64,000 nt of DNA, from contig DASWDU010000035.1 of the NCBI GenBank assembly GCA_036395115.1, forward strand, positions 1 to 64,000. Reading direction: 5' to 3'. How positions within the stretch are numbered: the stretch's first letter is position 1; each line of letters begins with the position of its first letter. The translations under genes were made by a program, and so were the position numbers. Below, in pieces: positions 1-64,000 of the stretch. Source of the DNA: Thermoplasmata archaeon (GTDB lineage: Archaea > Thermoplasmatota > Thermoplasmata > RBG-16-68-12). The notes below the pieces were generated by a model. It did no database searches. It was not told the DNA's origin and worked only from the letters and a program-made list of their open reading frames with translations.

Positions 1-181
1 CGGTCTCTTCACGGACCTCTCGCACCGCCGCGTCTTCGACCCTTTCTCCGAGTTCCACGAAGCCGCCGGGCAGCGCGGGCATCCCACGGAACGGATCGTT
101 CCGACGGCGGACGACGACGAGCTTGCCATCGTGGAGGACGACGCCGTCCACCGCCATCCGGGGATGGCCGCCCCGCGGCAT
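1..181 (-). CDS. Nudix hydrolase (3' end outside window)
   Basis: The visible 60 N-terminal residues contain a Nudix box starting at GFVELGERVEDAAVREVREE, preceded by the usual beta-strand region (MAVDGVVL...KLVVVRRR). Nudix enzymes hydrolyse nucleoside diphosphates linked to another group; the substrate cannot be told. The ATG at 181 is 6 nt downstream of the urocanase stop. An in-frame GTG at 190 overlaps that stop as GTGA, so either start is possible and the gene is probably cotranscribed with hutU. The C-terminus runs off the left edge. Confidence 0.85.
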   Translation of the reverse strand, partial: MPRGGHPRMAVDGVVLHDGKLVVVRRRNDPFRGMPALPGGFVELGERVEDAAVREVREET

Positions 182-186
182 CGAGA

Positions 187-1839
187 TCACTCGAGCGAGG
201 GCATGCGGATATCGTGGTCTTTCGCGAACCGCACCGCGTCCTCGTAGCCGGCGTCCGCGTGGCGCACGACGCCCATCCCCGGATCCGTCGTGAGGACGCG
301 CTCGATCCGCCGCTCGGCGTCCTCCGTGCCATCGCAGACGAGGAGCGCGCCTGCGTGGGTCGAGTAGCCGATGCCGACGCCGCCGCCGTTGTGCACGGCG
401 ACGAGGTCCGCACCGGCGGCTGTATTGAGCAGAGCGTTCAAAATCGGCCAGTCGGCAATCGCATCGGACTTATCGCGCATCCCCTCCGTCTCGCGGTATG
501 GGGAGGCGACCGAGCCGGCGTCCAAATGGTCCCGCGTGATGACGATCGGGCCGCTCAGCTCTCCCGACGCGACCATCCGGTTGATGGCCTTCCCGAACCC
601 CGCGCGCTCGCCGTACCCGAGCCAGCAGACTCGCGCGGGGAGGCCCTCCCACGGCAGGTATTTCTCCGCGAGGGGGATCCAACGCGCAAGCGTCTCGTCC
701 TTCGGGAACTCCCGCAAGACGACGCTGTCGGTCTTGATGATATCGTCCGGATTGCCGGTGACGGCGACCCAACGGAACGGTCCTCGACCTTCCGCGAAGA
801 GCGGACGGATGAAGAGGGGCACGAAGCCCTGGAACGCGAACGCGTCGTCGACGCCCGCCTCTTTCGCCTGCCCGCGGATGTTGTTCCCGTAATCGAACAC
901 CACGCTCCCGCTCCGGAGGAACGCCAGCATCGCGCGCACGTGGATCGCGATCGATTCCCGCGACCGACGGAGGTACTCGTTCGGATTCGACGCGCGGAGC
1001 TCCGCTGCCTCGCCGACGGTCATGCCGCGAGGAATGTAGCCGCCGAGAGGATCGTGCGCGCTCGTCTGGTCCGTCACGATATCCGGCCGGATCCCCCGCT
1101 TCGCGAGTTCCGGGTGCACGTCGGCGCAGTTCCCGACGAGGCCAATTGACAGCGGCGTGCCGCTCGCCTTCGCATCGAGGGCCATCCCGAGCGCCTCGTC
1201 GAGGTCGTGAACGAGGCGGTCGCAGTAGCGGTTCGCGACCCGCCGCCGAATCCTTGCCTCGTCCGCCTCGACGTCGAGGCACACGCCCTCGTTCATCTTG
1301 ATCGCGAGCGGTTGCGCGCCGCCCATGCCGCCCATCCCGCCCGTGAGGACGAGACGGCCTTTCAGGGAGCCGCCAAAGTGTTTTCGGGCGCACGCCGCGA
1401 ACGTCTCGTACGTACCTTGGACGATGCCTTGCGAGCCGATGTACGACCAGCCGCCCGCGGTCATCTGCCCGTACATTGTGAGGCCGAGCTTCTCGAGCTC
1501 GTAGAACGTCTCCCAGTTCGACCACTTCGGGACGAGGTGTGCGTTCGCGATGAGGACGCGTGGCGCATCGCGATGCGTCCGGAAGACCGCCACGGGCTTG
1601 CCGCTCTGCACGACAAGCGTCTCGTCCTCACGAAGACTCTGGAGCGTCTCGACGATCCGATGGAACGCCTCCCAGTTCCGCGCGGCCTTGCCCGTGCCGC
1701 CGTAGATAATCAGCTCGTCCGGCTTCTCCGCGTTCTCGAGGTTGTTCTCGAGCATCCGGAGGATCGCTTCTTGCCGCCAACCGAGGCAACGCAAGGCGGG
1801 ACCGCGCGCCGCCTTGATCCGCTCCATGCGGACGACCAT
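187..1839 (-). CDS. hutU: Urocanate hydratase (urocanase)
   Basis: A 550-residue protein of normal urocanase length. It converts urocanate to imidazolonepropionate, the second step of histidine degradation, using bound NAD. The N-terminus has the family pattern ([19 protein letters not shown], then [11 protein letters not shown]); the Gly-rich segment [16 protein letters not shown] and the C-terminal [11 protein letters not shown] are NAD/active-site regions. ATG at 1839 is chosen because the family begins just here; ATG 1827 is equally plausible, and an A/T-rich box (AAAAGACTTTA) lies 15-35 nt upstream. Formiminotransferase and cyclodeaminase genes follow nearby on the same strand, but histidase and imidazolonepropionase are not in the window. 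Confidence 0.95.
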
Positions 1840-1939
1840 AGTTCCAGGCGGCGTAAAGTCTTTTCCCGCACATCGAGCGTCCGTCTCGCGCTGCCGATAT
1901 CGCAAGATACTTTGGTGGTGGCGACGATGAGGACGCGGC

Positions 1940-2395
1940 ATGGTCTGGACCACCCGCCGGCTGATCGCGGTCCTCTCGGTTCCGTTCGCGCTCGTTCTCG
2001 CGACGGTCGTCGTGGCGACGTACATGGTCCCCAGGGTGACGTTGCAGGCCGATCAGCCGACGTACCGCGTCGGCGACCCGGTCCGATTTTTCGTGCACAA
2101 CGGGCTGGAGGACCCGGCGTTCCTCGCGTGCGCGGCCCCGTGGCACATCTCCCGCGAGGTCGACGGTGCCTGGCGGCCGGTCGAGGCCCACCTCTGCTTG
2201 GCCGTGATCGTCCCCGTGGCTCCGGGCGAGACGCGGAACTGGACTTGGGTCAGCCAGACGACGACGGACCGTCCGGACCTCGCGCCCGTGGAGCCGGGTC
2301 GCTACCGCATCGAGATGTCCGTCATGACGCAGTGCGCTTCGCCCGGGCAGGGCTGCACGACCGTCCCGCTGACCGCCTATTTCCGGTTGCAGTGA
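1940..2395 (+). CDS. Secreted or membrane-anchored beta-sandwich protein
   Basis: 151 residues. An N-terminal hydrophobic stretch (residues 8-29) can act as a signal or anchor. The rest looks like one extracytoplasmic immunoglobulin-like sandwich ([43 protein letters not shown]), with four cysteines that could form disulfides. No enzyme motif is seen. The gene is divergent from hutU and convergent with the cyclodeaminase. Function unknown. Confidence 0.7.
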
Positions 2396-2409
2396 GCGCG
2401 ACTCGCGGA

Positions 2410-3036
2410 TCAGAGGCGCGACGACACGACCGCCATCGCCTCGTGTCCGATCGCGTCGGCGCGCTTCAGCAGACGGTCCGCTTCTTCCTCGACCCGCTCC
2501 CGGAACGCTTCGTCCTTGATCGCGGCGAGGTTCACGTAGCAGTTGAGGCTCGAGCCGCGGATCGCGGCTTCGGCGAGGAGGACCGCGACGCCGGCATCCG
2601 TCGTCGCGCCGCGATTCCCCCTCTTCACGGCCGCCTCGGCGAGTTCGAGCGCCTCGATGCAGCGGCGCATCGTCTCGAGCGGCACCTCCGTCGCGGCCCG
2701 GTACGCCGCCTGCATGGCCTCGACCCGTGCGGCCTTCTGCGGCGGGGTGGCCTTCGGCAGCCGGGTCGCCGTCAGGACCGCGTCGTACGCGCGCGCGTCC
2801 TCGTCGACGAGCGCTTCGAGCCTCGCCTGCGTCTCGCGGGCCTTCGATTCGATCTGGGCGAGCTCCGACTCGGCGTCCTCGTACCCTTTCTTGCCCCGGG
2901 CGAGGCCCGCCACCATGCGGCTCAGAGCGACCGACAAGGCCGCGGCGAGGGCGGACGCGCTCCCGCCTCCGGGCGTCGGCGTCGCGGCGGCGACGGACGC
3001 GAGGAACTCCTCCACGCTCTGGTCTTTCACTCCCAC
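2410..3036 (-). CDS. fchA: Formimidoyltetrahydrofolate cyclodeaminase
   Basis: 208-residue, mostly helical protein of the FTCD_C family. The hallmark TPTPGGGSASALAAAL is at residues 19-34 and the late motif GSSLNCYVNLA near residue 160. It closes formimino-THF to methenyl-THF with release of ammonia. The ATG at 3036 overlaps the end of the formiminotransferase gene by 10 nt, so the two are translationally linked; in animals they are fused in one protein. Confidence 0.92.
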   Translation of the reverse strand: MGVKDQSVEEFLASVAAATPTPGGGSASALAAALSVALSRMVAGLARGKKGYEDAESELAQIESKARETQARLEALVDEDARAYDAVLTATRLPKATPPQKAARVEAMQAAYRAATEVPLETMRRCIEALELAEAAVKRGNRGATTDAGVAVLLAEAAIRGSSLNCYVNLAAIKDEAFRERVEEEADRLLKRADAIGHEAMAVVSSRL

Positions 3037-3926
3037 AGCCGCGTCTCCAGGATCTGGGCTCGATGGAATCGCGCGAGCTTGAAGTATTGGGTCGCTCCGT
3101 CGACGAGCGCATCGAGCGGGACGAGTCCGACGATCTCACTCTCTGCGATCTCCACGCCCTCCTGGTCCGCGAGCCGGCGGATCGCCTCGAACGCCTGGAC
3201 GAGCGACGTCCGGCGGTAGTCGACCATGTTCATCGACACCTGGACGAGGCCTCGCTCGGAGAGCGCGAAGCCTTTCGCGCGGACCGCCGGGAGTCCGCCG
3301 TCGCTCTCCCGGATCGCCCTCGCGATGCGTTTCGCGATGCCGACGTCGGCCGTGCGCAGGTTCACGTTCCACGCGATCAAGAGGGGCCGTGCCCCGACGA
3401 TGCAGGCGCCGGCGGTCGGGTGGAGCCGCGCGGGGCCGAAATCCGGCTTGCGGTCGGGGTTCGTCTCGATCTCGGCCTTGAGGCCTTCATATTCACCGCG
3501 CCGCACGTCCGGGAGGGCGCGGCGGTCGGGCCGCGTTGCGGCTGCCTCGTACAGATAGACCGGGACGTGGAGCTCGTCCGCGATCCGCTGGCCAACGGCC
3601 CGCGCGAGGGCGACGCAGTCGGCCATCGTCGCGCCCGCGATCGGGACGAACGGGAGGACGTCGAGGGCACCGACCCGAGGATGCTCCCCCCGATGGGCGT
3701 TCATGTCGATCCCCTCGACCGCGGCGGATGCAGCTCGAAACGCGGCTTCGGACACCGCCGGCCGGTCGCCGACGAACGTGATCACGGAGCGGTTGTGGTC
3801 CGCGTCCATCTGAACGTCCAAGATCCGCACTCCCCCGACGCGGGCGATCGCGGATCCGATCGCGTCGACGACGTCCTTGCGGCGCCCTTCGGAAAAATTC
3901 GGCACGCACTCGACGACCTCGACCAT
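3027..3926 (-). CDS. ftcD: Glutamate formimidoyltransferase
   Basis: 299 residues matching the N-terminal and middle domains of FTCD: MVEVVECVPNFSEGRR at the start, DADHNRSVITFVG with the catalytic-region His/Asn, and EHPRVGALDVLPFVP near residue 90. It transfers the formimino group from formiminoglutamate to tetrahydrofolate. A start 10 codons upstream exists, but the family begins at MVEVVE. Together with fchA and hutU it supports histidine use as a nitrogen and one-carbon source. Confidence 0.93.
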   Translation of the reverse strand: MVEVVECVPNFSEGRRKDVVDAIGSAIARVGGVRILDVQMDADHNRSVITFVGDRPAVSEAAFRAASAAVEGIDMNAHRGEHPRVGALDVLPFVPIAGATMADCVALARAVGQRIADELHVPVYLYEAAATRPDRRALPDVRRGEYEGLKAEIETNPDRKPDFGPARLHPTAGACIVGARPLLIAWNVNLRTADVGIAKRIARAIRESDGGLPAVRAKGFALSERGLVQVSMNMVDYRRTSLVQAFEAIRRLADQEGVEIAESEIVGLVPLDALVDGATQYFKLARFHRAQILETRLWE

Positions 3927-4114
3927 CCCACGCTCCGGAGAGCGCGACGAAGCCAACGATTCCTTAAAACCTTTCTCGGCGCGTGCGGGTCGCGCCTCCA
4001 GTGGGAAATGGGAAGTTGGAAGGCGTCACCTGCTTCTTCTGCGGCTACTCATTCACGGAAGGAAAGACCCCACCGTAAGCGTATTATCGCCCGCGTCCTT
4101 TGTGGGCGCGTCCC

Positions 4115-5509
4115 ATGAAGAAGGACGAGGAATTCAGCGAGTGGTATAACGGCCTCGTCGACGGAGCGGAGCTGAGCGACAAGCGCTACCCGATCAAAGG
4201 GATGAACGTCTGGCGCCCGTACGGCTGGTCGATCATGAAGCTCATCGATCAGGCGATGCGGGAGGAATTCGACTCGACCGGCCACGGCGAGGTGAACTTC
4301 CCTGTCCTGATCCCGGAGACCGAGTTCCAGAAGGAGGCGGACCACGTCAAGGGCTTCGAGGGCGACGTGTTCTGGGTCACGCGCGGCGGGTTCAACGAAC
4401 TCGACGTCCGGCTCCTCCTCCGACCGACGTCCGAGACGGCGATGTATCCGATGTTCAAGCTCTGGATCCGCAGCCACGCGGACCTCCCCCTGAAGGTGTA
4501 CCAGATCGTGCCCGTATTCCGCTACGAGACGAAGATGACGCGGACGTTCATGCGCGTCCGTGAGATCCATTTCTTCGAGGCGCACACGGCCCACGCGACG
4601 TTCGAGGACGCGGAGCAGCAAGTCCAAGAGGACCTGCAGATCAACGAGCGCCTCATGCGGCTCCTCGCGCTGCCGTACATCGTCTCGAAGCGTCCGGACT
4701 GGGACAAGTTCCCCGGGGCGCACTACAGCCTCGGGTCCGACACCCTCCTGCCTTCGGGCCGGTCGCTTCAGCTCGCGACGTTCCACCAGTACCGCGACAA
4801 CTTCGCGAAGGTGTACGACGTCACGTACGAGACGGAGGCCGGCGAGCACCAGTTCGTCCATCAGACGACGGATGGGATGAGCGAGCGCATCCTCGGGGCG
4901 GTCCTCGCGATCCACGGCGACGAGAAGGGGCTCGTGCTGCCGCCCGCCGCGGCGCCGATCCAGGCGGTCATCGTGCCCGTCCTCGAGAAGGGGCGGCAGG
5001 AGCCGATGCTCCTCGAGTCGCAGCGGCTCTTCCTCGAGCTCCGGGAACGGATGCGGGTGAAGCTGGACGACCGGGACGTCCGTCCGGGCGAGAAGTACTA
5101 CTACTGGGAGGCGCGCGGCGTGCCGCTGCGCGTCGAGCTGGGGCCGCGCGAAATCGAGAAGACCATGGTCACCGTCGTCCGCCGTGACACCGGAGAAAAG
5201 CGGGAGCTGCCGCGGGACGCGCTCGGCGACCGCCTGCGGTCGGTGCTCGAGCTCATGCAGATCGCGATGTGGGACCGCGCGGAGAAGATGATCCGGCAGA
5301 ACACGTTCACGATCACGTCCCTCAACGAGGCGAAGGACGGCTTCAATCGGATGGGCTGGTGCGGCAGCGAGGCGTGCGGCAAGACGATCGCAGACCAGAC
5401 CGCGATGAGCGTCCTCGGCACGCCGTTCTACCCCGAGGAGTTCAAAGGCGAATGCATCGTCTGCGGCAAGCCGACCAAACAGGTCGTGTACGTCGCGAAG
5501 GCGTACTGA
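4115..5509 (+). CDS. proS: Prolyl-tRNA synthetase (eukaryote/archaeal type)
   Basis: 464-residue class II synthetase that charges tRNA-Pro. Motif 2 is FRYETKMTRTFMRVREIHFFEAH-like (about residues 135-157) and LRPTSETAMYPMF is the proline-site loop. The C-terminal zinc domain has four Cys (GWCGSEACG...CIVCG), and the chain ends in Tyr (VAKAY), both typical of the archaeal type. A TATA-like TATTAT at 4082-4087 lies about 30 nt before the ATG, supporting this start over an upstream TTG. Confidence 0.96.
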   Translation: MKKDEEFSEWYNGLVDGAELSDKRYPIKGMNVWRPYGWSIMKLIDQAMREEFDSTGHGEVNFPVLIPETEFQKEADHVKGFEGDVFWVTRGGFNELDVRLLLRPTSETAMYPMFKLWIRSHADLPLKVYQIVPVFRYETKMTRTFMRVREIHFFEAHTAHATFEDAEQQVQEDLQINERLMRLLALPYIVSKRPDWDKFPGAHYSLGSDTLLPSGRSLQLATFHQYRDNFAKVYDVTYETEAGEHQFVHQTTDGMSERILGAVLAIHGDEKGLVLPPAAAPIQAVIVPVLEKGRQEPMLLESQRLFLELRERMRVKLDDRDVRPGEKYYYWEARGVPLRVELGPREIEKTMVTVVRRDTGEKRELPRDALGDRLRSVLELMQIAMWDRAEKMIRQNTFTITSLNEAKDGFNRMGWCGSEACGKTIADQTAMSVLGTPFYPEEFKGECIVCGKPTKQVVYVAKAY

Positions 5510-5587
5510 CCCCGCGGGCCGACCCCTCCGGCCGTTCGGGGGAGAGCGGCGGTCTACCGCCCCGGCGTCGCGTCCTCGATGGGGACT

Positions 5588-5833
5588 TCAGTTTCCGGAT
5601 TCTCGATCCGTACCCGGAGCAGCCGGTGCAGGGGTCTCGCGGTAAAGGAGCATCCCGACGATCCCGAAACCCACCAACACCACCGTGACCGCGTACGCGC
5701 CGACCCATTCCGGCCGGAGCAGGTTCCACGATCCGTACGAAAGGCCCCAGAGCACGTAGAAGAGGATGCCCGCGAGCAACGTCAGCGCGTAGAACCAGAA
5801 CGCCACGCTGCGCGGGAACGGAATCTCAGGCAC
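5588..5833 (-). CDS. Small two-helix membrane protein
   Basis: 81 residues with two predicted membrane helices (about 11-30 and 44-64) and a short polar tail. A Pro-rich N-terminus precedes helix 1. It is convergent with proS. No family recognised; the high-GC codon use and clean hydrophobic pattern support it as a real gene. Confidence 0.6.
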   Translation of the reverse strand: MPEIPFPRSVAFWFYALTLLAGILFYVLWGLSYGSWNLLRPEWVGAYAVTVVLVGFGIVGMLLYRETPAPAAPGTDRESGN

Positions 5834-5913
5834 GCCGCGAGCAGGGTGCGTCCGAATAAGAACCTTTCCCGTCGAGGGGTTGAGTCTCTTTCGACGGACT
5901 GCAACCTAGTCCA

Positions 5914-6756
5914 TCAACCGTTCGGCGGTCTACGCCTCCGGACGCGCGGGATCGTCCTCGCGAGCCGCCCCCGGGTTCGCGCCCACCATGCCTCGACCCT
6001 CGGATATGCCCCCGGGTTCTCCTCGACCCAAAAGAGGAATGCGAGGACCAGGAAGAACGCCGCGAGGACGATCAGCAGGTAGAACGGCCACCGGGGGATC
6101 GGCTCCTTGACGCCGAATGCCGAATCCGGAAGAATCCCGTCGACGCCGAGCACGGTCAAGTTCACGTTCCCGCGACACCACGGCGGCGTGCAAGGGTTGG
6201 TGTACGTTTCGTTCTGGGCGAGGTCCCACAGTGCGGCGGAGAAGTAGCCGGGGGACGCCATCCGATACCGCGTGAGGTTGCCGGTCGTATTGAACTCGAG
6301 CCAGAAGCGCACAAAGTAGCTCGACTGCGAGAAGATCGTCCCGTGTGGCATGTCGTCGCTGTCCGCCGCCGTGAGCACCATGAACTCGAGCGGGATCGAC
6401 CCCAGGTTCGGGTCCACTCGACCCCGGGTCCACGCCCACTCCCGAGGGGACGACGGGCTGCTATTCGCAATCCTCGGATACGCATAGGCCCACGCATCGT
6501 CAACCGGGATGCTCTCGTCGATCGTCGCGTAGCGGTAGATACTGACATTAAGCCGGACGTCGAAGATCGGCTCCGAAAACGTCGAGTTCACGTCGAATAC
6601 GAATCGGCCGCTTTCCCCCGGCGCGAGCTCTGGCGTCTGTTGAATATCGATGAGCTTGTTCACCTTGCCGACCGCGCCGAAATCCTCCGCCGATGTCGAC
6701 GGGATAAAAAGCGAGGCCACGATCAAGGCTGCGAGGGCCAAGGCCGGGGCCCGCAT
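5914..6756 (-). CDS. Exported membrane-anchored protein
   Basis: 280 residues: signal peptide (MRAPALALAALIVASLFIP), an extracytoplasmic domain of about 210 residues rich in Asn-X-Ser/Thr sites, one membrane helix near residue 235 (WPFYLLIVLAAFFLVLAFLFWV) and an Arg-rich cytoplasmic tail. This is a common archaeal envelope-protein design. The ATG at 6756 is chosen because it starts the signal peptide; the upstream frame is low-complexity. It shares a divergent promoter region with the Taw2 gene. Confidence 0.75.
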   Translation of the reverse strand: MRAPALALAALIVASLFIPSTSAEDFGAVGKVNKLIDIQQTPELAPGESGRFVFDVNSTFSEPIFDVRLNVSIYRYATIDESIPVDDAWAYAYPRIANSSPSSPREWAWTRGRVDPNLGSIPLEFMVLTAADSDDMPHGTIFSQSSYFVRFWLEFNTTGNLTRYRMASPGYFSAALWDLAQNETYTNPCTPPWCRGNVNLTVLGVDGILPDSAFGVKEPIPRWPFYLLIVLAAFFLVLAFLFWVEENPGAYPRVEAWWARTRGRLARTIPRVRRRRPPNG

Positions 6757-6782
6757 GATGCGCGCCGATGCGGGTGGCTCCT

Positions 6783-6795
6783 CATATACATATCG
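6783..6795 (+). promoter_or_regulatory. TATA-type promoter for the Taw2 gene
   Basis: The A/T-rich stretch CATATACATATCG sits about 26-38 nt before the ATG at 6821, the spacing expected for a leaderless archaeal transcript. It lies in the 64-nt gap between two divergent genes. Confidence 0.6.
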
Positions 6796-6820
6796 CGGTT
6801 TGTATCGCGGAGAAGAGCAC

Positions 6821-7903
6821 ATGGGGAGGCAGACGAAGACGTACGGCCTGGACGCGGTCGAGGTCCCCCAGCGGGAGGCCGCTGCGGTTCTGGGTGGGCT
6901 CTTGTCAATCGACCTTGTCGACCGATCGCGACGGATTTCGAAACGCGGCGGGTCGGTCCTCATCCCAGTCCGTGCGGAACCGGAAGTCGACCTCTCGCGG
7001 TACGCCGCTCGACTTGTCCGTGACGTCCGTCTGCCTCCCCGGACCCCGCCACGCAACCCGAAATCGCGCCTGACGGCTGAATTGGCGGCAATGGGAGTCC
7101 CGCTTGCGTTTGCCCCGACGAAATGGGAGCGAATCGGGGACGTCGTTCTGATCCGAGTGCCTCCCGCGGGGCGGTCCTATGCGCGGAAGATCGCGGCGGC
7201 GTTCGGCCGGGTGCTGCACGCGCGCACGGTCGTCCAGGACCTCTCCGGGATCCACGGCCCTCTTCGCGTCCCGTCGATTCGGGTGTTGTGGGGAGACGGG
7301 ACCGAGACCGTGCACGCCGAGGGAGGCGTCCGATACGCGCTCGACGTCGCGCGGGTGATGTTCTCCGCCGGAAACCTCGCGGAGCGAATCGGGGTCGCGG
7401 AGCGCGTGCCCCCGGGCGCGGTCGTCGTCGACCTGTTCGCCGGGATCGGCTACTTCTCGCTCCCGATCGCGGTCCGCGGTCGCGCCGAGGTCGTGTACGC
7501 GTGCGAACTCAATCCGGTCAGCTTTGGGTACCTACGAGAGAACATCCGCCGCAATCGGGCCGACAAGATCGTGCCGCTCTTCGGCGACTGCCGCGACGTT
7601 GCACCCCGAGGAATCGCCGACTGGGTCCTCATGGGCCACTTCGACGCCCGGGCGTATCTCGATGTCGCATTCCGGACCCTCCGCGGCCGGGGGACGATCG
7701 TCTATCATGAGCTGTGCCCGAAGGAGCAGTACCCGGACGGGTTGACCCGTCGCCTCGCGGCCGCCGCGCGGGCCCACTGGATGCGCGTGAGCGCGATCCG
7801 AACCCGCATCGTGAAATCGTACGCCCCGGGAATCGTGCATTCGACGGCGGAAGTGGATGTCACCCCACAGACTCGCACGACGGCGAGCGAAAGGCATAAG
7901 TAG
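6821..7903 (+). CDS. taw2: tRNA wybutosine-synthesis enzyme Taw2/TYW2-like
   Basis: 360-residue Trm5/TYW2-family enzyme. SAM-site motif I is VVVDLFAGIGYFSLPIA (about residues 205-221), motif II is VYACELNP, and a later motif is DCRDV. In place of the Asn-Leu-Pro motif typical of Trm5 m1G37 methyltransferases it has VLMGHFDARAYLD followed by IVYHELCP, as in TYW2/Taw2 enzymes that transfer the aminocarboxypropyl group of SAM to tRNA-Phe position 37. Assignment to Taw2 rather than Trm5 rests on this motif. The start fits the TATA box upstream. Confidence 0.8.
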   Translation: MGRQTKTYGLDAVEVPQREAAAVLGGLLSIDLVDRSRRISKRGGSVLIPVRAEPEVDLSRYAARLVRDVRLPPRTPPRNPKSRLTAELAAMGVPLAFAPTKWERIGDVVLIRVPPAGRSYARKIAAAFGRVLHARTVVQDLSGIHGPLRVPSIRVLWGDGTETVHAEGGVRYALDVARVMFSAGNLAERIGVAERVPPGAVVVDLFAGIGYFSLPIAVRGRAEVVYACELNPVSFGYLRENIRRNRADKIVPLFGDCRDVAPRGIADWVLMGHFDARAYLDVAFRTLRGRGTIVYHELCPKEQYPDGLTRRLAAAARAHWMRVSAIRTRIVKSYAPGIVHSTAEVDVTPQTRTTASERHK

Positions 7904-7932
7904 GGTGAGTCCCTGGAGAAATCGGTGATGAA

Positions 7933-8334
7933 ATGAATTGCCCGAAATGCGCCGCGGAATTGCCCGCGGAAGCCGCGTACTGTCCGTCGTGCGGTGCGCC
8001 CCGGAGCGAGATCGACCGGCTCCTCTGGGAAGCGTCGAAGGCCGCGAAGAAGGCCGTCGAGGCCGGCACCGCCGCCCTGGATCGTGCCGCGAAGGAGCTC
8101 CAGCCGACCTTCGACAAAGCCGTAGAGACGGTCCGGCCTGCGGTCGACGCCGTCGGGAAAGCGACCCGCGAGGTCGCCGCAAAGGTGAGGCCCGCGGCCG
8201 AGAACACCTGGCGCACCGCCAAGGAAGTCACCGACAAGACGATTGCCGTCGTCAAGCCACCGGTGACCAAGGCCGCCCGGACGACCGGCGCCGCCGTCGA
8301 CAGAATCAAGCAGAAGGTCCGCGGGGCGCCGTAG
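7933..8334 (+). CDS. Zinc-ribbon protein with amphipathic helical repeats
   Basis: 133 residues. An N-terminal zinc ribbon (CPKC...CPSCG, residues 3-20) is followed by a Lys/Ala/Glu/Val-rich helical region with loosely repeated 11-residue units (KAVETVRP, REVAAKVRP, KEVTDKTIAV), resembling LEA or apolipoprotein-like helices. It follows the Taw2 gene by 30 nt. Function unknown. Confidence 0.75.
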   Translation: MNCPKCAAELPAEAAYCPSCGAPRSEIDRLLWEASKAAKKAVEAGTAALDRAAKELQPTFDKAVETVRPAVDAVGKATREVAAKVRPAAENTWRTAKEVTDKTIAVVKPPVTKAARTTGAAVDRIKQKVRGAP

Positions 8335-8394
8335 TAGCGGCACGCAGGGAGTCCCATCCAAACCGTTTTCTACGCAGGCGCACGTAGTGGGCTC

Positions 8395-9744
8395 GTGGGC
8401 CGACCTGCCGCGATCGGAGCGTTCCTCCTGCTGGCCTTCTTGATCGCCGCGATCGCCGTTCCCGCGGGGACGGTGTCGACGACCGGGAAGGGCCCGCTCG
8501 CCGCCCCGAGCGGCGTCCTCCTCGTCACGTTCGACATCGCCGTCGACGCCGGGGCCGCGGACTACGTCGAACGGGCGGCGCAAGCCGCGATCGCGGCCCA
8601 CGAGGACCTCGTCATCGTCATGAACACTCCCGGCGGGCTCCTCGTGAACATGCAGCAGATCGTCGTGTCGATCCAGTCCGTCCAGGACAACGGCCTCGCC
8701 GTCTATACATACGTCCCGCCGGTCTCGCTCGCGGCGTCGGCGGGGAGCTACATCGCGCTCGCGACGAACGCGATCTACATGGGGAATGGATCGATCATTG
8801 GCCCGTCGACCCCGTACATCGTCGGCGGAGACCCCAGCCAAGTCGAGCATGTGCAGAACGCGATGATCGCGTACATCAGCGCCCTCGCGGGGAAGAACGG
8901 ATACAACGTGACCGCGGCGGCGAACATGGCGGCGAACAACACTGCCTACACCTCGGTCGAGGCGAACCGGATCCGCCTCATCACGGGCCTCGCGGACAGC
9001 CTCCCCTCGTTCTTGTCGGCCGTGGGCCTGAGCGGACTCCCCCTGACGGCCTACGATGAACCGCTCTACGATCGGATCCTCAGCTTCCTCAGCGATCCGA
9101 CGGTGGACGGCCTCTTCATCCTCGTCGGCGTCATCGCGCTCGTCCTCGACCTCTTCCACCGGACGCTCTTCCTGAGCATCCTCGCCGTGGTCTTCATCGC
9201 GTTGGGGTTGCTCGGCGCGCAGGTGATCGGCGCCTCGATCGTCGGGATCCTGATCCTCATCATCGCGGCCGCCCTCGTGATCCTCGAGGTGAAGGCGGGC
9301 CACGGCCTCTTCGCCATCACGGGCATCACGCTCGGCATCGCGGGCACCTACCTCCTCGCGTACAACGTGCAGTATTCCCCGTCCCCGTACGGGGTCGGTC
9401 AGTATGTCGTCCTGGGAGGCACCGGCGCCGCCCTCGCCGTCGCGTTCGTGTATCTGACGCGCATCCGGAAGGCGCTCATGGCGCAGCCGAAGCTCATCGA
9501 TCCGGGCCGGATCGTGAACATGACGGGCCGCGCGACGACGGACCTCGTCCCGGGCCAGGACGGGGTGGCGAACGTCGGGGCGGAGGATTACACCGCGCAG
9601 GCCGACCGGTTCATCCCGAAAGGCTCGCTCATCCGCGTCACCGGCTACGCGGAGGGAAAGATCCAGGTGACGATCGCCACGCCCGAGGGGCAAGCGCCGT
9701 CGGCGTCGAACGAACCCTCGGCGGCGCCGCGATCGTCGCCCTAA
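8395..9744 (+). CDS. NfeD-type membrane protein with ClpP-class protease domain
   Basis: 449 residues: signal/anchor (7-25), a ClpP-like serine protease domain (about 35-215), four or five membrane helices (240-350) and a C-terminal OB-like NfeD domain. The Ser nucleophile motif SLAASAGSYIALA is present. The catalytic Lys found in the Pyrococcus homologue appears replaced (His/Val region before MIAYISALA), so protease activity is uncertain. GTG start at 8395. It is convergent with a short NfeD protein and a slipin, the usual partners of this family in membrane quality control. Confidence 0.88.
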   Translation: MGRPAAIGAFLLLAFLIAAIAVPAGTVSTTGKGPLAAPSGVLLVTFDIAVDAGAADYVERAAQAAIAAHEDLVIVMNTPGGLLVNMQQIVVSIQSVQDNGLAVYTYVPPVSLAASAGSYIALATNAIYMGNGSIIGPSTPYIVGGDPSQVEHVQNAMIAYISALAGKNGYNVTAAANMAANNTAYTSVEANRIRLITGLADSLPSFLSAVGLSGLPLTAYDEPLYDRILSFLSDPTVDGLFILVGVIALVLDLFHRTLFLSILAVVFIALGLLGAQVIGASIVGILILIIAAALVILEVKAGHGLFAITGITLGIAGTYLLAYNVQYSPSPYGVGQYVVLGGTGAALAVAFVYLTRIRKALMAQPKLIDPGRIVNMTGRATTDLVPGQDGVANVGAEDYTAQADRFIPKGSLIRVTGYAEGKIQVTIATPEGQAPSASNEPSAAPRSSP

Positions 9745-9759
9745 CGGGTCCCCGAGCCG

Positions 9760-10176
9760 TCACGTCCGGTCTTTCCGGACGGTGAGGGTCACGTTGTCCC
9801 GGTCGACCTGCGTGACGACGATCGGGTCCTCGCGATCGATGTCCTCCACGGCGACCGCGCTCCAAGATTCATGTTCGACGTGGACGACTCCTTTCCCACC
9901 GGCCTTCATCGCGACGACGACCTTTCCCGTCTTCCCGACGAGCGTGTCGCCGGAGAAATACCGCTGGGTGATGACCGTCGTCGTCGTCCGCTGAAATGCG
10001 AACGCCAAGCCGACGCCAATCATCACGATGAGCACGCCGGACGCGAGGTAATCGAACCGGCCGACGAGCCAGCCGTGGGCGATCAGGTAGATGCCGAGCG
10101 CGACGACGGCCAGGACGAGGACGAGAGAGCGTGCGCCGTACAGGAAGAGCCGGTCGATGAGGCTCGATTCCGGCAC
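9760..10176 (-). CDS. Short NfeD-like membrane protein
   Basis: 138 residues: two membrane helices (about 17-34 and 43-60) followed by a soluble domain with GDTLVGKTGKVVVAMKAGGKG, the OB-fold pattern of the NfeD C-terminal domain. The start is 10 nt after the slipin stop, so they form an operon; NfeD and slipin proteins are a known functional pair in archaeal membranes. Confidence 0.8.
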   Translation of the reverse strand: MPESSLIDRLFLYGARSLVLVLAVVALGIYLIAHGWLVGRFDYLASGVLIVMIGVGLAFAFQRTTTTVITQRYFSGDTLVGKTGKVVVAMKAGGKGVVHVEHESWSAVAVEDIDREDPIVVTQVDRDNVTLTVRKDRT

Positions 10177-10186
10177 GTTGGGACCC

Positions 10187-11179
10187 TCACTTGTCCGCCG
10201 CCTTCCCGGCGCCTCCCTCGACCGACGCGAGCACGTTCCGGAACGGCCGCACGAGCTCCGTGAACTCGAGGGGCAAGATGAACTTCGTGGCCGGGCTCGT
10301 GCCGAGCGTCTTCAGCGCATCGAGGTACTGGAGCATGAGCGTCTTCTCGTCGACGCCCTTCGCGGCCCCGAAGATCGTCGAGAGCGCGTTCGCGTACCCC
10401 TCGGCGTTCAGGATCGCGGCCTGTTTCTGCCCCTCGGCCCTCAGGATCGCGGATTGCTTGTCGCCCTCCGCGACGGTGACGGTGGCGGTCTTCCTCCCGT
10501 CGGCTTCGATGACGACGGCACGCCGGCTCCGCTCGGCGGACATCTGGAGGATCATCGCGTCCGTGACGTTCTTGGGAGGGAGGATCTCCCGGATCTCGAC
10601 ATTCGTGACCTTGACGCCCCAGCGGGTCGTGACCTCGTCGAGCTTTGTCCGGAGGACCGCGTTGATGTCCTCCCGCTTGGACAGCACCTCGTCGAGGGCG
10701 ATGTCGCCGATGACCGCCCGCAGCGTCGTCGTCGCGATCCCCATCGCCGCTCCCTCGAAGTTGTTGACCCGGATGACCGAGTCGGCGGCGCTCGCGACCT
10801 TCAGATAGACGATGAAGTCGACGTCCACCGGCGCGTTGTCCTTCGTGATGCACGTCTGGTGCGGGATGGTCAGGTAGCGCTCCCGTAGGTCGACGCGGAC
10901 GGGCTTGTCGATGCCCGGGATCACGAACACGATCCCGGGGCCTTTCTCCGCCTGGGCCTTGCCGAGTCGGAAGTTCACGATCCGCTCGTACTCCTTGACG
11001 ATTTTGATGCTCGCGAACAGCACGATGAGGACGATGATGACGAAGATGAACGCCCCGACCGCCGCGCCGACCAACTCCGCCCCTTGCAGCGCGGTTACCG
11101 AGCCCACGTCGAACGGAGTCCACAACCCCAACGTGCCGGTTCCCCCGACGGCAGATGCCCGCTCCCGACTTAAGGCCAT
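10187..11179 (-). CDS. Slipin/stomatin (SPFH domain) protein
   Basis: 330 residues. A membrane helix (FIFVIIVLIVLFASIKIV) leads into the SPFH domain: EYERIVNFRLGKAQAEKGPG, VDFIVYLKV, a coiled Ala/Glu/Arg region (AEGQKQAAILNAEGYA) and a C-terminal ATKFILPLE. Slipins scaffold membrane microdomains. The true start may be downstream (TTG 11131, TTG 11125 or GTG 11107), because a CTTAAG promoter-like box at 11169-11174 overlaps the ATG at 11179. Confidence 0.9.
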   Translation of the reverse strand: MALSRERASAVGGTGTLGLWTPFDVGSVTALQGAELVGAAVGAFIFVIIVLIVLFASIKIVKEYERIVNFRLGKAQAEKGPGIVFVIPGIDKPVRVDLRERYLTIPHQTCITKDNAPVDVDFIVYLKVASAADSVIRVNNFEGAAMGIATTTLRAVIGDIALDEVLSKREDINAVLRTKLDEVTTRWGVKVTNVEIREILPPKNVTDAMILQMSAERSRRAVVIEADGRKTATVTVAEGDKQSAILRAEGQKQAAILNAEGYANALSTIFGAAKGVDEKTLMLQYLDALKTLGTSPATKFILPLEFTELVRPFRNVLASVEGGAGKAADK

Positions 11180-11250
11180 TGCCGGATTGCCGCGAGCCTC
11201 GTGCGTACGGATTGAAACCTTTATCCCGACGAGGCCGGTTCGGTGGGGCC

Positions 11251-12300
11251 GTGCCCCCGGAGGACCGGCTCCAAGCGGTGTCGCGCGGGTCCGAGGAGGT
11301 CGTCACGCGCGAGGAGTTGCGGTCGCTCATCGAGCGGGCCGGGACCCCACGGGCCTACGTCGGACTTGAGCCCTCGGGGCTCATGCACATCGGCACCGCG
11401 TTCGTCATCGGGTCGAAGGTCGGCGACCTGATCCAGGCGGGCTTCCACACGATCGTCTTCCTCGCGGACTGGCATGCGTACATCAACGACAAACTCGGTT
11501 CGAACCTCGAGAACCTCCGCGTCTGCGCGGAGTACTTCAAGGACGCTTTCCGCGCGGTCGGCGTCCCGGACTCGGTCGAATACCTTTATGCGAACGAATT
11601 CGTCCGGCACCCGGAGTACTGGCAACAGGTCATCCGGGTATCGAAGGCCTCGTCCGTCGCGCGCGTCCGGCGGGCGCTGACGATCATGGGCCGCAAGGAG
11701 GAAGAGGGGGACCTCGACGCCTCGAAGCTCATCTATCCGGCGATGCAGGTCGCCGACATCCACTGGATGGACCTCGACCTCGCGCTCGGCGGGATGGATC
11801 AGCGGCACGCACACATGCTGTACCGCGACGTCGCGCCGAAGCTCGGCTGGAAGCAAGTCGTCGCGCTCCACACGCCCCTCCTGCCGGGGCTCCAAGGCGG
11901 TGGCCGCATGGATCCGATCGCCGGAAAGATGTCGAAGTCGAGGCCGGACGCGAGCCTCCTCCTGAACGACCTGCCCGAGGAGATCGAACGCAAGATCGCG
12001 AAGGCGTTCTGCCCCGCACAGGAGACGGTCGGCAATCCGGTCCTCGAGACGGCCCGCCTCGTGCTGTTCCCGCGCCGCGGCCGGCTGACGATCCCTCGGG
12101 ACTCGAAGTTCGGCGGGGACGTCGCGTACGATTCGTTCGGGGATCTCGCGAAGGCGTACGGAAGCGGCGCGCTCCATCCGAAGGACCTGAAGGCGGGCGT
12201 CGCAGCGAGCGTGAACGAGGAACTCGCGCCCGTCCGCAAGTACTTCGAGGCCCATCCCGACAACCTCGCGGCCGTCATGCGGATCGTGCGGAACGGGTGA
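11251..12300 (+). CDS. tyrS: Tyrosyl-tRNA synthetase
   Basis: 349-residue class I synthetase of the archaeal/eukaryotic TyrRS group. The ATP site is GLEPSGLMHIGTA (HIGH variant), the tyrosine site is near YLYANEF and YPAMQVADIHWMD, the GGMDQRHAH motif follows, and the KMSKS loop is GKMSKSRPD. GTG 11251 is preferred: a TATA-like CTTTATCC at about 11217-11224 is 27 nt upstream, and the upstream extension lacks family similarity. Confidence 0.94.
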   Translation: MPPEDRLQAVSRGSEEVVTREELRSLIERAGTPRAYVGLEPSGLMHIGTAFVIGSKVGDLIQAGFHTIVFLADWHAYINDKLGSNLENLRVCAEYFKDAFRAVGVPDSVEYLYANEFVRHPEYWQQVIRVSKASSVARVRRALTIMGRKEEEGDLDASKLIYPAMQVADIHWMDLDLALGGMDQRHAHMLYRDVAPKLGWKQVVALHTPLLPGLQGGGRMDPIAGKMSKSRPDASLLLNDLPEEIERKIAKAFCPAQETVGNPVLETARLVLFPRRGRLTIPRDSKFGGDVAYDSFGDLAKAYGSGALHPKDLKAGVAASVNEELAPVRKYFEAHPDNLAAVMRIVRNG

Positions 12301-12303
12301 GGT

Positions 12304-12714
12304 GTGCGCCAGAACGACCAAGCCGCCCTGCTCGCCGCGATCGCGGGCGCCCTCCTGCTCATCAGTGGGTCCACGGGAGCCGGTCGGGTCGATCGCTTCT
12401 TCACGTTCCTCGAGGAGCTTTTCGGCAGCCGCCCCTTCTTGATCGTCCTCGCGTACATCTTCGTCGGCATCGCCTCGCTCGGCGGGATTGCCGTGCTCCT
12501 CGGCGGATTCCTCATCTGGAAGGACCGCGTGCGCACGGGACGGCTCTTGATCCTCGTCGGGTCTGGCGCGGGGTTCTTCACGCTGCTGCTGTTCCTCCTC
12601 ATCAACCTGCGCCGGGAGGAGTTCTCACTCCTCGCGAGCGTTCTGCCCGCCATCTTCGGCATCGCGATCGGGATTGCGGCCCGGGTGCGCGCGAAGGCAA
12701 CTCCGATCCTCTGA
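12304..12714 (+). CDS. Four-helix membrane protein
   Basis: 136 residues with four hydrophobic segments (about 8-25, 43-70, 80-101, 108-126). The GTG start is 1 nt after the tyrS stop codon, so it is probably cotranscribed. No motif identifies a function. Confidence 0.7.
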   Translation: MRQNDQAALLAAIAGALLLISGSTGAGRVDRFFTFLEELFGSRPFLIVLAYIFVGIASLGGIAVLLGGFLIWKDRVRTGRLLILVGSGAGFFTLLLFLLINLRREEFSLLASVLPAIFGIAIGIAARVRAKATPIL

Positions 12715-12719
12715 GCGGT

Positions 12720-13931
12720 TCAAAGCGGAGGGACCGAGGACGGGACGGCCTTCCGCGCGTTCGAGATGCGGGACCGACCGAGGGAGAGGACCACGAATCC
12801 GGCGAGGCCGAGGACGCCCGCGACGACGAACGGGACGGACGCCTGGATCGCCGGAGTGGAGCCGAACCGATCCGCCAGCACGCCCGCGACGAACAGACCC
12901 GCGGCCCCGCCGAGCAGCTGGAAGGCGAAGATGAGCCCGAACGCGGCGCCCTGGAGGCGGCGGTGGCTCGATTCCGAGACGAACGCGAAGATCCCGGGGT
13001 AGGTGAGGAACAACGCGGAGCCGAGCGTCCAGAGGACCGCGATCACGATGACCAGATTGTCGAGGAGGCCGCCGACCAGACCCGCCAGTCCGATTCCGAC
13101 GTACGATCCGAGGAGGGTCCGGTACCGTCCGAAGCGGCGACTCACGCGACCGAAGAAGAACGCCGCGACGGTGCCGGCGAGGATCCACAGCGCCACGGCC
13201 ACCCCCGCCGCATCCTTGGCCAGCGAGAACTTCGAGACGAGGAGCAAAGGCCCGAAGTAACTGAAGATGTTGTACACGGCGCCGCCGAGGGCGAGGGGCA
13301 GGAGCCACAGCCGCACGTCGCGCAACACGCCGACGTAGTCCCCGACGGAGGACATGCTTGCCTGAGGCCGGTACCGTCGCCCGCGGACGAGATAGAGGCC
13401 GACGGCGACCGCCGCGAGGTTGATGCCGCCCCACAGGAAGAACGGCGATTGCCAACGAAACGCTACCGCGAGGACGGCGCCGCTCGCCATTCCGAGGATG
13501 ACGCCGGTGTCGCCGAACGCGCTCTGGAATCCCATCGGCCGATCGAGCTCGGGACCCTCGTACTCTCGCCCGATCCACGAAATCCCGACGGGATGGTAGA
13601 AGCTCGCGCCGACCCGCGACAGTGCGACGAACGCAAGGAGCGTCCAGAACGAGGACGAGAGGGTGACGAGCAGGGAACCGAACCCGAGGATCGCGATGCC
13701 GACCGGCAGGAATCGCGACGGATCGCGTCGATCCGCCATGACTCCGAACACGAACTGGAAGACGGCCGTCACGAGGAGCGCGGAACCTCCAAGCAGGCCG
13801 ACCTCGATCGGTCCGAATCCGCCGAAGACGGCTTGGAGGACGGCAATCTGGCCCGCGAGGACCGTGACCGCGCCGTCGTTCGTCAGATGGTAAATCGAAT
13901 TCGCGAAGAGGATGCGGCGGTCGCCGGCCAT
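12720..13931 (-). CDS. Major facilitator superfamily transporter
   Basis: 403 residues with about twelve membrane helices. The loop 2-3 motif appears as GVMADRRDPSRFLPVG, with its half-repeat counterpart GRVSRRFGRYRTLLG after helix 8. The N-terminal NSIYHLTNDGAVTVL resembles drug/sugar exporters of the Fsr type. Substrate unknown. ATG 13931 is 25 nt from the TATA-like GACTTATCA, consistent with a leaderless message. Confidence 0.87.
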   Translation of the reverse strand: MAGDRRILFANSIYHLTNDGAVTVLAGQIAVLQAVFGGFGPIEVGLLGGSALLVTAVFQFVFGVMADRRDPSRFLPVGIAILGFGSLLVTLSSSFWTLLAFVALSRVGASFYHPVGISWIGREYEGPELDRPMGFQSAFGDTGVILGMASGAVLAVAFRWQSPFFLWGGINLAAVAVGLYLVRGRRYRPQASMSSVGDYVGVLRDVRLWLLPLALGGAVYNIFSYFGPLLLVSKFSLAKDAAGVAVALWILAGTVAAFFFGRVSRRFGRYRTLLGSYVGIGLAGLVGGLLDNLVIVIAVLWTLGSALFLTYPGIFAFVSESSHRRLQGAAFGLIFAFQLLGGAAGLFVAGVLADRFGSTPAIQASVPFVVAGVLGLAGFVVLSLGRSRISNARKAVPSSVPPL

Positions 13932-13961
13932 CGGACCGGGATGGTCGTTCGTGATAAGTCT

Positions 13962-14657
13962 TTAGGCCTCGGCGACCGGCGGGACGGCCGGAGTGGCCAT
14001 CCGGGCTCGGAGAACGACCAGCGAGTAGATCAGGATCCAGAGAGTCAGTGACCCCGCCCCGAGCAGCGCGCCCGCGACCGACACGGACGGATCGATCCTC
14101 CGGAACGGATCGCCGCCCAACAGTCCGAAGAATCGGCCGAAGGTCCATAGATTGAGCGCGTCGGCGACAACAGCGAGCGCGATGGCGACCGAGCCAAGCA
14201 TCTTCACGATGACTCCGGCGAGACGCTCCGCGGTCCAGAGGAGGTAGAGGCCCGCGGCAATCAGAACGATGATGCTCGTCGCCGCGAGCACGAGGAACCA
14301 CAGGGCGATGGAGATGCTCATGATGCCGAATGTTCCAAAGAAGATCGCATCCGCCCCGATTGCGACGATAATCGCGAGTCGCTCGCGTGTCCACGCGCTT
14401 CGTCCCGACCGGTCCGCGCGGCTCCGCTCGATAAGGAATGCGCCGACGACCCCGATTATCGCGGCCGTCCACCCGACGCGCGCCAGCACGTACTGAAGGG
14501 GTTGCACCGGAACGGAATAGAGCAGGGTCCGCATGCTGGATCCATCGGCGGTCCAAACGGGGAAATACATCACCTGCGAGACGAGGGCGAGGACGCGCGC
14601 GTCGAGGACGAGCCAGATTCCCCAAATCTCGGTACCTCTTGGCCCGCGATCTCTCAT
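13962..14657 (-). CDS. Multi-pass membrane protein
   Basis: 231 residues with about six membrane helices and few charged residues between them. No family recognised. The stop lies next to the MFS gene's promoter. The ATG at 14657 follows an A/T-rich box (AAGATATTTCC, about 14680-14690) by about 25 nt, the divergent counterpart of the region upstream of the RNase P RNA. Confidence 0.65.
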   Translation of the reverse strand: MRDRGPRGTEIWGIWLVLDARVLALVSQVMYFPVWTADGSSMRTLLYSVPVQPLQYVLARVGWTAAIIGVVGAFLIERSRADRSGRSAWTRERLAIIVAIGADAIFFGTFGIMSISIALWFLVLAATSIIVLIAAGLYLLWTAERLAGVIVKMLGSVAIALAVVADALNLWTFGRFFGLLGGDPFRRIDPSVSVAGALLGAGSLTLWILIYSLVVLRARMATPAVPPVAEA

Positions 14658-14732
14658 GAGTGTCGAGAACAGCGCTTCCTTGGAAATATCTTACGTTTGC
14701 CGGTTACAGAGTGAGGATGGGTGGCGGCAAGT

Positions 14733-14740
14733 CCAAATAG
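14733..14740 (+). promoter_or_regulatory. Probable TATA box for RNase P RNA
   Basis: CCAAATAG lies about 25 nt upstream of the first paired base of RNase P helix P1 (14762), the expected TATA-to-start spacing. A second A/T-rich box at 14682-14690 could serve the divergent membrane-protein gene or a longer precursor. Confidence 0.5.
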
Positions 14741-14760
14741 ACCCGGACGGATGGCGCGAC

Positions 14761-15051
14761 CGGCCAGGAGACCGCGGACGGCCGACGGTGGTCTTTCGGG
14801 ATCGCTGAGGAACGTCCCCCCTCCCTCGGAGCGGTGGCCCCGCGCAAGCGGGGGGCCTGAGAGGGCCGGCAAGGGCGCAGAAACGACACAGCCCGCCTCG
14901 AGGATGATCCGCCCGGCGGTGACGTTGACGCGGGATCTGGTGAGACGGCGACACCCCACCGGAGCAAGTCCAAGCAGGCGCGATGCGCCAGGTAGGACGC
15001 TTAGTCCAATGCCGTCAGAACAGAAGGGGGCGTACGGCGGTCACCTGGCCC
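14761..15051 (+). ncRNA. rnpB: RNase P RNA (archaeal)
   Basis: About 290 nt. Conserved cores are in order: GAGGAACGTCC at 14807-14817, AGAAACGACACAG at about 14879-14891, GGAGCAAGTCCAAGCAGG at 14961-14978, and CAGAACAGAAGGGGG ending at 15030. Helix P4 forms between 14812-14820 and 15026-15033 with the universal bulged U at 14815. The ends close perfectly: GGCCAGG (14762-14768) with CCTGGCC (15044-15050), and GACCGC (14770-14775) with GCGGTC (15037-15042). The RNA cleaves 5' leaders from pre-tRNAs. Its 3' tail is also the left attachment site of the adjacent element. Confidence 0.93.
15026..15051 (+). repeat. attL: direct repeat at the rnpB 3' end
   Basis: This 26-nt stretch is repeated without mismatch at 19817-19842. 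It consists of the 3' strands of RNase P helices P4 and P1/P2. A tyrosine recombinase gene lies 285 nt inside, so this is read as the left attachment site, which preserves an intact RNA gene. Confidence 0.88.
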
Positions 15052-15133
15052 CGTCTGTCGTTCGACATGGAGAGAACGACGGAATCTCACGGCGTACGAG
15101 CCGTGGGACGACGGAGCCCCGTCGAGGGGTCCG

Positions 15134-15173
15134 GAGGCGTCTCTCCATAGGACGACAGACGGTCCGCGTATGT
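15134..15173. repeat. Left-end repeat inside the element
   Basis: Forty nt beginning GAGGCGTCTCTCCATAGGAC match 19925-19965 at roughly three of four positions. Both copies begin the same distance (110 nt from the aligned GGC to the first G of the att repeat) downstream of an att copy. A weak open frame (TTG 15329 down to 15087, minus strand, 80 codons) spans the left copy but shows no recognisable product. Otherwise 15052-15335 holds no confident gene. Confidence 0.6.
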
Positions 15174-15335
15174 TCGCGGGGTCTGCGGGCTTCGGAAACG
15201 GTTCGGCGTATTCTCAGGCCGTCGTTCCCGCGGGAGATTGAGATTCTTCTTGAATCCTCCGGGGCCGGCTAACTGTACACCCAACTGCCGCTCCAGGAAC
15301 CGGAGTGCGGGTTCGAAGTCCGCGTCCAATGCGGT

Positions 15336-16163
15336 TCACCCGTATCCGGGAAGGTCCGATTCATCGTCGGCATCTCGGACCGGGCCGATGACCTTCTCCG
15401 CCTCGCGAACATGGCGAGCGAGGACGTCGCGCCGGTAGTGGAGTAAGATCGTCTTCGGATCCGACCAACCGGCTTGCGACATGAGGCTCCGAAGATCGTC
15501 GCCCCAATTCGTCGCGAGCGTTCTCCGGAAGGTCCGCGGGGTGATGCCTTCCGCGTGATGCTTCCGAAGGACCGCGTTCGGCCACGTCCGATGACGATGC
15601 GGCTTGTCCGTCTCGCCGCGGAAGATGTGGTCCGTCACTCCGGACTTCTCGATGTAGTCATGGAGTTCCGCGGCCGTCTCCCGCGAGAGGATGGACTCAG
15701 CGATCGTGCCGGTCTTCTGCGTCCTTCGACGCAACAGCACGACGTCATCTTCGTTCGCGATGTCCGCGAGCCGCAAGCTCACGATGTCGGAAGGCCTCAT
15801 TCCCGTATCGTGCAAGAGTCGCACGACGAGTCGCTCCTCCGCGTCCTCGATGCGTTCGAGGATGGCGCGATACTCCTTGTCGGTGACGAGCTTCGGGTTC
15901 GCCGCGATCTCCTTGGGCGGACGTCGGATTCGGGCGTCGAGGCCTTTCCACTTCAGGTACAGGTTGACGCCGATGACCTTGTTGCTGAGGGAGTTCTGTC
16001 GGAACTTCGACCGGAGCCACGCCTCGTACTCCTGAACCGCCTCTAACGTGAGGGGCCGCGTTCCGAGCCAACCTTGGAACCGCTTGGCCTCTCGCAGATA
16101 GAGCCGGATCGTGTCCTCCGTCCGCGCTTGAGAGTTCGCCCGAATGAAGACGTCGAACTTCAT
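15336..16163 (-). CDS. Tyrosine recombinase (integrase)
   Basis: 275 residues. The N-terminal SAM-like core-binding domain (TEDTIRLYLREAKRFQGWLG) is followed by the catalytic domain: Arg I in LLHDTGMRPSDIVSLRL, box II as TPRTFRRTLATNWGDDLRSL with Arg present but an atypical residue at the usual His, and the nucleophile region LLHYRR. It would catalyse site-specific integration at the rnpB tail. ATG 16163 is chosen because GAGGAG precedes it; a longer frame starts at 16247. The 16164-16476 gap holds a 16-bp palindrome and no convincing gene. Confidence 0.9.
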   Translation of the reverse strand: MKFDVFIRANSQARTEDTIRLYLREAKRFQGWLGTRPLTLEAVQEYEAWLRSKFRQNSLSNKVIGVNLYLKWKGLDARIRRPPKEIAANPKLVTDKEYRAILERIEDAEERLVVRLLHDTGMRPSDIVSLRLADIANEDDVVLLRRRTQKTGTIAESILSRETAAELHDYIEKSGVTDHIFRGETDKPHRHRTWPNAVLRKHHAEGITPRTFRRTLATNWGDDLRSLMSQAGWSDPKTILLHYRRDVLARHVREAEKVIGPVRDADDESDLPGYG

Positions 16164-16254
16164 CGCGGGCTCCTCCCGCGCGTCTCGTCCGAGAATCCTA
16201 TCGAGGATTCCCGTGCCGATCCCCTTCGTCCCCCGAGAGGGTTGCAACGCGTCT

Positions 16255-16270
16255 CGAGGACGCGTCCTCG
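16255..16270. promoter_or_regulatory. 16-bp perfect palindrome upstream of integrase
   Basis: CGAGGACGCGTCCTCG is fully self-complementary and lies about 90 nt upstream of the integrase start. It may be an operator or a recombinase accessory site. No protein binding can be inferred from sequence alone. Confidence 0.4.
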
Positions 16271-16476
16271 GGGTTCATGTTGCCCAACTACACGGAATCG
16301 TTCCCCTTGGTCCCGTGCGAGGATGCGATGGACCGGGGGCGGCATAAGGCCACCGTCGCGGTTCTCACGGAGAATGGCCCGCCGCAGCAGGGAACGACTC
16401 CCTGGAGGGGAGGGCCGCGGCGGGTTGTCAGCGGCATTCCGTACGGGTGAATAAAGGGACGGCTTCCCGCGCTGCG

Positions 16477-16653
16477 TCATCCGGTCCGCCACCTCCGGAG
16501 GAGCCAGACCGCCAGGACGACCACGCCGACGCCGACGCAGCACGCCGCGACGAGCGGGGCCTGGGACCCGATGATCGCGAGGACGTGCGGAATGGCGAAG
16601 CCCGACGCGAGCGGGCCGAGACTCAGGGCTTGCCGAACCCGCTGGCCCGTCAC
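16477..16653 (-). CDS. Small single-helix membrane protein of the element
   Basis: 58 residues with GTG start whose GTGA overlaps the stop of the zinc-ribbon gene upstream, a sign of translational coupling. One strong hydrophobic segment (APLVAACCVGVGVVVLAVWLL) precedes a basic C-terminus RRWRTG. A longer frame from ATG 16701 would overlap the zinc-ribbon gene by about 50 nt and is less likely. Function unknown. Confidence 0.55.
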   Translation of the reverse strand: MTGQRVRQALSLGPLASGFAIPHVLAIIGSQAPLVAACCVGVGVVVLAVWLLRRWRTG

Positions 16654-16823
16654 GCCCGAGACCTCCTGCGCCCTCCGAAACGGGTGCGAAGCCTTTGCCA
16701 CACGCCGACGCTCGGGCTAAGCTGGGTCTTCAGTTCCGGCGAGCATTCGCGACACCGTTGTCCGGGCCATCGCCATTGGATGAGGCCGCACTCGAGACAG
16801 ACGTACCGCCGTCGGGACTTCAT
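16650..16823 (-). CDS. 57-residue zinc-ribbon protein of the element
   Basis: Begins MKSRRRYVCLECGLIQWRWP, then CRECSPEL and a basic tail ending RRSRA. The four-Cys C-x2-C...C-x2-C ribbon with basic ends suggests nucleic-acid binding, perhaps regulatory. GGAGG lies 6 nt before the ATG at 16823. It overlaps the next gene by 4 nt. Confidence 0.65.
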   Translation of the reverse strand: MKSRRRYVCLECGLIQWRWPGQRCRECSPELKTQLSPSVGVWQRLRTRFGGRRRSRA

Positions 16824-16868
16824 GGCGGCCTCCTATCGACCGCGACGACCGTGCTACTGCGGGAGGAC

Positions 16869-16988
16869 TTCGTCGCCCGTCTTCGAGGCGCCGGCGACGA
16901 TTCTCCAGATTTAGGGGGTGTCAGTTCGTCGCCAAAGTGGCGACGAACGGTTTGACTTCGTCGCCAAGAGGGCGACGAGCGACGAAGT
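16869..16988. repeat. Cluster of TTCGTCGCC/GGCGACGAA inverted repeats
   Basis: Three inverted pairs lie in 120 nt: 16869-16877 with 16893-16900; 16924-16933 with 16939-16948 (10-bp arms, 5-nt loop); and 16955-16965 with 16971-16978, where ACTTCGTCG at 16955-16963 also pairs with CGACGAAGT at 16980-16988. An A/T-rich CTTATACTT promoter box on the minus strand (about 16985-16993) adjoins them. They precede the zinc-ribbon operon and follow the MCM gene, so they may be the element's replication origin, an operator, or both. Confidence 0.7.
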
Positions 16989-17025
16989 ATAAGCCGCCAC
17001 CCTGTTTTCGCGGTCATGTCAGGGT

Positions 17026-19038
17026 CTACTCCCCCTCATGCTCGATTTCCGTCACCCAATTCGCGAGCTTCATCCCGCGGGTCGTAATCATCGCCCCGAC
17101 GCCGGGGAGGGTCTCGATTAGGCCGTGCTCGCGGAGGACTCGGAAATCAGACTCCGCAACGCTCGTCGCATGGACGCCGTACTTTGCGGCGACCTCGTCC
17201 GACGTGAGATGATCCTTCACCGCGAGGTCGACGAGGATCGCGAGCGGACGGCTTCCGATGTCGATGCACGTTTGAAGCGATTCCCCTCCGACGAATTGGA
17301 CCTCGTCCTCGGCATATCGTCGGTAGTCGTCGAGCCGGAGGAGCGCGAACATTCGCTCCAAGAAGTCGACCGCGCTCGCGACGTGCTCGTGCGTCACGAG
17401 GACATCGACCCCCGTCGTCGTCGAGAACGCGAGGCATGCCTCCGCGACGGACACGGAGCAAAGGACGTCGAGATAGCCGAGGTTGACGATCGGCAAGCTC
17501 GCCGCCCCGTATCGCGTCAGGAGGCGGGGCATCTCCTCCCGGATGAGACGGTCCGCGTCCTCCGTGTAATGAACGTCGTCGACGCGGCGCGTCCACGTCC
17601 AGAAGACGTGACGGCGGAAGGCCTCCGCGGGCCACGGTCGGTCGAGATGGAGCGCCTCCGCGATCGTCGCGGCCGGCGTGTCCTCCTCGGCGAACGGAAT
17701 CCAGAAAGGGATTCGACGGACGTCGGGAGGTCGTGCGAACGCCGGGATTTCGCGGATCGCAGACGCGGGCCACGGATAGTCGGACATCGGGAGGCGCGGG
17801 TTCGCCGTCATCAACGTCCGCACGTACGCGGGGCGCGCTCCCTTGAGCTTCATCTGCACGACGACCCGATGATTCGCGAGGACGTCCCGCAATTGCATCT
17901 GAAGTTCCGGGGACCATGCCTCGACGCCGTTCAACGTGAGGAGGCCGAGATGATTCTTCGGGAACGCGCCATACTCGATGTATTCGAGGCCGGCGACCTC
18001 CTTGTGGGTGAACGTGAGTCCCGCACGGGAGGCGGCCGCCGCGTCGACGCCTTGCCCGAGGCCGAGGCCGATCGTGACGTCGTCGACGAGGGCGGTCTTC
18101 GCTGTTCCCGAGTCACCGAAGTAGACCGCATAGAGGACGCCCGCGATCTCATCATGCTTCACGTTGCGAATCTTCGCAATGGAGTGAAGGACGAGGAGAA
18201 TCGCCTCCTTCGCGGTGTCCCGTCCGATGATGTCCGGTGCGACTTCGTCAAAGAGGCGAAGTCGCGTCGAGTTCCGCGACGTCCCCATCGCGAGAAACAG
18301 GTCGCGCTCCTCTCGTCCTAACTCCCGCGGCTCCGGTCGGACGTCCAGCGGCTTGAAGAGTTCCGATACGAGGGAGAGGACGAGCGTCTTCGGGTCCGGC
18401 TCGACCGACGCGAAGAAGAGCGCTCGCGGAGGGACGACGACATCCGTCTCCGCGGGTTGAAGGAGATGCATCGGAAGCTCGACGTCGGAGAACTCGGACG
18501 TCGCCGAGGCCGGAGGGACATACGACGCGACTTGGAGACGGTGATAGTTCACGCGCCGCTTGACCTCGACGGAGAAGCTCGTCTCCCCGAGAGGCCGCTT
18601 ACATCCGCCGAGCTCCTCGGAACATTCGAGGGGTTTCAGAAGCGCGTCTCGCCGTCTCGTCGATGCGAACACATACTCGACGGAGTCGACGGAACGCGTT
18701 TGCGAGGTGCCGCAACGTTTGCACGTCGCGACGACGCGAGACGGGACGAGCATTGGCTCCGAGATTCCGCGGACCTCCGCATCGACGAGGACCTCGCGAT
18801 GTCTCGCGCCAAGCTCCTCAATGCGATACGACGAGGCGAGCCGCTCGATCGGGACACGTCCGCGCTCGACGAGGACGCGACGGACGTCCGATTGGGTCTC
18901 CTTCGTCTCCTTGGCGGTGGCCCCGATCGCATCCTCAATCCGGTCGAGCGCTTCGACCTCGCCGAACGCATCGAGGATGCGTTGTTCGCGCTGAGCGGAA
19001 TCGACCGCGTCTTCGCCGTCGTGCGAAGGCAAGACCAC
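17026..19038 (-). CDS. Divergent MCM-like replicative helicase
   Basis: 670 residues. The N-terminal region has a four-Cys zinc motif (ATCKRCG...LECSEELGGCKRP, about residues 108-148) and a presumed OB domain. The AAA+ core begins IIGRDTAKEAILLVL, has Walker A GDSGTAKTAL (near residue 315), a degenerate Walker B (GLLTLNGVEAW where MCM normally has Asp-Glu), and sensor 1 TLMTANPRL. A winged helix (LTSDEVAAKYGVHATSVAES) ends the chain. It probably unwinds the element's origin. GTG start at 19038, 1 nt after the zinc-ribbon gene's stop. No classical Ser-Arg-Phe arginine finger is seen. Confidence 0.85.
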   Translation of the reverse strand: MVLPSHDGEDAVDSAQREQRILDAFGEVEALDRIEDAIGATAKETKETQSDVRRVLVERGRVPIERLASSYRIEELGARHREVLVDAEVRGISEPMLVPSRVVATCKRCGTSQTRSVDSVEYVFASTRRRDALLKPLECSEELGGCKRPLGETSFSVEVKRRVNYHRLQVASYVPPASATSEFSDVELPMHLLQPAETDVVVPPRALFFASVEPDPKTLVLSLVSELFKPLDVRPEPRELGREERDLFLAMGTSRNSTRLRLFDEVAPDIIGRDTAKEAILLVLHSIAKIRNVKHDEIAGVLYAVYFGDSGTAKTALVDDVTIGLGLGQGVDAAAASRAGLTFTHKEVAGLEYIEYGAFPKNHLGLLTLNGVEAWSPELQMQLRDVLANHRVVVQMKLKGARPAYVRTLMTANPRLPMSDYPWPASAIREIPAFARPPDVRRIPFWIPFAEEDTPAATIAEALHLDRPWPAEAFRRHVFWTWTRRVDDVHYTEDADRLIREEMPRLLTRYGAASLPIVNLGYLDVLCSVSVAEACLAFSTTTGVDVLVTHEHVASAVDFLERMFALLRLDDYRRYAEDEVQFVGGESLQTCIDIGSRPLAILVDLAVKDHLTSDEVAAKYGVHATSVAESDFRVLREHGLIETLPGVGAMITTRGMKLANWVTEIEHEGE

Positions 19039-19039
19039 T

Positions 19040-19207
19040 TCAATCGCCTCGCATCCGCGGCTCCGTGAAGAAGTAGGAGCTCTCGCCGCATTGGGGACAG
19101 CGGTCGAGCTTCTCGCTCAGAATCCAGATCGCGCCGCAGAGGCGGCAGCGGACTTCGCGGCTTCCATTCTGCGAGCGCTCCGATGCGGGAGCGCCAATCG
19201 TTAGCAC
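19040..19207 (-). CDS. 55-residue zinc-ribbon protein upstream of MCM
   Basis: GTG start at 19207, immediately after an in-frame TAA, so it cannot begin further upstream. The ribbon is VRCRLCGAIWILSEKLDRCP followed by QCGES, four Cys in two C-x2-C pairs. The stop is 1 nt from the MCM start, so it is in the same operon. A role as an initiator accessory or regulator is a guess. Confidence 0.65.
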   Translation of the reverse strand: MLTIGAPASERSQNGSREVRCRLCGAIWILSEKLDRCPQCGESSYFFTEPRMRGD

Positions 19208-19210
19208 TTA

Positions 19211-19228
19211 AGGTGCGTTGTCGCACCT
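19211..19228. promoter_or_regulatory. Palindrome at the MCM operon promoter
   Basis: AGGTGCG-TTGT-CGCACCT has perfect 7-bp arms. It abuts a CTTAAG box (19207-19212) at the 5' end of the zinc-ribbon/MCM operon, a position suited to a repressor site controlling replication-gene expression. Confidence 0.55.
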
Positions 19229-19494
19229 GCGCGGTATGGCCCCAAGACCGAGAGTGTCGGGCCGATAACCTTGCTCGGTAGTCCGCGCTCCATTGGAAGC
19301 GGGTATGTACGCGGGGGTCAAAAACGATTCGCATGGAGCGCGGATCGATGAACCCCCGCGGCCGGACGAACCGGCAATCAGGATAGTCCCCGCGGGGCAT
19401 TCAATCTTTCCTTCGCATGAGCGGATCGCCTCGCGCGCGCGCGAGGCGGCCGGCCTCCCCGAGCCGCCGCGGCCGGTCAACTGTGAGGCCGGTT

Positions 19495-19675
19495 GCCATC
19501 ACATCAACCTAAACCAAGCGCTACGTTGACAGTTGACACCTCGGCTTTGGAGCGACACGTCGGGACGAGGGCCGCGCGGCGCGGAAACGTGTGACCCTGC
19601 TCGGCGGCAGCCATCACTACAACCTGAACTAAGCGCTGAGCGCACAGTTCACAGGTCGTCTTTGGAACGAGGCTC
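19495..19675. repeat. Diverged tandem repeat pair near the element's right end
   Basis: Two copies about 115 nt apart start with GCCATCAC at 19495 and 19610. They share CAACCT-AAC-AAGCGCT, CAGTT-ACA and CTTTGGA-CGA at matching order, with a further shared GGAAACG. The surrounding 19229-19816 has no convincing gene. The copies could be recombinase arm sites, partition sites or a non-coding RNA. Confidence 0.5.
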
Positions 19676-19816
19676 GCCATCCCTATCGCACGCGACGACA
19701 CGGCGCAGGAAACGAGGGAACGAGGGCGCGGGAAAGGGCCGGGCCGCATGGCCCGGCATGATGGGGAACGAAGGGGGAGGGCGAGACGCACGTACGACAA
19801 CGTACGGCGAACAGAC

Positions 19817-19842
19817 GGGGGCGTACGGCGGTCACCTGGCCC
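19817..19842. repeat. attR: copy of the rnpB 3' tail
   Basis: Identical over 26 nt to 15026-15051 and preceded by a shared CAGA. It has no RNase P RNA upstream, so it is the duplicated tail left by integration. Just upstream, CGTACGACAACGTACG (19791-19806) is a short inverted repeat. Confidence 0.88.
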
Positions 19843-19924
19843 TTTATGATGCCGCCACGGGGAGAATGATCCCAGCCGGACCGGACATGTTGCCGCCGGC
19901 ATAGGACCCTCTGAACGAGGCTTG

Positions 19925-19965
19925 CAGGCATCTCTTCATAGAACAACAGAAGGCCCCGCGTCTGT
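19925..19965. repeat. Second copy of the left-end repeat
   Basis: CAGGCATCTCTTCATAGAAC and the following 20 nt align with 15134-15173. The distance to the att copy is the same as in the first element. This marks the left end of a related second element whose integrase has been lost. 19843-20032 holds no gene. Confidence 0.55.
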
Positions 19966-20032
19966 CTAGCCGTATCCTGGGACCTCTGGATCGGGCTCAG
20001 GATCCCAGAGCCCTCCTTCTTAGGTTCTTACG

Positions 20033-20296
20033 TCAACGGATCAGTGAGACGACGGCCAAGACAACAGTTGCGCCTGCGAGGACTACGGTGGCAAGGGCGA
20101 GTAGTCGAGTTGCCCTAGCCGTTTTCCGCATCTCATCGAGGGTTTTCTCCGAGGACGCGAGGACGAGATAACTCTCGAGCCCCATGACGTGCTCTGCCAA
20201 CAGTCGAGTCTCAGTCGTTCCCGATGGAGACCTCACGAATGTCCTAACGAGTTCGAGCAATCGAGTCCGAACCTGCGAATCGATGTCCTCGTTCAT
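20033..20296 (-). CDS. Small tail-anchored protein in the element remnant
   Basis: 87 residues: a charged helical N-terminal part (MNEDIDSQVRTRLLELVRTF, then ETRLLAEHVMGLESYLVLAS) and a C-terminal membrane helix (LLALATVVLAGATVVLAVVS). No family recognised. It lies between the second and third att copies. The gap 20297-20464 holds only short unassigned frames, including a possible decayed gene end. Confidence 0.55.
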   Translation of the reverse strand: MNEDIDSQVRTRLLELVRTFVRSPSGTTETRLLAEHVMGLESYLVLASSEKTLDEMRKTARATRLLALATVVLAGATVVLAVVSLIR

Positions 20297-20464
20297 GAGG
20301 CCGAATCGACAGGAAAAGTGAAGTATCTTCGTCTACAGGTGCATCTCCACGTACTCGGGGATCTCACCCTTCCATAGCCGGTTAATCGAGATCCGCTTCT
20401 AGCTGGAACTGTCGAGCCTGGCGGCTCGGGACGACCTCGTTGACCGAGGCCTTGCGTCCCGTCC

Positions 20465-20584
20465 TCAGCGTTCCAAGAGTCCGGTGATGGCGCCAATGAT
20501 TCCACCTACGATTGCGCCAACCGGCCCGCCCACGAAGAACCCGACCGTCATCAAGCCGGGCACCGTGAAGATGACTATCCTCAC
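20465..20584 (-). CDS. 39-residue glycine-zipper membrane peptide
   Basis: GTG-started frame ending in TGA: hydrophobic N-terminus, then GGPVGAIVGGIIGAITGLLE with spaced glycines typical of glycine-zipper membrane helices. A CTTAAG box at 20611-20616 is 27 nt upstream of the start, matching the window's leaderless promoters. It could be a toxin-like or pore-like peptide; that is inference. Confidence 0.5.
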   Translation of the reverse strand: MRIVIFTVPGLMTVGFFVGGPVGAIVGGIIGAITGLLER

Positions 20585-20663
20585 GGGCCGATGACTATGG
20601 GGCGACTACGCTTAAGTTCTTGCACCGGGTCGACGAAAGTGGTCCCGCTCTGGCCGATCCGAG

Positions 20664-20696
20664 CAGAAGGGGCCTCCGCCGGCGGTAACCTGGCCC
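20664..20696. repeat. Decayed third att copy
   Basis: CAGAAGGGG is followed by a GGCGGTAACCTGGCCC end that differs from the att repeat by one base in its last 16 nt; the middle has a few substitutions and two extra bases. It marks the outer edge of the second element remnant. The acetyltransferase gene begins about 95 nt later. Confidence 0.55.
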
Positions 20697-20791
20697 TCGT
20701 ATCCGAGTTCCTGATAAAGGCCCCGATCGCTCCCTGGCGCCCGCTTCGCCGTGCGGAAAGAGTGAAGTGGGGTGCGAAACATGGGCCTGCG

Positions 20792-21838
20792 ATGTCGGAG
20801 AGCCCTTCCCGAATTCGCATTCGCCCAGCGAAACGGGAGGACATCCCGGCCATCGTGACGATCTCGAACGCTTCCGTAAGCCCGGGGGAGGATGTCGGGT
20901 TCGGCACGCCGCAGTCCGAATCATCCTTCAGTGATACGAGGCGGCTCTCTGCTGCGTGGCAGGATCCGAACCGCGTGGGTGGGGAGGAGGTCTGGGTGGC
21001 CGAGGCCGAAGGTCGCGTCGTCGGCTGTGTGATCCTCGAGGATCGGGGCGAAGCGCTCGAGCTGATCAACATCGATGTGCCACGAGATCTGCAAGGCCAG
21101 GGAATCGGCACTCGGATGGTTCGGCTCGTCGAGGAGCGCGCCCGGAAAGAACGAAAGCGCGCCGTGACCCTAGGCACGAGCCGAAACGCGGCGGGGGTGG
21201 CGTGGAAATCGTTCCCCTGGTGGACCTCGCAGGGCTTCCGAGTCACAGGCGAGGAAGAAAACGATTGGACTCGGTCGATCGGGCCGGGGGTTCGGGAAAT
21301 CCGGATGCGGAAGGATCTCCTCGCGCTCGGTGTTCCGACGAGCGACGTCCAACTTCGGGATGTGCGCGAAAGCGACCTGCCGATCTTTTTCGAATTCCAG
21401 CGGGACCCGGTCGCCAACCGCATGGCAGCCTTCACGGCGAGGGACCCGTCGGATCGCGCGGCATTCCAAGCCCACTGGGCGAAGATCCTGAGTGACGAGA
21501 CAATCACGAATCAGACGATCGTCTCCGACGGAAGGGTGGTCGGGCACGTCGCGAAGTTCGTCGACAAGGAGTTCGGCAAGCCGGAGGTCACGTATTGGAT
21601 CGGAAGGGAGTTCTGGGGCAGGGGCTTGGCCACGAAGGCCCTTTCCGAATTCCTCCGTCACGTCGCTGTGCGTCCGATCTACGGTCGCGCCGCGAAAGAC
21701 AACCTCGCGTCCCTCCGGGTCCTGGAAAAGTGCGGGTTCCGAATCGTCGGCTATGCCAAGGGGTTTGCGAACGCCCGAGGCGAGGAAATCGAGGAAGTGA
21801 TGCTGGTACTCGATGCGAACGACGAATCCGCTCGGTGA
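20792..21838 (+). CDS. Tandem GNAT-domain acetyltransferase
   Basis: 348 residues with two GNAT domains. Domain 1 (about 10-170) has the acetyl-CoA loop LQGQGIGTRMV; domain 2 (about 180-345) has EFWGRGLATKALSEFLRHV followed by NLASLRVLEKCGF, as in the RimJ/RimL group. Fused GNATs often pair one active and one structural copy. The substrate is unknown. ATG 20792 is taken because the upstream frame runs through the att remnant. Confidence 0.85.
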   Translation: MSESPSRIRIRPAKREDIPAIVTISNASVSPGEDVGFGTPQSESSFSDTRRLSAAWQDPNRVGGEEVWVAEAEGRVVGCVILEDRGEALELINIDVPRDLQGQGIGTRMVRLVEERARKERKRAVTLGTSRNAAGVAWKSFPWWTSQGFRVTGEEENDWTRSIGPGVREIRMRKDLLALGVPTSDVQLRDVRESDLPIFFEFQRDPVANRMAAFTARDPSDRAAFQAHWAKILSDETITNQTIVSDGRVVGHVAKFVDKEFGKPEVTYWIGREFWGRGLATKALSEFLRHVAVRPIYGRAAKDNLASLRVLEKCGFRIVGYAKGFANARGEEIEEVMLVLDANDESAR

Positions 21839-21841
21839 CGA

Positions 21842-22237
21842 TCACCCGGCGCGCTTCTCGGGCGGTGCATCCAGCTCGAACCACAGCTCGACTTCGTATC
21901 CGTCCGGATCCGACACGAACACGTACGGCTCTCCGGGGACGAACTCCCCTCGTCGCAGCATCTTGGCACCCGCAGCCTTCGCGTCCTCCACCGCGGCCTC
22001 GATGTCTCGGGCATCTCGCAGGCGGAATCCGATGTGGGAGACCCCGCCTGGCACGCCTGCCTTTTGGCGATCCTGCTCGAAGACGATGACGTCGTGGCTC
22101 CGCGGCGTCTGGACCTGAATGCTGCGCTCGTCCCGATACAAGACCTCGACGCCGAGGAGGCGTTCATGGAACCGGAGCGAGCGCTCCATGTCGCGAACGG
22201 CAAGGCCGACGTGGGTGAGCCCGTAGGTGCGGACCAT
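21842..22237 (-). CDS. VOC-family (glyoxalase-fold) protein
   Basis: 131 residues. LTHVGLAVRDMERSLRFHER starts the first beta-alpha-beta-beta-beta unit; VSHIGFRLRDARDIEAAVED starts the second, with FVSDPDGYEVELWFE as its end. Metal-binding candidates are His (THVG), Glu (VELW) and the second His. The fold covers glyoxalases, dioxygenases and resistance proteins; the substrate is not clear. The cupin gene lies 4 nt upstream on the same strand. Confidence 0.85.
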   Translation of the reverse strand: MVRTYGLTHVGLAVRDMERSLRFHERLLGVEVLYRDERSIQVQTPRSHDVIVFEQDRQKAGVPGGVSHIGFRLRDARDIEAAVEDAKAAGAKMLRRGEFVPGEPYVFVSDPDGYEVELWFELDAPPEKRAG

Positions 22238-22241
22238 CGCG

Positions 22242-22571
22242 TCACGCTCCCGACTTGCGTTCCGCCGGTGCGAAGAATACGAGAGCGGTGAGATCCTCGG
22301 CGATATCGTGGAACCGATGCTCCACGCGGGCCGGGACAAACACGACCGATCCTGACTGCACGTCCCGGTCTTCGGAACCGACCCGAATCCGCGCGCGCCC
22401 TCCTGTAACGACATAGACCTCATCCTCGGTGTGTGGCGATTGCGGATCCATGGCTGCCTTCGGAAGAGCGTACAGCCCGCCGCTCATGGTCGAAACCCGA
22501 AGGAACTCCAGGTACGTTCTCCCCTGGCGCTTTCGGCGGGCTGACAACTCGGCGATTTCGAACGCGTCCAT
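22242..22571 (-). CDS. Cupin-domain protein
   Basis: 109 residues, single cupin. Motif 1 is PHTEDEVYVVTGGRARIRVG with HxxxE metal ligands; motif 2 is VFVPARVEHRFHDI. ATG 22571 is chosen: CTATATG lies about 30 nt upstream, and the family starts near MDAFEIAELS; a longer frame goes to 22643. It is likely cotranscribed with the VOC gene. Metal and substrate unknown. Confidence 0.85.
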   Translation of the reverse strand: MDAFEIAELSARRKRQGRTYLEFLRVSTMSGGLYALPKAAMDPQSPHTEDEVYVVTGGRARIRVGSEDRDVQSGSVVFVPARVEHRFHDIAEDLTALVFFAPAERKSGA

Positions 22572-22677
22572 CGAGGCCTCCAGCCGAGGATGATTTCGAC
22601 GCATATAGGCGTCACGTCGGCCATCCGGTGTAAGCCGCAACATTAAGTAGCATCAACCTGTTTGCGAAGTCGTTCCG

Positions 22678-23220
22678 ATGTCATCCGAACCGACCGAAGA
22701 CGAGCGGAGGCGCCATTCTCCTCCACCCGTGGAGTTCGTGCGCCCGGATGAGGAGCAGGCCCCGCTCCCACCGCGGGACCAGCCGGCGGCGTGGGTGCCC
22801 CGCCCGGAAGACTATCGACCGCCCGAACAGTGGCCCGTTCCGGTCCGGCCACCCCCGGGGCGATCGAACCTCCCGAAGTTTGCTGGCATCCTCCTGGTCC
22901 TCGCAGGCGTCGTCGGCATGGCGGGGGCGATCTACAACGCCGTGACCTTACCGTCCGTCGCGGACTACGCCGACTTCATCAATAACAATTCGCCGGAGAT
23001 CGTCGCGGCCTTGCAGATTTGCGGCCTCATCTCGATCTGGTCGCAGGCGCTTGCAATCCTCGGCGGCGTCATGGCGTTCCAACGCATGAACTGGCGACTG
23101 ACGCTCGTGTGCGCGATCTTCTCCCTGTTCACCCTCGGCGTCGTCTACTTCGAGGCATCCGCCATTGGGTTGCTCGGCCTCATCGTGACCGTGCTCGCGC
23201 GGCCATACTTCGTGACGTAA
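22678..23220 (+). CDS. Membrane protein with proline-rich cytoplasmic N-terminus
   Basis: 180 residues. The first 60 are polar and Pro-rich with a repeated RPPE/PRPEDY flavour; four membrane helices follow (about 66-88, 105-128, 138-158, 160-178). This resembles small DUF-type archaeal membrane proteins. A CATTAAG box about 35 nt upstream fits a promoter. Function unknown. Confidence 0.7.
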   Translation: MSSEPTEDERRRHSPPPVEFVRPDEEQAPLPPRDQPAAWVPRPEDYRPPEQWPVPVRPPPGRSNLPKFAGILLVLAGVVGMAGAIYNAVTLPSVADYADFINNNSPEIVAALQICGLISIWSQALAILGGVMAFQRMNWRLTLVCAIFSLFTLGVVYFEASAIGLLGLIVTVLARPYFVT

Positions 23221-23253
23221 GTCGAGAGACCCGCAGACAGTCGCCGTCGGTCT

Positions 23254-23928
23254 TCAAGCGCGGATGTCGTCTCGTCTTCGGATGAGGAAGCGACATACCG
23301 GATCGCCCGCGACGACCCGGTGGGACGTCTCGACGTCGGCGTGGAGCAGTTTCTGGAACATCTCCCGTTCGACGCCGCACGCGTCGGGATAGACTTCGGC
23401 TACGGCCATGATGGGGCAATTGTGCTCCATCATCTCGATCGACGTGCGGCCGGCGCGGCCGAGTTCCGCCATGTAGCCGCCCTCGTCCCGAATCTTGACA
23501 AGCTCCTCGACCCGACCGCGCAACGGGCCGTCCGGGATCCGATGGCGGTTCGCCTCGAGGACCTCCTGCGCGCGCTGCTTCAGGAGCCGGACGACCGCGT
23601 CGTGTCCGAGTCTTTCCTCGATGAACCGCAGCGCGCAGAGCGTCATGTGCGTGTACGCTTCCGGAAAGAGGGACGCGGATCGTCCGCTGAGGCGGAAATA
23701 GACCCGGGGGCGGCCGCGACCTCCCGCCTTGAAGGACCGCTCGATGAGGCCTTTCCCCTCGAGTGCGGTGAGATGCTTCAACGTCGCCATCTTTGATATC
23801 CTCAGCTCCAGCGAGAGGTCCGTCAGGGACACGGAGCCTTGGCGCTTCAGGGACAGGAGGATCTGCCGCTTCGCCGACGAGAACCCAGCGTCGAGCGCGC
23901 CCGCGTCGACTTCGCCCGGAGCCATCAT
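23254..23928 (-). CDS. Winged-helix regulator with SufR-like cysteine cluster
   Basis: 224 residues. The N-terminal winged helix is SVSLTDLSLELRISKMATLK, then wing GRGRPRVYFRLS. The C-terminal part has Cys at NCPIMAVAEVYPDACG (C-x12-C) and a later Cys in GDPVCRFLI, resembling the Fe-S-sensing SufR family, which has a fourth ligand not clearly matched here. It may sense redox or iron status. Its ATG lies about 25 nt from TATATTAT, and the gene is divergent from the aldo/keto reductase, a possible target. Confidence 0.8.
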   Translation of the reverse strand: MMAPGEVDAGALDAGFSSAKRQILLSLKRQGSVSLTDLSLELRISKMATLKHLTALEGKGLIERSFKAGGRGRPRVYFRLSGRSASLFPEAYTHMTLCALRFIEERLGHDAVVRLLKQRAQEVLEANRHRIPDGPLRGRVEELVKIRDEGGYMAELGRAGRTSIEMMEHNCPIMAVAEVYPDACGVEREMFQKLLHADVETSHRVVAGDPVCRFLIRRRDDIRA

Positions 23929-24048
23929 GCGAGGAAGAAGGCGAGCGGAGATAATATACCTGATCATTTACAAAATAAACTTCGGCGGACCTCTCACAGG
24001 TGGCGCCGCCTCGCAAGATTCTTCCACCGGCGGACGTTCGCCTCCGCA

Positions 24049-24990
24049 ATGCGGAAACGGACGCTGGGCCGGACGCGGCTCCAAGTCGGCGAGATCGGGT
24101 TCGGCGCATGGGCCGTCGGTGGGAACGCCCACGGCAATTCGTACGGTCCGACGGACGACGCGCAGTCGATCGCCGCGATCCGCCGGGCGCTCGATCTCGG
24201 CGTCAACTTCTTCGACACGGCAGACGTCTACGGCTGGGGACACAGCGAGGAGATCCTCGGACAGGCCCTCGAAGGCCGCCGCGATGACGTCGTCCTGGCG
24301 ACGAAGGTGGGCGGGGACTTCTACCACGGCGGCGTCCGTACGAACTTCGAGCCGGGGTACATCGCCTTCGCCCTCGAACAGTCCCTCCGGCGGCTGCGCA
24401 CGGACCGCGTGGACCTGTACCAGTTGCACAATCCGCCGCCGGAGATGATGGGGGACCCCGCGACCTACGAGGCGCTCGACTCGCTGAGGGCGGAACACCG
24501 GATCGAGCACTATGGGGTCTCGATCCACGAGCCGTACGAGGGGACGTTGTGCCTCGAGGCGGGGAAGCCGGACGTCCTCCAGGTCCCCTTCAGCCTGTTC
24601 CGCCAGGAGTGGATCGACGAGCTTTTCGCCGAGGCCCGGACGGCGGGCGTCGGGATCATCGCCCGAGAACCGCTCGGCAACGGATTCTTGACTGGGAGGA
24701 TCCGGCCCGACGCCCGGTTCCCTCCGGGAGACATCCGCCATCACTGGACGCCTTCGATGGTCGCGGGACGCGCGACGGCGGCGGACGGGCTCCGATTCCT
24801 CGCGCGTCCGGACCGGACGATGGCCCAAGCGGCCCTGCGGTTCGTCCTCGCGTTCCCGGAGGTGTCCGTCACGATCCCCGGGGCGAAGACGCCGGCGCAG
24901 GTCGAGGAGAACGCGGCCGACGCGCCGCCCCTCACCGACGCGGAGGTCGCGAAGGCGCGCGTGGTGTACGCGAAGGACTTCGACCTCTGA
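24049..24990 (+). CDS. Aldo/keto reductase
   Basis: 313 residues, TIM-barrel NAD(P)H-dependent oxidoreductase. The catalytic Asp and Tyr are in NFFDTADVYGWGHSEEILG, Lys in ATKVGG, and His in LYQLHNPP; the C-terminal cofactor region is SVTIPGAKTPAQVEEN. This is close to the general YajO/AKR11-13 type. ATG 24049 precedes the conserved RTLGRTRLQVGEIGFGAW. It faces away from the SufR-like regulator. Confidence 0.92.
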   Translation: MRKRTLGRTRLQVGEIGFGAWAVGGNAHGNSYGPTDDAQSIAAIRRALDLGVNFFDTADVYGWGHSEEILGQALEGRRDDVVLATKVGGDFYHGGVRTNFEPGYIAFALEQSLRRLRTDRVDLYQLHNPPPEMMGDPATYEALDSLRAEHRIEHYGVSIHEPYEGTLCLEAGKPDVLQVPFSLFRQEWIDELFAEARTAGVGIIAREPLGNGFLTGRIRPDARFPPGDIRHHWTPSMVAGRATAADGLRFLARPDRTMAQAALRFVLAFPEVSVTIPGAKTPAQVEENAADAPPLTDAEVAKARVVYAKDFDL

Positions 24991-25034
24991 GCCGACGTCT
25001 GAAAGCTTTTAGCCAACCCTCCGCTTAGCCCTCC

Positions 25035-26321
25035 ATGGGAGCGCGCAGGCGAATGTGGGGCCGGGACGACCTCCTCGCCGAACTCAAAGGGCTTGGCCTT
25101 CTGCGCGACCGCGCGCTCGAACGTTCGTTTCGCCGCGTGCGGCAGGAGGCGTTCTTGCCGGAGGTGTTCGGGCCGCTCGCGTATTCGGACATGCCCCTGC
25201 CGATCCTCGCCGCCCCGAGTCCGCCGACGATGCCCTCCCCGCGATGCCTCATCGCCGCGCTCGACCTCCTCGAGCCCGCGTCGGGCCAGCGCATCCTGAT
25301 CGCGGGATGCCGTGGCGGATACGTCGCGGGGCTCCTCGCGGAGATCGTCGGCGCGGAGCGCATCGCCGTCGCCGAGTCCGATCCGGCCCGGCTCTCCCGC
25401 GCCGCCGAGAGACTCCGGGATGCGGGGCTCGACCGCGTGCGCGTCGTGTCCGCGCCGCCCGAGGAAGCGTTCGACCGGATCCTCGTGCTCGACGCCACGC
25501 CGCCGCGGCACCTCGTCCCGAGGTTGGCCGATCCGGGTTTCCTGATCGCCCGCGGCCGCGGCGTACACGATCTCGCGTTCCTCAAGCTCGTCCGGAACGC
25601 CGGGGAGACGATGCAGATGACGTTCAACGAGGCGCCGTCCGGCGGGATCGCGGGAGGGCGCGACTCGGAGCCGCCATGCGCCGTGGACTTTGGCCGACTC
25701 TTCGCCGTCGAGGACCTCCTCGTCCATGCGTGGGAGGGCCGCGTCACGGGCCACTACGACCAGCACTTCCGAGACATCGCGGAGGAGACGTTCGCCGGCG
25801 GGCCTCTGGACGTGAGCGCCTTCGACCCTCACGACGAGCCGCGCAAGGACGCGGCGCGACGTGCGTTCCAGGCCGCCTACATCCTGCAGAGCGCGGGGGA
25901 GCTGGACCGGGCCGCCGATGCGTACGAGCGCTCGATCCGCCTCGTCCCGTCAGCCGAGGCGCACACGTTCCATGGGTGGACGTTGAGTTTCATGGGCCGG
26001 TACGACGACGCGATCGAGGCGTGCAAGCACGCGATCGAGGTCGACCCCGCGTTCGGCAATCCGTACAACGACATCGGGGCGTACCTGATCGAGGTCGGCC
26101 GTCTCGACGAGGCGATCCCATGGCTTGAGCGGGCGACCACGGCGCCCCGCTACTGCTGTTACTTCTACGCCCACACGAACCTCGCGCGCGTCTACCTGCA
26201 AAAGGGGATGCGGGAGAAGGCGCGGAAGCACTTGCTCCAGGCGCTCCGCGTGAACCCGGAGTACAAACCCGCCCAGGAGCTGCTGCGCCGGATTGATGGC
26301 CACGGCGGCTATCACGCGTGA
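25035..26321 (+). CDS. PIMT-like methyltransferase fused to TPR repeats
   Basis: 428 residues. Residues 1-170 resemble protein-L-isoaspartate methyltransferase (RDRALERSFRRVRQEAFLPE, AYSDMPLPI, GQRILIAGCRGGYVAGLLAE as SAM motif I), although the Gly-rich motif is altered (GCRGGY). Residues 270-428 form about four tetratricopeptide repeats (AAYILQSAGELDRAADAYER, SFMGRYDDAIEACKHAIEVD). A CTTTTAG box about 28 nt before the ATG supports the start. It may repair or modify proteins delivered through the TPRs; inference. Confidence 0.78.
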   Translation: MGARRRMWGRDDLLAELKGLGLLRDRALERSFRRVRQEAFLPEVFGPLAYSDMPLPILAAPSPPTMPSPRCLIAALDLLEPASGQRILIAGCRGGYVAGLLAEIVGAERIAVAESDPARLSRAAERLRDAGLDRVRVVSAPPEEAFDRILVLDATPPRHLVPRLADPGFLIARGRGVHDLAFLKLVRNAGETMQMTFNEAPSGGIAGGRDSEPPCAVDFGRLFAVEDLLVHAWEGRVTGHYDQHFRDIAEETFAGGPLDVSAFDPHDEPRKDAARRAFQAAYILQSAGELDRAADAYERSIRLVPSAEAHTFHGWTLSFMGRYDDAIEACKHAIEVDPAFGNPYNDIGAYLIEVGRLDEAIPWLERATTAPRYCCYFYAHTNLARVYLQKGMREKARKHLLQALRVNPEYKPAQELLRRIDGHGGYHA

Positions 26322-26764
26322 GGCGCGAGAATCGCATCGCGAACGGCGAGGAACTCGTGGTGGGAGAGCGTCGCCTCCGGACCTCGGGACACGAGGATCT
26401 CTGCGGAGCCTTCCGCGGTCGTTAGGATCAGTTTGTCCGCGACGACCCGCGAACCTGAGGACACGTCCGCAGGCTCGACGACGTGGGCGACATCGCTGAC
26501 CGACTTCCGTTCCATCTCCCTTTGAATGACATAGCCTTGGAATTCCTTGACGTTCCAAGCGCCGTGCACCTCGAGATGCGCGCGAAACTCGAGGATGCGC
26601 CGGTCCGTAACAAGGAGCGTACCCCCTTGGACTGCGAGCAGCACGAGGGGCCATTCCTCATCCCCAAGGTGTTGACCGAACAACGACAGGCGGTACGGAT
26701 CCCTCCTCGCGCCGCGACCGAGCCCAAGCACTGCCGTCCTCTCGAACGCGTCGGCGTCGCGCAT
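26312..26764 (-). CDS. Uncharacterised soluble protein
   Basis: 150 residues from ATG 26764 (the frame is open upstream to 26929). Alternating strands such as PLVLLAVQGGTLLVTDRRIL and a later RVVADKLILTTAEGSAEILV suggest a PH-like or beta-sandwich fold. No family is certain. It overlaps the end of the methyltransferase-TPR gene by 10 nt on the opposite strand. The CTTAAG box at 26826-26831 lies about 60 nt upstream. Confidence 0.6.
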   Translation of the reverse strand: MRDADAFERTAVLGLGRGARRDPYRLSLFGQHLGDEEWPLVLLAVQGGTLLVTDRRILEFRAHLEVHGAWNVKEFQGYVIQREMERKSVSDVAHVVEPADVSSGSRVVADKLILTTAEGSAEILVSRGPEATLSHHEFLAVRDAILAPHA

Positions 26765-26825
26765 CTCGCGACCGATGGGATCGCGGGAGATGAACGTTCC
26801 CTTGGGGGTCCGTACGACGAGCACC

Positions 26826-26831
26826 CTTAAG
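26826..26831. promoter_or_regulatory. Palindromic CTTAAG promoter box, divergent
   Basis: CTTAAG reads the same on both strands and sits between two divergent genes. On the plus strand the GTG start at 26859 is 27 nt downstream, the expected leaderless distance. The same hexamer precedes several other genes in the window. Confidence 0.5.
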
Positions 26832-26858
26832 TTGGCCGCCAGATTGACTTGGGCGACT

Positions 26859-27449
26859 GTGTCGACGACGAAGACGGGCGAGGCGAAGGACGCGTTGGAA
26901 CGAGGGGACTTCGAGGGCGCGTTCCGCATCGTCGAAGAGGCGGTGGGCGCCGCTCCGGACGACCCGGAGGCGCGTGAGCTCTACGCGGTCACGCACCTCG
27001 CGAAGGCGATCCGGCTCTCCGACCGCGCCCGGGAGGCCCGGCGACAGGAGTTGATTCGCCGCGCAATCGATTACGACGTCGAGTTCGAGGACACCGCAGA
27101 CGTGTCCCGGATGTTCGACGAAGCCCTCGCCGCGATCGAGGATGTCTTGCGAGTACAGCCGGGGCACTGGAAGGCGCTCCTCCTCAAGGCGAGCCTGCTG
27201 TTCCGGAAAGACCGGGTGGCGGGACGTCCGCAGGCGCTCGAGATCCTCGCGAAACTCGCGGACGCGGACCCGACGAACCGACAGGTGCCCTTCACGATCC
27301 GGAAGATCGAGCGCCCGTGTCCCCGATGCGAGGACACGGGCTTCTGTTCGTACTGCAAGGGCCGTGGGAGCAAGCGATTCCTCCGGATCGAATCGAAATG
27401 CGCAAAGTGCTACGGCCGGGGCATCTGTCCCGCGTGCGGACTCCTCTAG
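26859..27449 (+). CDS. TPR-like protein with DnaJ-type zinc domain
   Basis: 196 residues. The helical N-terminal part (AKDALERGDFEGAFRIVEEA, later DEALAAIEDVLRVQPGHWKA) resembles tetratricopeptide repeats. The C-terminus has a DnaJ-like cysteine domain: CPRCEDTGFCSYCKGRGS then CAKCYGRGICPACG, eight Cys in C-x2-C pairs. No J domain is present. GTG 26859 is chosen from the CTTAAG box. A chaperone-adaptor role is possible. Confidence 0.7.
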   Translation: MSTTKTGEAKDALERGDFEGAFRIVEEAVGAAPDDPEARELYAVTHLAKAIRLSDRAREARRQELIRRAIDYDVEFEDTADVSRMFDEALAAIEDVLRVQPGHWKALLLKASLLFRKDRVAGRPQALEILAKLADADPTNRQVPFTIRKIERPCPRCEDTGFCSYCKGRGSKRFLRIESKCAKCYGRGICPACGLL

Positions 27450-27665
27450 TCACTCGTCCTCGTCCTCGAGGTCCGCGAGCGCCTGGTCCTTCCCCTCGAT
27501 CCACTCGACGCGGTCCGCGCGGCCGATCTCGCCGCAGGCGAGGCACTCCCACCCGAGCGCGTAGTCCTCGAACATCACGAGGCCCCGTTCCTCCTTGCCG
27601 CATTTCGAGCACGGACCCGTCACGTAGCCGCTCACCCGGAACGCGCGGATGACGGTCTCGCCCAT
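27450..27665 (-). CDS. Small double zinc-ribbon protein
   Basis: 71 residues: CSKCGKEERGLVMFE then ECLACGEIGRADRVE, four Cys as one ribbon, with an acidic C-terminus (LADLEDEDE). The start ATG is 20 nt after the stop of the zinc-ribbon gene upstream, so the pair is probably an operon. Function unknown. Confidence 0.7.
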   Translation of the reverse strand: MGETVIRAFRVSGYVTGPCSKCGKEERGLVMFEDYALGWECLACGEIGRADRVEWIEGKDQALADLEDEDE

Positions 27666-27685
27666 CGGCTGACCCCGCGCACGCC

Positions 27686-27913
27686 TCACTTGTCCGCGGC
27701 GTCGTCCTCGCCGGTCGGGTGGACGTACCAGTCCGGCACGCCCTCGTCGCCGCCGAGGTCGCACTTCGGGCAGACGTAATCGAGGATCGGATAGTTGCCG
27801 TGGGAGTGTTGCACGAAGAAGATCTTCTCGGAACCGCACTTGTCGCACTTCTGCGGCTCCCCGCCGATGTTCTTCCGGCTGAACATCGCGCGTACGAGAC
27901 GACGGGCGGACAT
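27686..27913 (-). CDS. Small zinc-ribbon protein
   Basis: 75 residues from ATG 27913 (ATG 27886 is also possible). CDKCGSEKIFFVQHSHGNYP and VCPKCDLGG give a four-Cys ribbon in the style of TFIIS or L37-type ribbons, then an acidic tail. It is divergent from the ABM-like gene by 50 nt. Confidence 0.7.
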   Translation of the reverse strand: MSARRLVRAMFSRKNIGGEPQKCDKCGSEKIFFVQHSHGNYPILDYVCPKCDLGGDEGVPDWYVHPTGEDDAADK

Positions 27914-27963
27914 AAAGCTGCCGGTGCCCGCAATCTCTTTCGGAGGAAGCCCGATGGCCGTCC

Positions 27964-28260
27964 GTGTTCCTGCGGTTCTCCCGCTTCCGGTTCCGGGAGG
28001 GCAAGGAGTCGGACGGGATCGAGATCCTCCGGAGGCATGCGACCGCGATCCGCGCGGCGCCAGGCTGCCGGGACGCATGGCTCGGGCAGGGCCAGCATCC
28101 CGCGACGGAATGCGTCCTGGTGGCCCTGTTCGACGACGAAGATTCCCTCCGGAGGCTCGAGGCGCGCCTGCGCTCGGATCCGCTCCAAGGAGGCGATTTC
28201 TTTTCCCTCCTCTCCCTGACCACGGCGCCGCCGGAAGTCACGCAGTACGAGATCCGGTAG
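27964..28260 (+). CDS. ABM-like (dimeric alpha/beta barrel) protein
   Basis: 98 residues: FSRFRFREGKESDGIEILRR, a helix with APGCRDAWLGQ, and ECVLVALFDDEDSLRRLEAR are the pattern of antibiotic-biosynthesis-monooxygenase-like small barrels. These include heme and quinol oxygenases and many stress proteins. GTG start; no cofactor residues can be named. Confidence 0.6.
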   Translation: MFLRFSRFRFREGKESDGIEILRRHATAIRAAPGCRDAWLGQGQHPATECVLVALFDDEDSLRRLEARLRSDPLQGGDFFSLLSLTTAPPEVTQYEIR

Positions 28261-28315
28261 TCGGGAGTCAGGGAGCTTTTTAGGGGGGTGTGCCGATGCG
28301 GACCCGGGGAAATCA

Positions 28316-29002
28316 ATGGCGGTTTCATTCGCGACGCTCGACCAACGACTGTCGCGCGACGTGCGTCAGCTGCACGACTATCTCTGGGACCCCACGTGGA
28401 CCGGGAACGAGGAACGGCTTCGGAAGGACCTGCTGAGGGGCGCCGCGTCGCTCGACGCCTTCCTGAAAGTTGGCGGTCGCCTGCGCAAGCACGCGGCGGC
28501 GCTCGCGACGCCTTGGAACCGGGAGCATCAGGGAAGCGCGTTGTACGAATTGCTCGATGATGTGCTCGGCCTCACGGCCGCCACCGAGCTGATCCCGAAG
28601 TCGAAGCTCCGGGAAGCCGTCGTGCGGGCGGAGGCGGTGATCGAGAGCACGAGCATCGGAGTCTGCTCGACCGCGAATTGCTTCGAGATCGTCGAGGAAT
28701 GGGAGGCGAAGAAGATCGATTTCGAGACGTACACCCGACGCCTCGCGGACGCCCTCGCGTCGAGACTCGTCCTGCAATCCGATCAGTTCCGGCGAGTCTT
28801 GAACGCCATCCATGACCTCGGATCGGAATGGGACGTGTCGGCATCGAAGACGGAACAAACGCTGGCGGCGCGGGCCGCGACCGAAGGCGCGGCGTGGTGC
28901 GTGATACGCAGCATCGCGATCCGCACGATGCTCGGCGAGCCGCCAAAGGTGCCCGAGAAAGACTTCGGAGACCTCCTGGAACGGGTCGTCCGGAGGCTGT
29001 GA
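28316..29002 (+). CDS. Uncharacterised helical protein
   Basis: 228 residues, predicted all-helical, with only two Cys close together (SIGVCSTANCFEIVEEWE, near residue 120) and one near residue 200. No family recognised. A GCTTTTTAGG box lies about 35 nt upstream of the ATG. A broken partial copy of its C-terminus follows at 29131-29262. Confidence 0.65.
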   Translation: MAVSFATLDQRLSRDVRQLHDYLWDPTWTGNEERLRKDLLRGAASLDAFLKVGGRLRKHAAALATPWNREHQGSALYELLDDVLGLTAATELIPKSKLREAVVRAEAVIESTSIGVCSTANCFEIVEEWEAKKIDFETYTRRLADALASRLVLQSDQFRRVLNAIHDLGSEWDVSASKTEQTLAARAATEGAAWCVIRSIAIRTMLGEPPKVPEKDFGDLLERVVRRL

Positions 29003-29130
29003 TGGGTACCTCAGACCTTTGAGTCAGACGGGATCCTCATCGCCGATCCAATACAGCCGCCTTCTTCACGCGGTCCACGATTGAGTGCGAAGCTGGGACG
29101 CGACGCAAGCGCCCACGAAGCGACTCTTTC

Positions 29131-29262
29131 GGCGCGCCGCGCTCGACGGGGCCGCCTGGTGCGCGGTCCGGGTGAGGTCGATTCGCAGCATGCTCACGAA
29201 TCCCGCTCAAGTATCGCGAGAGTGACTTTCAGGCGGTGATAGAAAACGCTCCCAGCCGGACG
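29131..29262 (+). pseudogene. Broken copy of the preceding gene's 3' end
   Basis: RAALDGAAWCAVRVRSIRSM followed by LTNPAQV parallels EGAAWCVIRSIAIRTMLGEP in the gene at 28316-29002. After a stop and frame change, YRESDFQAVIENA parallels VPEKDFGDLLERV. So a C-terminal fragment was duplicated and frameshifted. It sits directly before the endonuclease-thyX block. 29003-29130 shows no gene. Confidence 0.6.
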
Positions 29263-29408
29263 TGAGATGGCGGCCGTCCGCGAAAGCGCCATCGCAAGCA
29301 ACGGGCACCAATGCCAAGCATTGCCTCAGTTTCGGGCCAGAGGCTCGTGCTTTCGGTGGCCCCCCTGACGCCTTTATGAGGCACCCTCCACTAGGGTCTT
29401 CTGAGTTA

Positions 29409-30662
29409 GTGTTTGAAACCACAGCAGGGAGTTCTCTGGGCTGGTCCCCCGCCCAGGATCATCCCTCGACGCCCAGACCACGGGCGGACCCCGCGAGGAG
29501 AACACATCAGCGTTGGACAGCGGAAGACGACGAATACCTACGGGCTGCATTTGGCAACACGCGGTCGGCTGAGATAGCCGCTCGCCTAGGACGAACCCGC
29601 GTGGCCGTGGCGCAGAGGGCGCTGAAGGTCCTCCGGCTGCCGAGAAAGAGGATCAGGCCTTCATGGGAAAGCTGGGACCCGAATTCAGATGCATTTCTCC
29701 ACTCGAACTATGGCAGAATCCGCACAAGGGAGATAGCGGCGAGCCTTCACCGGACGGTGAGCTCGGTCCATAGTAGGGCGCACATCCTCCACCTGACGCG
29801 TCGAACGGTCAGAGGGCCAAACCAGCCCTGGAGCATGGACGACGAGCTTTACCTTCTCGGGAACTATGGGAAGGTACCTCGAGCAGAGCTGGCGAGGCAC
29901 CTGCACCGTACACCGGCCGCGATCTACGGAAGGGCATCACAGCCGCGCTGGGGTCCCGCCGCCCCACGAAGCTCCCGGAAAGATTGGATTCCGAGCGAAG
30001 ACGCAATCTTACGTTCCGGGTATGGAAAGACGCCGATTCAGTCCATCAGCCATGTTCTCGGCAGGACAATCAGCTCAATCTATTCCAGGGCACACAAGCT
30101 GGGGCTCACTCGATCCACGACGATGGCGAGGCGACGAGACTGGACGCGCGACGAAGACGATTCCCTGCGTTCCATGTATGGGAAAATCAGGCCGGAGGAA
30201 ATCGCGAGGAAAATAGGTCGAACCCGGCCATCGGTATACCACCGGGCCGAGCGGTTGGGGCTTGTGTCGATTGTGCGGTCCCCGGAATTTCTCCGCCGCC
30301 AGTCCTTGCCGAGGACGGCTCGGCCGTTCCCCGGGCTCTCGAATCCGCTCGACATCGGCTACGTCGCTGGAATTGTCGACGGAGAAGGCTCGATCCTTGG
30401 CCCACGGAACGTCGCCGTCCGCGTGAACATGGCGACAAAGGAAGTGATAGATCATCTCTGGAATCTCTGTGGCGGCACAGTCACAGGCCCGTATGAGAAG
30501 AGGAGTGGGAGGTCGGAAATCTGCAAGCCTCAGTACCATTGGACTATATCGTCCGCGGAGAACGTATACCAGCTCTTGAAAGTCCTGTTGCCCTACCTAA
30601 TCGTCAAGAGAGTAAAGGCGGAGGAAGTGATTCGGTTCCTTGAGAAGAAGTGGTTCTCATGA
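29409..30662 (+). CDS. Free-standing homing-endonuclease-like protein with Myb-like repeats
   Basis: 417 residues from GTG 29409. Five Myb/SANT-like DNA-binding repeats occupy about residues 35-300 (RWTAEDDEYLRAAFGNTRSA, SWDPNSDAFLHSNYGRIRTR, PWSMDDELYLLGNYGKVPRA, DWIPSEDAILRSGYGKTPIQ, DWTRDEDDSLRSMYGKIRPE). The C-terminal part has a LAGLIDADG motif, DIGYVAGIVDGEGSI. The start is uncertain: ATG 29376 overlaps a TATA-like CTTTATG. The stop overlaps the thyX start as ATGA, so the genes are coupled. It may be a nuclease or a repurposed DNA binder. Confidence 0.8.
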   Translation: MFETTAGSSLGWSPAQDHPSTPRPRADPARRTHQRWTAEDDEYLRAAFGNTRSAEIAARLGRTRVAVAQRALKVLRLPRKRIRPSWESWDPNSDAFLHSNYGRIRTREIAASLHRTVSSVHSRAHILHLTRRTVRGPNQPWSMDDELYLLGNYGKVPRAELARHLHRTPAAIYGRASQPRWGPAAPRSSRKDWIPSEDAILRSGYGKTPIQSISHVLGRTISSIYSRAHKLGLTRSTTMARRRDWTRDEDDSLRSMYGKIRPEEIARKIGRTRPSVYHRAERLGLVSIVRSPEFLRRQSLPRTARPFPGLSNPLDIGYVAGIVDGEGSILGPRNVAVRVNMATKEVIDHLWNLCGGTVTGPYEKRSGRSEICKPQYHWTISSAENVYQLLKVLLPYLIVKRVKAEEVIRFLEKKWFS

Positions 30663-31453
30663 GAGACGTCAAACCAACCGTCATCAAAATTGGCGAGACA
30701 AAGGTCGATCCGGCCGCGCTTGCAGAAGTTCTCCACCATCTCGGGGTCTCAAAGGAGTACTCGGACTGGTTCGTTAGTACCCGGGAAGCGGAGGGCCAGG
30801 CCCTCATCGAGTTCGCGGGCAGGATTTGCTACGAGAGCTATCAACCTCACCTGAACCCAAACGTCACAAAGATTCGCGAAGATCCGGCCGCCTACTACCG
30901 GAACATTCTCAAGAAGGGCGATGGTTCAATCCTGGAGCAGGCCCATGTTGTATTCGCCCTATTAAATATAAGTCGCGTGTGTTCTCATGAACTTGTGCGT
31001 CACAGGGTCGGGACGGCGATCAGCCAGGAGTCGCTCCGGTACGTTCGCCCGAGGGAACTCAAATTTTGGATTCCGGAGGAGCTCAATGCGGGACAACGCG
31101 AATTCATGGCGAAAACAGTTGACCAGATCGAGGAATCCTACCGCAAGATGGAAAGTGAAGTTCCTTGGGAAGATTTGTCCATGGATGAAAAAAAGCGAAT
31201 GACATCTGCGTTGAGGAGAATTCTACCGGACGGCATCGCGACAAACATGATCTGGGGCGCCAATCACCGGACCCTGCGGTGGCTCATCGAGATGCGGACC
31301 GATCCGTCGGCTGAAGTCGAGATTCGCATGGTGTTCGACCGGATTGCGCAAATTTGCAAACGGGACTACCCCAACATCTACCAGGACATGGTTCGCGAGG
31401 AGCTCTCCGACGGGACCGGTTCGTGGAAGCCGACCATCCGGTCGAAAGTGTGA
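30659..31453 (+). CDS. thyX: Flavin-dependent thymidylate synthase
   Basis: 264 residues. The ThyX signature is ELVRHRVGTAISQESLRYV (about residues 114-132); QAHVVFALLNISRVCSHE precedes it and RTLRWLIEMRTDPSAEVEIR follows with the FAD/dUMP residues. It makes dTMP from dUMP using methylene-THF and FAD. The sequence is visibly more A/T-rich than neighbouring genes (for example ATTAAATATAAG at 30961-30972), a sign of transfer together with the coupled endonuclease-like gene. Confidence 0.93.
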   Translation: MRDVKPTVIKIGETKVDPAALAEVLHHLGVSKEYSDWFVSTREAEGQALIEFAGRICYESYQPHLNPNVTKIREDPAAYYRNILKKGDGSILEQAHVVFALLNISRVCSHELVRHRVGTAISQESLRYVRPRELKFWIPEELNAGQREFMAKTVDQIEESYRKMESEVPWEDLSMDEKKRMTSALRRILPDGIATNMIWGANHRTLRWLIEMRTDPSAEVEIRMVFDRIAQICKRDYPNIYQDMVREELSDGTGSWKPTIRSKV

Positions 31454-31472
31454 GCTCTCTGAGAGTCTTGGT

Positions 31473-31829
31473 TCAGAGCCACCGAAACAGGACCTTCCAG
31501 AACTCGCCCTTCTCGGCCTTCTTGCCGCCCGCGAGCACCGCCTGGAGCACGTGCTTTTTCTGGGCGTCTACGTTCTCGTATCCGGCGGACATCGCATCGT
31601 AGTGCGAGAGCCTCTCGAGGGTCGTCTTCTCGACGAGGATGGCCTGACCCTCTCCGACGACCTCGTCCTTGAACTTCACGACGAGCCGGTTGCCTGCGAC
31701 GAGGCCGATTCGATCGTGCTCCTGCGGCGACAGGTACGTCTGATAGACGTACTGCTTCCGGAGCTTCTCCTCGGCGCCGGAATACGTAATCACGATCGTC
31801 TTCGGGGGCGCGGCGTTCGGCGGGATCAT
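31473..31829 (-). CDS. ASCH/PUA-like domain protein
   Basis: 118 residues. RIGLVAGNRLVVKFKDEVVG, EGQAILVEKTTLERLSHYDA and MSAGYENVDAQKKHVLQ follow the order of ASCH domains (beta strand, charged turn, LxxLxxxDAxxxGY, helix). ASCH domains bind RNA or act as nucleases. The assignment is tentative. The gene is convergent with thyX. Confidence 0.55.
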   Translation of the reverse strand: MIPPNAAPPKTIVITYSGAEEKLRKQYVYQTYLSPQEHDRIGLVAGNRLVVKFKDEVVGEGQAILVEKTTLERLSHYDAMSAGYENVDAQKKHVLQAVLAGGKKAEKGEFWKVLFRWL

Positions 31830-31877
31830 CCAATCCGTCGGCGGCCGAACCGTCGAGCGGAGATGAAGCTTTCTCCG

Positions 31878-32330
31878 TCACAACGCCGCGAGGACCTCGT
31901 CCGCGTGGCCCTCCACCCGCACCTTCGGCCAGACCCGCGCGATCGTGCCCTCCTCGTCGATCAGGAACGTCGTGCGCTCGATCCCGAAATACTCCCGTCC
32001 GTACAGGTTCTTCTTCTTCCAGACGCCGTACGCTTCGGTCACCCGGCCGTCGACGTCGCTCAGCAGCGGGAAATTCAGGTGGTACTTGTCCTTGAACTTC
32101 ACGTGGCTCGTCGTATCGTCGCGGCTCACCCCGAGGACGATCGCCCCCTTCGAGGTGGCGCGCCCCAGGTTGTCGCGGAACGAGCAGGCTTCCTTCGTGC
32201 ACCCGGGCGTGTCGTCTTTCGGATAGAAGTATAGGACGACCTTCTTGCCGCGGAAGTCCTTCAGCCCGACCGTGCGCCCGTCGTCCGCCGGCAACGTGAA
32301 GTCGGGCGCCGGTTTTCCGGCCTCGATCAT
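31878..32330 (-). CDS. bcp: Peroxiredoxin, Bcp/PrxQ type
   Basis: 150 residues. The peroxidatic Cys44 and resolving Cys49 are in TPGCTKEACSFRD, the spacing of PrxQ enzymes. GKPAPDFTLPADDGR is the family start and FYPKDDTPG the active-site loop. It reduces peroxides using thioredoxin-type donors. ATG 32330 is taken; an upstream ATG adds seven unrelated residues. Confidence 0.94.
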   Translation of the reverse strand: MIEAGKPAPDFTLPADDGRTVGLKDFRGKKVVLYFYPKDDTPGCTKEACSFRDNLGRATSKGAIVLGVSRDDTTSHVKFKDKYHLNFPLLSDVDGRVTEAYGVWKKKNLYGREYFGIERTTFLIDEEGTIARVWPKVRVEGHADEVLAAL

Positions 32331-32521
32331 CGGTCCACCGCCCGTCCGCACGCGTCGGCTCGATTTAACGTCACCGATTCCGGGCGCGGGCCCGCCGGCG
32401 CGCGATGCGCGGGTTCCTCCATTCTAGTATCAACTTTGGTATTTCTCGTCGCATCCTTTATGTAAACGGACCCGGTTCGTTTTCGTCAACCTCCCTTAGC
32501 CGCAGGTACGAAAGGGACACA

Positions 32522-35377
32522 ATGCCCCGTAGCTCGACGCCTCGGAAGCCGGTGCGCGGCCTCAGGCCGGTCGTCAAGCCGTCCGCCGACAAGCCGAAGC
32601 CGGCCAGAGCCCCGCCGCCGTCCGAAACGGCTTCCGCCGTCCAGCAGGGCCTCCTCCAGCTGACGTTCGCGCGGCACGCCCACGGCTACGGCATCCTCGC
32701 AGCGGCCGCCTACCTGCTCAACGCGATCCTCTTGCTCACGCTCGCCCCGCAACTCGGCTCGCAGCAGCCGCTTCCGCTGCCGCCCGGCTTCCGGACCGAG
32801 TACCTCCTCTGGCTGCTCCCCGCCGTCGCCGGCGCCCTCGCCTCCTGGGACGCGGTCCGGCTGAAGCGGGAGCCGTACCGGAGGCACTACCTCTCCGGGC
32901 ACTTCGCCACGTCGACCGTCGGCATGGCCCTGTTCTTCTTCGTCGCCATCGCAATCATCCTGCGCGAGAGCCTGCCGGCGTTCGTGCTCCCGTGGGTCTT
33001 CCCGCTGGCGGTTGCGGGCCTCCCGACCACGATCATCTCGATCGGGATGACGTGGCAAGGGTGGGGCGTCCGGAAGGTAGGGAGCTTCGTCTCCGCCATC
33101 GTGTTCCCGATCCTGATGGTCTTCCTCGTCATCGGCCAGGTCACGCTCACGATGCCGCTCGGCCCCCTCCTCTTCATGATCGCCTTCCTCACCGGAGCCG
33201 TCACCACGGAGATTTCCGGCTCCCTGCTGCACATCATCGCGTCCTCGACGTCCGTCTATCAACGGGAGATCTTGAAGGCGGACAACACGAAAGTCGCGAT
33301 GCTCCAGCAAGACTACCAGAAGAAGCGGGAGGCGGTCGACTACAAGGAGAGGGCCCTCCGAGGCCGCGAAGCCCACCTCGAGGCGTTGCAGCAGGAGCTC
33401 GAGGACCAGGCGAAAGACCTGAAGACGAAGATCTCCGACGCGGCGAGCCGTGAGGCGACGATCGAGAAGGCGACGAAGGACCTACGTGATCTGGACCGGA
33501 AGGTCGCATCCGCGCGGGCGGAGATCGAGGCGAAGGCCGAGGAAGTGCGCCTCCGCGACGGCGATGTGGCGACGCACAAAGCCGAACTCGAGAAGACGCG
33601 GCAGACGCTCAACGCGCGCGAGGCCTCCCTAGCGGAGCGCGAGAAAGAGGTCAAGCGGACGTCGATCGAGATCACCTCCCAGGTCCGCGGCGCCGAAACG
33701 AAGGTCAAGTCGATCGAGGAACGCGAGTCCCGCATCCAGGAACTCGAGAGGTCGTTCGACGCCAAGCGCACGGCGATGATGAAGAAGGAGAAGGAGCTCG
33801 AGCTAAAAGAGTCCGAATTGCGGCTGAAGGGCGAACACGCCGAGGCGACCACCTCCGCCGGGGAGGCGACCCGAATCCGAGAGCTGAAAGACTGGGAGAC
33901 CAAGATCCTCGCCAAGGAGAAGGAGGTCGGGAAGAAGGAGGTTGAGGTGCGGACAATGGAGAGCCAGCTCCGCGAACGGTACGAGAACGCGACCCGGATC
34001 GAGAAGCAGTTCCAAGGGCAGCGGAAGATGTTCGAAGACCGCGAATCGGAGCTCGTCTCCCGCGAGAAGGCGATCTCGGACAAGGAGGCGGCATTGAGGG
34101 AGCGGGCGGCAGAGATCCAGCGGCAGGGAGCCGCTGTCCAGGACGCCCAAGTGCAGCTCGACGACAAGACGAAGAAGTACGCCGAGCTGTTCAAGGACAC
34201 GAAGATGAAGGAGGCGGCCGCGGGCTCGAACGAGCAAGACATCCGCCGGCAGAAGGAGGCGCTCGACTCCCGGGAACGGAAGCTCGCGGAGATGCAGGGG
34301 AACCTCCAATCGGAAATCAAGAGGCTGAACGAGGAGAACCGGACCATTCTGGAGAAGTCTAAGGAGCTCGAAGAGCGGGAGTCGGACTTGCAACTGCAAT
34401 CCCTCGAGCTTGAGACGAAATCGCGAGAGGCGCGCGCATCGGCATCGACACCGGGTATGCGGGACATGGGCCGCGACGCGCAACTCGAGGAGTGGGAGCG
34501 CCGGCTGCGGGAGCGGGAGGAGGAGTTCAAGCGCCGGCTGTACCAGAAGGAGAAGGAGTTCGAGATGCGGGAAGGCGCCCTCAAGGCCCGCATCACGACG
34601 CCCGCGGGCGAAGCGGAAGCCGAGGAAGCGGTCGCGGTCGAGAAGAAAGCGGATCGCGTCAAGACCGGCACCCCGCGCCTCGACGACCTCCTCTATGGGG
34701 GCATTCCGTTCAACTCGAACGTCTTGTTCGTCGGGCCGGCGTTCGTAGGCAAGGAGGTCGCGCTCCTGAACTTCGTCGCGGAGGGCCTGAAGAAGGGGAT
34801 CCCGGCGATCATCATCACGACGACGAAGCTCCCGATCGACGTCGCGAAGGACATCGCGCCGATCCTCCCGACGTTCGTGGAATACGACCAGCTGGGCCTC
34901 GTCCGGTGGATCGACTGCACCTCCCCGATGCAGGGGGGCAAGCCGGTCCGCGAGAAGAGCGTCTGGCGGGTGAACGGGCCGACGGACTTCGACAACATCC
35001 ACCAGATCGTGGACCAGCTCGACGATGAGTTCAAGAAGAAGTATCCGTACTTCCGGCTCGCCTTCCTTACGCTGAGCTCGGCGATCACCCAGGCCGACGA
35101 GCGAGAAGCGATGAACTTCTTCCAGCGGCTCGTGAACCGGCTGCGGCAGACGAAAGCGGTGTCCGTCATCACGGTGGAGCGCGGCATGCACACGGACCAG
35201 ACGCTCGAAGCGCTCGAGCACACGGTCGACGGCGCGATCCACTTCAAGTCGGACAAACAGAAGACGATGCTCCAAGTCGTCGGCCTCGGCGAGGTGCAGA
35301 CGCACGACTGGGTGCCGTACAAGTTCACGAACAAGGCGATCATGATCGGGTCGTTCCAGCTCGAACGCATCCGGTGA
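32522..35377 (+). CDS. Membrane coiled-coil protein with KaiC/RecA-like C-terminal domain
   Basis: 951 residues in three parts: six or seven membrane helices (about 45-260), a coiled coil of about 430 residues with heptad-like repeats such as EREKEVKRTSIEIT, and a RecA/KaiC-like domain from about 718. That domain starts VKTGTPRLDDLLYGGIP and has FVGPAFVGKEVALLNF, where the usual Walker A Ser/Thr is Glu, then PAIIITTTK. ATP binding may be altered. Use as a tethered scaffold or signalling protein is a guess. A related coiled-coil gene lies at 62484. Confidence 0.85.
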   Translation: MPRSSTPRKPVRGLRPVVKPSADKPKPARAPPPSETASAVQQGLLQLTFARHAHGYGILAAAAYLLNAILLLTLAPQLGSQQPLPLPPGFRTEYLLWLLPAVAGALASWDAVRLKREPYRRHYLSGHFATSTVGMALFFFVAIAIILRESLPAFVLPWVFPLAVAGLPTTIISIGMTWQGWGVRKVGSFVSAIVFPILMVFLVIGQVTLTMPLGPLLFMIAFLTGAVTTEISGSLLHIIASSTSVYQREILKADNTKVAMLQQDYQKKREAVDYKERALRGREAHLEALQQELEDQAKDLKTKISDAASREATIEKATKDLRDLDRKVASARAEIEAKAEEVRLRDGDVATHKAELEKTRQTLNAREASLAEREKEVKRTSIEITSQVRGAETKVKSIEERESRIQELERSFDAKRTAMMKKEKELELKESELRLKGEHAEATTSAGEATRIRELKDWETKILAKEKEVGKKEVEVRTMESQLRERYENATRIEKQFQGQRKMFEDRESELVSREKAISDKEAALRERAAEIQRQGAAVQDAQVQLDDKTKKYAELFKDTKMKEAAAGSNEQDIRRQKEALDSRERKLAEMQGNLQSEIKRLNEENRTILEKSKELEERESDLQLQSLELETKSREARASASTPGMRDMGRDAQLEEWERRLREREEEFKRRLYQKEKEFEMREGALKARITTPAGEAEAEEAVAVEKKADRVKTGTPRLDDLLYGGIPFNSNVLFVGPAFVGKEVALLNFVAEGLKKGIPAIIITTTKLPIDVAKDIAPILPTFVEYDQLGLVRWIDCTSPMQGGKPVREKSVWRVNGPTDFDNIHQIVDQLDDEFKKKYPYFRLAFLTLSSAITQADEREAMNFFQRLVNRLRQTKAVSVITVERGMHTDQTLEALEHTVDGAIHFKSDKQKTMLQVVGLGEVQTHDWVPYKFTNKAIMIGSFQLERIR

Positions 35378-35581
35378 CGCCATCCATTGGCCCTGCCGGA
35401 CGAAGCCGGCCATTTCGGAAGGAGGCCAGTCTTGCAGCAGCCCACCCCGGACCCGACTCGGACTCGGGAGAATGGAGCTATCGCGAAAACCGGCTGTGCA
35501 CGCGCGGGGGCGGCATCAGCAAAGAGTCTGGTTGCTTGGCGTCGTAGGCCAGCCGCAAATATCGAAGAATTGGTGCTCCGC

Positions 35582-36382
35582 CTAGAAGGGAGTGAAGATA
35601 TACAACGTGATTGTCGCGTTACCCGTCACGGTCTGGTCGTGGCTCGAGTAACCTGACCAGACGGCGTGGTAGGTGTGCGTGCCATACGGAGGATAATCAA
35701 CATAGTAGCCGCCTGTGGTGGCCGTCCCTACTTTCACAGCGTCCCGATATATGTCCGCGTCTACGGGTGCCCCGCAGGGAGGGGTATCGCCACGGATGCA
35801 ATCGTAGGTGAATATGTTGACCGTCATGTCGGGCGTAGGACATGGCGCCAGTGTGTACGACCATTGAGAAATGTCGATATCCCATCCGATGAAGACCCAT
35901 AGAGTAAGAGTATGGGTCCGATAGTTGCTCGGCACGATCCATGTGCTCGACATGTCCACAGACGCCCAGCTTCCAGTGGTGAACATCACCTGTCGATAGT
36001 CGGCACCACTGTCGCTGGAAAAAGCCCCTGTACCGCCGATTCGAGTCGGGCCGGTCGACGAACTCACATCAATAGGGCTCGAATCGTAAAGCTTGGACCA
36101 CACCTGAGGATCGTTACGCTGGTCAAATGTCGTGGGATCCGTGCCGCTTCCTTCCGCTGCATAGCCGTAGGAAGGGTCCTTAACGAGGGTCACCGACTCG
36201 GTTCCGTCATCGTTCAGCTGCCGAGTCGCGATTTCTCTCGCTTCCCCGAAGAGGCTGCCGACACTCTTAAAAGCGCTAACTACCTTCGAACTGCACTGGA
36301 GCGGAGACGCCCCGGCTTGCTGTACGAGGACGAGAGGGGTAGCAAACAAAAGGAGGGCGACGAGCCCCACGATTCCTTTCAT
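35582..36382 (-). CDS. Secreted protein with C-terminal Ig-like domain
   Basis: 266 residues. Signal peptide MKGIVGLVALLLFATPLVLV ends near Ala-Gly-Ala-Ser. The middle is Ser/Thr/Asp-rich; the last 70 residues (GAPVDADIYRDAVKVGTATT, then YPPYGTHTYHAVWSGYSSHD) resemble a carboxypeptidase-regulatory or PEGA-type surface domain. Codon use is more A/T-rich than its neighbours. Its ATG overlaps the stop of the 41-codon frame upstream. The 204 nt between it and the coiled-coil gene (35378-35581) hold no gene. Confidence 0.75.
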   Translation of the reverse strand: MKGIVGLVALLLFATPLVLVQQAGASPLQCSSKVVSAFKSVGSLFGEAREIATRQLNDDGTESVTLVKDPSYGYAAEGSGTDPTTFDQRNDPQVWSKLYDSSPIDVSSSTGPTRIGGTGAFSSDSGADYRQVMFTTGSWASVDMSSTWIVPSNYRTHTLTLWVFIGWDIDISQWSYTLAPCPTPDMTVNIFTYDCIRGDTPPCGAPVDADIYRDAVKVGTATTGGYYVDYPPYGTHTYHAVWSGYSSHDQTVTGNATITLYIFTPF

Positions 36383-36504
36383 TTTGTGCAGCCCTCGAGA
36401 AACCGCACCAAGGGATGACTGAATTCCACGGCGCCCGCAAATTTGGAGAAGTCATAGCCGTTGTCGGCACATGCGATTACTTCAGGTATCACTTGTGATA
36501 ACAT
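36379..36504 (-). CDS. 41-residue putative protein coupled to the secreted protein
   Basis: Starts MLSQVIPEVIACADNGYDFS and ends FLEGCTK; its TGA overlaps the next ATG. A CTAGCTTTTGC box lies about 20-30 nt upstream of the ATG. Ordinary for a leader peptide or small regulator, but its coding status is uncertain. 36505-36763 shows no other gene. Confidence 0.4.
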   Translation of the reverse strand: MLSQVIPEVIACADNGYDFSKFAGAVEFSHPLVRFLEGCTK

Positions 36505-36763
36505 GGCATACCTGCAAAAGCTAGTCAACAGCGAGTCACGTGGCCAGAGGAGGAAGGAGGAAGGCGGTGCGCTCGGCAATCGAGCGGTTGCGATGTGCGC
36601 GACCAACGGGCCGGAGTTACCCTGCGCGGTCGTTGACCCGAGGTCTCGAACGGAAGGTGATGTACCAATCACGGATCGGAACCGTAGAGCTCGCGAACGA
36701 TGCGATTCATGGGTGGCACGCAATCCGAGAGAAGTATCCTCCCGGCATGGATTCAGTGGAGCG

Positions 36764-37684
36764 TCAAGGCGAGCGCTTTCCAACCTGCTGAGCCAGCACT
36801 ACACCCGAAATGACCAGTGCGCCGCCGATTGATGCGCCAGCGGTCAACGACTCTCCAAGGACCACGATTCCACCGAGAACAGCGACGAGGGTGCTCGCGT
36901 AGATGTATGCGCCGGCAGACGCCGCGGGGATGCGCTGCAAGGCGCTGAACCAGATCCCGTAGCCAAGGAACGTCGGGAAAATCCCTAGATACACGACGGG
37001 AATCCATCCGGGGAGACCCATCCCTTTGAGGTCCGCCAGGACGCTTGGTCCCGTCGCGATTACGAGCGGGACCAGAATGACCGTCCCAATCAGAAGGGTC
37101 CACGCGACGAACGTTAAGGGAGGATACCGACGGAGGTAACCCTTGCCGAGGACCGCGTACAGGGCCGAAAAGATTGCGGGCGGGACGACGGTCAGGGCGC
37201 CTTCCGAGGCGCGGAACGTGAACTGGCTCTCGGGGCGGACGAAGAAAATCATGACCGCGAGGCCGGCGAACGCGACGGCGATCCCCGCGGATTGCAACGG
37301 TCCGATCCGTTCCTTCAGGATCGGGATCGCGAGCAGCGCCATGAACGCCGGGGCGGAGGCGATGATCAAGGCGGCAGTCCCCGCCGTCACGTTGGGGTCC
37401 GTCTCCCCTAGGTTCAGGAACAGGTGGTACCCGACGAAGCCGAGGAACGCGAGCACGAGGAGCATCGGGAGGTCCGCGCGCGCGGGCGGCCGCCGGACGT
37501 TGCCGCTCCGCACGAGGTATCCGAAGAAAAGGACGTCCGCGACGACGAACCGGAGGAAGGTGAGCGTGACCCACGACATCGAGGCCAGCGCAGCCTTGAT
37601 GGCGACGAACGCGAGGCCCCAGAACAAGACCAGCAGCACCATCGGTGCGTGGACCGTCCAGGCGCGGGACCCGTTGGCGGCCAC
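36764..37684 (-). CDS. EamA/DMT-family transporter
   Basis: 306 residues with about ten membrane helices in two EamA halves: VLLVLFWGLAFVAIKAALAS at the start and PPAIFSALYAVLGKGYLRR in the middle. Family members export metabolites such as amino acids. GTG 37684 is chosen because TTCTTATG lies 25-30 nt upstream, overlapping the alternative ATG 37708. Confidence 0.88.
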   Translation of the reverse strand: MAANGSRAWTVHAPMVLLVLFWGLAFVAIKAALASMSWVTLTFLRFVVADVLFFGYLVRSGNVRRPPARADLPMLLVLAFLGFVGYHLFLNLGETDPNVTAGTAALIIASAPAFMALLAIPILKERIGPLQSAGIAVAFAGLAVMIFFVRPESQFTFRASEGALTVVPPAIFSALYAVLGKGYLRRYPPLTFVAWTLLIGTVILVPLVIATGPSVLADLKGMGLPGWIPVVYLGIFPTFLGYGIWFSALQRIPAASAGAYIYASTLVAVLGGIVVLGESLTAGASIGGALVISGVVLAQQVGKRSP

Positions 37685-37738
37685 GCGCCGACGAAAGGCG
37701 CGGCCCATAAGAACGTGCGCCCATCCATCGCCGGCTCG

Positions 37739-38662
37739 TCACAGCAGGTAGACCGGCGGGAAATCGGATTCGGCGGACTTGAACAAGTTCGGCACGTCTC
37801 CCGAGCCGCCCACCAGGCGGCGGCTCAGCTCTTTCTGTCCCCGCTCGAGCAGGTCGGGGTTGTACGAATACTGGATCCGCACGTAGTTCGTCGCACCGAC
37901 GGATGTCTTGCGGTTCAGGAACTTCCCGAAGTCCTTCCAGCCGGGCGGCTGCCTCGAGAAGACGTTCGCCATCTCGACCGCGAAGCGTCCGCCGATGAAG
38001 AACGCCTTCCACTCGTTCACGTTCCGCTCATCGAGGCGGCCCTCCACGAGCTTTGCCACGCCGTCGGCGTACGTCGGGTTGATGTACTGCCGGAACGCCT
38101 CGAGGTTCGCGAGCGCCTCCTCGAGGTTCCCGACGTCTTCCGGATTCAGGACGGGTTTCGGCGGGGCGTTGTACCACTTCGCTTGGTACGGAGCGTACTT
38201 CGCTGCGCCGGCCTCGATCTCCGATTGCGCGGCGGCCCGGTCGACCAAGAAGTGAACTCGGTTGTGCGACAAGAGGTAGTCGAGGACGAGCGTCGTTTCG
38301 ACCTTCTCCGCAACATCGTCGACGTTCCGGTCCGCATACTTCCCCAGATCCCGCCAGATAATCCGATGGTATTCGTCCTTCAACGCCCGGAGCGCTCCCT
38401 CACGGACGTAGATGCCCCATCGGTCGGCAAAGAGACGGAAACTCACGTAGAATGCGACCGCTTCCGGTCCGATCTTCAACATCGTCGGGAGCGTGTTCGG
38501 ATCTTTCGCTGCCTCGACACGATAGCTAGATAGGCTCTCGGCCGTGAGCTCGAACGGTCGAGCACCCTGCAGAGGCGGCAGGGACCCGTGGCCGGGAATC
38601 CGAACTCCTTTCGGGTCGGAGAACTCTGGGTGGGACGCGGCGAAACCCGAAAGGTCCTCCAT
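37739..38662 (-). CDS. Uncharacterised soluble protein
   Basis: 307 residues from ATG 38662, 25 nt from a CTTAAG box (38687-38692); the frame extends four codons further. Mixed helix composition with many aromatic residues (FYVSFRLFADRWGIYVREGA, RQPPGWKDFGKFLNRKTSVG). No signal, membrane helix or catalytic motif recognised. It follows the ABC transporter operon but has its own promoter. Confidence 0.65.
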   Translation of the reverse strand: MEDLSGFAASHPEFSDPKGVRIPGHGSLPPLQGARPFELTAESLSSYRVEAAKDPNTLPTMLKIGPEAVAFYVSFRLFADRWGIYVREGALRALKDEYHRIIWRDLGKYADRNVDDVAEKVETTLVLDYLLSHNRVHFLVDRAAAQSEIEAGAAKYAPYQAKWYNAPPKPVLNPEDVGNLEEALANLEAFRQYINPTYADGVAKLVEGRLDERNVNEWKAFFIGGRFAVEMANVFSRQPPGWKDFGKFLNRKTSVGATNYVRIQYSYNPDLLERGQKELSRRLVGGSGDVPNLFKSAESDFPPVYLL

Positions 38663-38701
38663 CGCAGTCCCCATGGTTGCGGCCGGCTTAAGTCCTTGGC
38701 A

Positions 38702-40021
38702 TCAGTAGAGGAGGCACTCGACGATTCGGCCTTCGACGTTCTTCGGGGCGAGCAGGTCTGGGCTCCGGAATCGCACCACCACCTCTTCTTCATCGACGAC
38801 GATCCCTTCGACCGCCTTCGCGAGCGGCTCCGCCGCCTCGGGGACGATCGACTGGGCGTACGCACTGATCGCCGCCGAGTTCCCGTCTCGCACTCTCCGC
38901 CGTGCGGATAACCCGGCGGCCCGCCAGTCTTCTTCCGTCCCCAGCGACGCCTCGTCCGCTTTCGCGCGGACCGGGTCGAGCCGCCTCTGTTCGAGGTAGT
39001 CGACGAAGTCCCTGCCCTCCCAACCGCACGTCGGAAGTGCAGCCGGACACCTCGGATGGAACCGGCATCCGGCAGGCGGGAAGATCGCATCCGGCACCTC
39101 TCCTCGAGGAAGCGTCCGTTCCCGTACGCGTCCCGGCTCCGGTACCGGAATCGCGCCGAGCAACGCGCGGGTATAGGGGTGCTTCGGGTCCCGGAAGATC
39201 AGTTCGGTCGGACCCATCTCGACGATTCGGCCCAGGTACATGATCGCGATCCGGTCGCAGACGAACTTCGCGGTCGCGAGGTCGTGCGTGATGAAGAGAT
39301 ACGCGAGGCCGTGCCGCTGACGCAACTCGAGGAGCAGTTCGAGAATCCGAGCCCGGATCGACATGTCGAGCATCGCGACGGGCTCGTCCGCGACGATGAG
39401 GGAGGGGCGGAGGACGATGGCGCGGGCGAGCACCGCCCGCTGCTTCTGTCCGCCACTCAGGTCGGCGGGGTACTTCGAGAACAAGTCATCGGCAGGCGTG
39501 AGTCCAACTTCGTCCATGACGCGCAACGTCGCATCTCTTGCCTCCGCTTCGACGGCGGTTTCGTGCACACGCAGCGCGTCCATGATCGCCTGGCCGATCG
39601 TCATCCCCGGGTTCAGCGCGCCATGAGGGTCCTGGAACACGATCTGCATCCGCGGCCGGAGCGGTCGCAATTCGTTCTCCCTCAGATGCGTGATGTCCCG
39701 GCCCTCGAATACAATCGCGCCGCGGGTCGGATCGACGAGGCGGAGTACGGCCCGGCCCGTCGTCGTCTTGCCGCATCCGCTCTCGCCGACGAGACCGAGG
39801 ATTTCGCCCCGGCCCAGTTCGAACGAGATGCCGTCGACCGCATGGACCCGGGGGCGCCGGATCTGGTCCTCTCCCGGTTCCGCATCCGACCCCTGAAACC
39901 GGTCCGCGATCACCTGTCCGAGCGCGCGGAACGGGTTCACCTTGACGGGGAAGTGGACCGCAAGATCGTTGACCTGGAGGATCGGCGCGTCGGTCACAAG
40001 AAGTCGCTCCCGAAGTGACAT
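38702..40021 (-). CDS. Oligopeptide ABC transporter ATP-binding protein (OppF/DppF type)
   Basis: 439 residues. Walker A is GESGCGKTTTGR, Q-loop IVFQDPHGALNPGM, signature LSGGQKQRAVLARAI, Walker B LIVADEPVAMLD and H-loop ITHD. The oligopeptide_C-type tail has CRFHPRCPAALPTCG, a four-Cys motif. It powers import with the partner ATPase. A longer tail of about 80 residues after that motif is unusual. The start overlaps the OppD-type gene by 28 nt. Confidence 0.92.
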   Translation of the reverse strand: MSLRERLLVTDAPILQVNDLAVHFPVKVNPFRALGQVIADRFQGSDAEPGEDQIRRPRVHAVDGISFELGRGEILGLVGESGCGKTTTGRAVLRLVDPTRGAIVFEGRDITHLRENELRPLRPRMQIVFQDPHGALNPGMTIGQAIMDALRVHETAVEAEARDATLRVMDEVGLTPADDLFSKYPADLSGGQKQRAVLARAIVLRPSLIVADEPVAMLDMSIRARILELLLELRQRHGLAYLFITHDLATAKFVCDRIAIMYLGRIVEMGPTELIFRDPKHPYTRALLGAIPVPEPGRVRERTLPRGEVPDAIFPPAGCRFHPRCPAALPTCGWEGRDFVDYLEQRRLDPVRAKADEASLGTEEDWRAAGLSARRRVRDGNSAAISAYAQSIVPEAAEPLAKAVEGIVVDEEEVVVRFRSPDLLAPKNVEGRIVECLLY

Positions 40022-40956
40022 GCCGCGAGATGGCCCGGGCTATACTCCACCGAGGGAGGCTCCTCGCGGATGCAGATCTCCTTCGCGAACGGGCAGCGCG
40101 GATGAAAGCGGCACCCGCTCGGTGGATCGAGGAGGCTCGGCGGCAAGCCGTCGATCGAATGGAGGGCCTTCGTCTGCAGGTGAATCGTGCTCTCGAGAAG
40201 GCCCCGGGTGTACGGGTGGATTCCGTGGCGGAACACGTCGTCCACGGAGCCGATTTCCGCGAACTTCCCCGCGTACATGACCGCCGCGCGGTCGCACACT
40301 TCTGCGACGATGCCGAGGTTGTGGGTGATCAGAAGGAGAGACATCGAGTACGCTCGCTTCAGATCTCGCAAGATGTCGAGGATTTGCGCCTCCACGATCA
40401 CGTCGAGCGCGGTCGTGGGTTCGTCCGCCACGAGGAGTTTCGGTTTGAGGACGATCGCCATCGCGATCATGATCCGCTGACGCATTCCGCCGGAGAACTC
40501 GTGCGGATAATGGTTCAGTCGGCTCCGAGGGATCCCCATCGACCGCAGCGCTTCGGCGGCGCCTTCCGTCGCCTCGGCCTTCGAGATGTCCCGATGGTGC
40601 ACGCGGATCGTCTCGATGAAGTGGTCTCGGATCGTCATCAGCGGATCCAACCGCGTCATCGGATCCTGGAAGATCAATGCGAGTTCCTCGCCGCGCAACT
40701 TTCGGTATTCCGATGGCCGGACATCGAGGAGTTCTCGCCCGCGGAGCTTCAGCGATCCGGACCGCTCGGTCCGGGGTGGCAGGATGCCCAGGATCGACTT
40801 GGCCAGGGTGGACTTCCCGCAACCCGTCTCCCCGACGACCCCGAGCGTTTCCCCGAGGCGGAGGTCGAAGCTCACGTTGTCGATGGCATGGATTGGACCC
40901 CGCTTCGTCCGGTAGTGCACCGTCAGGTCGCGGACCTCGAGGATCGGTTCCGTCAC
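39994..40956 (-). CDS. Oligopeptide ABC transporter ATP-binding protein (OppD/DppD type)
   Basis: 320 residues. Walker A GETGCGKSTLAKS, Q-loop LIFQDPMTRLDPLM, signature FSGGMRQRIMIAMAI, Walker B LLVADEPTTALD, and C-terminal CRFHPRCPFAKEIC tail. It pairs with the OppF-type subunit. GTG 40956 overlaps the permease stop as GTGA, supporting this start over a longer frame to 41067. Confidence 0.93.
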   Translation of the reverse strand: MTEPILEVRDLTVHYRTKRGPIHAIDNVSFDLRLGETLGVVGETGCGKSTLAKSILGILPPRTERSGSLKLRGRELLDVRPSEYRKLRGEELALIFQDPMTRLDPLMTIRDHFIETIRVHHRDISKAEATEGAAEALRSMGIPRSRLNHYPHEFSGGMRQRIMIAMAIVLKPKLLVADEPTTALDVIVEAQILDILRDLKRAYSMSLLLITHNLGIVAEVCDRAAVMYAGKFAEIGSVDDVFRHGIHPYTRGLLESTIHLQTKALHSIDGLPPSLLDPPSGCRFHPRCPFAKEICIREEPPSVEYSPGHLAACHFGSDFL

Positions 40957-42314
40957 GCGCGTTCCTTCTTCAAGAGCGGGTTGATGATGTCGTTCAGCCC
41001 TTCGCCGAGGAAGCTGAGGCCGATCGTCAGCATGACGATGGCGAGGCCGGGGAAGAACGAGGACCACCAGATCCCGTTGTCGATCCGCGACGCCCCGGCG
41101 GATAGGTCGAGTCCCCAGTCCGGGATGTCGCCACTCAGGCCGAGGCCCAGGTAGGAGAGCCCCGCCGCGGTCAGGATCGCGTCCGCCGCGCTGAGCGAGA
41201 AGATTACGGGCACCGCGATGATCACGTTCGTCGCGATGTACCGGAGGATGATGTGGGCACGCTTGGCGCCCAAGGCCCGGGCCGCCTCCACATAGAGTTC
41301 CTCTCGTACGGACAACACCTGGGAGCGGGTCACACGGAAGTACAGTGGAATGTAGATCACCGTGATCGCGAGCGCGATGTTGATGACGCCTTTCCCCAGG
41401 AGGACCGCGATGAGGCCCGCGAACAAGAGGCCCGGGAACGCATACAGCGAGTCCATCACGAGGACGAGCACCTTGTCGAAATTTCCGCCGCGATATCCTG
41501 AATACAGGCCGATGGGAAACCCTAGGATGAACGCGACCGTCACCGCGATGATCATGATGATGAGGGACGTCCGCGCTCCGTAGAGCACCCGTGAAAACAC
41601 GTCCCGACCAATCGCATCCGTGCCCATCAGGTGCCAGTAGCTCTGCCAGTCCGCGGTCGCTCCGACGTAGTCGACGGTGAGGTTACCGACCCCCGCATCG
41701 GAGCGGTGCGTGATCCGGAGCGTCAACGTGTCACGAGTCAGGTCCGCGGCGTGCCAGCTTGTCAATCCGGTGAGATCGATCCTCTCGGGCCGATCGAGGG
41801 TGCGGACTTCGACCGGCGGAAACCACGTGACACCCGCGTCGCGGCTGGCTTCGACCGTTAGGTACTGGCCGGGGGCCGTCCCGTTGCCGAGGAGGACGAC
41901 CAGCACGCCGACCGAGAGGACGGCGTCGCGTTTTACATCGAGGGGGAACGAGAGCAGCTGCATCGCATCCCCCGTGGCGTTCGTCAATGCGCCCTTCCCG
42001 TCGATCTTCTGGCCGAGGGAGGGCTGGGTCCAGTTCCCGACCGCGAGCCACGCCGCGTAGGTTTCATTGCGCACGACGGTCACGGTCGTCCACGGAGGAA
42101 CGTGAATCGCATCGGTCGGAAGGATCGGATCGAAGGGCGCGATGACGTTCGCGCCGAGCGCGACCACGATGAACGCGACGAGCAACCCGAGCCCTACCCA
42201 GCTCATCCGCCCCGCTAGGCTCCGGCGTTCCTCGAACAGGGGATGTACGATCCGGCCCACGATCGAGTGACGGGGAATCCATGACTCGAGGCGGCCTCGG
42301 GGAGGAGCGCCCAT
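40953..42314 (-). CDS. Oligopeptide ABC transporter permease (OppC/DppC type) with external insert
   Basis: 453 residues. Helix 1 (about 36-58) is followed by an extracytoplasmic insert of about 160 residues with a beta-rich pattern (LSVGVLVVLLGNGTAPGQYL, TVEASRDAGVTWFPPVEVRT), then the normal OppC core starting HLMGTDAIGRDVFSRVLYGA and the EAA loop EAARALGAKRAHIILRYIATN. The insert may help hold substrate or the binding protein. OppC proteins are usually near 300 residues. Confidence 0.92.
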   Translation of the reverse strand: MGAPPRGRLESWIPRHSIVGRIVHPLFEERRSLAGRMSWVGLGLLVAFIVVALGANVIAPFDPILPTDAIHVPPWTTVTVVRNETYAAWLAVGNWTQPSLGQKIDGKGALTNATGDAMQLLSFPLDVKRDAVLSVGVLVVLLGNGTAPGQYLTVEASRDAGVTWFPPVEVRTLDRPERIDLTGLTSWHAADLTRDTLTLRITHRSDAGVGNLTVDYVGATADWQSYWHLMGTDAIGRDVFSRVLYGARTSLIIMIIAVTVAFILGFPIGLYSGYRGGNFDKVLVLVMDSLYAFPGLLFAGLIAVLLGKGVINIALAITVIYIPLYFRVTRSQVLSVREELYVEAARALGAKRAHIILRYIATNVIIAVPVIFSLSAADAILTAAGLSYLGLGLSGDIPDWGLDLSAGASRIDNGIWWSSFFPGLAIVMLTIGLSFLGEGLNDIINPLLKKERA

Positions 42315-42318
42315 GGGG

Positions 42319-43350
42319 CTACAACCGGATGCGTGGGTCGATGATGGCCCCGAGGAGATCGATCACGAGGCTGATGACGACGATGATCGCGGCGTAGACG
42401 ACCACGACGCCCTGGATCATCGTCATGTCCTTCGTGTCGATGGATTCGAGCAGGAGATTTCCCATTCCGTCGATCGAAAACGTTCTCTCCGTGAGGACCG
42501 CGCCCGCAAAGAGGATCGCGAATTGCAACCCTAGGACCGTGACCACGGGGACGAGGGCATTTCGGAATGCGTGGTGGGTGACCACCTGACGCTCCGGAAC
42601 GCCGCGCGCTCGCGCGGCCTCGGTGTAGTCTGCGATCATCGTCCGGAGCATGTTCGCCCGCACGGTCTTCGTGAAGAAGCCGCCGAGGACGAGACCCAGG
42701 GTCAGGCAAGGTAGGATGAGATGACGGACCGCCTTCCAGAAATGATCGAGATTCCCTTCGAGCAGGGAGTCGACCGTGTACATTCCGGTCACGGTCCTCG
42801 GGTAGTCGGATCCTTGCCACCGTCCGTGCGGTGGAAGCCATCCGAGCCAAATCGAGAACACCATCTGGAAGACGAGGCCGAGCCAGAAGATCGGGATGAC
42901 CCAGATGACGGTTCCGTACAACCTGACCGCGACGTCCAGCTTCGTGTCGCGTCGAGCGCCGCCGACGACGCCGGTGAGGACCCCGACGACACTCGCCACG
43001 ATCATCGAGCCGACAGATATCTCGACCGTCGCGGGCAGCCGAAGGGCAATCTCCCCGATCACCGGCTTTCCGAAATAATACGTTCCAATCGAGCGCCCCA
43101 GGTCGCCCCGGAAGAAATGGGACATGTAGTCGAGGTACTGCTGCCATGGCGGCTTGTCGAGACCGAGCTCGACGCGAGCGGCCTGAATCACCTCCGGCGG
43201 TGGTTCCCGGCCGCCCCAAAGCGCGAGGACCGGATCGCCCGGCAGCACGCGCAAGATGAAGAAGATGGCCGTCAGCAAGATCAGGAGCATCGGTATGGCG
43301 AGGGCGGCACGCGCCACCGCGTATGCCAGGAGAGACCGGCCTCTCGCCAT
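42319..43350 (-). CDS. Oligopeptide ABC transporter permease (OppB/DppB type)
   Basis: 343 residues with six membrane helices. N-terminal FILRVLPGDPVLALWGG and EAA loop ARARGVPERQVVTHHAFRNA are typical of OppB. It forms the pore with OppC; their genes are 4 nt apart. Confidence 0.94.
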   Translation of the reverse strand: MARGRSLLAYAVARAALAIPMLLILLTAIFFILRVLPGDPVLALWGGREPPPEVIQAARVELGLDKPPWQQYLDYMSHFFRGDLGRSIGTYYFGKPVIGEIALRLPATVEISVGSMIVASVVGVLTGVVGGARRDTKLDVAVRLYGTVIWVIPIFWLGLVFQMVFSIWLGWLPPHGRWQGSDYPRTVTGMYTVDSLLEGNLDHFWKAVRHLILPCLTLGLVLGGFFTKTVRANMLRTMIADYTEAARARGVPERQVVTHHAFRNALVPVVTVLGLQFAILFAGAVLTERTFSIDGMGNLLLESIDTKDMTMIQGVVVVYAAIIVVISLVIDLLGAIIDPRIRL

Positions 43351-43423
43351 CGACCCTCGCGTTCAACGTCGTGGGCGCCTAAGAACTTATCCCGGTCCTC
43401 GAAAAAGGAGGAAGGGCCAGGGT

Positions 43424-45181
43424 TCACGAGTCCCTGGCGACGAGGTGCCGTATCCCGAAGTCCGCGGCGTAGCCGAGCTGCGTCCAGATCGCGTTCGCGC
43501 TCGCGCACTTCGCGTCCCCGTAGCTCGTCTGGAACACGGGCTTGTAGTAGGGCGCGCTGAACGAGAACCCGGACGGCACGAGGCTGTAGAGCGGCTCGAC
43601 ATTGTTCGCGAACACGTCCCGGTCGATCACCGCACGGTCGACGCTATACGCGATCGCCTGGCGCACCCGTACATCCGTGATTGCAACCGGGTTGTTGGGT
43701 TGCACGTTGAACACGAGGTAGCGGATGAACGGGCTCGTCGCAATGTCGACCGTGATGCCCAGTCCCGACTTCTGTGCCTGGAGGGTCGCGAGATCCTCCG
43801 GCGTTAGCGTGCGGTAGACGACATCCGCGAGCTTCGGTGACGCCTGCAGGTCCTGCGTCAAGGCGGTCGACGTGAGGCGCAGGTTGATCGTCACCTTGTC
43901 CTCGACCGGGATGACCGGGTACCCGAGCGACTGGTACAGCGTTGGCGTGTTGTACAGCAGGTTCCGGGAGAGCACGAACTGCTGGTCCGGGGTGTAACCC
44001 GACAGCACGTACGGGCCCGATCCGATCACGCTGCCAACCGCATCCGGCTGCGCCGCGTTCTGGTCGTAGTTCCAGGGGACGATCGACGACACCGAGAAGG
44101 CGATGATGTCGTTGAAGAACGCGACCGGCGCCGACAGGTGGAACTTAATCGTCAGGTCGTCCGGCATCACGGTGATCGCGCCGACCGGCGTGTTGTTCCC
44201 GTTGTTCGCGTCGCGGCCGAGCTTGCCACTATCCCACAGGAGGAACGCCGCGCCGCCGGGGTCGTTGAGCCGGATCGTGCGGTCGAGCGCACGCTTCACG
44301 ACGGTCGCGTTTAGCGCGGTCCCGTCGCTGAACTGGAGGCCGGGCTTGAGGACGTACGTGTAGTTCATTCCGTCCGCGGATACGCCTCCGTTCGCGACGG
44401 TCGGGACCTGCGTGGCCAAGGAAGGCACCAAGTTCGACGTGACCGGCTCGTACGTGATCAGCGTGTCGAAGATCTGGTTCACGAGCTCGATTGAGAAGAA
44501 GTCATAGGCGAGGGCAGGATCGAGCGACGTGATGTCGTCCGTCGTCGACGCGTTGAACTCCGAGGAACCCGGCTTGTCCACGATGAACCACTTGAACATG
44601 ATTGGATGGAGGACCACGCCCGTCATCCCGTTCACGTAGGCGGTCTCCTGGTATCCGGAGAACAGCGGAATGTACGGCACGTCCGCGGCGAGCTTGTCCT
44701 GGATCTTGTTGAAGGCGTCTAGGCGCACCGCGGGGTCCGTCGACGTCTGTTCCTGGAGGACCCATGCGTCCACGCTCGCGTTGCTGTAGAAGGACCCGAA
44801 GCTCGGCGAGCCCGAGCTCGCGAGGAAGGGCGCGACGTAGTCATCCGTGTCACTGTAGTCCGGATACCATCCGAGCAAGAAGAACGGCAGTTTGCCCTGG
44901 TTTCGGGACTGCCGGTAGTCAGCCCAGATCTCGGACTTCAGGGTGACCGCGACCTTCCCGCAGGACTCGATGCTGTTCTTCAGCACGGTCGCGAGTTCGT
45001 CCTCCGTGTCCCCGTAGTGTCCGGAGCTGTTGAACCAGAGCTCGATCTGATATTTCTTCGGGGGCGCCGTCAGTAAATACGCGGCCGCGCCGATGACGAG
45101 GATTACGACAACAATCACGGCGACGAGCGCATAGAGTCCCTTCCGGCTCCTAGGTTTCTTTTCAACGGGCGTCTCTTGCAA
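43424..45181 (-). CDS. Family 5 peptide-binding protein, apparently circularly permuted
   Basis: 585 residues from TTG 45181, with GGAGGAGG just upstream. Domain order is reversed from the family norm. After an N-terminal anchor (LYALVAVIVVVILVIGAAAY) comes the normally C-terminal lobe (FFLLGWYPDYSDTDDYVAPF, VPYIPLF). The normally N-terminal part follows from residue about 195 (DDITSLDPALAYDFFSIELV, GLQFSDGTALNATV, GSGPYVLSGYTPDQQFVLSR, VRVRQAIAYSVDRAVIDRDV), ending at WTQLGYA. It should bind peptides for the transporter encoded downstream. Confidence 0.88.
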   Translation of the reverse strand: MQETPVEKKPRSRKGLYALVAVIVVVILVIGAAAYLLTAPPKKYQIELWFNSSGHYGDTEDELATVLKNSIESCGKVAVTLKSEIWADYRQSRNQGKLPFFLLGWYPDYSDTDDYVAPFLASSGSPSFGSFYSNASVDAWVLQEQTSTDPAVRLDAFNKIQDKLAADVPYIPLFSGYQETAYVNGMTGVVLHPIMFKWFIVDKPGSSEFNASTTDDITSLDPALAYDFFSIELVNQIFDTLITYEPVTSNLVPSLATQVPTVANGGVSADGMNYTYVLKPGLQFSDGTALNATVVKRALDRTIRLNDPGGAAFLLWDSGKLGRDANNGNNTPVGAITVMPDDLTIKFHLSAPVAFFNDIIAFSVSSIVPWNYDQNAAQPDAVGSVIGSGPYVLSGYTPDQQFVLSRNLLYNTPTLYQSLGYPVIPVEDKVTINLRLTSTALTQDLQASPKLADVVYRTLTPEDLATLQAQKSGLGITVDIATSPFIRYLVFNVQPNNPVAITDVRVRQAIAYSVDRAVIDRDVFANNVEPLYSLVPSGFSFSAPYYKPVFQTSYGDAKCASANAIWTQLGYAADFGIRHLVARDS

Positions 45182-45290
45182 AGGCCTCCTCCTCCTCCGT
45201 CCTGCACGGGAAACTTCAGCACCAGGACACGCGGGCATCCGAATTCAGCTAGTTAACCGTTTCGAGAACGGGTTCGAGGACCGTCCAAGG

Positions 45291-46310
45291 CTAGGCGAAA
45301 TCCTCGAGCCGACGGGGTGGATGCGCCGCGCTTCGAAGGCGTTCGAGGACCTGTTCGACGCGAGCGCGTGAGAAGTCTCGTTCATCGCACAGGAATCGCA
45401 GGACCCCTGCCGGATTCGGCGGGCCCGCGTACGGGATCGGGTTCGACGCCACAGGCGGATCCGAAAAGAAATCACGGATTGCCGCCAGATTCTCGGGCAA
45501 GCCTTCTTTGACTTCATTGGGGGCGGCCTCCAGCGCCTTCCATTCGCGCATCCGCTTCACGGCGGTCTTCGGGCCAAACCCCCTCACCCCCTCGTTGAAA
45601 TCCGTGCCTACGAGGATCGCCACGTCGATCAGTTGTTCCCGAGTGATCCCGAGCGCACGCAAGGTCTCCTCGAGATCGATGATCTCGGGGGCGACCGACC
45701 GGGAGCGTCCGCGGCTCGGGAGGAACTCTGTTGACCCGACCGCAAGGAACCGTACCTGGCGGGGCGCGCCGAACAGGAGGGAATCGTAGTCCTTCGAACC
45801 CGCCGCCCAGACGTCCCCGCGGCGCGCGAAGAACGCCGCCTGAGCCTCCCCCTCGCTCGGCGCTTGGACCCAAGGAACCCCCAGGAGGGTGAGCAGCGTC
45901 CGGGCCTCCTCGACCATGGGGCGCGTGAGTCGGGACGTCATGACCGCCTTCGACCAAGCGGTCGCCGAGTCGCCCGAGGCGACAGCGGCCTCGTACTCTT
46001 GCCTAGACTTCTCGCGAGCCTCGCGTCGCCTGCGGATTTCCTCCCGCTTCAAGTCCGGCGGCGGTCCGTCGAAGACGAACACAGGGTGGATGTCGTAGTC
46101 TACGAGGAGCCGCGTGGTGCGGAACATGAGTCCGTTCAAATGGGACGTGGTCCGCCCGTGCGAATCCTGAAGTGGCTGGCCATCGCGCGTGCGCATGACC
46201 GACAGGAACTGATAGAGCTCGAGGTTCCCGTCCACCGCGACGGTTCGTCCGCGGAGCGCCCCGAGCGTCATCGGACGCCGGATGACGATCGGCGTTAGGA
46301 GGACGCCCAT
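45291..46310 (-). CDS. fen: Flap endonuclease 1
   Basis: 339-residue FEN-1. Metal ligands appear in VAVDGN, FVFDGPPPD, PSEGEAQAA and SKDYDSLLFG; the H2TH region is GTDFNEGVRGFGPKTAVKRM. It removes 5' flaps during Okazaki-fragment maturation and repair. A GATTAAC box lies about 28 nt before ATG 46310. The C-terminus lacks an obvious QxxLxxFF-type PCNA-binding motif; it ends HPPRRLEDFA. Confidence 0.94.
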   Translation of the reverse strand: MGVLLTPIVIRRPMTLGALRGRTVAVDGNLELYQFLSVMRTRDGQPLQDSHGRTTSHLNGLMFRTTRLLVDYDIHPVFVFDGPPPDLKREEIRRRREAREKSRQEYEAAVASGDSATAWSKAVMTSRLTRPMVEEARTLLTLLGVPWVQAPSEGEAQAAFFARRGDVWAAGSKDYDSLLFGAPRQVRFLAVGSTEFLPSRGRSRSVAPEIIDLEETLRALGITREQLIDVAILVGTDFNEGVRGFGPKTAVKRMREWKALEAAPNEVKEGLPENLAAIRDFFSDPPVASNPIPYAGPPNPAGVLRFLCDERDFSRARVEQVLERLRSAAHPPRRLEDFA

Positions 46311-46360
46311 GGCCTCCCACCCATCGCTCTTCGGCGTTAATCGTTTCTCCGCCGCGGCCC

Positions 46361-47545
46361 TCACGCGGTCGGAAGCGCGAACGCCCAGACGTCGCGGCCT
46401 GCTGCAATCGCCTCCAGTCGCGCGAGCGCTTCCTCCTTCGGGAGGCTGAGGAACAGCTTGCCGACGTGCTTGCAGAAGTCCTTCCCGGCTACGAGTTTTT
46501 CCCAATCCGGGCAGTCGTGGACGATCGTCCGGTGGATCGGGTCAATCTCGACGCGGTAGTCGCCGACCCTCGCGAGGACGGCGTCCCCAGCCCTCGTGAT
46601 CTCCACGTCCCGCGAGTGGATCCGCTTCGCGCGGTCCAGGCGGTTCGGATCCATGAACCGTCCGAGCGCCGCGTCCACGAGGGCGTCCTTCGGCACGTCC
46701 GCGCCGAAATCCTCCAGCGTGAGCGATCGAACGCGCGCCGCCGAGGCGGTGGCCTGCTTCCGGAACGCCTCGATCCGCGAGAGCGCGCGGGCGTGCTCCG
46801 GCGTCTCCACGCCGAACATCCGCAAGATCTGCAGGCAGTTCTCCGGCGCGTACCCGTGGAAGTGGTTGTTGAAGAATCCGTACGCCGTCTCGGCCTGGCC
46901 CGCCACCTGATGGACGCGCGGCACCCACGCCGCGAGTTCGTCCTCCGAATAGCGGTAGTTGTACCACGGGTCCGTCCCGTGGCCGTGCCACCGGATGTAG
47001 GCGAGTCGGGCGGTGACATGCAGGTCGGGAGGGAGGAGCGGCTCGTCGACGATGGTGTACGCAACGCCGGTCGACCGGAGCAGGTCGAACGCCTCGAGCG
47101 CCATCCACGACTTGTTCCTCGGCTCGAGGGCGAACGTGAAGTCGCGAGGGAGGGCGTCGAGGAACCGGTGGATCGTCGCCTCCTCGAACCGCAGGCGGGG
47201 CGGGAGCTGGAGGAGGAGGGGGCCGAGCTTGCCGGCGTCGAGCAGCGGCCGCACGAGGTCGCAGAACGCCAGGACGTCCTTGTCCGCGCCCCTCGCGACG
47301 TCGAGGAAGCGGTCGTGCGTGACGGTCTGCGGGACTTTCGCCGCGAACACGAAGTCGTCCGGGGTGAATCGCCTCCAGCCTTGAACCATCCCGGGCGACG
47401 GCGAGCGATAGAACGTCGAGTTGATCTCGGCGGTGTCGAAGACGCGCGAATACGCACGGAGCTTCGATTCGCTCGCGGTGCGGTAGAAGGGGCCGATCCA
47501 CTCTTGGTAGTCCCACCCGCTGCACCCGAACCGGAGCCGGACCAT
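46361..47545 (-). CDS. DUF72 (YecE-like) protein with SWIM-like C-terminal domain
   Basis: 394 residues. The DUF72 TIM-like barrel has FGCSGWDYQEWIGPFYRTAS, INSTFYRSPS, FVFAAKVPQTVTH, FALEPRNKSW, YIRWHGHG and YGFFNNHFHGYAPENC. The last 100 residues include IVHDCPDWEKLVAG then DFCKHVGKLFL, like a SWIM zinc finger with His in place of the first Cys. The catalytic role of DUF72 is not established. It is divergent from a second DUF72 gene. Confidence 0.88.
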   Translation of the reverse strand: MVRLRFGCSGWDYQEWIGPFYRTASESKLRAYSRVFDTAEINSTFYRSPSPGMVQGWRRFTPDDFVFAAKVPQTVTHDRFLDVARGADKDVLAFCDLVRPLLDAGKLGPLLLQLPPRLRFEEATIHRFLDALPRDFTFALEPRNKSWMALEAFDLLRSTGVAYTIVDEPLLPPDLHVTARLAYIRWHGHGTDPWYNYRYSEDELAAWVPRVHQVAGQAETAYGFFNNHFHGYAPENCLQILRMFGVETPEHARALSRIEAFRKQATASAARVRSLTLEDFGADVPKDALVDAALGRFMDPNRLDRAKRIHSRDVEITRAGDAVLARVGDYRVEIDPIHRTIVHDCPDWEKLVAGKDFCKHVGKLFLSLPKEEALARLEAIAAGRDVWAFALPTA

Positions 47546-47657
47546 CGCCGCCACCCGAACGCCGCCGCGATACATTATCGTATAGCCAGCGCCCGTCGTG
47601 GCGGTGCGAACCCCTCCGCCGGTTCGGCTTAAGTCCCTCGAACGCGTTTCGAGGTCC

Positions 47658-48617
47658 GTGGCGGAAACGTTCGTCGGCGCGGGCGGTTGGGGGTATTTCG
47701 CCGGGAGCCTCGAGTCGTACGCCCGCGCGTTTCGGTTCGTCGAGGTGAACGCGGGCTTCTACCGTCCGATCCCGAAACCCTTTGCCGGCGGCTGGCGCGC
47801 CCGCGTCCCGGGCGACTTCACGTTCGCCGTGAAGGCGTTCCGGGGGGTCACCCACACGGACGGCCTGCGGGCCACGGCGCCCGCGCGGACCTCCTTCGCC
47901 CACGACCTCCAGATCGCGGGCATCCTCCGCGCCCCGTTCGTCATCCTCGAAACGCCTCCCGGCCTCCCCCTCCGGGCCGAACAGGTCAAGGGGCTGCGGG
48001 ACCTCGTCGGGCTCGCGACCGACGGCCCCCGGATCGGGCTCGAGGCCCGCGCGCATCGGTCCGGGCCCCTCCCGGCGGCCGTGCAGAGGACGATGGAGGA
48101 CCTCGGCGTGCTCGATGTCGTGGACGTCTCTCGGATGGCGCCCCGCATCCCCGACGACACGGTCTACACGCGGCTCTTCGGACCCGGTCCGCACAACCTC
48201 TACCAGTTCGACGACGACGAGCTGAGGCAGATCGACCGGGCCGGCCAAGACGCCGTCCGGATCGCGTTCACGTTCCACGGAGTGCGGATGTACAAAGATG
48301 CGGCTCGCTTCGCGACGTTCAAGCGGACCGGCGTGTTCCCCGCCGCGACGTCCGCTCGGGGTGTCGCGTCGCTCGAGGAGGTCCTGTGGCCGGATGCGAC
48401 CTTCCCCGCGACCCGCAAGGCGCTCCTCCGAGATCACGGCTGGAAGGTCGTCGACGCGGACGACCACACGCGCGTGCACGCGTCGCATTTGCTCGGGGCG
48501 CTCCCCGACCGGACATTCCGGAGCCTCGACGACGTGATCGACGCCCTTCGCGCGCGTGCGAACGGGGCGAAAGGACCGCGGCGAGGGGGATCGACCCCGC
48601 AAACGACCCTCCATTGA
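47658..48617 (+). CDS. Second DUF72 (YecE-like) protein, divergent
   Basis: 319 residues: FVGAGGWGYFAG, VEVNAGFYRPIPKPFAGGW, FTFAVKAFRGVTH, IGLEARAH and later VRIAFTFHGVRMYKDAARF match the DUF72 barrel more weakly. GTG 47658 lies 25 nt after a CTTAAG box (47628-47633), a leaderless start. The pair faces outward from a 112-nt gap. Confidence 0.85.
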   Translation: MAETFVGAGGWGYFAGSLESYARAFRFVEVNAGFYRPIPKPFAGGWRARVPGDFTFAVKAFRGVTHTDGLRATAPARTSFAHDLQIAGILRAPFVILETPPGLPLRAEQVKGLRDLVGLATDGPRIGLEARAHRSGPLPAAVQRTMEDLGVLDVVDVSRMAPRIPDDTVYTRLFGPGPHNLYQFDDDELRQIDRAGQDAVRIAFTFHGVRMYKDAARFATFKRTGVFPAATSARGVASLEEVLWPDATFPATRKALLRDHGWKVVDADDHTRVHASHLLGALPDRTFRSLDDVIDALRARANGAKGPRRGGSTPQTTLH

Positions 48618-48629
48618 CCCTTGAGAATC

Positions 48630-48662
48630 TTGTAGTAGCAGATACTACAATAGGGTTATTAT
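48630..48662 (+). promoter_or_regulatory. Palindrome and TATA box upstream of the tetraether synthase
   Basis: TTGTAGTA (48630-48637) and TACTACAA (48643-48650) form a perfect 8-bp inverted repeat around GCAGA. It stands directly before a TATA-like GGTTATTATTG (48653-48663). The position suits an activator or repressor acting at the promoter of the lipid gene cluster. Confidence 0.65.
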
Positions 48663-48702
48663 TGCCCGCGAAATTAGGCCGGGAGTAAGAGGTGTGCTAG
48701 GA

Positions 48703-50328
48703 ATGTCTCTCTGCGGCACGGACTATGCCATCGGCGCGGTGCGGAACATGTACCGCGAATCCCGGCAGGACAAGGCGATGGTCGTCATGCCCTCGAAGCT
48801 CCAGAAGGGGCTGCCCCGCCGGACGGGATCCCTGTGTCCGGAATGTCTGAAAGTCATCCCCGCGACCCTGTACATCGGCGACGGGGCCCTCAAGATGAAG
48901 AAGACGTGCAAAGAGCACGGCGAATTCGACGAGGTGTGCTGGTCCGACGCGGAGATGTACCTCCGTGCCGAGAACTGGGCCTTCGACGGCGTCGGGCTCG
49001 AGAACCCGCAGATCGTCGATGCGAAGGTGTGCCCGTACGAATGCGGCCTGTGCAACCTTCACTACTCCGCGACGTCCCTCTGCAACATCGACCTCACGAA
49101 CCGCTGCAACCTGAAGTGCCCGATCTGCTTCGCGAACGCGAACGCGGCCGGGTACGTCTTCGAACCGACGTTCGAGCAGATCGTCTACGAGTTCGCCGTC
49201 CTGCGGGCGCAGCGCCCGATCCCCGTGGCCGCGATCCAGTTCGCCGGCGGCGAGCCGACGATCTACCCGCAGTTCCCCGAGATCGTCAAGGCGGCGAAGG
49301 ACATGGGATTCGCCCAGGTCCAGGTCGCCACGAACGGCATCCGGCTCGCGACGGAGGACGGCTTCCTCGACAAGGTCGCGGAGTCGGGCCTGAACACGAT
49401 CTACCTGCAGTTCGACGGCCTGCGCGAGGAGAACTACATCAAGGCGCGCGGCCGGCCGCTGTTGGACATCAAGCTCAAGGTGATCGAGCGGGTGCGTGAG
49501 CGCAAGGCGAAGGGCCTCGTCACGCCGACGATCTGCTTCGTGCCAACGATGGTCAACTCGTTCAACGACGACCAGGCCGGGGAGATCCTGAACTACGCGA
49601 TCAAGAACCGCGACGTCGTGAAGGGCGTCAACTTCCAGCCGGTCAGCCTGACGGGCCGCATCCCCGAAGAGGACCGCCGGAAGCTGCGGTACACGCTCAG
49701 CGACCTGGCGTACGACCTCGAGGAGCAGACGGGCTACCTGACCCGCGACGACTGGTACCCGGTGCCGTTCGTCTCCCCGATCTCGGAGCTGGTCAGCGTC
49801 CTGACGGACACCGCCAAGCCGTCGTTCACGTCCCACCCGGCGTGCGGCCTCGCGTCGTACCTGTTCCTCGAGACGGGCAAGGACCCCGTCCCGATCACGC
49901 GCTTCGTGGACGTCGAGGGCCTCATGGAGGACCTCTGGCTTCTGGCGCAGGACACGAAGGACAAGAAGATCAAGTTCACGTCGAAGCTCAAGGCGCTTCA
50001 GCTCCTGAAGCGGCACTTCAAGCCGGATGAGGCACCCGAGGGCATGGGCCTCTCCAAGATGCTGAAGATCCTGAACCGGATGTTCACGAAGGGCGACAAG
50101 GCCGGGGCGGCGGAGTTCTCCTGGTCGACGATGTACGTCGGCGGGATGCACTTCCAGGACAACTACAACTACGACATCGAGCGGGTCAAGCGCTGTGTCA
50201 TCCACTACGCCACGCCCGACGGCAAGGTCATCCCGTTCTGCGCGTACAACACGGGGCCGAACTTCCGCGAGGAGATCGAGAAGAAGTTCGCGGTGCCGAT
50301 CGAGGAGTGGCGGTCGCGGCATGCCTGA
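48703..50328 (+). CDS. tes: Radical SAM tetraether lipid synthase (Tes-like)
   Basis: 541 residues. The radical SAM cluster motif is NRCNLKCPICFANANA (about residues 142-157); an N-terminal LCPEC...CKEHGEF zinc or Fe-S pair and a CPYECGLC motif before the core are typical of the MJ0619/Tes group, which joins two archaeol-type chains through an sp3 C-C bond to make tetraether lipids. Extra Cys near the C-terminus (RCVIHYATPDGKVIPFCAYN) resemble further cluster ligands. GTG 48694 is an alternative start. The ferredoxin gene overlaps the end by 8 nt. Confidence 0.9.
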   Translation: MSLCGTDYAIGAVRNMYRESRQDKAMVVMPSKLQKGLPRRTGSLCPECLKVIPATLYIGDGALKMKKTCKEHGEFDEVCWSDAEMYLRAENWAFDGVGLENPQIVDAKVCPYECGLCNLHYSATSLCNIDLTNRCNLKCPICFANANAAGYVFEPTFEQIVYEFAVLRAQRPIPVAAIQFAGGEPTIYPQFPEIVKAAKDMGFAQVQVATNGIRLATEDGFLDKVAESGLNTIYLQFDGLREENYIKARGRPLLDIKLKVIERVRERKAKGLVTPTICFVPTMVNSFNDDQAGEILNYAIKNRDVVKGVNFQPVSLTGRIPEEDRRKLRYTLSDLAYDLEEQTGYLTRDDWYPVPFVSPISELVSVLTDTAKPSFTSHPACGLASYLFLETGKDPVPITRFVDVEGLMEDLWLLAQDTKDKKIKFTSKLKALQLLKRHFKPDEAPEGMGLSKMLKILNRMFTKGDKAGAAEFSWSTMYVGGMHFQDNYNYDIERVKRCVIHYATPDGKVIPFCAYNTGPNFREEIEKKFAVPIEEWRSRHA

Positions 50329-50563
50329 GCCGGTCGTCTCGATCCGTCCCTCCGTCCGGGACAACGGCATCATGGCGATCGACGACATGCTCTGCATGCA
50401 CTGCGGCGCCTGCGTCGGCACGTGCCCGACGAACGCGATCTTCCTGAACGAGGTCTACCTGACGTTCAACGAGGACTGCACGCAGTGCGGCATGTGCGTC
50501 AAGGTCTGCCCGGTCGGCGCGATCGACTACCCCCGCGGGCACAAGCTACACACGATGAAGTGA
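50321..50563 (+). CDS. Two-cluster 4Fe-4S ferredoxin
   Basis: 80 residues. Two clusters: CMHCGACVGTCP and CTQCGMCVKVCP, each C-x2-C-x2-C-x3-C-P. It overlaps the tes stop by 8 nt, so it is likely the electron donor for Tes or the reductase. Pieces of this gene are duplicated at 51241 and 52143. Confidence 0.92.
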   Translation: MPEPVVSIRPSVRDNGIMAIDDMLCMHCGACVGTCPTNAIFLNEVYLTFNEDCTQCGMCVKVCPVGAIDYPRGHKLHTMK

Positions 50564-50634
50564 AGCCCCGAAGGAACGCCTCTGCAGCTTGAAGCGAAAC
50601 GGTCAACCACCCCCTTTGCCATGGGGTGCACCCA

Positions 50635-50859
50635 ATGCGGAAGGAGCACGCCGGCCTCATCCTGATTGCGGTGTCCTCTTACGCCTTAATCGCCTTGATT
50701 TGGCTCATGAGACTCAGGGTGATCGACTACTCCCCCTATGATTTCCTTTTTGGGATAATGGTGGGGTTCTTGATTGTTGTCATTGCGTCGGTGTTCATTG
50801 TCGGCCTCGCAATCGTGATTGGCGAGGCGACGGCTCGACCACACCAGCCTTGGCTTTAG
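50635..50859 (+). CDS. Two-helix membrane protein
   Basis: 74 residues from ATG 50635, with helices at about 8-26 and 38-63. No family recognised. It is more A/T-rich than tes and the ferredoxin and begins the accessory patch. Confidence 0.6.
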   Translation: MRKEHAGLILIAVSSYALIALIWLMRLRVIDYSPYDFLFGIMVGFLIVVIASVFIVGLAIVIGEATARPHQPWL

Positions 50860-50960
50860 TCCGGTGTTGCGGAAGGTCGAGTCACGGTCATCGTTGAGCT
50901 CGGCTGACATGCCGCGCGACCATCGCCAATTGGGCCAAGTTCGATGCCTCCAAGGCTTTC

Positions 50961-51179
50961 ATGCCCGTCCTGCATGGCAAGATAAAGTCCCCTCGGGACT
51001 CCGGCGGGTCCTCCACGATCTCCCATTACTCCCCGTTCATACGGCGGGACTATGAGGACCCCGAAAGACGGGAGGATCTTCTCTCTCAATGGGAGGCCGC
51101 AAAAGCAGGGTTGGATCGCCACGGGGCGGAGCATCCGCCGGTCGCGATCGTTAACGCAGAGCGAGCCGCTCGACCGTAA
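50961..51179 (+). CDS. Uncertain small protein
   Basis: 72 codons from ATG 50961: MPVLHGKIKSPRDSGGSSTI, SPFIRRDYEDPERREDLLSQ. The composition is protein-like (acidic/basic helix), and the frame opens about 60 nt earlier without a start codon. It may be a decayed gene. The other parts of 50860-51409 hold the palindrome and ferredoxin fragment listed separately. Confidence 0.3.
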   Translation: MPVLHGKIKSPRDSGGSSTISHYSPFIRRDYEDPERREDLLSQWEAAKAGLDRHGAEHPPVAIVNAERAARP

Positions 51180-51191
51180 GCATGCTTACGG
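51174..51191. promoter_or_regulatory. 18-bp perfect palindrome
   Basis: CCGTAAGCATGCTTACGG overlaps the end of the uncertain frame and precedes the antitoxin gene by about 220 nt. It could be a transcription-factor site or a hairpin terminator lacking a T-run. Confidence 0.45.
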
Positions 51192-51240
51192 ACGGTTGAG
51201 TGCGCGGATGTCTCCCCCCGTCGGGGCGACCGATGACCAA

Positions 51241-51267
51241 CGAGGCCACAAGCCGAACACGATGAAG
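51241..51267 (+). pseudogene. Fragment of the ferredoxin 3' end
   Basis: Codons reading Arg-Gly-His-Lys-x-x-Thr-Met-Lys match the last residues of the ferredoxin (positions 50534-50560): 22 of 27 nt agree. The stop codon is lost. It points to a second, broken ferredoxin copy in this patch. Confidence 0.45.
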
Positions 51268-51409
51268 CACGGCGACGCGGCGGTGATCCGCCGCCCCGGT
51301 CCCTCGTCAAGCGTCGCATGGCCACTTGAGTGCTCCGCCCTAGCCGGTCTTCACACCGCCCGGGAGGACCGTATCGAGGGCGGAAGGTTCATGATGGATG
51401 GGTGCGATC

Positions 51410-51670
51410 ATGGGAATGGGCATACAAATGGGCATCACGCGAATCGACGCACGGGGGCGCATAACCCTCCCTCAAGCGCTCCGAGATGCGCTAGCCCTTC
51501 TTCCGGGGGATCCTGTCCTCGTCGAAAAGGCCGAAGACGGCATCGTCGTCCGACGGGCTCGATCAAAGCAAGACGCTTCCCGCCAACTACGGGGGATTAT
51601 CACGAGCAAGAACGCGGTGAGTGAAATAGATCCCATGGAACTGAAGAGGTTGCTTCACGCTAGCGATTGA
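51410..51670 (+). CDS. AbrB-family antitoxin (VapB-like)
   Basis: 86 residues from ATG 51410 (ATG 51431 also possible). The swapped-hairpin domain is ITRIDARGRITLPQALRDAL, then LLPGDPVLVEKAEDGIVVRR. The remaining part would bind the toxin. It ends on the PIN gene, forming a toxin-antitoxin pair that normally represses its own promoter. Confidence 0.85.
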   Translation: MGMGIQMGITRIDARGRITLPQALRDALALLPGDPVLVEKAEDGIVVRRARSKQDASRQLRGIITSKNAVSEIDPMELKRLLHASD

Positions 51671-52061
51671 CTCGAACATCTGGGCATACTACCTCGACTC
51701 GACCGTCCCGGAGCATCCGCGGGCCGCGCACGCGGTGGAGAAAGCTCTCACGGGAGAAGTCCTAGTCAACACGGTCATCCAGATTGAGGTCGCGCACTAC
51801 CTTGTGAAGCGACTTGGATCGGTCGCAGGTGCCAAGGCTGCAGACCTCTTCCTGTCGCTGCCACTGACCGTCGACGCGCTCGATTCGTCCCTCCTTCGTG
51901 ATTCTCTTCGTGTTCTTGCGCGATTTACCGACGTAGGGGTTGGCGGCAGGGATGCGACCCTCCTGGCCTCAATGGAACGACACGGCGTGACGCGAATCCT
52001 GACTCACGACGCGACATTTGGGCGGGTAGATCGGGTCGAGGTCGTCGACCCGATCACTTGA
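51666..52061 (+). CDS. PIN-domain toxin (VapC-like)
   Basis: 131 residues if started at ATT 51666, which overlaps the antitoxin TGA. The four acidic PIN residues are in IDSNIWAYYLD, IQIEVAHYLVK, GGRDATLLASM and THDATF. The only standard start, GTG 51735, would remove the first catalytic Asp, so initiation is unusual or the gene is damaged. PIN toxins cleave RNA. Confidence 0.8.
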   Translation: MDSNIWAYYLDSTVPEHPRAAHAVEKALTGEVLVNTVIQIEVAHYLVKRLGSVAGAKAADLFLSLPLTVDALDSSLLRDSLRVLARFTDVGVGGRDATLLASMERHGVTRILTHDATFGRVDRVEVVDPIT

Positions 52062-52142
52062 GGGCGCCGTCGCACTGCGGGCCGCTCAGCGGTTTCGTGG
52101 GACGCGGCATAGGCGTTGCAGCGTTGCAGCAAATCGTCGGCA

Positions 52143-52215
52143 TGCGTCGGCACGTGCCGGACGAGCGCGATCTTCCTGAACGAGGTCTACCTGACGTTCA
52201 ACGAGGACTGCACGC
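52143..52215 (+). pseudogene. Near-identical fragment of the ferredoxin gene
   Basis: 73 nt match ferredoxin positions 50411-50483 with two mismatches, in the same orientation. It is cut at both ends and lies downstream of the toxin gene. The high identity means a recent duplication or rearrangement. Confidence 0.85.
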
Positions 52216-52236
52216 CCTAGCCATGCCAGCAGCTGC

Positions 52237-52401
52237 TCATCTCGACGCCCATACCGCGAGTGCGATTGCGACAATCACCGCCGCTGCGGCGAAATACATG
52301 GTGCGGACGACGTCCGCGTTCGCGCTCGACGCCACGCTCGTAATGCCAACGTACACCATCGCAAGCGCAAGGAGAAGGAGAATCGCGCCCGCGCCCGCCA
52401 T
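52237..52401 (-). CDS. Small two-helix membrane protein
   Basis: 54 residues from ATG 52401: AGAILLLLALAMVYVGITSV and YFAAAAVIVAIALAVWAS are membrane helices. It is convergent with the VapC-like gene. No family recognised. Confidence 0.5.
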   Translation of the reverse strand: MAGAGAILLLLALAMVYVGITSVASSANADVVRTMYFAAAAVIVAIALAVWASR

Positions 52402-52549
52402 CCGCTCCCTCGGCCCCACAGACTCCCCCGTTAGGCATGAATCCCTGAGGCTATCAACCTACGGTTTCCCGAGGGATACGGACCAACCACTCGAATCGGG
52501 TCCCAGCTAGTTTCTTATAGCCCATGTCCATGGATGGACCACGGACGCG

Positions 52550-53749
52550 ATCCCCTCCTACGAGTACGACGTCGTCGTGGTGGGCGCGGGCCCGTCGGGC
52601 TCGATGACCGCCCGCTACGCCGCGATGGGCGGCTGCCGCACGCTCCTGATCGAGAAGCGCCAGGAGATCGGCTCGCCGGTGCGGTGCGGCGAAGGCCTCG
52701 CCCGCCACTTCGTCGAAGACACGAAGATGCCGTTCGACCGGAAGTGGGTGGGCCGAGAGGTCAAGGGCGCGAAGATCTTCTCGCCCAACGGCACGGAACT
52801 CACGATCGAGGAGGCCCACGCGGGCAACGAGGTGGGCATCGTGCTCGAACGGGATGCGTTCGACAAGGCCGTGGCGAAGGAGGCCGCGAAAGCGGGCGCG
52901 GAGATTTGGCTCAAGACGACCGCCACCGCGGTCGTCAAGGACGACGGCTGGGTCCGCGGGATCCGTGCAAAACGCCTCGAAGACGAGATGACGATCCACG
53001 CCAAGTGCGTCGTCGCGGCGGACGGCTACGAGAGCCAGGTGGGCCGATGGGCGGGCTTCAAGACGCTCCTGAGGGCGGGCGATATCACCGGCACGCTGCA
53101 GTATCGGCTGACGAACATCGCCGAGGGGCACGACTTCCCGGACTACTGCGAGTTTTGGCTCGGGAGCTGCGCCCCCGCCGGGTACATCTGGGTCTTCCCG
53201 AAAGACGAGTCGACGGCGAATGTAGGCATCGGGGTCTCGTTGGACCGCCTCAAGAACCGCGTCGACATCAAAGGGTACCTGGACCGCTGGATCGCACAGG
53301 ATCCGCGGATGGCGCGGGCACAACCCCTCGACATGGTCACCGGCGGGGTATCGACCGCCCCGCCGATCAAGAAGTCCGTCGGCAACGGGATGGCTCTCGT
53401 CGGCGACGCCGCCCGGATGATCGACCCGATCACCGGCGGGGGCATCGGGAACGGCATGCTCGCGGGGATGCTCCTCGGGCGCGTGCTCGCGAAGTGCAAC
53501 GAGACGGGCGACTTCGGCGAGGCGGCGCTCATGGAATACGAGACCGGCTGGCGAGCGAGGCTCGAGGAGAACCTGTACCGGAACTGGCTCGCGAAGAACA
53601 AGCTCGTCACCCTGTCGGACCGCGAGTTCGACGACATCATCCAGGTCCTCGCCAAGGTCGGTGTCACGAAGTTGAGCGTCCGCGCGATTCTGAAAGTCCT
53701 TAAGGAGACCCGACCCGAGCTCGTCGCGAAGTTCGCGGAGTTCATCTAG
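52550..53749 (+). CDS. Geranylgeranyl reductase family flavoprotein
   Basis: About 399 residues. The FAD Rossmann motif is YDVVVVGAGPSGSMTARYAA; the conserved PVRCGEGL motif, a reductase-specific YIWVFPKDESTANVGIG, and GDAARMIDPITGGGIGNGML follow. It saturates the isoprenoid chains of archaeal lipids. The in-frame region has no ATG, GTG or TTG before GTG 52577, which would cut the FAD motif; ATC 52550, about 30 nt after TTATAG (52514-52519), is given as a placeholder start. It fits with tes and the ferredoxin as a lipid gene group. Confidence 0.87.
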   Translation: MPSYEYDVVVVGAGPSGSMTARYAAMGGCRTLLIEKRQEIGSPVRCGEGLARHFVEDTKMPFDRKWVGREVKGAKIFSPNGTELTIEEAHAGNEVGIVLERDAFDKAVAKEAAKAGAEIWLKTTATAVVKDDGWVRGIRAKRLEDEMTIHAKCVVAADGYESQVGRWAGFKTLLRAGDITGTLQYRLTNIAEGHDFPDYCEFWLGSCAPAGYIWVFPKDESTANVGIGVSLDRLKNRVDIKGYLDRWIAQDPRMARAQPLDMVTGGVSTAPPIKKSVGNGMALVGDAARMIDPITGGGIGNGMLAGMLLGRVLAKCNETGDFGEAALMEYETGWRARLEENLYRNWLAKNKLVTLSDREFDDIIQVLAKVGVTKLSVRAILKVLKETRPELVAKFAEFI

Positions 53750-53842
53750 GCCCGACGGACGCGCCGCCGAGGGGTGGCACCTTTCATCTCTGATAACGTC
53801 GTCACCGGGATTAAATAACGCGTTCGGCGGTCGTTAACGTCC

Positions 53843-54892
53843 GTGAAGATCGCCGGATGGCGGCAAGCGAGAGCCCTCCTATGGGTCGCGATGACGGGCA
53901 TCGTGCTCACGTTGATCTTCGCGTTCGCGGGGTACGTTCAGGTCCCGGGGTTGCCCCAAGGTTCCCGTGAGTTCCTCGCTTCGCTCGAGCCGTGGATCTT
54001 CGTCATCCCGCTCCTCATCGCGACGAAGGCGCTCCTCGAGGTCTTGCGGCCCGTGTTCCGTGCGGCCCTCAAGAGCCATGTCCGATACGAGGCGGACATC
54101 TTCGCCCACTTCCAGCTCGTGTCGTACGTGGTCTGGGGGACCGTGATCGCCCTTTCCTTCCTTGTGCTGATTGGCGGCGGCGCCCAGCAGTTCGGCTTCC
54201 TCGGCACCGCGTTCGTGTCCGCGGCGTTGATCTACGTCATGCAGGAGCCGTTGCTGAACCTGATGGGCTGGATCATCCTCGTCTCGATGGGCCTGTACAA
54301 GCTCGGTGACCGGATCGAGATGAACAACAGCCGAGGCTACGTCGTCCACATCTCGCCCATGAACACGACCCTCCGCGAGTTCGGCGGGTCCCTCTATGGG
54401 GACACATTTACCGGTCGCTACGTGACCATTCCGAACAGCCAGGTCGTGAAGGGGAATGTCTTCAACTATACGAAAGACACGCCGTTCGTCTGGGACCAGC
54501 TCATGGTCAACGTGACGTACGAGAGCGACGTCAAGCTCGCGGAGAAGCTCATCTTCGAAGCCGCGGAGGACGTCGTCGGGCCCATGATGCGGGAGAACCG
54601 CGTCCACCTCCGCGCGAAGTACGAGTTCGCGGACCTCGCCGACTACATGGCGGAGGAACCGAAAATCGGCTGGAGCCTCGGCGCGTCGTCCGTGGACATG
54701 ACGCTCGTGTACTTCTGCCCCGTCTTCGCGAAGGGCTCGTACCGCACGCGGCTCGTCAAGCGGGTCTACGAGAAGTTCATGGCCGAGCCCCGCGTGCAGT
54801 TCGCATACCCGCACGTCCAGTTCGTGCCTGCGGCCGCGGATCAGGAGAAAGGGGCCGCACCGGCGAAGGAAAAGATGGCGGTCGCCCGATAG
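53843..54892 (+). CDS. mscS: Mechanosensitive ion channel, MscS family
   Basis: 349 residues. Three or four helices, then the pore helix region GTAFVSAALIYVMQEPLLNL and the beta domain KLGDRIEMNNSRGYVVHISP, TTLREFGGSL, YVTIPNSQVVKGNVFNYTK. It releases osmolytes on membrane stretch. GTG 53843 lies 27-34 nt after ATTAAATA (53809-53816), a leaderless start. Confidence 0.9.
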   Translation: MKIAGWRQARALLWVAMTGIVLTLIFAFAGYVQVPGLPQGSREFLASLEPWIFVIPLLIATKALLEVLRPVFRAALKSHVRYEADIFAHFQLVSYVVWGTVIALSFLVLIGGGAQQFGFLGTAFVSAALIYVMQEPLLNLMGWIILVSMGLYKLGDRIEMNNSRGYVVHISPMNTTLREFGGSLYGDTFTGRYVTIPNSQVVKGNVFNYTKDTPFVWDQLMVNVTYESDVKLAEKLIFEAAEDVVGPMMRENRVHLRAKYEFADLADYMAEEPKIGWSLGASSVDMTLVYFCPVFAKGSYRTRLVKRVYEKFMAEPRVQFAYPHVQFVPAAADQEKGAAPAKEKMAVAR

Positions 54893-54906
54893 GCCGTTCG
54901 TGGGGA

Positions 54907-55635
54907 TCAGGGCGCCCGGCCGTTCGTCTCCAGGTTCGGCGCCTTCGACCGGAGCCTCGGCAGAAATCGACCCGTCCGCTCCATGTAGGTCCGGTAGGTC
55001 GCACCGAAGCCTCCTTCCGAGGCGAGAAGGTCCTCCTCCGCGACGGCCCGGCGCCACGCGACTCCGCAGGCCACGAGGAATAGGACCCCTAGAAGCCCGT
55101 TCAGCAGGAAGAGGGCGACGCCGACGCTCATCATGAGCAGGGCCGTGTACAGCGGGTGTCGGATCCACCGGTACGGGCCGGACGTGATGAGCTGATGGTC
55201 CGCGACGACCTCGATTTCGGGCCGGGTGAACCGTCCCAGCCGTCGCTGGGCGAGGATCGCGAGGCCCCCGCCTGCGAGCCAGACGACGATGCCGAGTCCT
55301 TGGGCGATCGAATCGAGGGGAAACCCGAACGTGAGCGGGCCGCCGTACACCCATCCGGGAATCAGGGCCTCCGCAAGCGGCGTGAGGAAAACGACAAACA
55401 GGATCGCCTCCCAGAGCGGCCCGGTGACGAACGACCGTGGGCGGAAACTCCGCACGATCCGATCGGCCCGCCGTGAGGACCTGGGAAAGAAGGCGATGGT
55501 CGACACGACGAAGAGGACGAAGAACACGGCGGAAACCAATCGCACGTCGTCCGGCGGAAGCGTGGCGAATCCCCCTTCGAGCTGGCTCCCTTCATCGCCG
55601 AACCAACGATAATCCTGAGGGACGGAGCCCCGCAC
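54907..55635 (-). CDS. ICMT/phospholipid-methyltransferase-like membrane protein
   Basis: 242 residues with about five helices. The signature LITSGPYRWIRHPLYTALLM and the late EEDLLASEGGFGATYRTYME motif mark the isoprenylcysteine carboxyl methyltransferase/PEMT fold, which uses SAM at the membrane. The substrate may be a lipid or isoprenoid. The start is uncertain; shorter N-termini are possible. Confidence 0.85.
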   Translation of the reverse strand: MRGSVPQDYRWFGDEGSQLEGGFATLPPDDVRLVSAVFFVLFVVSTIAFFPRSSRRADRIVRSFRPRSFVTGPLWEAILFVVFLTPLAEALIPGWVYGGPLTFGFPLDSIAQGLGIVVWLAGGGLAILAQRRLGRFTRPEIEVVADHQLITSGPYRWIRHPLYTALLMMSVGVALFLLNGLLGVLFLVACGVAWRRAVAEEDLLASEGGFGATYRTYMERTGRFLPRLRSKAPNLETNGRAP

Positions 55636-55699
55636 CGACCGCCTTCGGCCCTGTTTTCTCCGCGCAATTCTTTATGGCCGCTCCTCGTTCTCCGCGCGC

Positions 55700-57010
55700 G
55701 TGTCCGCCCTCCGCTCACTTTCCTCGATTGCGCGCGAGGACCACGGAACGGAAGTCTCGCTCGCGGGCTGGGTCGAGGACGTGCGGAACCTCGGCGGGAT
55801 CGCGTTCCTCATCGTGCGCCAGCGAGGCGGCACGTTCCAGGCGACGATCAAGAAGAAGTCGGGCGAGGACCTCTTCAACCGAGCGTCGAAGGTGGTCCGG
55901 GAGAGCGTCGTCGTGGCGCATGGGAAAGTCGCACCGAACCCCCAAGTCCGGAACGGGTGGGAACTCGTCGCGACGTCCCTCGACGTCCTCAGTCCCGCGG
56001 CGGCCCCGCTCCCCCTGCCGATCGCGGACAAGGTCGGCGCGGAGATGGACACCCGGTTCGACAACCGCGTGCTCGATCTGCGGAAGCCCGAGCGGCGCGC
56101 GATCTTCCGCATCCGCTCGATCGTGACGCGCGCCCTGCGAAGCTTCCTGGACGAACAGGGCTTCATCGAAGTGCAGACGCCGAAGCTCGCCGGCGCCGGC
56201 GCCGAGGGAGGCGCTACTCTCTTCCGGACAGACTACTTCGGACGGCCGGCGTACCTGAGCCAGAGCCCGCAGCTGTACAAGCAGATGCTGATGGCAAGCG
56301 GCCTCGACCGCGTGTACGAGATCGCGCCGGCCTTCCGCGCGGAGCCGTCGGACACGGTCCGCCACGTGACGGAGTTCACCTCGTTCGACGGCGAGGTCGC
56401 GTGGATCGACCGCCAGGAGGACGTCTTCCGGCTCCTCGAACGCGCGGTGGACCACGCAATTGACGTCGTCCGCAAGGAGGTGAAGCCGGAACTCGAGATG
56501 CTCCACGCGGATCCGAAGCGGCCCAAGCTCCCGATCCGGCGGGTCCCATACACGGAGGCCCTTGAGATCCTTCGCGGCCGGGGGAAGCGCGTCCGGGACG
56601 GCGACGACATCGATACGGAGGGCGAGAAGCTCCTGGGGCAGGCCCTCGCGGAGCAAGGCGCCGAGATGTTCTTCATCATGGAATACCCGAGCGCCATCAA
56701 GCCGTTCTACGTCATGACGAAGGAGGACGAGCCGGAGTACTCGCACTCCTTCGACCTCGAATACAAGGGCGACGAGATGGCCTCCGGCGGACAGCGCGAG
56801 CACCGTTACGAGGCGCTCGTCGCGCGCATGAAGGAGAAGGGGTTGAACCCGGACTCCTTCGAGTTCTACCTGAAAGCCTTCCGGTACGGGATGCCTCCTC
56901 ACGGCGGATGGGGCTTCGGCCTCGACCGGTTCGTCCAGAAGCTGCTCGACCTCCCGAACATCCGCGAGGCGATCCTGTTCCCCCACGACCGGGGCCGGCT
57001 CGTGCCGTGA
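55700..57010 (+). CDS. aspS: Aspartyl-tRNA synthetase (archaeal type)
   Basis: 436 residues. N-terminal OB domain (VSLAGWVEDVRNLGGIAFLI), then class II motif 1, motif 2 VYEIAPAFRAEPSDTVRHVT and motif 3 GMPPHGGWGFGLDRFV. The flipping loop SQSPQLYKQMLM is present. Whether it charges tRNA-Asp only or also tRNA-Asn cannot be decided here. GTG 55700 follows TCTTTATGG by about 25 nt. Confidence 0.94.
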   Translation: MSALRSLSSIAREDHGTEVSLAGWVEDVRNLGGIAFLIVRQRGGTFQATIKKKSGEDLFNRASKVVRESVVVAHGKVAPNPQVRNGWELVATSLDVLSPAAAPLPLPIADKVGAEMDTRFDNRVLDLRKPERRAIFRIRSIVTRALRSFLDEQGFIEVQTPKLAGAGAEGGATLFRTDYFGRPAYLSQSPQLYKQMLMASGLDRVYEIAPAFRAEPSDTVRHVTEFTSFDGEVAWIDRQEDVFRLLERAVDHAIDVVRKEVKPELEMLHADPKRPKLPIRRVPYTEALEILRGRGKRVRDGDDIDTEGEKLLGQALAEQGAEMFFIMEYPSAIKPFYVMTKEDEPEYSHSFDLEYKGDEMASGGQREHRYEALVARMKEKGLNPDSFEFYLKAFRYGMPPHGGWGFGLDRFVQKLLDLPNIREAILFPHDRGRLVP

Positions 57011-57086
57011 TCCTATGCCGATAGCAGGCTAGGAAGACTTTTCTAGGCCGCTCGACGTTCCACCGCCGCGTCTTGGTGGGAGGTCG

Positions 57087-57464
57087 ATGAAGGAGTTCAA
57101 AGTTTTCGTGGCGGACAAACCGGGAGAGCTCGCACGAGTGACGGAGGCCCTCGCCGGAGCCGCAGTGAACATCCGGGCGATCGCGAGCGAGTCGAAGCAC
57201 GAGTCGTCGTTCCTGCGCGTCGTCACGGGCGACGTGCAGACGACGGAGAAGGCCCTGAACAGCGCGGGGATGAAGTACGAGCTGAACGACATCCTCAACC
57301 TCGAGCTGCTCGATCGACCCGGCGAACTCGCGAAGGTCGCGCGGCGCCTCGCGCGCGCCGGCATCAACGTCCACTCGATCTATATCCTCGGCTCGAAGAA
57401 CGGGCGCACGGAGATTGCCCTCGTCGTGGACAGCCTCGATCGGGCGAAGACGGCGCTCAAGTAG
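57087..57464 (+). CDS. Tandem ACT-domain protein
   Basis: 125 residues, two ACT domains: FVADKPGELARVTEALAGAA and LLDRPGELAKVARRLARAGI with the usual Gly-Glu-Leu loops. Stand-alone ACT pairs bind amino acids and regulate metabolic enzymes. No catalytic part is present. It lies downstream of aspS by 76 nt. Confidence 0.87.
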   Translation: MKEFKVFVADKPGELARVTEALAGAAVNIRAIASESKHESSFLRVVTGDVQTTEKALNSAGMKYELNDILNLELLDRPGELAKVARRLARAGINVHSIYILGSKNGRTEIALVVDSLDRAKTALK

Positions 57465-57607
57465 GCGCGTCGCCCACCCCTTGGAAGGTACTAAATACAC
57501 GACGGTCGTAGTTTGGGAGCCGAGCCCTCCAAGAAATGTTAATAGCTCGCACGATGTTGTCGGCTTGGCGTCAGACGCCTCCGTTCCCCCGGAGGTGAGG
57601 ATGGGAA

Positions 57608-58129
57608 ATGGCGAGTCGACCGCCGAAAACGCACGTTCACGCATCGGGTGAGAAGGCCCACGCTCCGCCCGCGTGGGGAACGGCCGCCCAACCGGGTGGG
57701 TTCCGCTCGGACGCTGTCATCGCGTTCCAAGTGCACGGTCTTCCCGTCCCCCAGGGTTCGAACCGGTCCTATGTCGTCAACGGCAAGCCCATCATCACCT
57801 CGGCGGCGAAGGGCCTCTCGTCGTGGCGACGTCTCGTCGCCGATGTGGCACAGCGGTTCGCCCCGACAGAGCCGTGGCAGGGCCCGGTCGCGATCGAACT
57901 GCATTTCGGCATCCCGAAGCCGAAATCCGCCCCGAAGAGGCGACGCGTCTGGCCGGACAAGCGTCCGGACCTGGACAAACTTTGCCGGGCAGTTTTCGAC
58001 GCACTGACGTACGTCGTCTTCGCGGACGACAGCCAAGTCGTCGAGATCGCCGCGTCGAAAGACTACGGGCCGCCTGGCGTCGTCGTCGAAGTACGCAAGA
58101 TTTTGGATGCGGAACTGCCGGCGCCGTGA
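57608..58129 (+). CDS. rusA: RusA-family Holliday junction resolvase-like protein
   Basis: 173 residues. VHGLPVPQGSNRSYVVNGKP, TSAAKGLSSWRRLV and the acidic catalytic stretch KRPDLDKLCRAVFDALT followed by FADDSQVVEIAASKDY match RusA. In bacteria RusA is usually prophage-derived. About 30 extra N-terminal residues are unassigned. GGAGGTGA precedes the ATG by about 10 nt. Confidence 0.85.
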   Translation: MASRPPKTHVHASGEKAHAPPAWGTAAQPGGFRSDAVIAFQVHGLPVPQGSNRSYVVNGKPIITSAAKGLSSWRRLVADVAQRFAPTEPWQGPVAIELHFGIPKPKSAPKRRRVWPDKRPDLDKLCRAVFDALTYVVFADDSQVVEIAASKDYGPPGVVVEVRKILDAELPAP

Positions 58130-58334
58130 GAAATCAGAATCCTCGCCCCCATGCTGACGTCCCGTGGGGAGGGGAGCGGTCATCGTCGGTTCGTCTTATC
58201 AATTTCGATAATTCGGACCTCCATCAGGCCAAGGCTTTTTCTACGGTCCCGCTATTCTGGGCGCACTCGGCGGGGGTTCCGTCGGGGTCTTCGAGGAGGG
58301 GACCGGAACGTCGAATCGACTCGTTGTACCGTGT

Positions 58335-60611
58335 GTGCTAGCGATCGGACTGCTGCTCCTGATGATCGCGCCGATGAGCTTCGGCGCGAGCGCGGACCGC
58401 GGCGGCACGAAGCCGTCGAGCTCGAACGCGCCTGAGTACGCCGTGATCCAGTTCGCGGACCCTTCGGTGTCCACGTACAACGGAGGCATTCCCGGCTACC
58501 TGAAGACGAAACCGGACACGGGCAAGCACCTGGACGCGAACGGCCCTGCGGCCAAGGCATATGCGAACTTCCTCGCGAACTCGCATGCGAACTTCCGCGC
58601 CTGGCTGCATTCCAATGTCGCGCAGGTCGAGGTCCTCGCGGAGTATTCGTACGTCCTGAACGGCATGGCGGTCCAGCTGAACGGCGTCGCCCCGGACACC
58701 CTGAAGGGCGGCCCCGGCGTGAGCGACGTCGTCGCGGATTGGCTGTACAAGCCCTCGATGGACGTCTCCGTCCCGCTGATCCACGCCCCGTCGGTCTGGG
58801 CGGACCTCGGCGTCGACCTCTCCGGGACGCCGGATTACGGCGATCTCGCGGCAATCAAGGTCGGCGTGGTCGACACGGGCATCCTCGACACGCATCCGTT
58901 CATCTCGAGCTGTCGCGCGAGCAACCCCGTCGTACACCGAGGGCTCTTCTTCAGCGGCCTTCCGTTCGGGAATGCAATCGTGGCCGACCACGGGACGCAC
59001 GTCGCCGGGACGATCGGCGGCTGCAAGATCGAAGGCCCTGTCAAGGTCGGAGACACGATGCTCGACCTTGCGCCCGCGGGGGCGAACACGATGGGCTTCC
59101 TGAGCGGCGTCGCGCCTGGCGTGACCCTGTACGACTACGACGTCTTCCCCGGGATGGGGGTCGGCTTCTACCAGAAGGGCGGGAGCGCCTTCAGCCATGA
59201 CATCCTCGAGGCGGTCGAGCTGGCGGTCATCGACGGGATGGACGTCATCAACCTGAGCATCGGAGGCGGAGTCCAAGGTCCACACGACCTCCTCGCGGAC
59301 GCCCTCAACGCAGCGGTCGACGCAGGCGTCGTGGCGGCGGTCGCGGCGGGCAACTCGGGATCCAGCACGATGACGATCGAGTCTCCCGGATCCGCGGCGA
59401 ACGTGATCACGGCCAGCGCGAGCACGGACCCGCACTACATGGGCATCGCCGTGACTCTGGGCGGCTCGACGATCGGCGCGGCGCTCGGCCAGTTCAAGAA
59501 CTACGATCCAGCGATCACCGCGGACCTCGCGAATGCGACGCCGGCACTGGGCTGCACCGCCATCACGAACGACGTGAGCGGCAAGATCGCGGTCATCGAT
59601 CGCGGCACGTGCACGTTCGGCACGAAGATCCAGAACGCACAGGACGCGGGAGCGGTGGGCGCGCTGATCATCAACAACGTCGCTGGAGATCCGACCGCAA
59701 TGGGGGCCGATGGGATCCACAACCCGACGATCCCGGCGGCAATGGTCTCCAACCCGGACGGCACGACCCTCAAGGCGAACGACGGAGCGGAGGTCACCGT
59801 GGACGGCACGACGATCGTCGAGGTCGTCACGTCAAACGCGGACTACCTCGCGGGCTTCTCGAGCCGCGGACCGACGCCGTACACGTACTTGATCAAACCG
59901 GACATCACCGCACCTGGCGTCAACGTGCTCTCGAGCGTCTTCAACGCGGAATACGAACCGGAGTACGCATTCTTCTCCGGAACCTCGATGGCGACGCCGC
60001 ACACGACGGGTTCTGCGGCGCTCCTTTTGGCGGCTCACCCCGGCTGGTCGCCTCAGCAGGTGAAGTCGGCGCTCGTGAACACCGCCGATCGCCCGGTGAA
60101 GAATTCGGCTCTGCCCGGCAATCCGCTGTCGAGTCCGCTCTCGCGCGGAGGAGGCCGGATCAACGTCGCCTCCGCGGATGCTACGCCTGCGACTCTGTCG
60201 CCCGCCTCCGTGAGCTTCGGCGTGTCGACCGGCGGCAAACCCGTGAACGGCGCGATGGCCGTCGTCTTCCGCGACGAGACCGGCAGCGGGCTGACGTGCT
60301 CCCTGAGTGTAACGCAGGTCCAGTCCGGGACGATGTGGGTCTCCGTGAGCCCCGCAAGTCTGAGCGTCCCCGCGGGCGGCATGGCATCGGCCACGGTCAC
60401 GCTGAGCGGCGGCCAGACGATTCCGTCCGGCTTCTTCTACGGGGACGTCGTCGCGGTGTGCGGCGGCACGACCTTACGCGCGCCGTGGTTCGTCGGGGTG
60501 CAGCGGTCGAACGGAGGCCTGAACGGGAGCCTCAACAGCGGGCTTTCGGGAGACGACGCGACCCCGGCTGAGCTCGTCGCGCAGATGACCGGCACGAAGC
60601 CGTACCTCTAG
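58335..60611 (+). CDS. Secreted subtilisin-like serine protease with PA insert
   Basis: 758 residues. Signal peptide LAIGLLLLMIAPMSFGASA, an I9-like propeptide to about 130, and an S8 catalytic domain: Asp180 (VGVVDTGI), His219 (DHGTHVAG), oxyanion Asn340 (AAGNSG) and Ser551 (SGTSMATPH). A protease-associated domain is inserted at about 385-500. A beta-sandwich C-terminal part ends the chain without an anchor. It likely degrades external proteins, suiting the peptide uptake operon. GTG start; the frame is open upstream with no other start codon. Confidence 0.92.
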   Translation: MLAIGLLLLMIAPMSFGASADRGGTKPSSSNAPEYAVIQFADPSVSTYNGGIPGYLKTKPDTGKHLDANGPAAKAYANFLANSHANFRAWLHSNVAQVEVLAEYSYVLNGMAVQLNGVAPDTLKGGPGVSDVVADWLYKPSMDVSVPLIHAPSVWADLGVDLSGTPDYGDLAAIKVGVVDTGILDTHPFISSCRASNPVVHRGLFFSGLPFGNAIVADHGTHVAGTIGGCKIEGPVKVGDTMLDLAPAGANTMGFLSGVAPGVTLYDYDVFPGMGVGFYQKGGSAFSHDILEAVELAVIDGMDVINLSIGGGVQGPHDLLADALNAAVDAGVVAAVAAGNSGSSTMTIESPGSAANVITASASTDPHYMGIAVTLGGSTIGAALGQFKNYDPAITADLANATPALGCTAITNDVSGKIAVIDRGTCTFGTKIQNAQDAGAVGALIINNVAGDPTAMGADGIHNPTIPAAMVSNPDGTTLKANDGAEVTVDGTTIVEVVTSNADYLAGFSSRGPTPYTYLIKPDITAPGVNVLSSVFNAEYEPEYAFFSGTSMATPHTTGSAALLLAAHPGWSPQQVKSALVNTADRPVKNSALPGNPLSSPLSRGGGRINVASADATPATLSPASVSFGVSTGGKPVNGAMAVVFRDETGSGLTCSLSVTQVQSGTMWVSVSPASLSVPAGGMASATVTLSGGQTIPSGFFYGDVVAVCGGTTLRAPWFVGVQRSNGGLNGSLNSGLSGDDATPAELVAQMTGTKPYL

Positions 60612-60678
60612 GGAACGTCGAACGGCGGTCCCTCCGGGGGCCGCCCCTTTCCTTTCTCCGTCATCCCGACGTGAAGCG

Positions 60679-62115
60679 CTACAGCGGCGAGACCGGCGGT
60701 TCCTGCGGGGCCTCTTCCTCCGGAGACTCGGTCGGCCCCGCCTCTGGCTCATCGGTCGTGTCCTGCGGTTGATCGACGGGTTCCGACTCCCCGGAAGCGA
60801 CGGCCTGGGCTTCCTCCTCTTCCTCGTCCTTCCGCCGCTTCCACAGGAAGAACAGCAGGAGGCCGACCGCGGCGGCCACGATGACGGCGATCAGCCACCA
60901 CGGGAACGAGCCGGGGACGAAGGAGAAGCTGACGCTCACTTCCTGCATGTTCCCGGCCCGGTCGTATGCCCGCACGGTGACGGTGTGGGAGCCGGCCGCG
61001 AGGTCGCCGAACGCCGCGGACGGGGTGGCGCCCGTACTCTGGAACGCCCCGCCGTCCACACTCACCTCGTAGCGGTCGATCCCGGACAACGCGTCGGACG
61101 CGTCCCACGTGACGGTCGCGGAGCCCTCGGTCGTGGCCCCGGACGACGGGGACGTGATCGTGAGCGACGGCGCGGTCGAGTCGATCGTCATCGACGCGTC
61201 GGGCGTCGAAGGCGGCGCCTCGTGATTATCCGCGCGGTCCACCGCGATCGTGTAGAATTCGTAGTAGCCGTCTCCGGCCGCGAGCGTCACATCGAAGGGA
61301 ATCGAACGCGTGATCCATTGGCCATTCTGGTTCGCCGTTGTGTTGTAGAGCGTGAAGTTCCCGGACGTGCCGAGCCGGTACCAGAGTTCCGCGTACGCGA
61401 CGCCGCTTGCGTTCGCGTTGTCTTGCGCGGTGTAGGGGATCGTTGCCGGCACAGCGTTCGTCAGCGCCGGCAGGCTCGACACGCTCGATGTGGGCGGAGT
61501 GTACTCCGCGCCTGTCAAGACGATGTCGTCGACGTAGGCGCCCTCGAAGCCGTGGTTCGCGCTGTCGCTGTGGAATCGGAGAATCAGCCGTTCGACGTTC
61601 GTCGGCACCGAGACGGAGGCCAAGACGAACCGGTTGCCCGTGCCGCCCGTGTTGTTGAAGATCGCGAACTGCGTGCCGCCCGCCTCGTACCACGCCTGAA
61701 TCCAGTCGCCGCCGCCGCTCTCCGTGTGCGAGTAGTAGTAGAAGGACAAGGTCAGGCTCACGAACCCGTTCGCGCTCAGGTTGACGACCAGGTCCGCCTG
61801 CATCTCGTCGTCGTACAGGTGGACGTCCGAGTTGTTCTGGCCTCCGATCGACTGCGTCCCGACCTGCGCGCACCACGCGCTGTAGTTGCCGCCGTTGACG
61901 CGGTAGTCCGAGATCCCCCAGTAGTCGAGGCCGCCGAGCGGGTTCGTGTCGCGGACCTCCCAGGCCGAAGGGATCTGCCCGCTCTCAAAGTCCTCGCTGA
62001 AGACGACGGCCGTGCCCGCGGAGACGCGCGGTGGCACGGTGATCAGGGCAAAGCCGGCGAAGAGCAGGATTGTCATCGCGATCGCCAGCGGTCGGAACCG
62101 ACGGGAGCGGTCCAT
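60679..62115 (-). CDS. Cell-surface adhesin-like protein with C-terminal anchor
   Basis: 478 residues. Signal peptide (IAMTILLFAGFALITVPPRV), a MAM/jelly-roll-like domain (EDFESGQIPSAWEVRDTNPL, DVHLYDDEMQADLVV), then two Ig/FN3-like domains (TAQDNANASGVAYAELWYRL; GSATVTWDASDALSGIDRYE). One membrane helix (WWLIAVIVAAAVGLLLFFLW) and a Glu/Pro-rich cytoplasmic tail complete it. Envelope protein; ligand unknown. Confidence 0.8.
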   Translation of the reverse strand: MDRSRRFRPLAIAMTILLFAGFALITVPPRVSAGTAVVFSEDFESGQIPSAWEVRDTNPLGGLDYWGISDYRVNGGNYSAWCAQVGTQSIGGQNNSDVHLYDDEMQADLVVNLSANGFVSLTLSFYYYSHTESGGGDWIQAWYEAGGTQFAIFNNTGGTGNRFVLASVSVPTNVERLILRFHSDSANHGFEGAYVDDIVLTGAEYTPPTSSVSSLPALTNAVPATIPYTAQDNANASGVAYAELWYRLGTSGNFTLYNTTANQNGQWITRSIPFDVTLAAGDGYYEFYTIAVDRADNHEAPPSTPDASMTIDSTAPSLTITSPSSGATTEGSATVTWDASDALSGIDRYEVSVDGGAFQSTGATPSAAFGDLAAGSHTVTVRAYDRAGNMQEVSVSFSFVPGSFPWWLIAVIVAAAVGLLLFFLWKRRKDEEEEEAQAVASGESEPVDQPQDTTDEPEAGPTESPEEEAPQEPPVSPL

Positions 62116-62483
62116 GGTGGGCCTCGAGGGACCGTTTCATCGTTCCCTATCTAAAGGCGTTATGGACCCGGTATCACGGCTGATTCCGACGGTGTGGGTG
62201 AAGCGGGTCGCGAATCGGCTGCGTTTCAGCACTCATAGGGGTCGTCACGACAGACGTCGGCTGACCTCGGATCATCACGAACGCGGGCGCGCCATCGCGG
62301 TGGTCCTAGAAAATCGTTATCGAATCACCATCGTGGATGCGGAGCCCGTCCGAAGGTCACTCTCCACGAGTGGCGGTTCGGCGTCCCGCCGACACGACGA
62401 CCGCGGTTGGATTTCGATTATGTTTCACGGAGTAGAATTTCGTGGCAAGTTTCTTAACGTGATAACAGTCTCGGACCCGCGCC
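62116..62483. other. Intergenic region before the coiled-coil gene
   Basis: The 368 nt hold no convincing gene. An open frame runs through it from about 62162, but it continues into the wrong frame of the next gene. TTTCTTAACG (about 62449-62458) lies about 26-35 nt before the ATG at 62484 and is the likely promoter. Confidence 0.5.
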
Positions 62484-64000
62484 ATGGAGGTTCCTCCCGG
62501 TCGAGTGGAACGAATCGCCGATGGGGGACCCGAGGCGATCCGGTCGATCCTCGCGGAGCTCCGGGCGATGAAGTTCAACGGACTCCTCAAGACGTCCGTC
62601 TTCCGAGGCGATGTGCCCTCCCAAGGGGTGCTCGTGCTCCGGGACGGCGACGGCGTCCTCGCGGAGCATCGATCGAACGTGGACCTCGCCGGCCGACCGG
62701 CGGTGCCGGAGATCCTCAAGGACGCGACCGGCTCGGGGGCCCAACTCGAGGTCCGCACGTACGACTACGGCCACTCCTCGATCAGCATCGAGCAGCTGCA
62801 ACGAAGCTACCCTGACGCAGCCGTGGACGGCCTCGGAGATGCGGACGCCCTCCTCGCGCAGGTCGGCGCCCAGGGAGCCGCGGAACGCGAGGCGTACGCT
62901 CGGGACCTCGGCGCCCGCCGGGACCAGGAGAAGCAACTCATCGAGCGCGAGGAGGAGTTGTACCGCCGGAAGTGGGAGCTGGAGCAGGAGTACCAGCGGA
63001 GCGGGGCGGTGCAGCGGGAACTCGACGCCTTGCGCTCCGAGCTGGCGGCGGTCAAAGAGGCGAGCGGGATGATCATGCAGCGGCTCGAAGCGCGCCGCGC
63101 CTCGGAGACGGTCGAGGTGGAGTCGCAGAAGAAGCTCCTGGCGATGGAATCGAACCGGGCGAAGGCCGAGCTCGACGCCCTGCGGAAGGGCCTGTCGGAT
63201 CGGGAGTCACGGACCGCGTCCCGGGAACGCGAGCTCGCGGCGAGGGAGGCCGCCCTCCGGGATCGCGAGGCCGCGCTCGATTCGCGCGACGGATCATTCG
63301 ATCGCGAACGGAAGCAGGTGAACGAGCTGTACGGCAGCCTGCAAGCGGAGACCCAGAAAATCGGGGAGGCCCGCAAGACGTTCGACGCGCGCCTGTCGGA
63401 GGCGGAGCGACGGGAGCGGGAACTGAACCTCCGGGAGCAGTCGTCGCGCGAATGGGAGGAGAAGCTCCGCGGTCACGACGCGTCCCTCGCCGAGCGCGAG
63501 GCCGCAGGGGTCGAACGGGAGAAGGCGCTCGCGAACCGGCTCAAAGACCTGGAAGGCCGCGAGTCGAATCTGCGCGCGCAGGCGGCGAAACTCGAGAAGC
63601 GGGCGGAGGCGCTCGAGGCCGAAGACACCAGCCTCGACGGCCGCCGGGACGAGCTCGCGCGAGCGACGAAGCGGATGCAGGCGGTCGCGAAGGACCTCGC
63701 CGCGAAGGATCGGAACGTCGCCACGGAAGAACGGGAGGCGCGCGGGCGGCAGGTGGACATGCGACGCCGACAGCGGGAACTCGCGGCGCACGAGAAAGAA
63801 CTCGAGCGGCGCGAACGGCAGATCGCTCAGGTCGAAGAGGACCTCTCGGCAAGCCGCGACCGGCTCAAGGAGCAGGCCCTGAAGTTGCTTCGATCCGAGC
63901 GCGCGGCGCAGGAGCGGTTACGATCCATCGACTCCGTCGAGCGAGATCTCTCGAAACGGGACGCCGCCGTGAAACGACGGGAAGCGGCCCTCGTGAAAGG
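62484..64000 (+). CDS. Long coiled-coil protein (3' end outside window)
   Basis: At least 505 residues. An N-terminal domain of about 120 residues (AIRSILAELRAMKFNGLLKT, SQGVLVLRDGDGVLAEHR) resembles DUF4388-like sensory domains. From about 135 it is continuous Glu/Arg/Ala-rich coiled coil with no break. It recalls the coiled coil at 32522-35377, so a KaiC-like C-terminal domain may follow beyond the window, but that cannot be seen. Confidence 0.8.
   Translation, partial: MEVPPGRVERIADGGPEAIRSILAELRAMKFNGLLKTSVFRGDVPSQGVLVLRDGDGVLAEHRSNVDLAGRPAVPEILKDATGSGAQLEVRTYDYGHSSISIEQLQRSYPDAAVDGLGDADALLAQVGAQGAAEREAYARDLGARRDQEKQLIEREEELYRRKWELEQEYQRSGAVQRELDALRSELAAVKEASGMIMQRLEARRASETVEVESQKKLLAMESNRAKAELDALRKGLSDRESRTASRERELAAREAALRDREAALDSRDGSFDRERKQVNELYGSLQAETQKIGEARKTFDARLSEAERRERELNLREQSSREWEEKLRGHDASLAEREAAGVEREKALANRLKDLEGRESNLRAQAAKLEKRAEALEAEDTSLDGRRDELARATKRMQAVAKDLAAKDRNVATEEREARGRQVDMRRRQRELAAHEKELERRERQIAQVEEDLSASRDRLKEQALKLLRSERAAQERLRSIDSVERDLSKRDAAVKRREAALVK

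Follow-up and report, generated by a model that had tools for sequence, protein, structure and literature searches.

Genomic islands and integrative elements that occupy the 3′ ends of tRNA and tmRNA genes by means of tyrosine recombinases have been reviewed for bacteria and archaea (PMC8371274), and RNase P is not mentioned as a target in that review of archaeal tyrosine recombinases. In thaumarchaeal CIEs, an integrase and an MCM replication protein are found together in an integrated archaeal element, and for casposons both insertion at the 3′ ends of conserved genes and tandem occupation have been reported (PMC6563490). Integrons, including the archaeal ones (PMC9668308), are arrays of short, mostly integrase-less cassettes of 1–3 genes with a common bounding site. 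An rnpB attachment site was not found in the open-access full text that was searched, and those literature matches for RNase P RNA and integrase that were opened referred to phylogeny, annotation or promoter uses of rnpB.

The stretch of DNA analysed here (the window, 64,000 nucleotides from a Thermoplasmata archaeon) is with high probability explained by an integrative element at rnpB, together with an order-wide docking site for cassettes that probably move in trans. By Infernal, the archaeal RNase P RNA model RF00373 (RNaseP_arch) matched 14766–15046 of the forward strand over the full model (1–288) with 184.6 bits against a cutoff of 84, which confirms the complete RNA that an earlier note had read from the letters alone. 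The 26-nt sequence GGGGGCGTACGGCGGTCACCTGGCCC is present exactly at 15026–15051 and 19817–19842, the two copies being 4,791 bp apart, and no such repeat is expected from shuffled sequences; the perfect recurrence 4.79 kb away was thus found as the note had described it. Its statement that the repeat equals the last 26 nt of the RNA was right as to the exact repeat and needed correction as to its position, since by the Rfam model 21 nt lie inside the RNA and 5 nt just past its 3′ end. The features of the locus are as follows.

14766–15046, forward: rnpB, archaeal RNase P RNA, full length, the only one in a genome of 2.4 Mb; serves as attachment gene with its 3′ end
15018–15051, forward: attL, the rnpB 3′ end plus 5 nt of flank (26-nt core 15026–15051), 33/34 nt identical to attR
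15052–15200, forward: right arm after attL, diverged homologue of 19843–20000 by local alignment
15336–16247, reverse: tyrosine integrase (PF00589, 55.6 bits, cutoff 27.1)
16477–16701, reverse: small predicted membrane ORF, element gene (ORF and codon score)
16650–16823, reverse: small CxxC...CxxC zinc-ribbon-like ORF, tentative (sequence motif)
17026–19038, reverse: diverged AAA+ helicase with an MCM domain, presumably the element's replication protein (PF00493, 36 bits)
19040–19207, reverse: zinc-ribbon ORF of rubredoxin-like type, immediately upstream of the MCM gene (PF21349)
19731–19808, forward: left arm of attR, a GC-rich hairpin and an arm type as in genomes G012, G008, G011 and G024 (alignment)
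19809–19842, forward: attR, displaced copy of the rnpB 3′ end (26-nt core 19817–19842)
19843–20662, no strand: likely older second cassette between attR and the third att, with one small ORF (20033–20296, reverse)
20663–20697, forward: third att copy, degenerate, which marks the distal end of the array (CGGCGGTAACCTGGCCCT, 17/18 nt identical to an attR segment, match at 20680–20697)
20798–21838, forward: chromosomal right flank, GNAT acetyltransferase gene (Pfam GNAT families)

A tyrosine recombinase is accordingly enclosed by border direct repeats that equal the 3′ end of a gene, and that gene is intact. The right arm at 15052–15200 aligned locally to the sequence after attR with a score of 64, when the maximum among 1000 mononucleotide shuffles was 48. 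The GC content of the element interval is 0.646 and that of the flanks 0.650–0.663; because of this resemblance the element is not compositionally foreign.

The integrase, MCM-like helicase and small zinc-ribbon ORFs that had been proposed between the repeat copies were recovered there, the rubredoxin-like match (E-value 2.8e-5, 23.9 bits) being below the curated cutoff of 26.5. The integrase likely starts from the ATG at 16163, and numbered from this start its catalytic residues R123, K150, R210-x-x-R213, W233 and Y243 fall on conserved alignment columns. Assignments to IntI (TIGR02249, 38.6 bits, cutoff 265; NF011946, 22.4 bits, cutoff 435) and to archaeal XerA (NF040815, 82 bits, cutoff 220) were rejected. 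Pfam searches gave no match for the ORFs at 16477–16701 and 16650–16823, and Cas1 was not matched among the element ORFs scanned, so that the locus was not classified as a casposon. The MCM protein was 20–31% identical to MCM-like proteins of the relatives; it had no relative in IMG/VR, where no contig carried the rnpB-tail pattern either, and its sole match among plasmids was a weak primase-helicase hit. Two diverged direct repeats, GCCATCACATCAACCTAAACCAAGCGCTACG... and GCCATCACTACAACCTGAACTAAGCGCTGAG..., recognised by eye about 115 bp apart at 19490–19670 upstream of the MCM gene, are candidate iterons or a candidate origin of the element. A strongly dyad-symmetric 32-nt repeat in tandem (TCGTCGCCAAAGTGGCGACGAA), located at 16917–16980 between the MCM gene and the small ORFs, is a candidate operator or origin.

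In a search of 100 genomes, close relatives of the window integrase were found in three genomes, G036, G033 and G031, which belong to the same order and to families other than that of the window genome. In a tree of 41 integrases these four formed one clade with 100% SH-aLRT support, and no further close members were found in 400 genomes of the class. The G036 and G033 genes stop 16–20 bp before an rnpB-tail core, and the G031 contig stops at the integrase 3′ end, as would fit an assembly broken at a repeat; hence three of the four integrases adjoin the core and the fourth lies at a contig edge. By sequence, the clade is dedicated to this site. Together with the repeat, the integrase and the intact RNA, this bears out the mobile element at the rnpB 3′ end that the earlier note had proposed. 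Its counter-evidence would have been the same integrase and MCM genes without flanking repeats, and in the order no close relative of either turned up among ordinary genes of the chromosome.

The att sites adjacent to the integrases of G033 (L141, 1495–1550) and G036 (L045, 1817–1865) contain an inverted repeat, in G033 ACCGCCGTAAG, 15 nt and CTTACGGCGGT, which may represent two integrase half-sites; in simple folds of three sites, that of G033 folded better than 199 of 200 shuffles. A separate integrase family of 436 amino acids is conserved in the order. Its member in G022 adjoins an rnpB-tail site with an arm type of its own (L128, 6534–7940), and the site of a relative in G031 (contig C17) is degenerate.

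On the basis of this anatomy, the element at 15052–19842 (ca. 4.8 kb) was inserted by its own tyrosine integrase at the 3′ terminus of rnpB, a single-copy gene, within a recombination core composed of the last ca. 22 nt of the RNA and ca. 6 nt of flank. The RNase P RNA is left intact because the element itself carries the rnpB-end sequence: on integration the element-borne core swaps in an equivalent 3′ end, and the anatomy shows the host's original tail displaced to the far end. We infer that the element excises and that the resulting circle is replicated, probably with help of the MCM-like protein.

Behind the element there is likely an older cassette of ca. 0.85 kb that ends in the degenerate third site, which agrees with a second boundary hinted at near 20696. 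A part of this region (20478–20650) was 88% identical to an array contig of G011, and the GNAT gene adjoins the array also in G007, G011 and G012 (L158, L159, L155; protein identity 62–73%). The outer flank of the third site was not alignable to any empty site, and within the genus, where the right flanks vary, no base-precise empty site was found for the window element.

With a 24-nt pattern and at most three mismatches, copies of the rnpB tail were found in 25 of the order's 37 genomes, one of which had as many as 11, and the reversed-pattern control was nearly empty. When the pattern was adapted to the class, two or more copies were present in 12 of the 37 genomes and in four other genomes of a 300-genome class sample, all from family f15. 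Matches in two bacterial-labelled contigs (L182, L190) were discarded as likely chance matches inside coding genes. Tandem copies are spaced by 0.6–4.8 kb, at rnpB and also at secondary loci. Most of the relatives are draft MAGs with contigs broken at repeats; G035 is a single-contig genome. In the relatives, the same-strand intervals between neighbouring copies (n = 30, genes called with a simple in-house gene caller) had a median length of 1.24 kb, and most of them contained 1–3 genes and no integrase, the integrase-less cassettes being mostly 0.6–3.8 kb long. The cargo, in which toxin-antitoxin pairs occur, includes ParE/RHH-type pairs, a PIN protein, pairs of HEPN and nucleotidyltransferase, beta-helix proteins of the NosD type, ADH, methyltransferase, nucleoside phosphorylase, glyoxalase and a collagen-like protein. 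The cargo proteins are mutually dissimilar, the exceptions being a group of three NosD proteins, a HEPN pair and a phosphorylase pair. Of the cassette genes, 29 are on the strand opposite to the site and 16 on the same strand (p = 0.07), a weak polarity.

Two side observations concern single genomes. In G030 (L151, 1868–1910) a second tail core follows 43 nt after rnpB, possibly an emptied cassette site, and transposase-like ORFs occupy the next interval. In G019 (L043, 2705–2970) another contig carries an additional full-length sequence resembling RNase P RNA, which has diverged (72% identity to the rnpB of the window) and may be a duplicate gene, a foreign copy or bin contamination.

Conservation of rnpB in the tail copies extends from about −22 to +6, i.e. 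over a core of ca. 29 nt. A common left arm of ca. 100 nt precedes the core in 16 copies from five genomes (80% mean column identity over 133 columns, core included). The window attR arm represents a second arm type, common to G008, G011, G012 and G024: the region 19731–19844 was 79% identical to contig C30 of G012 over 121 nt, and the arm was 85% identical to contigs C35 of G008 and C63 of G011 over 45–47 nt. The cores were closest to the rnpB of their own family in 47 cases versus 3, with 9 ties, which is no strict test as the copies are interrelated; this pattern suggests that the cores were repeatedly exchanged with the host rnpB or derived from it. An interpretation of the arm as structured RNA is not claimed, owing to little covariation in the consensus fold.

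Whole units with precise boundaries have been gained or lost. The right flank of rnpB in G031, from the first base after the gene, aligns to what follows the final, degenerate att of G035, and therefore three cassettes (ca. 3.5 kb) were either inserted exactly at the rnpB end of G035 or lost from G031. By this alignment G031 is a precise empty site for G035, a closed chromosome; the empty rnpB site that the earlier note had proposed to look for in relatives was thus located to the base for this pair, but not for this exact element. In G033 the methyltransferase cassette directly follows rnpB, and in G035 it comes third, behind two others, as expected if new cassettes enter beside rnpB; no other case allowed an order to be read. 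The HEPN cassette is located between perfect 93-nt rnpB repeats in G032 and is absent from G023, the right flanks of these two genomes being separated by an extra ca. 0.65 kb. Of the phosphorylase cassette, the G035 copy adjoins rnpB and the G031 copy is part of a remote array; the two share 84% of their nucleotides, and the similarity starts at the att core.

Comparison of the genomes shows the rnpB tail as a general docking site in this order of Thermoplasmata, where modular, mostly integrase-less cassettes bounded by related att sites (arm and rnpB core) have piled up in tandem at rnpB and at secondary loci, the newest beside rnpB in the orderable case. The cassettes without integrase would probably be moved in trans by integrases like that of the window, so that the system would work like an integron, or its cassettes like satellites of the integrative element. 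Against action in trans counts that most arrays have no adjoining integrase. It is quite possible, if short of an even chance, that independent elements arrived one by one, each with its own integrase that was later lost, and that the remote copies arose by chromosomal rearrangement, with no trans cassette system at all. Tyrosine-recombinase elements of archaea and bacteria do form arrays at a re-used site (PMC6563490), and some cassettes look decayed, as att copies are degenerate in G035 and in the window and an rnpB fragment without tail is present in G007. However, many intervals are shorter than 1.3 kb, too small for an integrase in addition to the present cargo, one arm type stands at 16 sites beside mostly unrelated genes, and in the phosphorylase case a whole cassette occupies two different places in two species with its boundary at the core.

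That the tail copies are instead a transcription-related 3′ element, such as a terminator or RNA-stability element duplicated behind genes, is very improbable. Copies do often have a stop codon within 10–80 bp, and in the arms there is a hairpin beside an A-rich tract (T-rich on the other strand), but whole gene-plus-site units are precisely present or absent at rnpB, the sites directly adjoin integrases, the arm fold showed little covariation, and the conservation runs ca. 6 nt past the RNA end. An assembly artefact or chance repeat is extremely improbable: although the data are from MAGs and contigs of many relatives break at repeats, the window contig is 71 kb long with relative-like genes on both sides, shuffling produced no such repeat, and the same architecture recurs in the single-contig G035 and in many independent MAGs.

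Docking at rnpB was found outside the order as well. In G138 of family f15, the 3′ end of rnpB recurs perfectly over 28 nt at a distance of 4.16 kb, and the integrase, which differs from the window type, overlaps the rnpB tail with its 3′ end on the other strand. The six best matches in f15, G138 included, are all beside rnpB, and five of the six overlap its 3′ end; a second att copy was found in G138 only, and none in the DNA retrieved around G271, G310, G152, G214 and G300. Convergence on rnpB is seen in no fewer than two integrase clades that are unrelated to each other.

The rnpB gene is essential and single-copy, and this convergence carries the rule that mobile DNA docks at conserved RNA gene ends further than tRNA and tmRNA. 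If the integrase-less cassettes move in trans, their docking site would co-vary with a ribozyme gene of the host itself. With toxin-antitoxin cargo at an essential gene, the stability of the arrays becomes a directly testable question. The elements at tRNA and tmRNA ends are alike in the tyrosine integrase, in the short direct repeat that equals the 3′ end of a conserved RNA gene, in regeneration of the gene on integration and in the possibility of tandem arrays; they differ in that the target here is the essential single-copy RNase P RNA gene and many units have no integrase. Small integrative plasmids and MCM-bearing CIEs share the integrase and MCM combination, whereas the present element is only 4.8 kb long, targets rnpB and, in contrast to the CIEs, carries a strongly diverged MCM. 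Casposons resemble it in 3′-end insertion and tandem occupation, with Cas1 in place of the tyrosine recombinase.

Integrons have in common with the present system their array structure, here a cassette array with a common site (30 intervals; arm type at 16 sites), the toxin-antitoxin cargo, and newer cassettes beside the primary site, the last in the one orderable case here. Membership in the integrons was rejected on the integrase, with IntI scores far below cutoff, and on gene polarity, which is weak; moreover, the site here derives from rnpB and arrays occur at secondary loci too. A likeness to integrons in working remains by analogy, and if the cassettes move in trans, archaea would own an independent, non-IntI equivalent of the integron.

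Follow-up and report, generated by a model that had tools for sequence, protein, structure and literature searches.

The gene at 43424-45181 in the window, by which we mean the whole stretch of 64,000 nucleotides analysed here (Thermoplasmata archaeon, contig DASWDU010000035.1), encodes a family-5 solute-binding protein (SBP) in circularly permuted order. Our analysis shows the order itself, its conservation in 12 genomes, the presence of standard-order orthologues at the locus, purifying selection on the gene and the common lineage of its two halves. The product is very probably a working, membrane-anchored, circularly permuted SBP for the adjacent DppBCDF-type importer, with fold, binding and hand-over being inferred. 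Nor did the permuted form turn out to be unique, since the family is permuted repeatedly in archaea, with several cut sites.

Order of the parts in the permuted protein

On the whole, the window protein consists of a membrane anchor, the C part, a 5-residue linker, the N part and a short tail, in this order (Table 1), which by HMM is the reverse of the SBP_bac_5 family, where the N part comes before the C part. Pfam SBP_bac_5 (PF00496) matches in two stretches with an E-value of 2.7e-50 and 172 bits, against a gathering cut-off of 32.4. The best stretch places profile positions 2-283 on protein residues 270-595, so that the early part of the profile sits late in the protein. Two profile HMMs, built for reading the order and covering 355 positions of the N part and 161 of the C part respectively, place C[1-161] at residues 64-223 of the window open reading frame, ahead of N[3-355] at 229-594. 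The C part contains GWYPDYSDTDDY with an invariant Asp, which aligns with D436 of E. coli DppA. Only one match for the permuted SBP is found in the window's own genome. Annotators should note that Pfam labels the permuted gene plainly as SBP_bac_5, and the change of order is left unflagged.

Read from its ATG, the open frame on the minus strand covers 43424-45238. The TTG at 45181, where the preliminary description had also placed the gene's end, has a GGAGG-like stretch just 5' of it, and from this Shine-Dalgarno-like GGAGG we infer, on sequence alone, that TTG is the start codon. With this start, the N-terminus shows a basic stretch followed by one transmembrane helix. That description had proposed a circularly permuted family-5 SBP, an N-terminal membrane anchor ahead of the normally C-terminal lobe, a break and join near KYQIELWF/LGY, and an otherwise normal transporter operon. 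All of these held, the first by Pfam, the two-part HMM order and colinear homologues, and the last by the Dpp/Opp-type permeases and ATPases adjacent to the gene.

Table 1. Features of the permuted SBP gene and its neighbourhood in the window
Feature	Position	Strand	Basis or remark
Permuted family-5 solute-binding protein gene	43424..45181	-	TTG start 45181 (inferred); in-frame ATG 45238
N-terminal transmembrane anchor	45068..45145	-	residues 8-33 of the modelled 580 aa; AF2 helix and hydrophobic stretch
C part (normally C-terminal ~160 aa; residues 38-197)	44576..45055	-	C.hmm 1-161
Linker KPGSS, old C end to old N end	44561..44575	-	gap between HMM matches
N part (normally N-terminal two thirds; residues 203-568)	43463..44560	-	N.hmm 3-355
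New C-terminal tail, 12 residues, DFGIRHLVARDS	43427..43462	-	low-confidence helix in AF2 model
dppB-type permease	42319..43350	-	Pfam BPD_transp_1
dppC-type permease with ~150-aa insertion	40953..42314	-	Pfam BPD_transp_1
dppD-type ATPase	39994..41067	-	Pfam ABC_tran, oligo_HPY
dppF-type ATPase	38702..40021	-	Pfam ABC_tran, oligo_HPY
XPG/FEN-like nuclease gene, conserved upstream neighbour, synteny marker	45291..46505	-	Pfam XPG_I, XPG_N
DUF72 gene	46361-47575	-	Pfam
Divergent gene resembling a DUF72 paralogue, back to back with the DUF72 gene	47598-48617	+	31% match, equivalent place in L037

Permuted and standard orthologues at one locus

Based on a survey of 19 genomes of the genus, the window's own included, 12 are shown to have the permuted gene, 5 have an orthologue in standard order at this locus, and 2 have neither. 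The permuted gene is complete, with a single colinear match, in 8 of the 19, namely the window genome, G014 (88%), G002 (62%), G001 (59%), G012 (56%), G009 (55%), G011 (52%) and G004 (50%). Partial permuted genes lie at contig ends in G013, G008, G017 and G018, with the permuted end or the join visible. The standard order is found, in pieces with the N part first, in G005, G006, G007, G010 and G015; G003 and G016 gave no match at 1e-30. In the second genus of the family, G020 and G021 have the permuted gene (identity 70-73%), and G019 gave no match at 1e-30. At the order level, the gene of G022 is permuted, with a break in the frame, and that of G023 has the standard order.

Standard order in relatives at this very locus had been named beforehand as an observation that would refute the permutation, and the 5 genomes above provide it. 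The permutation stands all the same, since the permuted form is retained in 12 genomes of the genus, counting that of the window. The same order was also to be sought in related genomes, and it is found in the genus, in the second genus and in other archaeal phyla.

A rival explanation is that misassembly or mis-scaffolding of a draft swapped the two halves. In its favour, the genome is a draft of 50 contigs and standard-order relatives exist at the same locus. Against it stand the 8 complete permuted genes of the genus, the others being 50-88% identical to the window's, together with the 2 in the second genus, and an analogous case in Archaeoglobi (lineage C, see below) has a copy on a 2.18 Mb contig (G654). 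Since the G014 homologue (88%) is colinear over the full length, a chance or local assembly slip is excluded. Therefore misassembly can be set aside with hardly any reservation, with the caveat that most genomes surveyed are drafts.

The gene heads an operon of two permeases and two oligo_HPY ATPases, which is what we required of a Dpp/Opp-type importer. The locus XPG-[SBP-dppBCDF] is common to the permuted and the standard order in the genus. Among 14 A-type contigs of the order (L002, L036-L045, L047, L052 and L053), the XPG-like gene lies directly upstream in 10, with L002, L038 and L045 ending too soon, and L053 has no XPG neighbour although its contig reaches well upstream. Likewise dppB lies directly downstream in 11 of the 14, with L044, L047 and L052 ending too soon. 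These two neighbours are likewise present around each of the five standard genes of the genus (L046, L048-L051). A radical-SAM gene in the outer flank is 91-99% identical to the window's in 6 of the 7 contigs holding it (87% in L037), and the identity of dppB to the window's is 63-85% in the permuted operons of the order against 49-52% in the standard ones. The outer flanks are thus close and dppB divergent, showing that the operon exists as two long-separated versions at one place.

Besides the SBP, the window DppC (40953-42314, minus strand) has an extracytoplasmic insertion of about 150 aa, at residues ~75-227, without any Pfam match. The insertion is present in most clade-A permuted operons, and no match to it was found in the operons with a standard SBP or in the permuted L043, L070 and L072. 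It may possibly contact the binding protein. Clade-A operons are also seen in soil MAGs labelled Bathyarchaeota and ANGP1 (L070, L072 and L073), which could reflect either gene transfer or mis-binned contigs.

Structure models, selection and ligand residues

An AlphaFold check had been suggested in advance. For the window protein (580 aa, 14 permuted sequences) AlphaFold2 gives a pLDDT of 84.3 and a pTM of 0.80, and for a standard homologue (17 sequences) 90.6 and 0.84, respectively. Residues 195-570 of the permuted model align with residues 1-357 of OppA (1ola_A) with Z 25.0 and rmsd 3.0 over 345 aligned positions, that is, the N part follows OppA from its N-terminal end to about residue 357. 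By this alignment the N part is predicted to have the cluster C (OppA/DppA) fold. In comparisons with the PDB, about 385-417 columns of the permuted model align, its own-length TM-score reaching at most 0.49 (50 rows listed), and for the standard model about 540-575 columns align in nearly all rows, with a target TM-score up to 0.90. As far as the model can be relied on, such a partial match is the expected look of a permutation under sequential aligners. For the packing of the C part, the whole-chain pTM is the sole evidence, the aligners used being sequential. Among the best 60 of 115 sequence matches to solved structures, the best-matching stretch in no case crossed the permuted junction. 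The chains listed by Foldseek and VIA match the N part only, and are uninformative on absent folds.

Between the window gene and that of G014, dN/dS is 0.134 over 571 codons, with 0.097 for the C part and 0.138 for the N part. The earlier expectation that the gene is likely functional is supported by this purifying selection, and the activity itself is only inferred. A pseudogene is ruled out by the same ratio; nevertheless split frames do occur among the permuted genes, as those of G022 (L053/L074) and of the ANGP1-labelled MAG (L073) are split by a frame change. The standard gene of G005 (L046) has broken frames as well. In all three, decay and sequencing error are both conceivable.

The two ends of the dipeptide are bound in E. 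coli DppA by R383 and D436 (PMC12136057), with R383 on the carboxylate. Asp occupies the D436 column in all 22 permuted and all 40 standard proteins, and the R383 column is a gap in all 62, permuted and standard alike. Compared with the dipeptide-specific DppA of E. coli, the window protein therefore shares Asp436 and is without Arg383. The exact ligand is not predicted, because the equivalent of R383 is absent in both orders. It is likely a peptide-like or other amine-bearing solute; no dipeptide specificity is claimed.

Permuted genes beyond the genus and other cut sites

Below we report permuted genes outside the genus, which come from surveys at the level of the class (400 genomes) and of the phylum (389 genomes) and from a scan of named genomes, of which the best 80 loci were kept. 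Overall, the two-HMM reading shows permuted family-5 SBPs in several archaeal phyla with four different cut sites, located at about 78-86, 276-300, 366-372 and 452-457 in DppA precursor numbering. Matches that span the junction occur in 8 of the 389 genomes surveyed for the window's phylum and in 9 of 392 for the Archaeoglobi phylum. For the phylum to which a Desulfurococcales genome belongs the figure is 21 of 398, and in 15 of these the order was read with the HMMs. In a partial set of matches from 103 genomes of a Thermotogota phylum none spans the junction, and five Thermotogota loci read by HMM are all in standard order.

Clade B, in Methanomassiliicoccus-type genomes, has the same cut as the window. 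Its permuted genes (G071, G183, G198, G390, G106, G378 and G204) share a syntenic slot with the standard genes of G219 and G099, which belong to the same genus as five of the permuted genomes. In lineage D, a DHVE2-group archaeon (L058/L131), the permuted gene is 73-80% identical in DNA to both halves of standard relatives. Lineage C consists of three Archaeoglobi (G649, G654 and G656), in which the halves are 78-82% identical in DNA to the two halves of one standard gene. Among 57 genomes searched in the Archaeoglobi order, 27 match at 1e-60; the other 24 of these have the N part as a separate piece, with the C part as a second piece in 22. In addition, G682 has another permuted gene, separate from these and more distantly related, whose C-terminal anchor resembles PGF-CTERM. 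In the permuted Archaeoglobi loci L076, L246 and L247 the SBP gene is divergent from dppBCDF, and in the standard L099 and L090 it is colinear.

The other cuts are as follows. The order C[88-157]-N-C[1-82], or nearly so, here called cutC85, is shared by five Archaeoglobi (L240-L244) and eight Thermoproteota loci (L253, L258, L260, L266, L268, L273, L274 and L277). A cut inside the N part near HMM position 262 (cutN262) is seen in L185 and four Thermoproteota (L254-L257), and one near position 58 of the N part (cutN58) in L261 and L263, both Thermoproteota. Between the transmembrane anchor and the permuted chain, L254-L257 carry an extra N-terminal beta domain, which by eye we take to be CARDB-like. 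L185 and L240-L244 share a stretch of about 100 aa, which in L185 is internal to the C part and in L240-L244 forms the start of the permuted chain; the cut site of L240-L244 thus coincides with an insertion.

Trees and the number of permutation events

After the permuted chains were put back into standard order, a tree was made of 88 proteins, 43 permuted and 45 standard. The permuted rows comprise 24 with the window's cut, 12 cutC85, 5 cutN262 and 2 cutN58. On this tree the order must have switched between standard and permuted no fewer than 10 times, 9 of which are imposed by starred, well-supported branches; with all five order labels taken together, there are 11 changes. About five lineages have the window's cut, and cutC85 and cutN262 each occupy two places. 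L185 (cutN262) is nested inside the cutC85 clade, and so may have been permuted twice. The trees all come from quick searches, with SH-aLRT as the sole support measure, and include some long branches, so the exact number of events is soft. That several separate permutation events took place nevertheless seems secure.

For these analyses, L011, L025, L026, L030, L033, L057 and the neighbouring standard SBP of L131 were dropped from a 93-row tree. One AU analysis kept 48 of the 93 rows, seven rows were left out of further AU tests, and six were left out of the trees made from the N part or the C part only. The AU test rejects a single clade of A and B (p 9e-6), of A and C (p 1.6e-5) and of B and D (p 8.9e-78). 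It does not reject B alone as one clade (p 0.18); the standard L183 and L184 beside B may therefore be its sisters, and no reversion is claimed.

A chimera, in which the C part was taken from another binding-protein gene and not moved within the gene, would give an identical gene order, and archaeal genomes hold many family-5 paralogues. Against it, the N-only and C-only trees agree on A, on C, and on B with its standard neighbours, putting both halves in the same company. Clade A and its standard sisters are grouped in the joint tree, and lineage C is nested among standard Archaeoglobi genes. The grouping of A with its sisters has support of 96 in the C-only tree and of a mere 51 in the N-only tree, the latter counting against our reading. 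Also unfavourable is that, in the C-only tree, the smallest group holding D and its standard partners includes two other rows. The agreement of the two trees shows that both halves are native to one gene. Since the halves also match standard genes in DNA in lineages C and D, as given above, we regard a chimera as very improbable.

Another rival is a single origin of the window's cut in Thermoplasmatota, followed by gene conversion with standard genes that mimics many origins. It is favoured by the occurrence of clades A, B and D mainly in one class, and by their tails, which have in common a weak L-x-h-A-R pattern. ARD stands at or near the tail end in 9 of the 12 clade-A proteins read, and clade B shows a weak trace of it. 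The slight likeness of the A and B tails is equalled by 6 of 150 shuffles, against 20 of 150 for D and 8 of 150 for C. The A/B likeness perhaps fits a shared origin better than independence, and to that extent counts against separate origins. As for a shared functional motif in the tail, it was set aside, the pattern being too weak. Opposed to the single origin are the AU rejections of A with B and of B with D, and the position of lineage C inside standard Archaeoglobi genes. Moreover, the different cut sites require separate events anyway, and the agreement of the N and C trees means that both halves would need the same conversion each time. We thus consider a single origin with conversion unlikely, and prefer several separate permutations.

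Possible mechanism and reason for recurrence

In the mechanism we propose, the old termini were joined by about 5 residues, as the old ends would need almost no linker, and new ends were opened about 160 residues ahead of the old C-terminus, in the loop that leads from a helix, LLxxAGY in standard relatives, to the strand that follows it, xLxLWY. The permuted chain would fold as an ordinary two-lobed cluster-C binding protein, and the tethered protein would catch a peptide-like, amine-bearing solute outside the cell and pass it to DppBC. The main consequence of the permutation would be that the membrane tether is moved to a different lobe. As for the route in DNA, tandem duplication with trimming is one possibility and others remain, none being shown. 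In the permuted genes read by eye, the new start is preceded by a transmembrane helix, a lipobox or another N-terminal signal.

The several further permutations in the archaeal family imply that the rearrangement is tolerated and possibly selected. Tethering is a possible driver of the recurrence, for which our dataset supplies replicates and no proof, the surface positions of the cut sites being unmeasured. The rival here is neutrality, in which tandem duplication and deletion are frequent, several loops of the fold can accommodate new ends, and no benefit results. It is supported by the four cut sites in use, by the coexistence of both orders at the same locus in two groups, and by the transmembrane, lipoprotein and Tat-like starts that all precede permuted chains by eye. 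Against it, about five lineages have made use of one and the same helix-strand loop, and the SBP-rich Thermotogota have no listed junction-spanning match in 103 genomes. We regard neutrality as about as likely as not. A bolder reading takes the archaeal Dpp/Opp SBPs as a permutation hot spot, with roughly nine or more re-cuts at four sites, one site reused in about five lineages and L185 re-permuted, driven by selection on the tether position relative to the permease; on balance, we lean slightly against it.

Comparison with known systems

The window protein shares with the family-5/cluster C SBPs DppA and OppA its sequence family, the DppBCDF operon, the Asp of D436 and the predicted fold of the N part, and differs from them in its permuted chain and in the transmembrane anchor at the new N-terminus. 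Permutation in or near binding proteins is also known from engineered circular permutants and biosensors, which are laboratory constructs, whereas here the genes are natural. In the open-access literature searched, we found no permuted family-5 SBP and no repeated permutation within one binding-protein family; subscription papers mostly fell outside the search. Within that literature, what appears new is the permutation in family 5 and its recurrence, a permuted SBP being already known in cluster B.

That case is TpMglB-2 (Tp0684, 'Cluster Bc'), a natural circularly permuted glucose-binding protein which is membrane-tethered and works in vitro (PMC4990184). Both are tethered ABC binding proteins, and in our membership test only the fact of permutation is shared. 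TpMglB-2 is bacterial and has the cluster B (type I) sugar-binding fold with another cut site, while the window protein is archaeal and belongs to cluster C, SBP_bac_5/OppA-like. The permuted portion of TpMglB-2 is only 13% identical to its standard counterpart, and its origin within one gene was left open (PMC4990184). Unlike TpMglB-2, the window family offers a standard orthologue in the same genomic position and counts several separate events, some of which (lineages C and D) are recent enough for comparison at the DNA level. In two groups, the permuted and standard orthologues in the same operon slot of sister genomes form replicated natural experiments, which bear on how permutation happens and on its effects on folding, tethering and docking of an ABC SBP. 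The repeated swap in related archaea, the window itself being from a soil archaeon, is thus a chance to ask what drives such protein rearrangement. The authors of TpMglB-2 suggested that permutation may answer a need to tether (PMC4990184), and with the present family this idea becomes testable.
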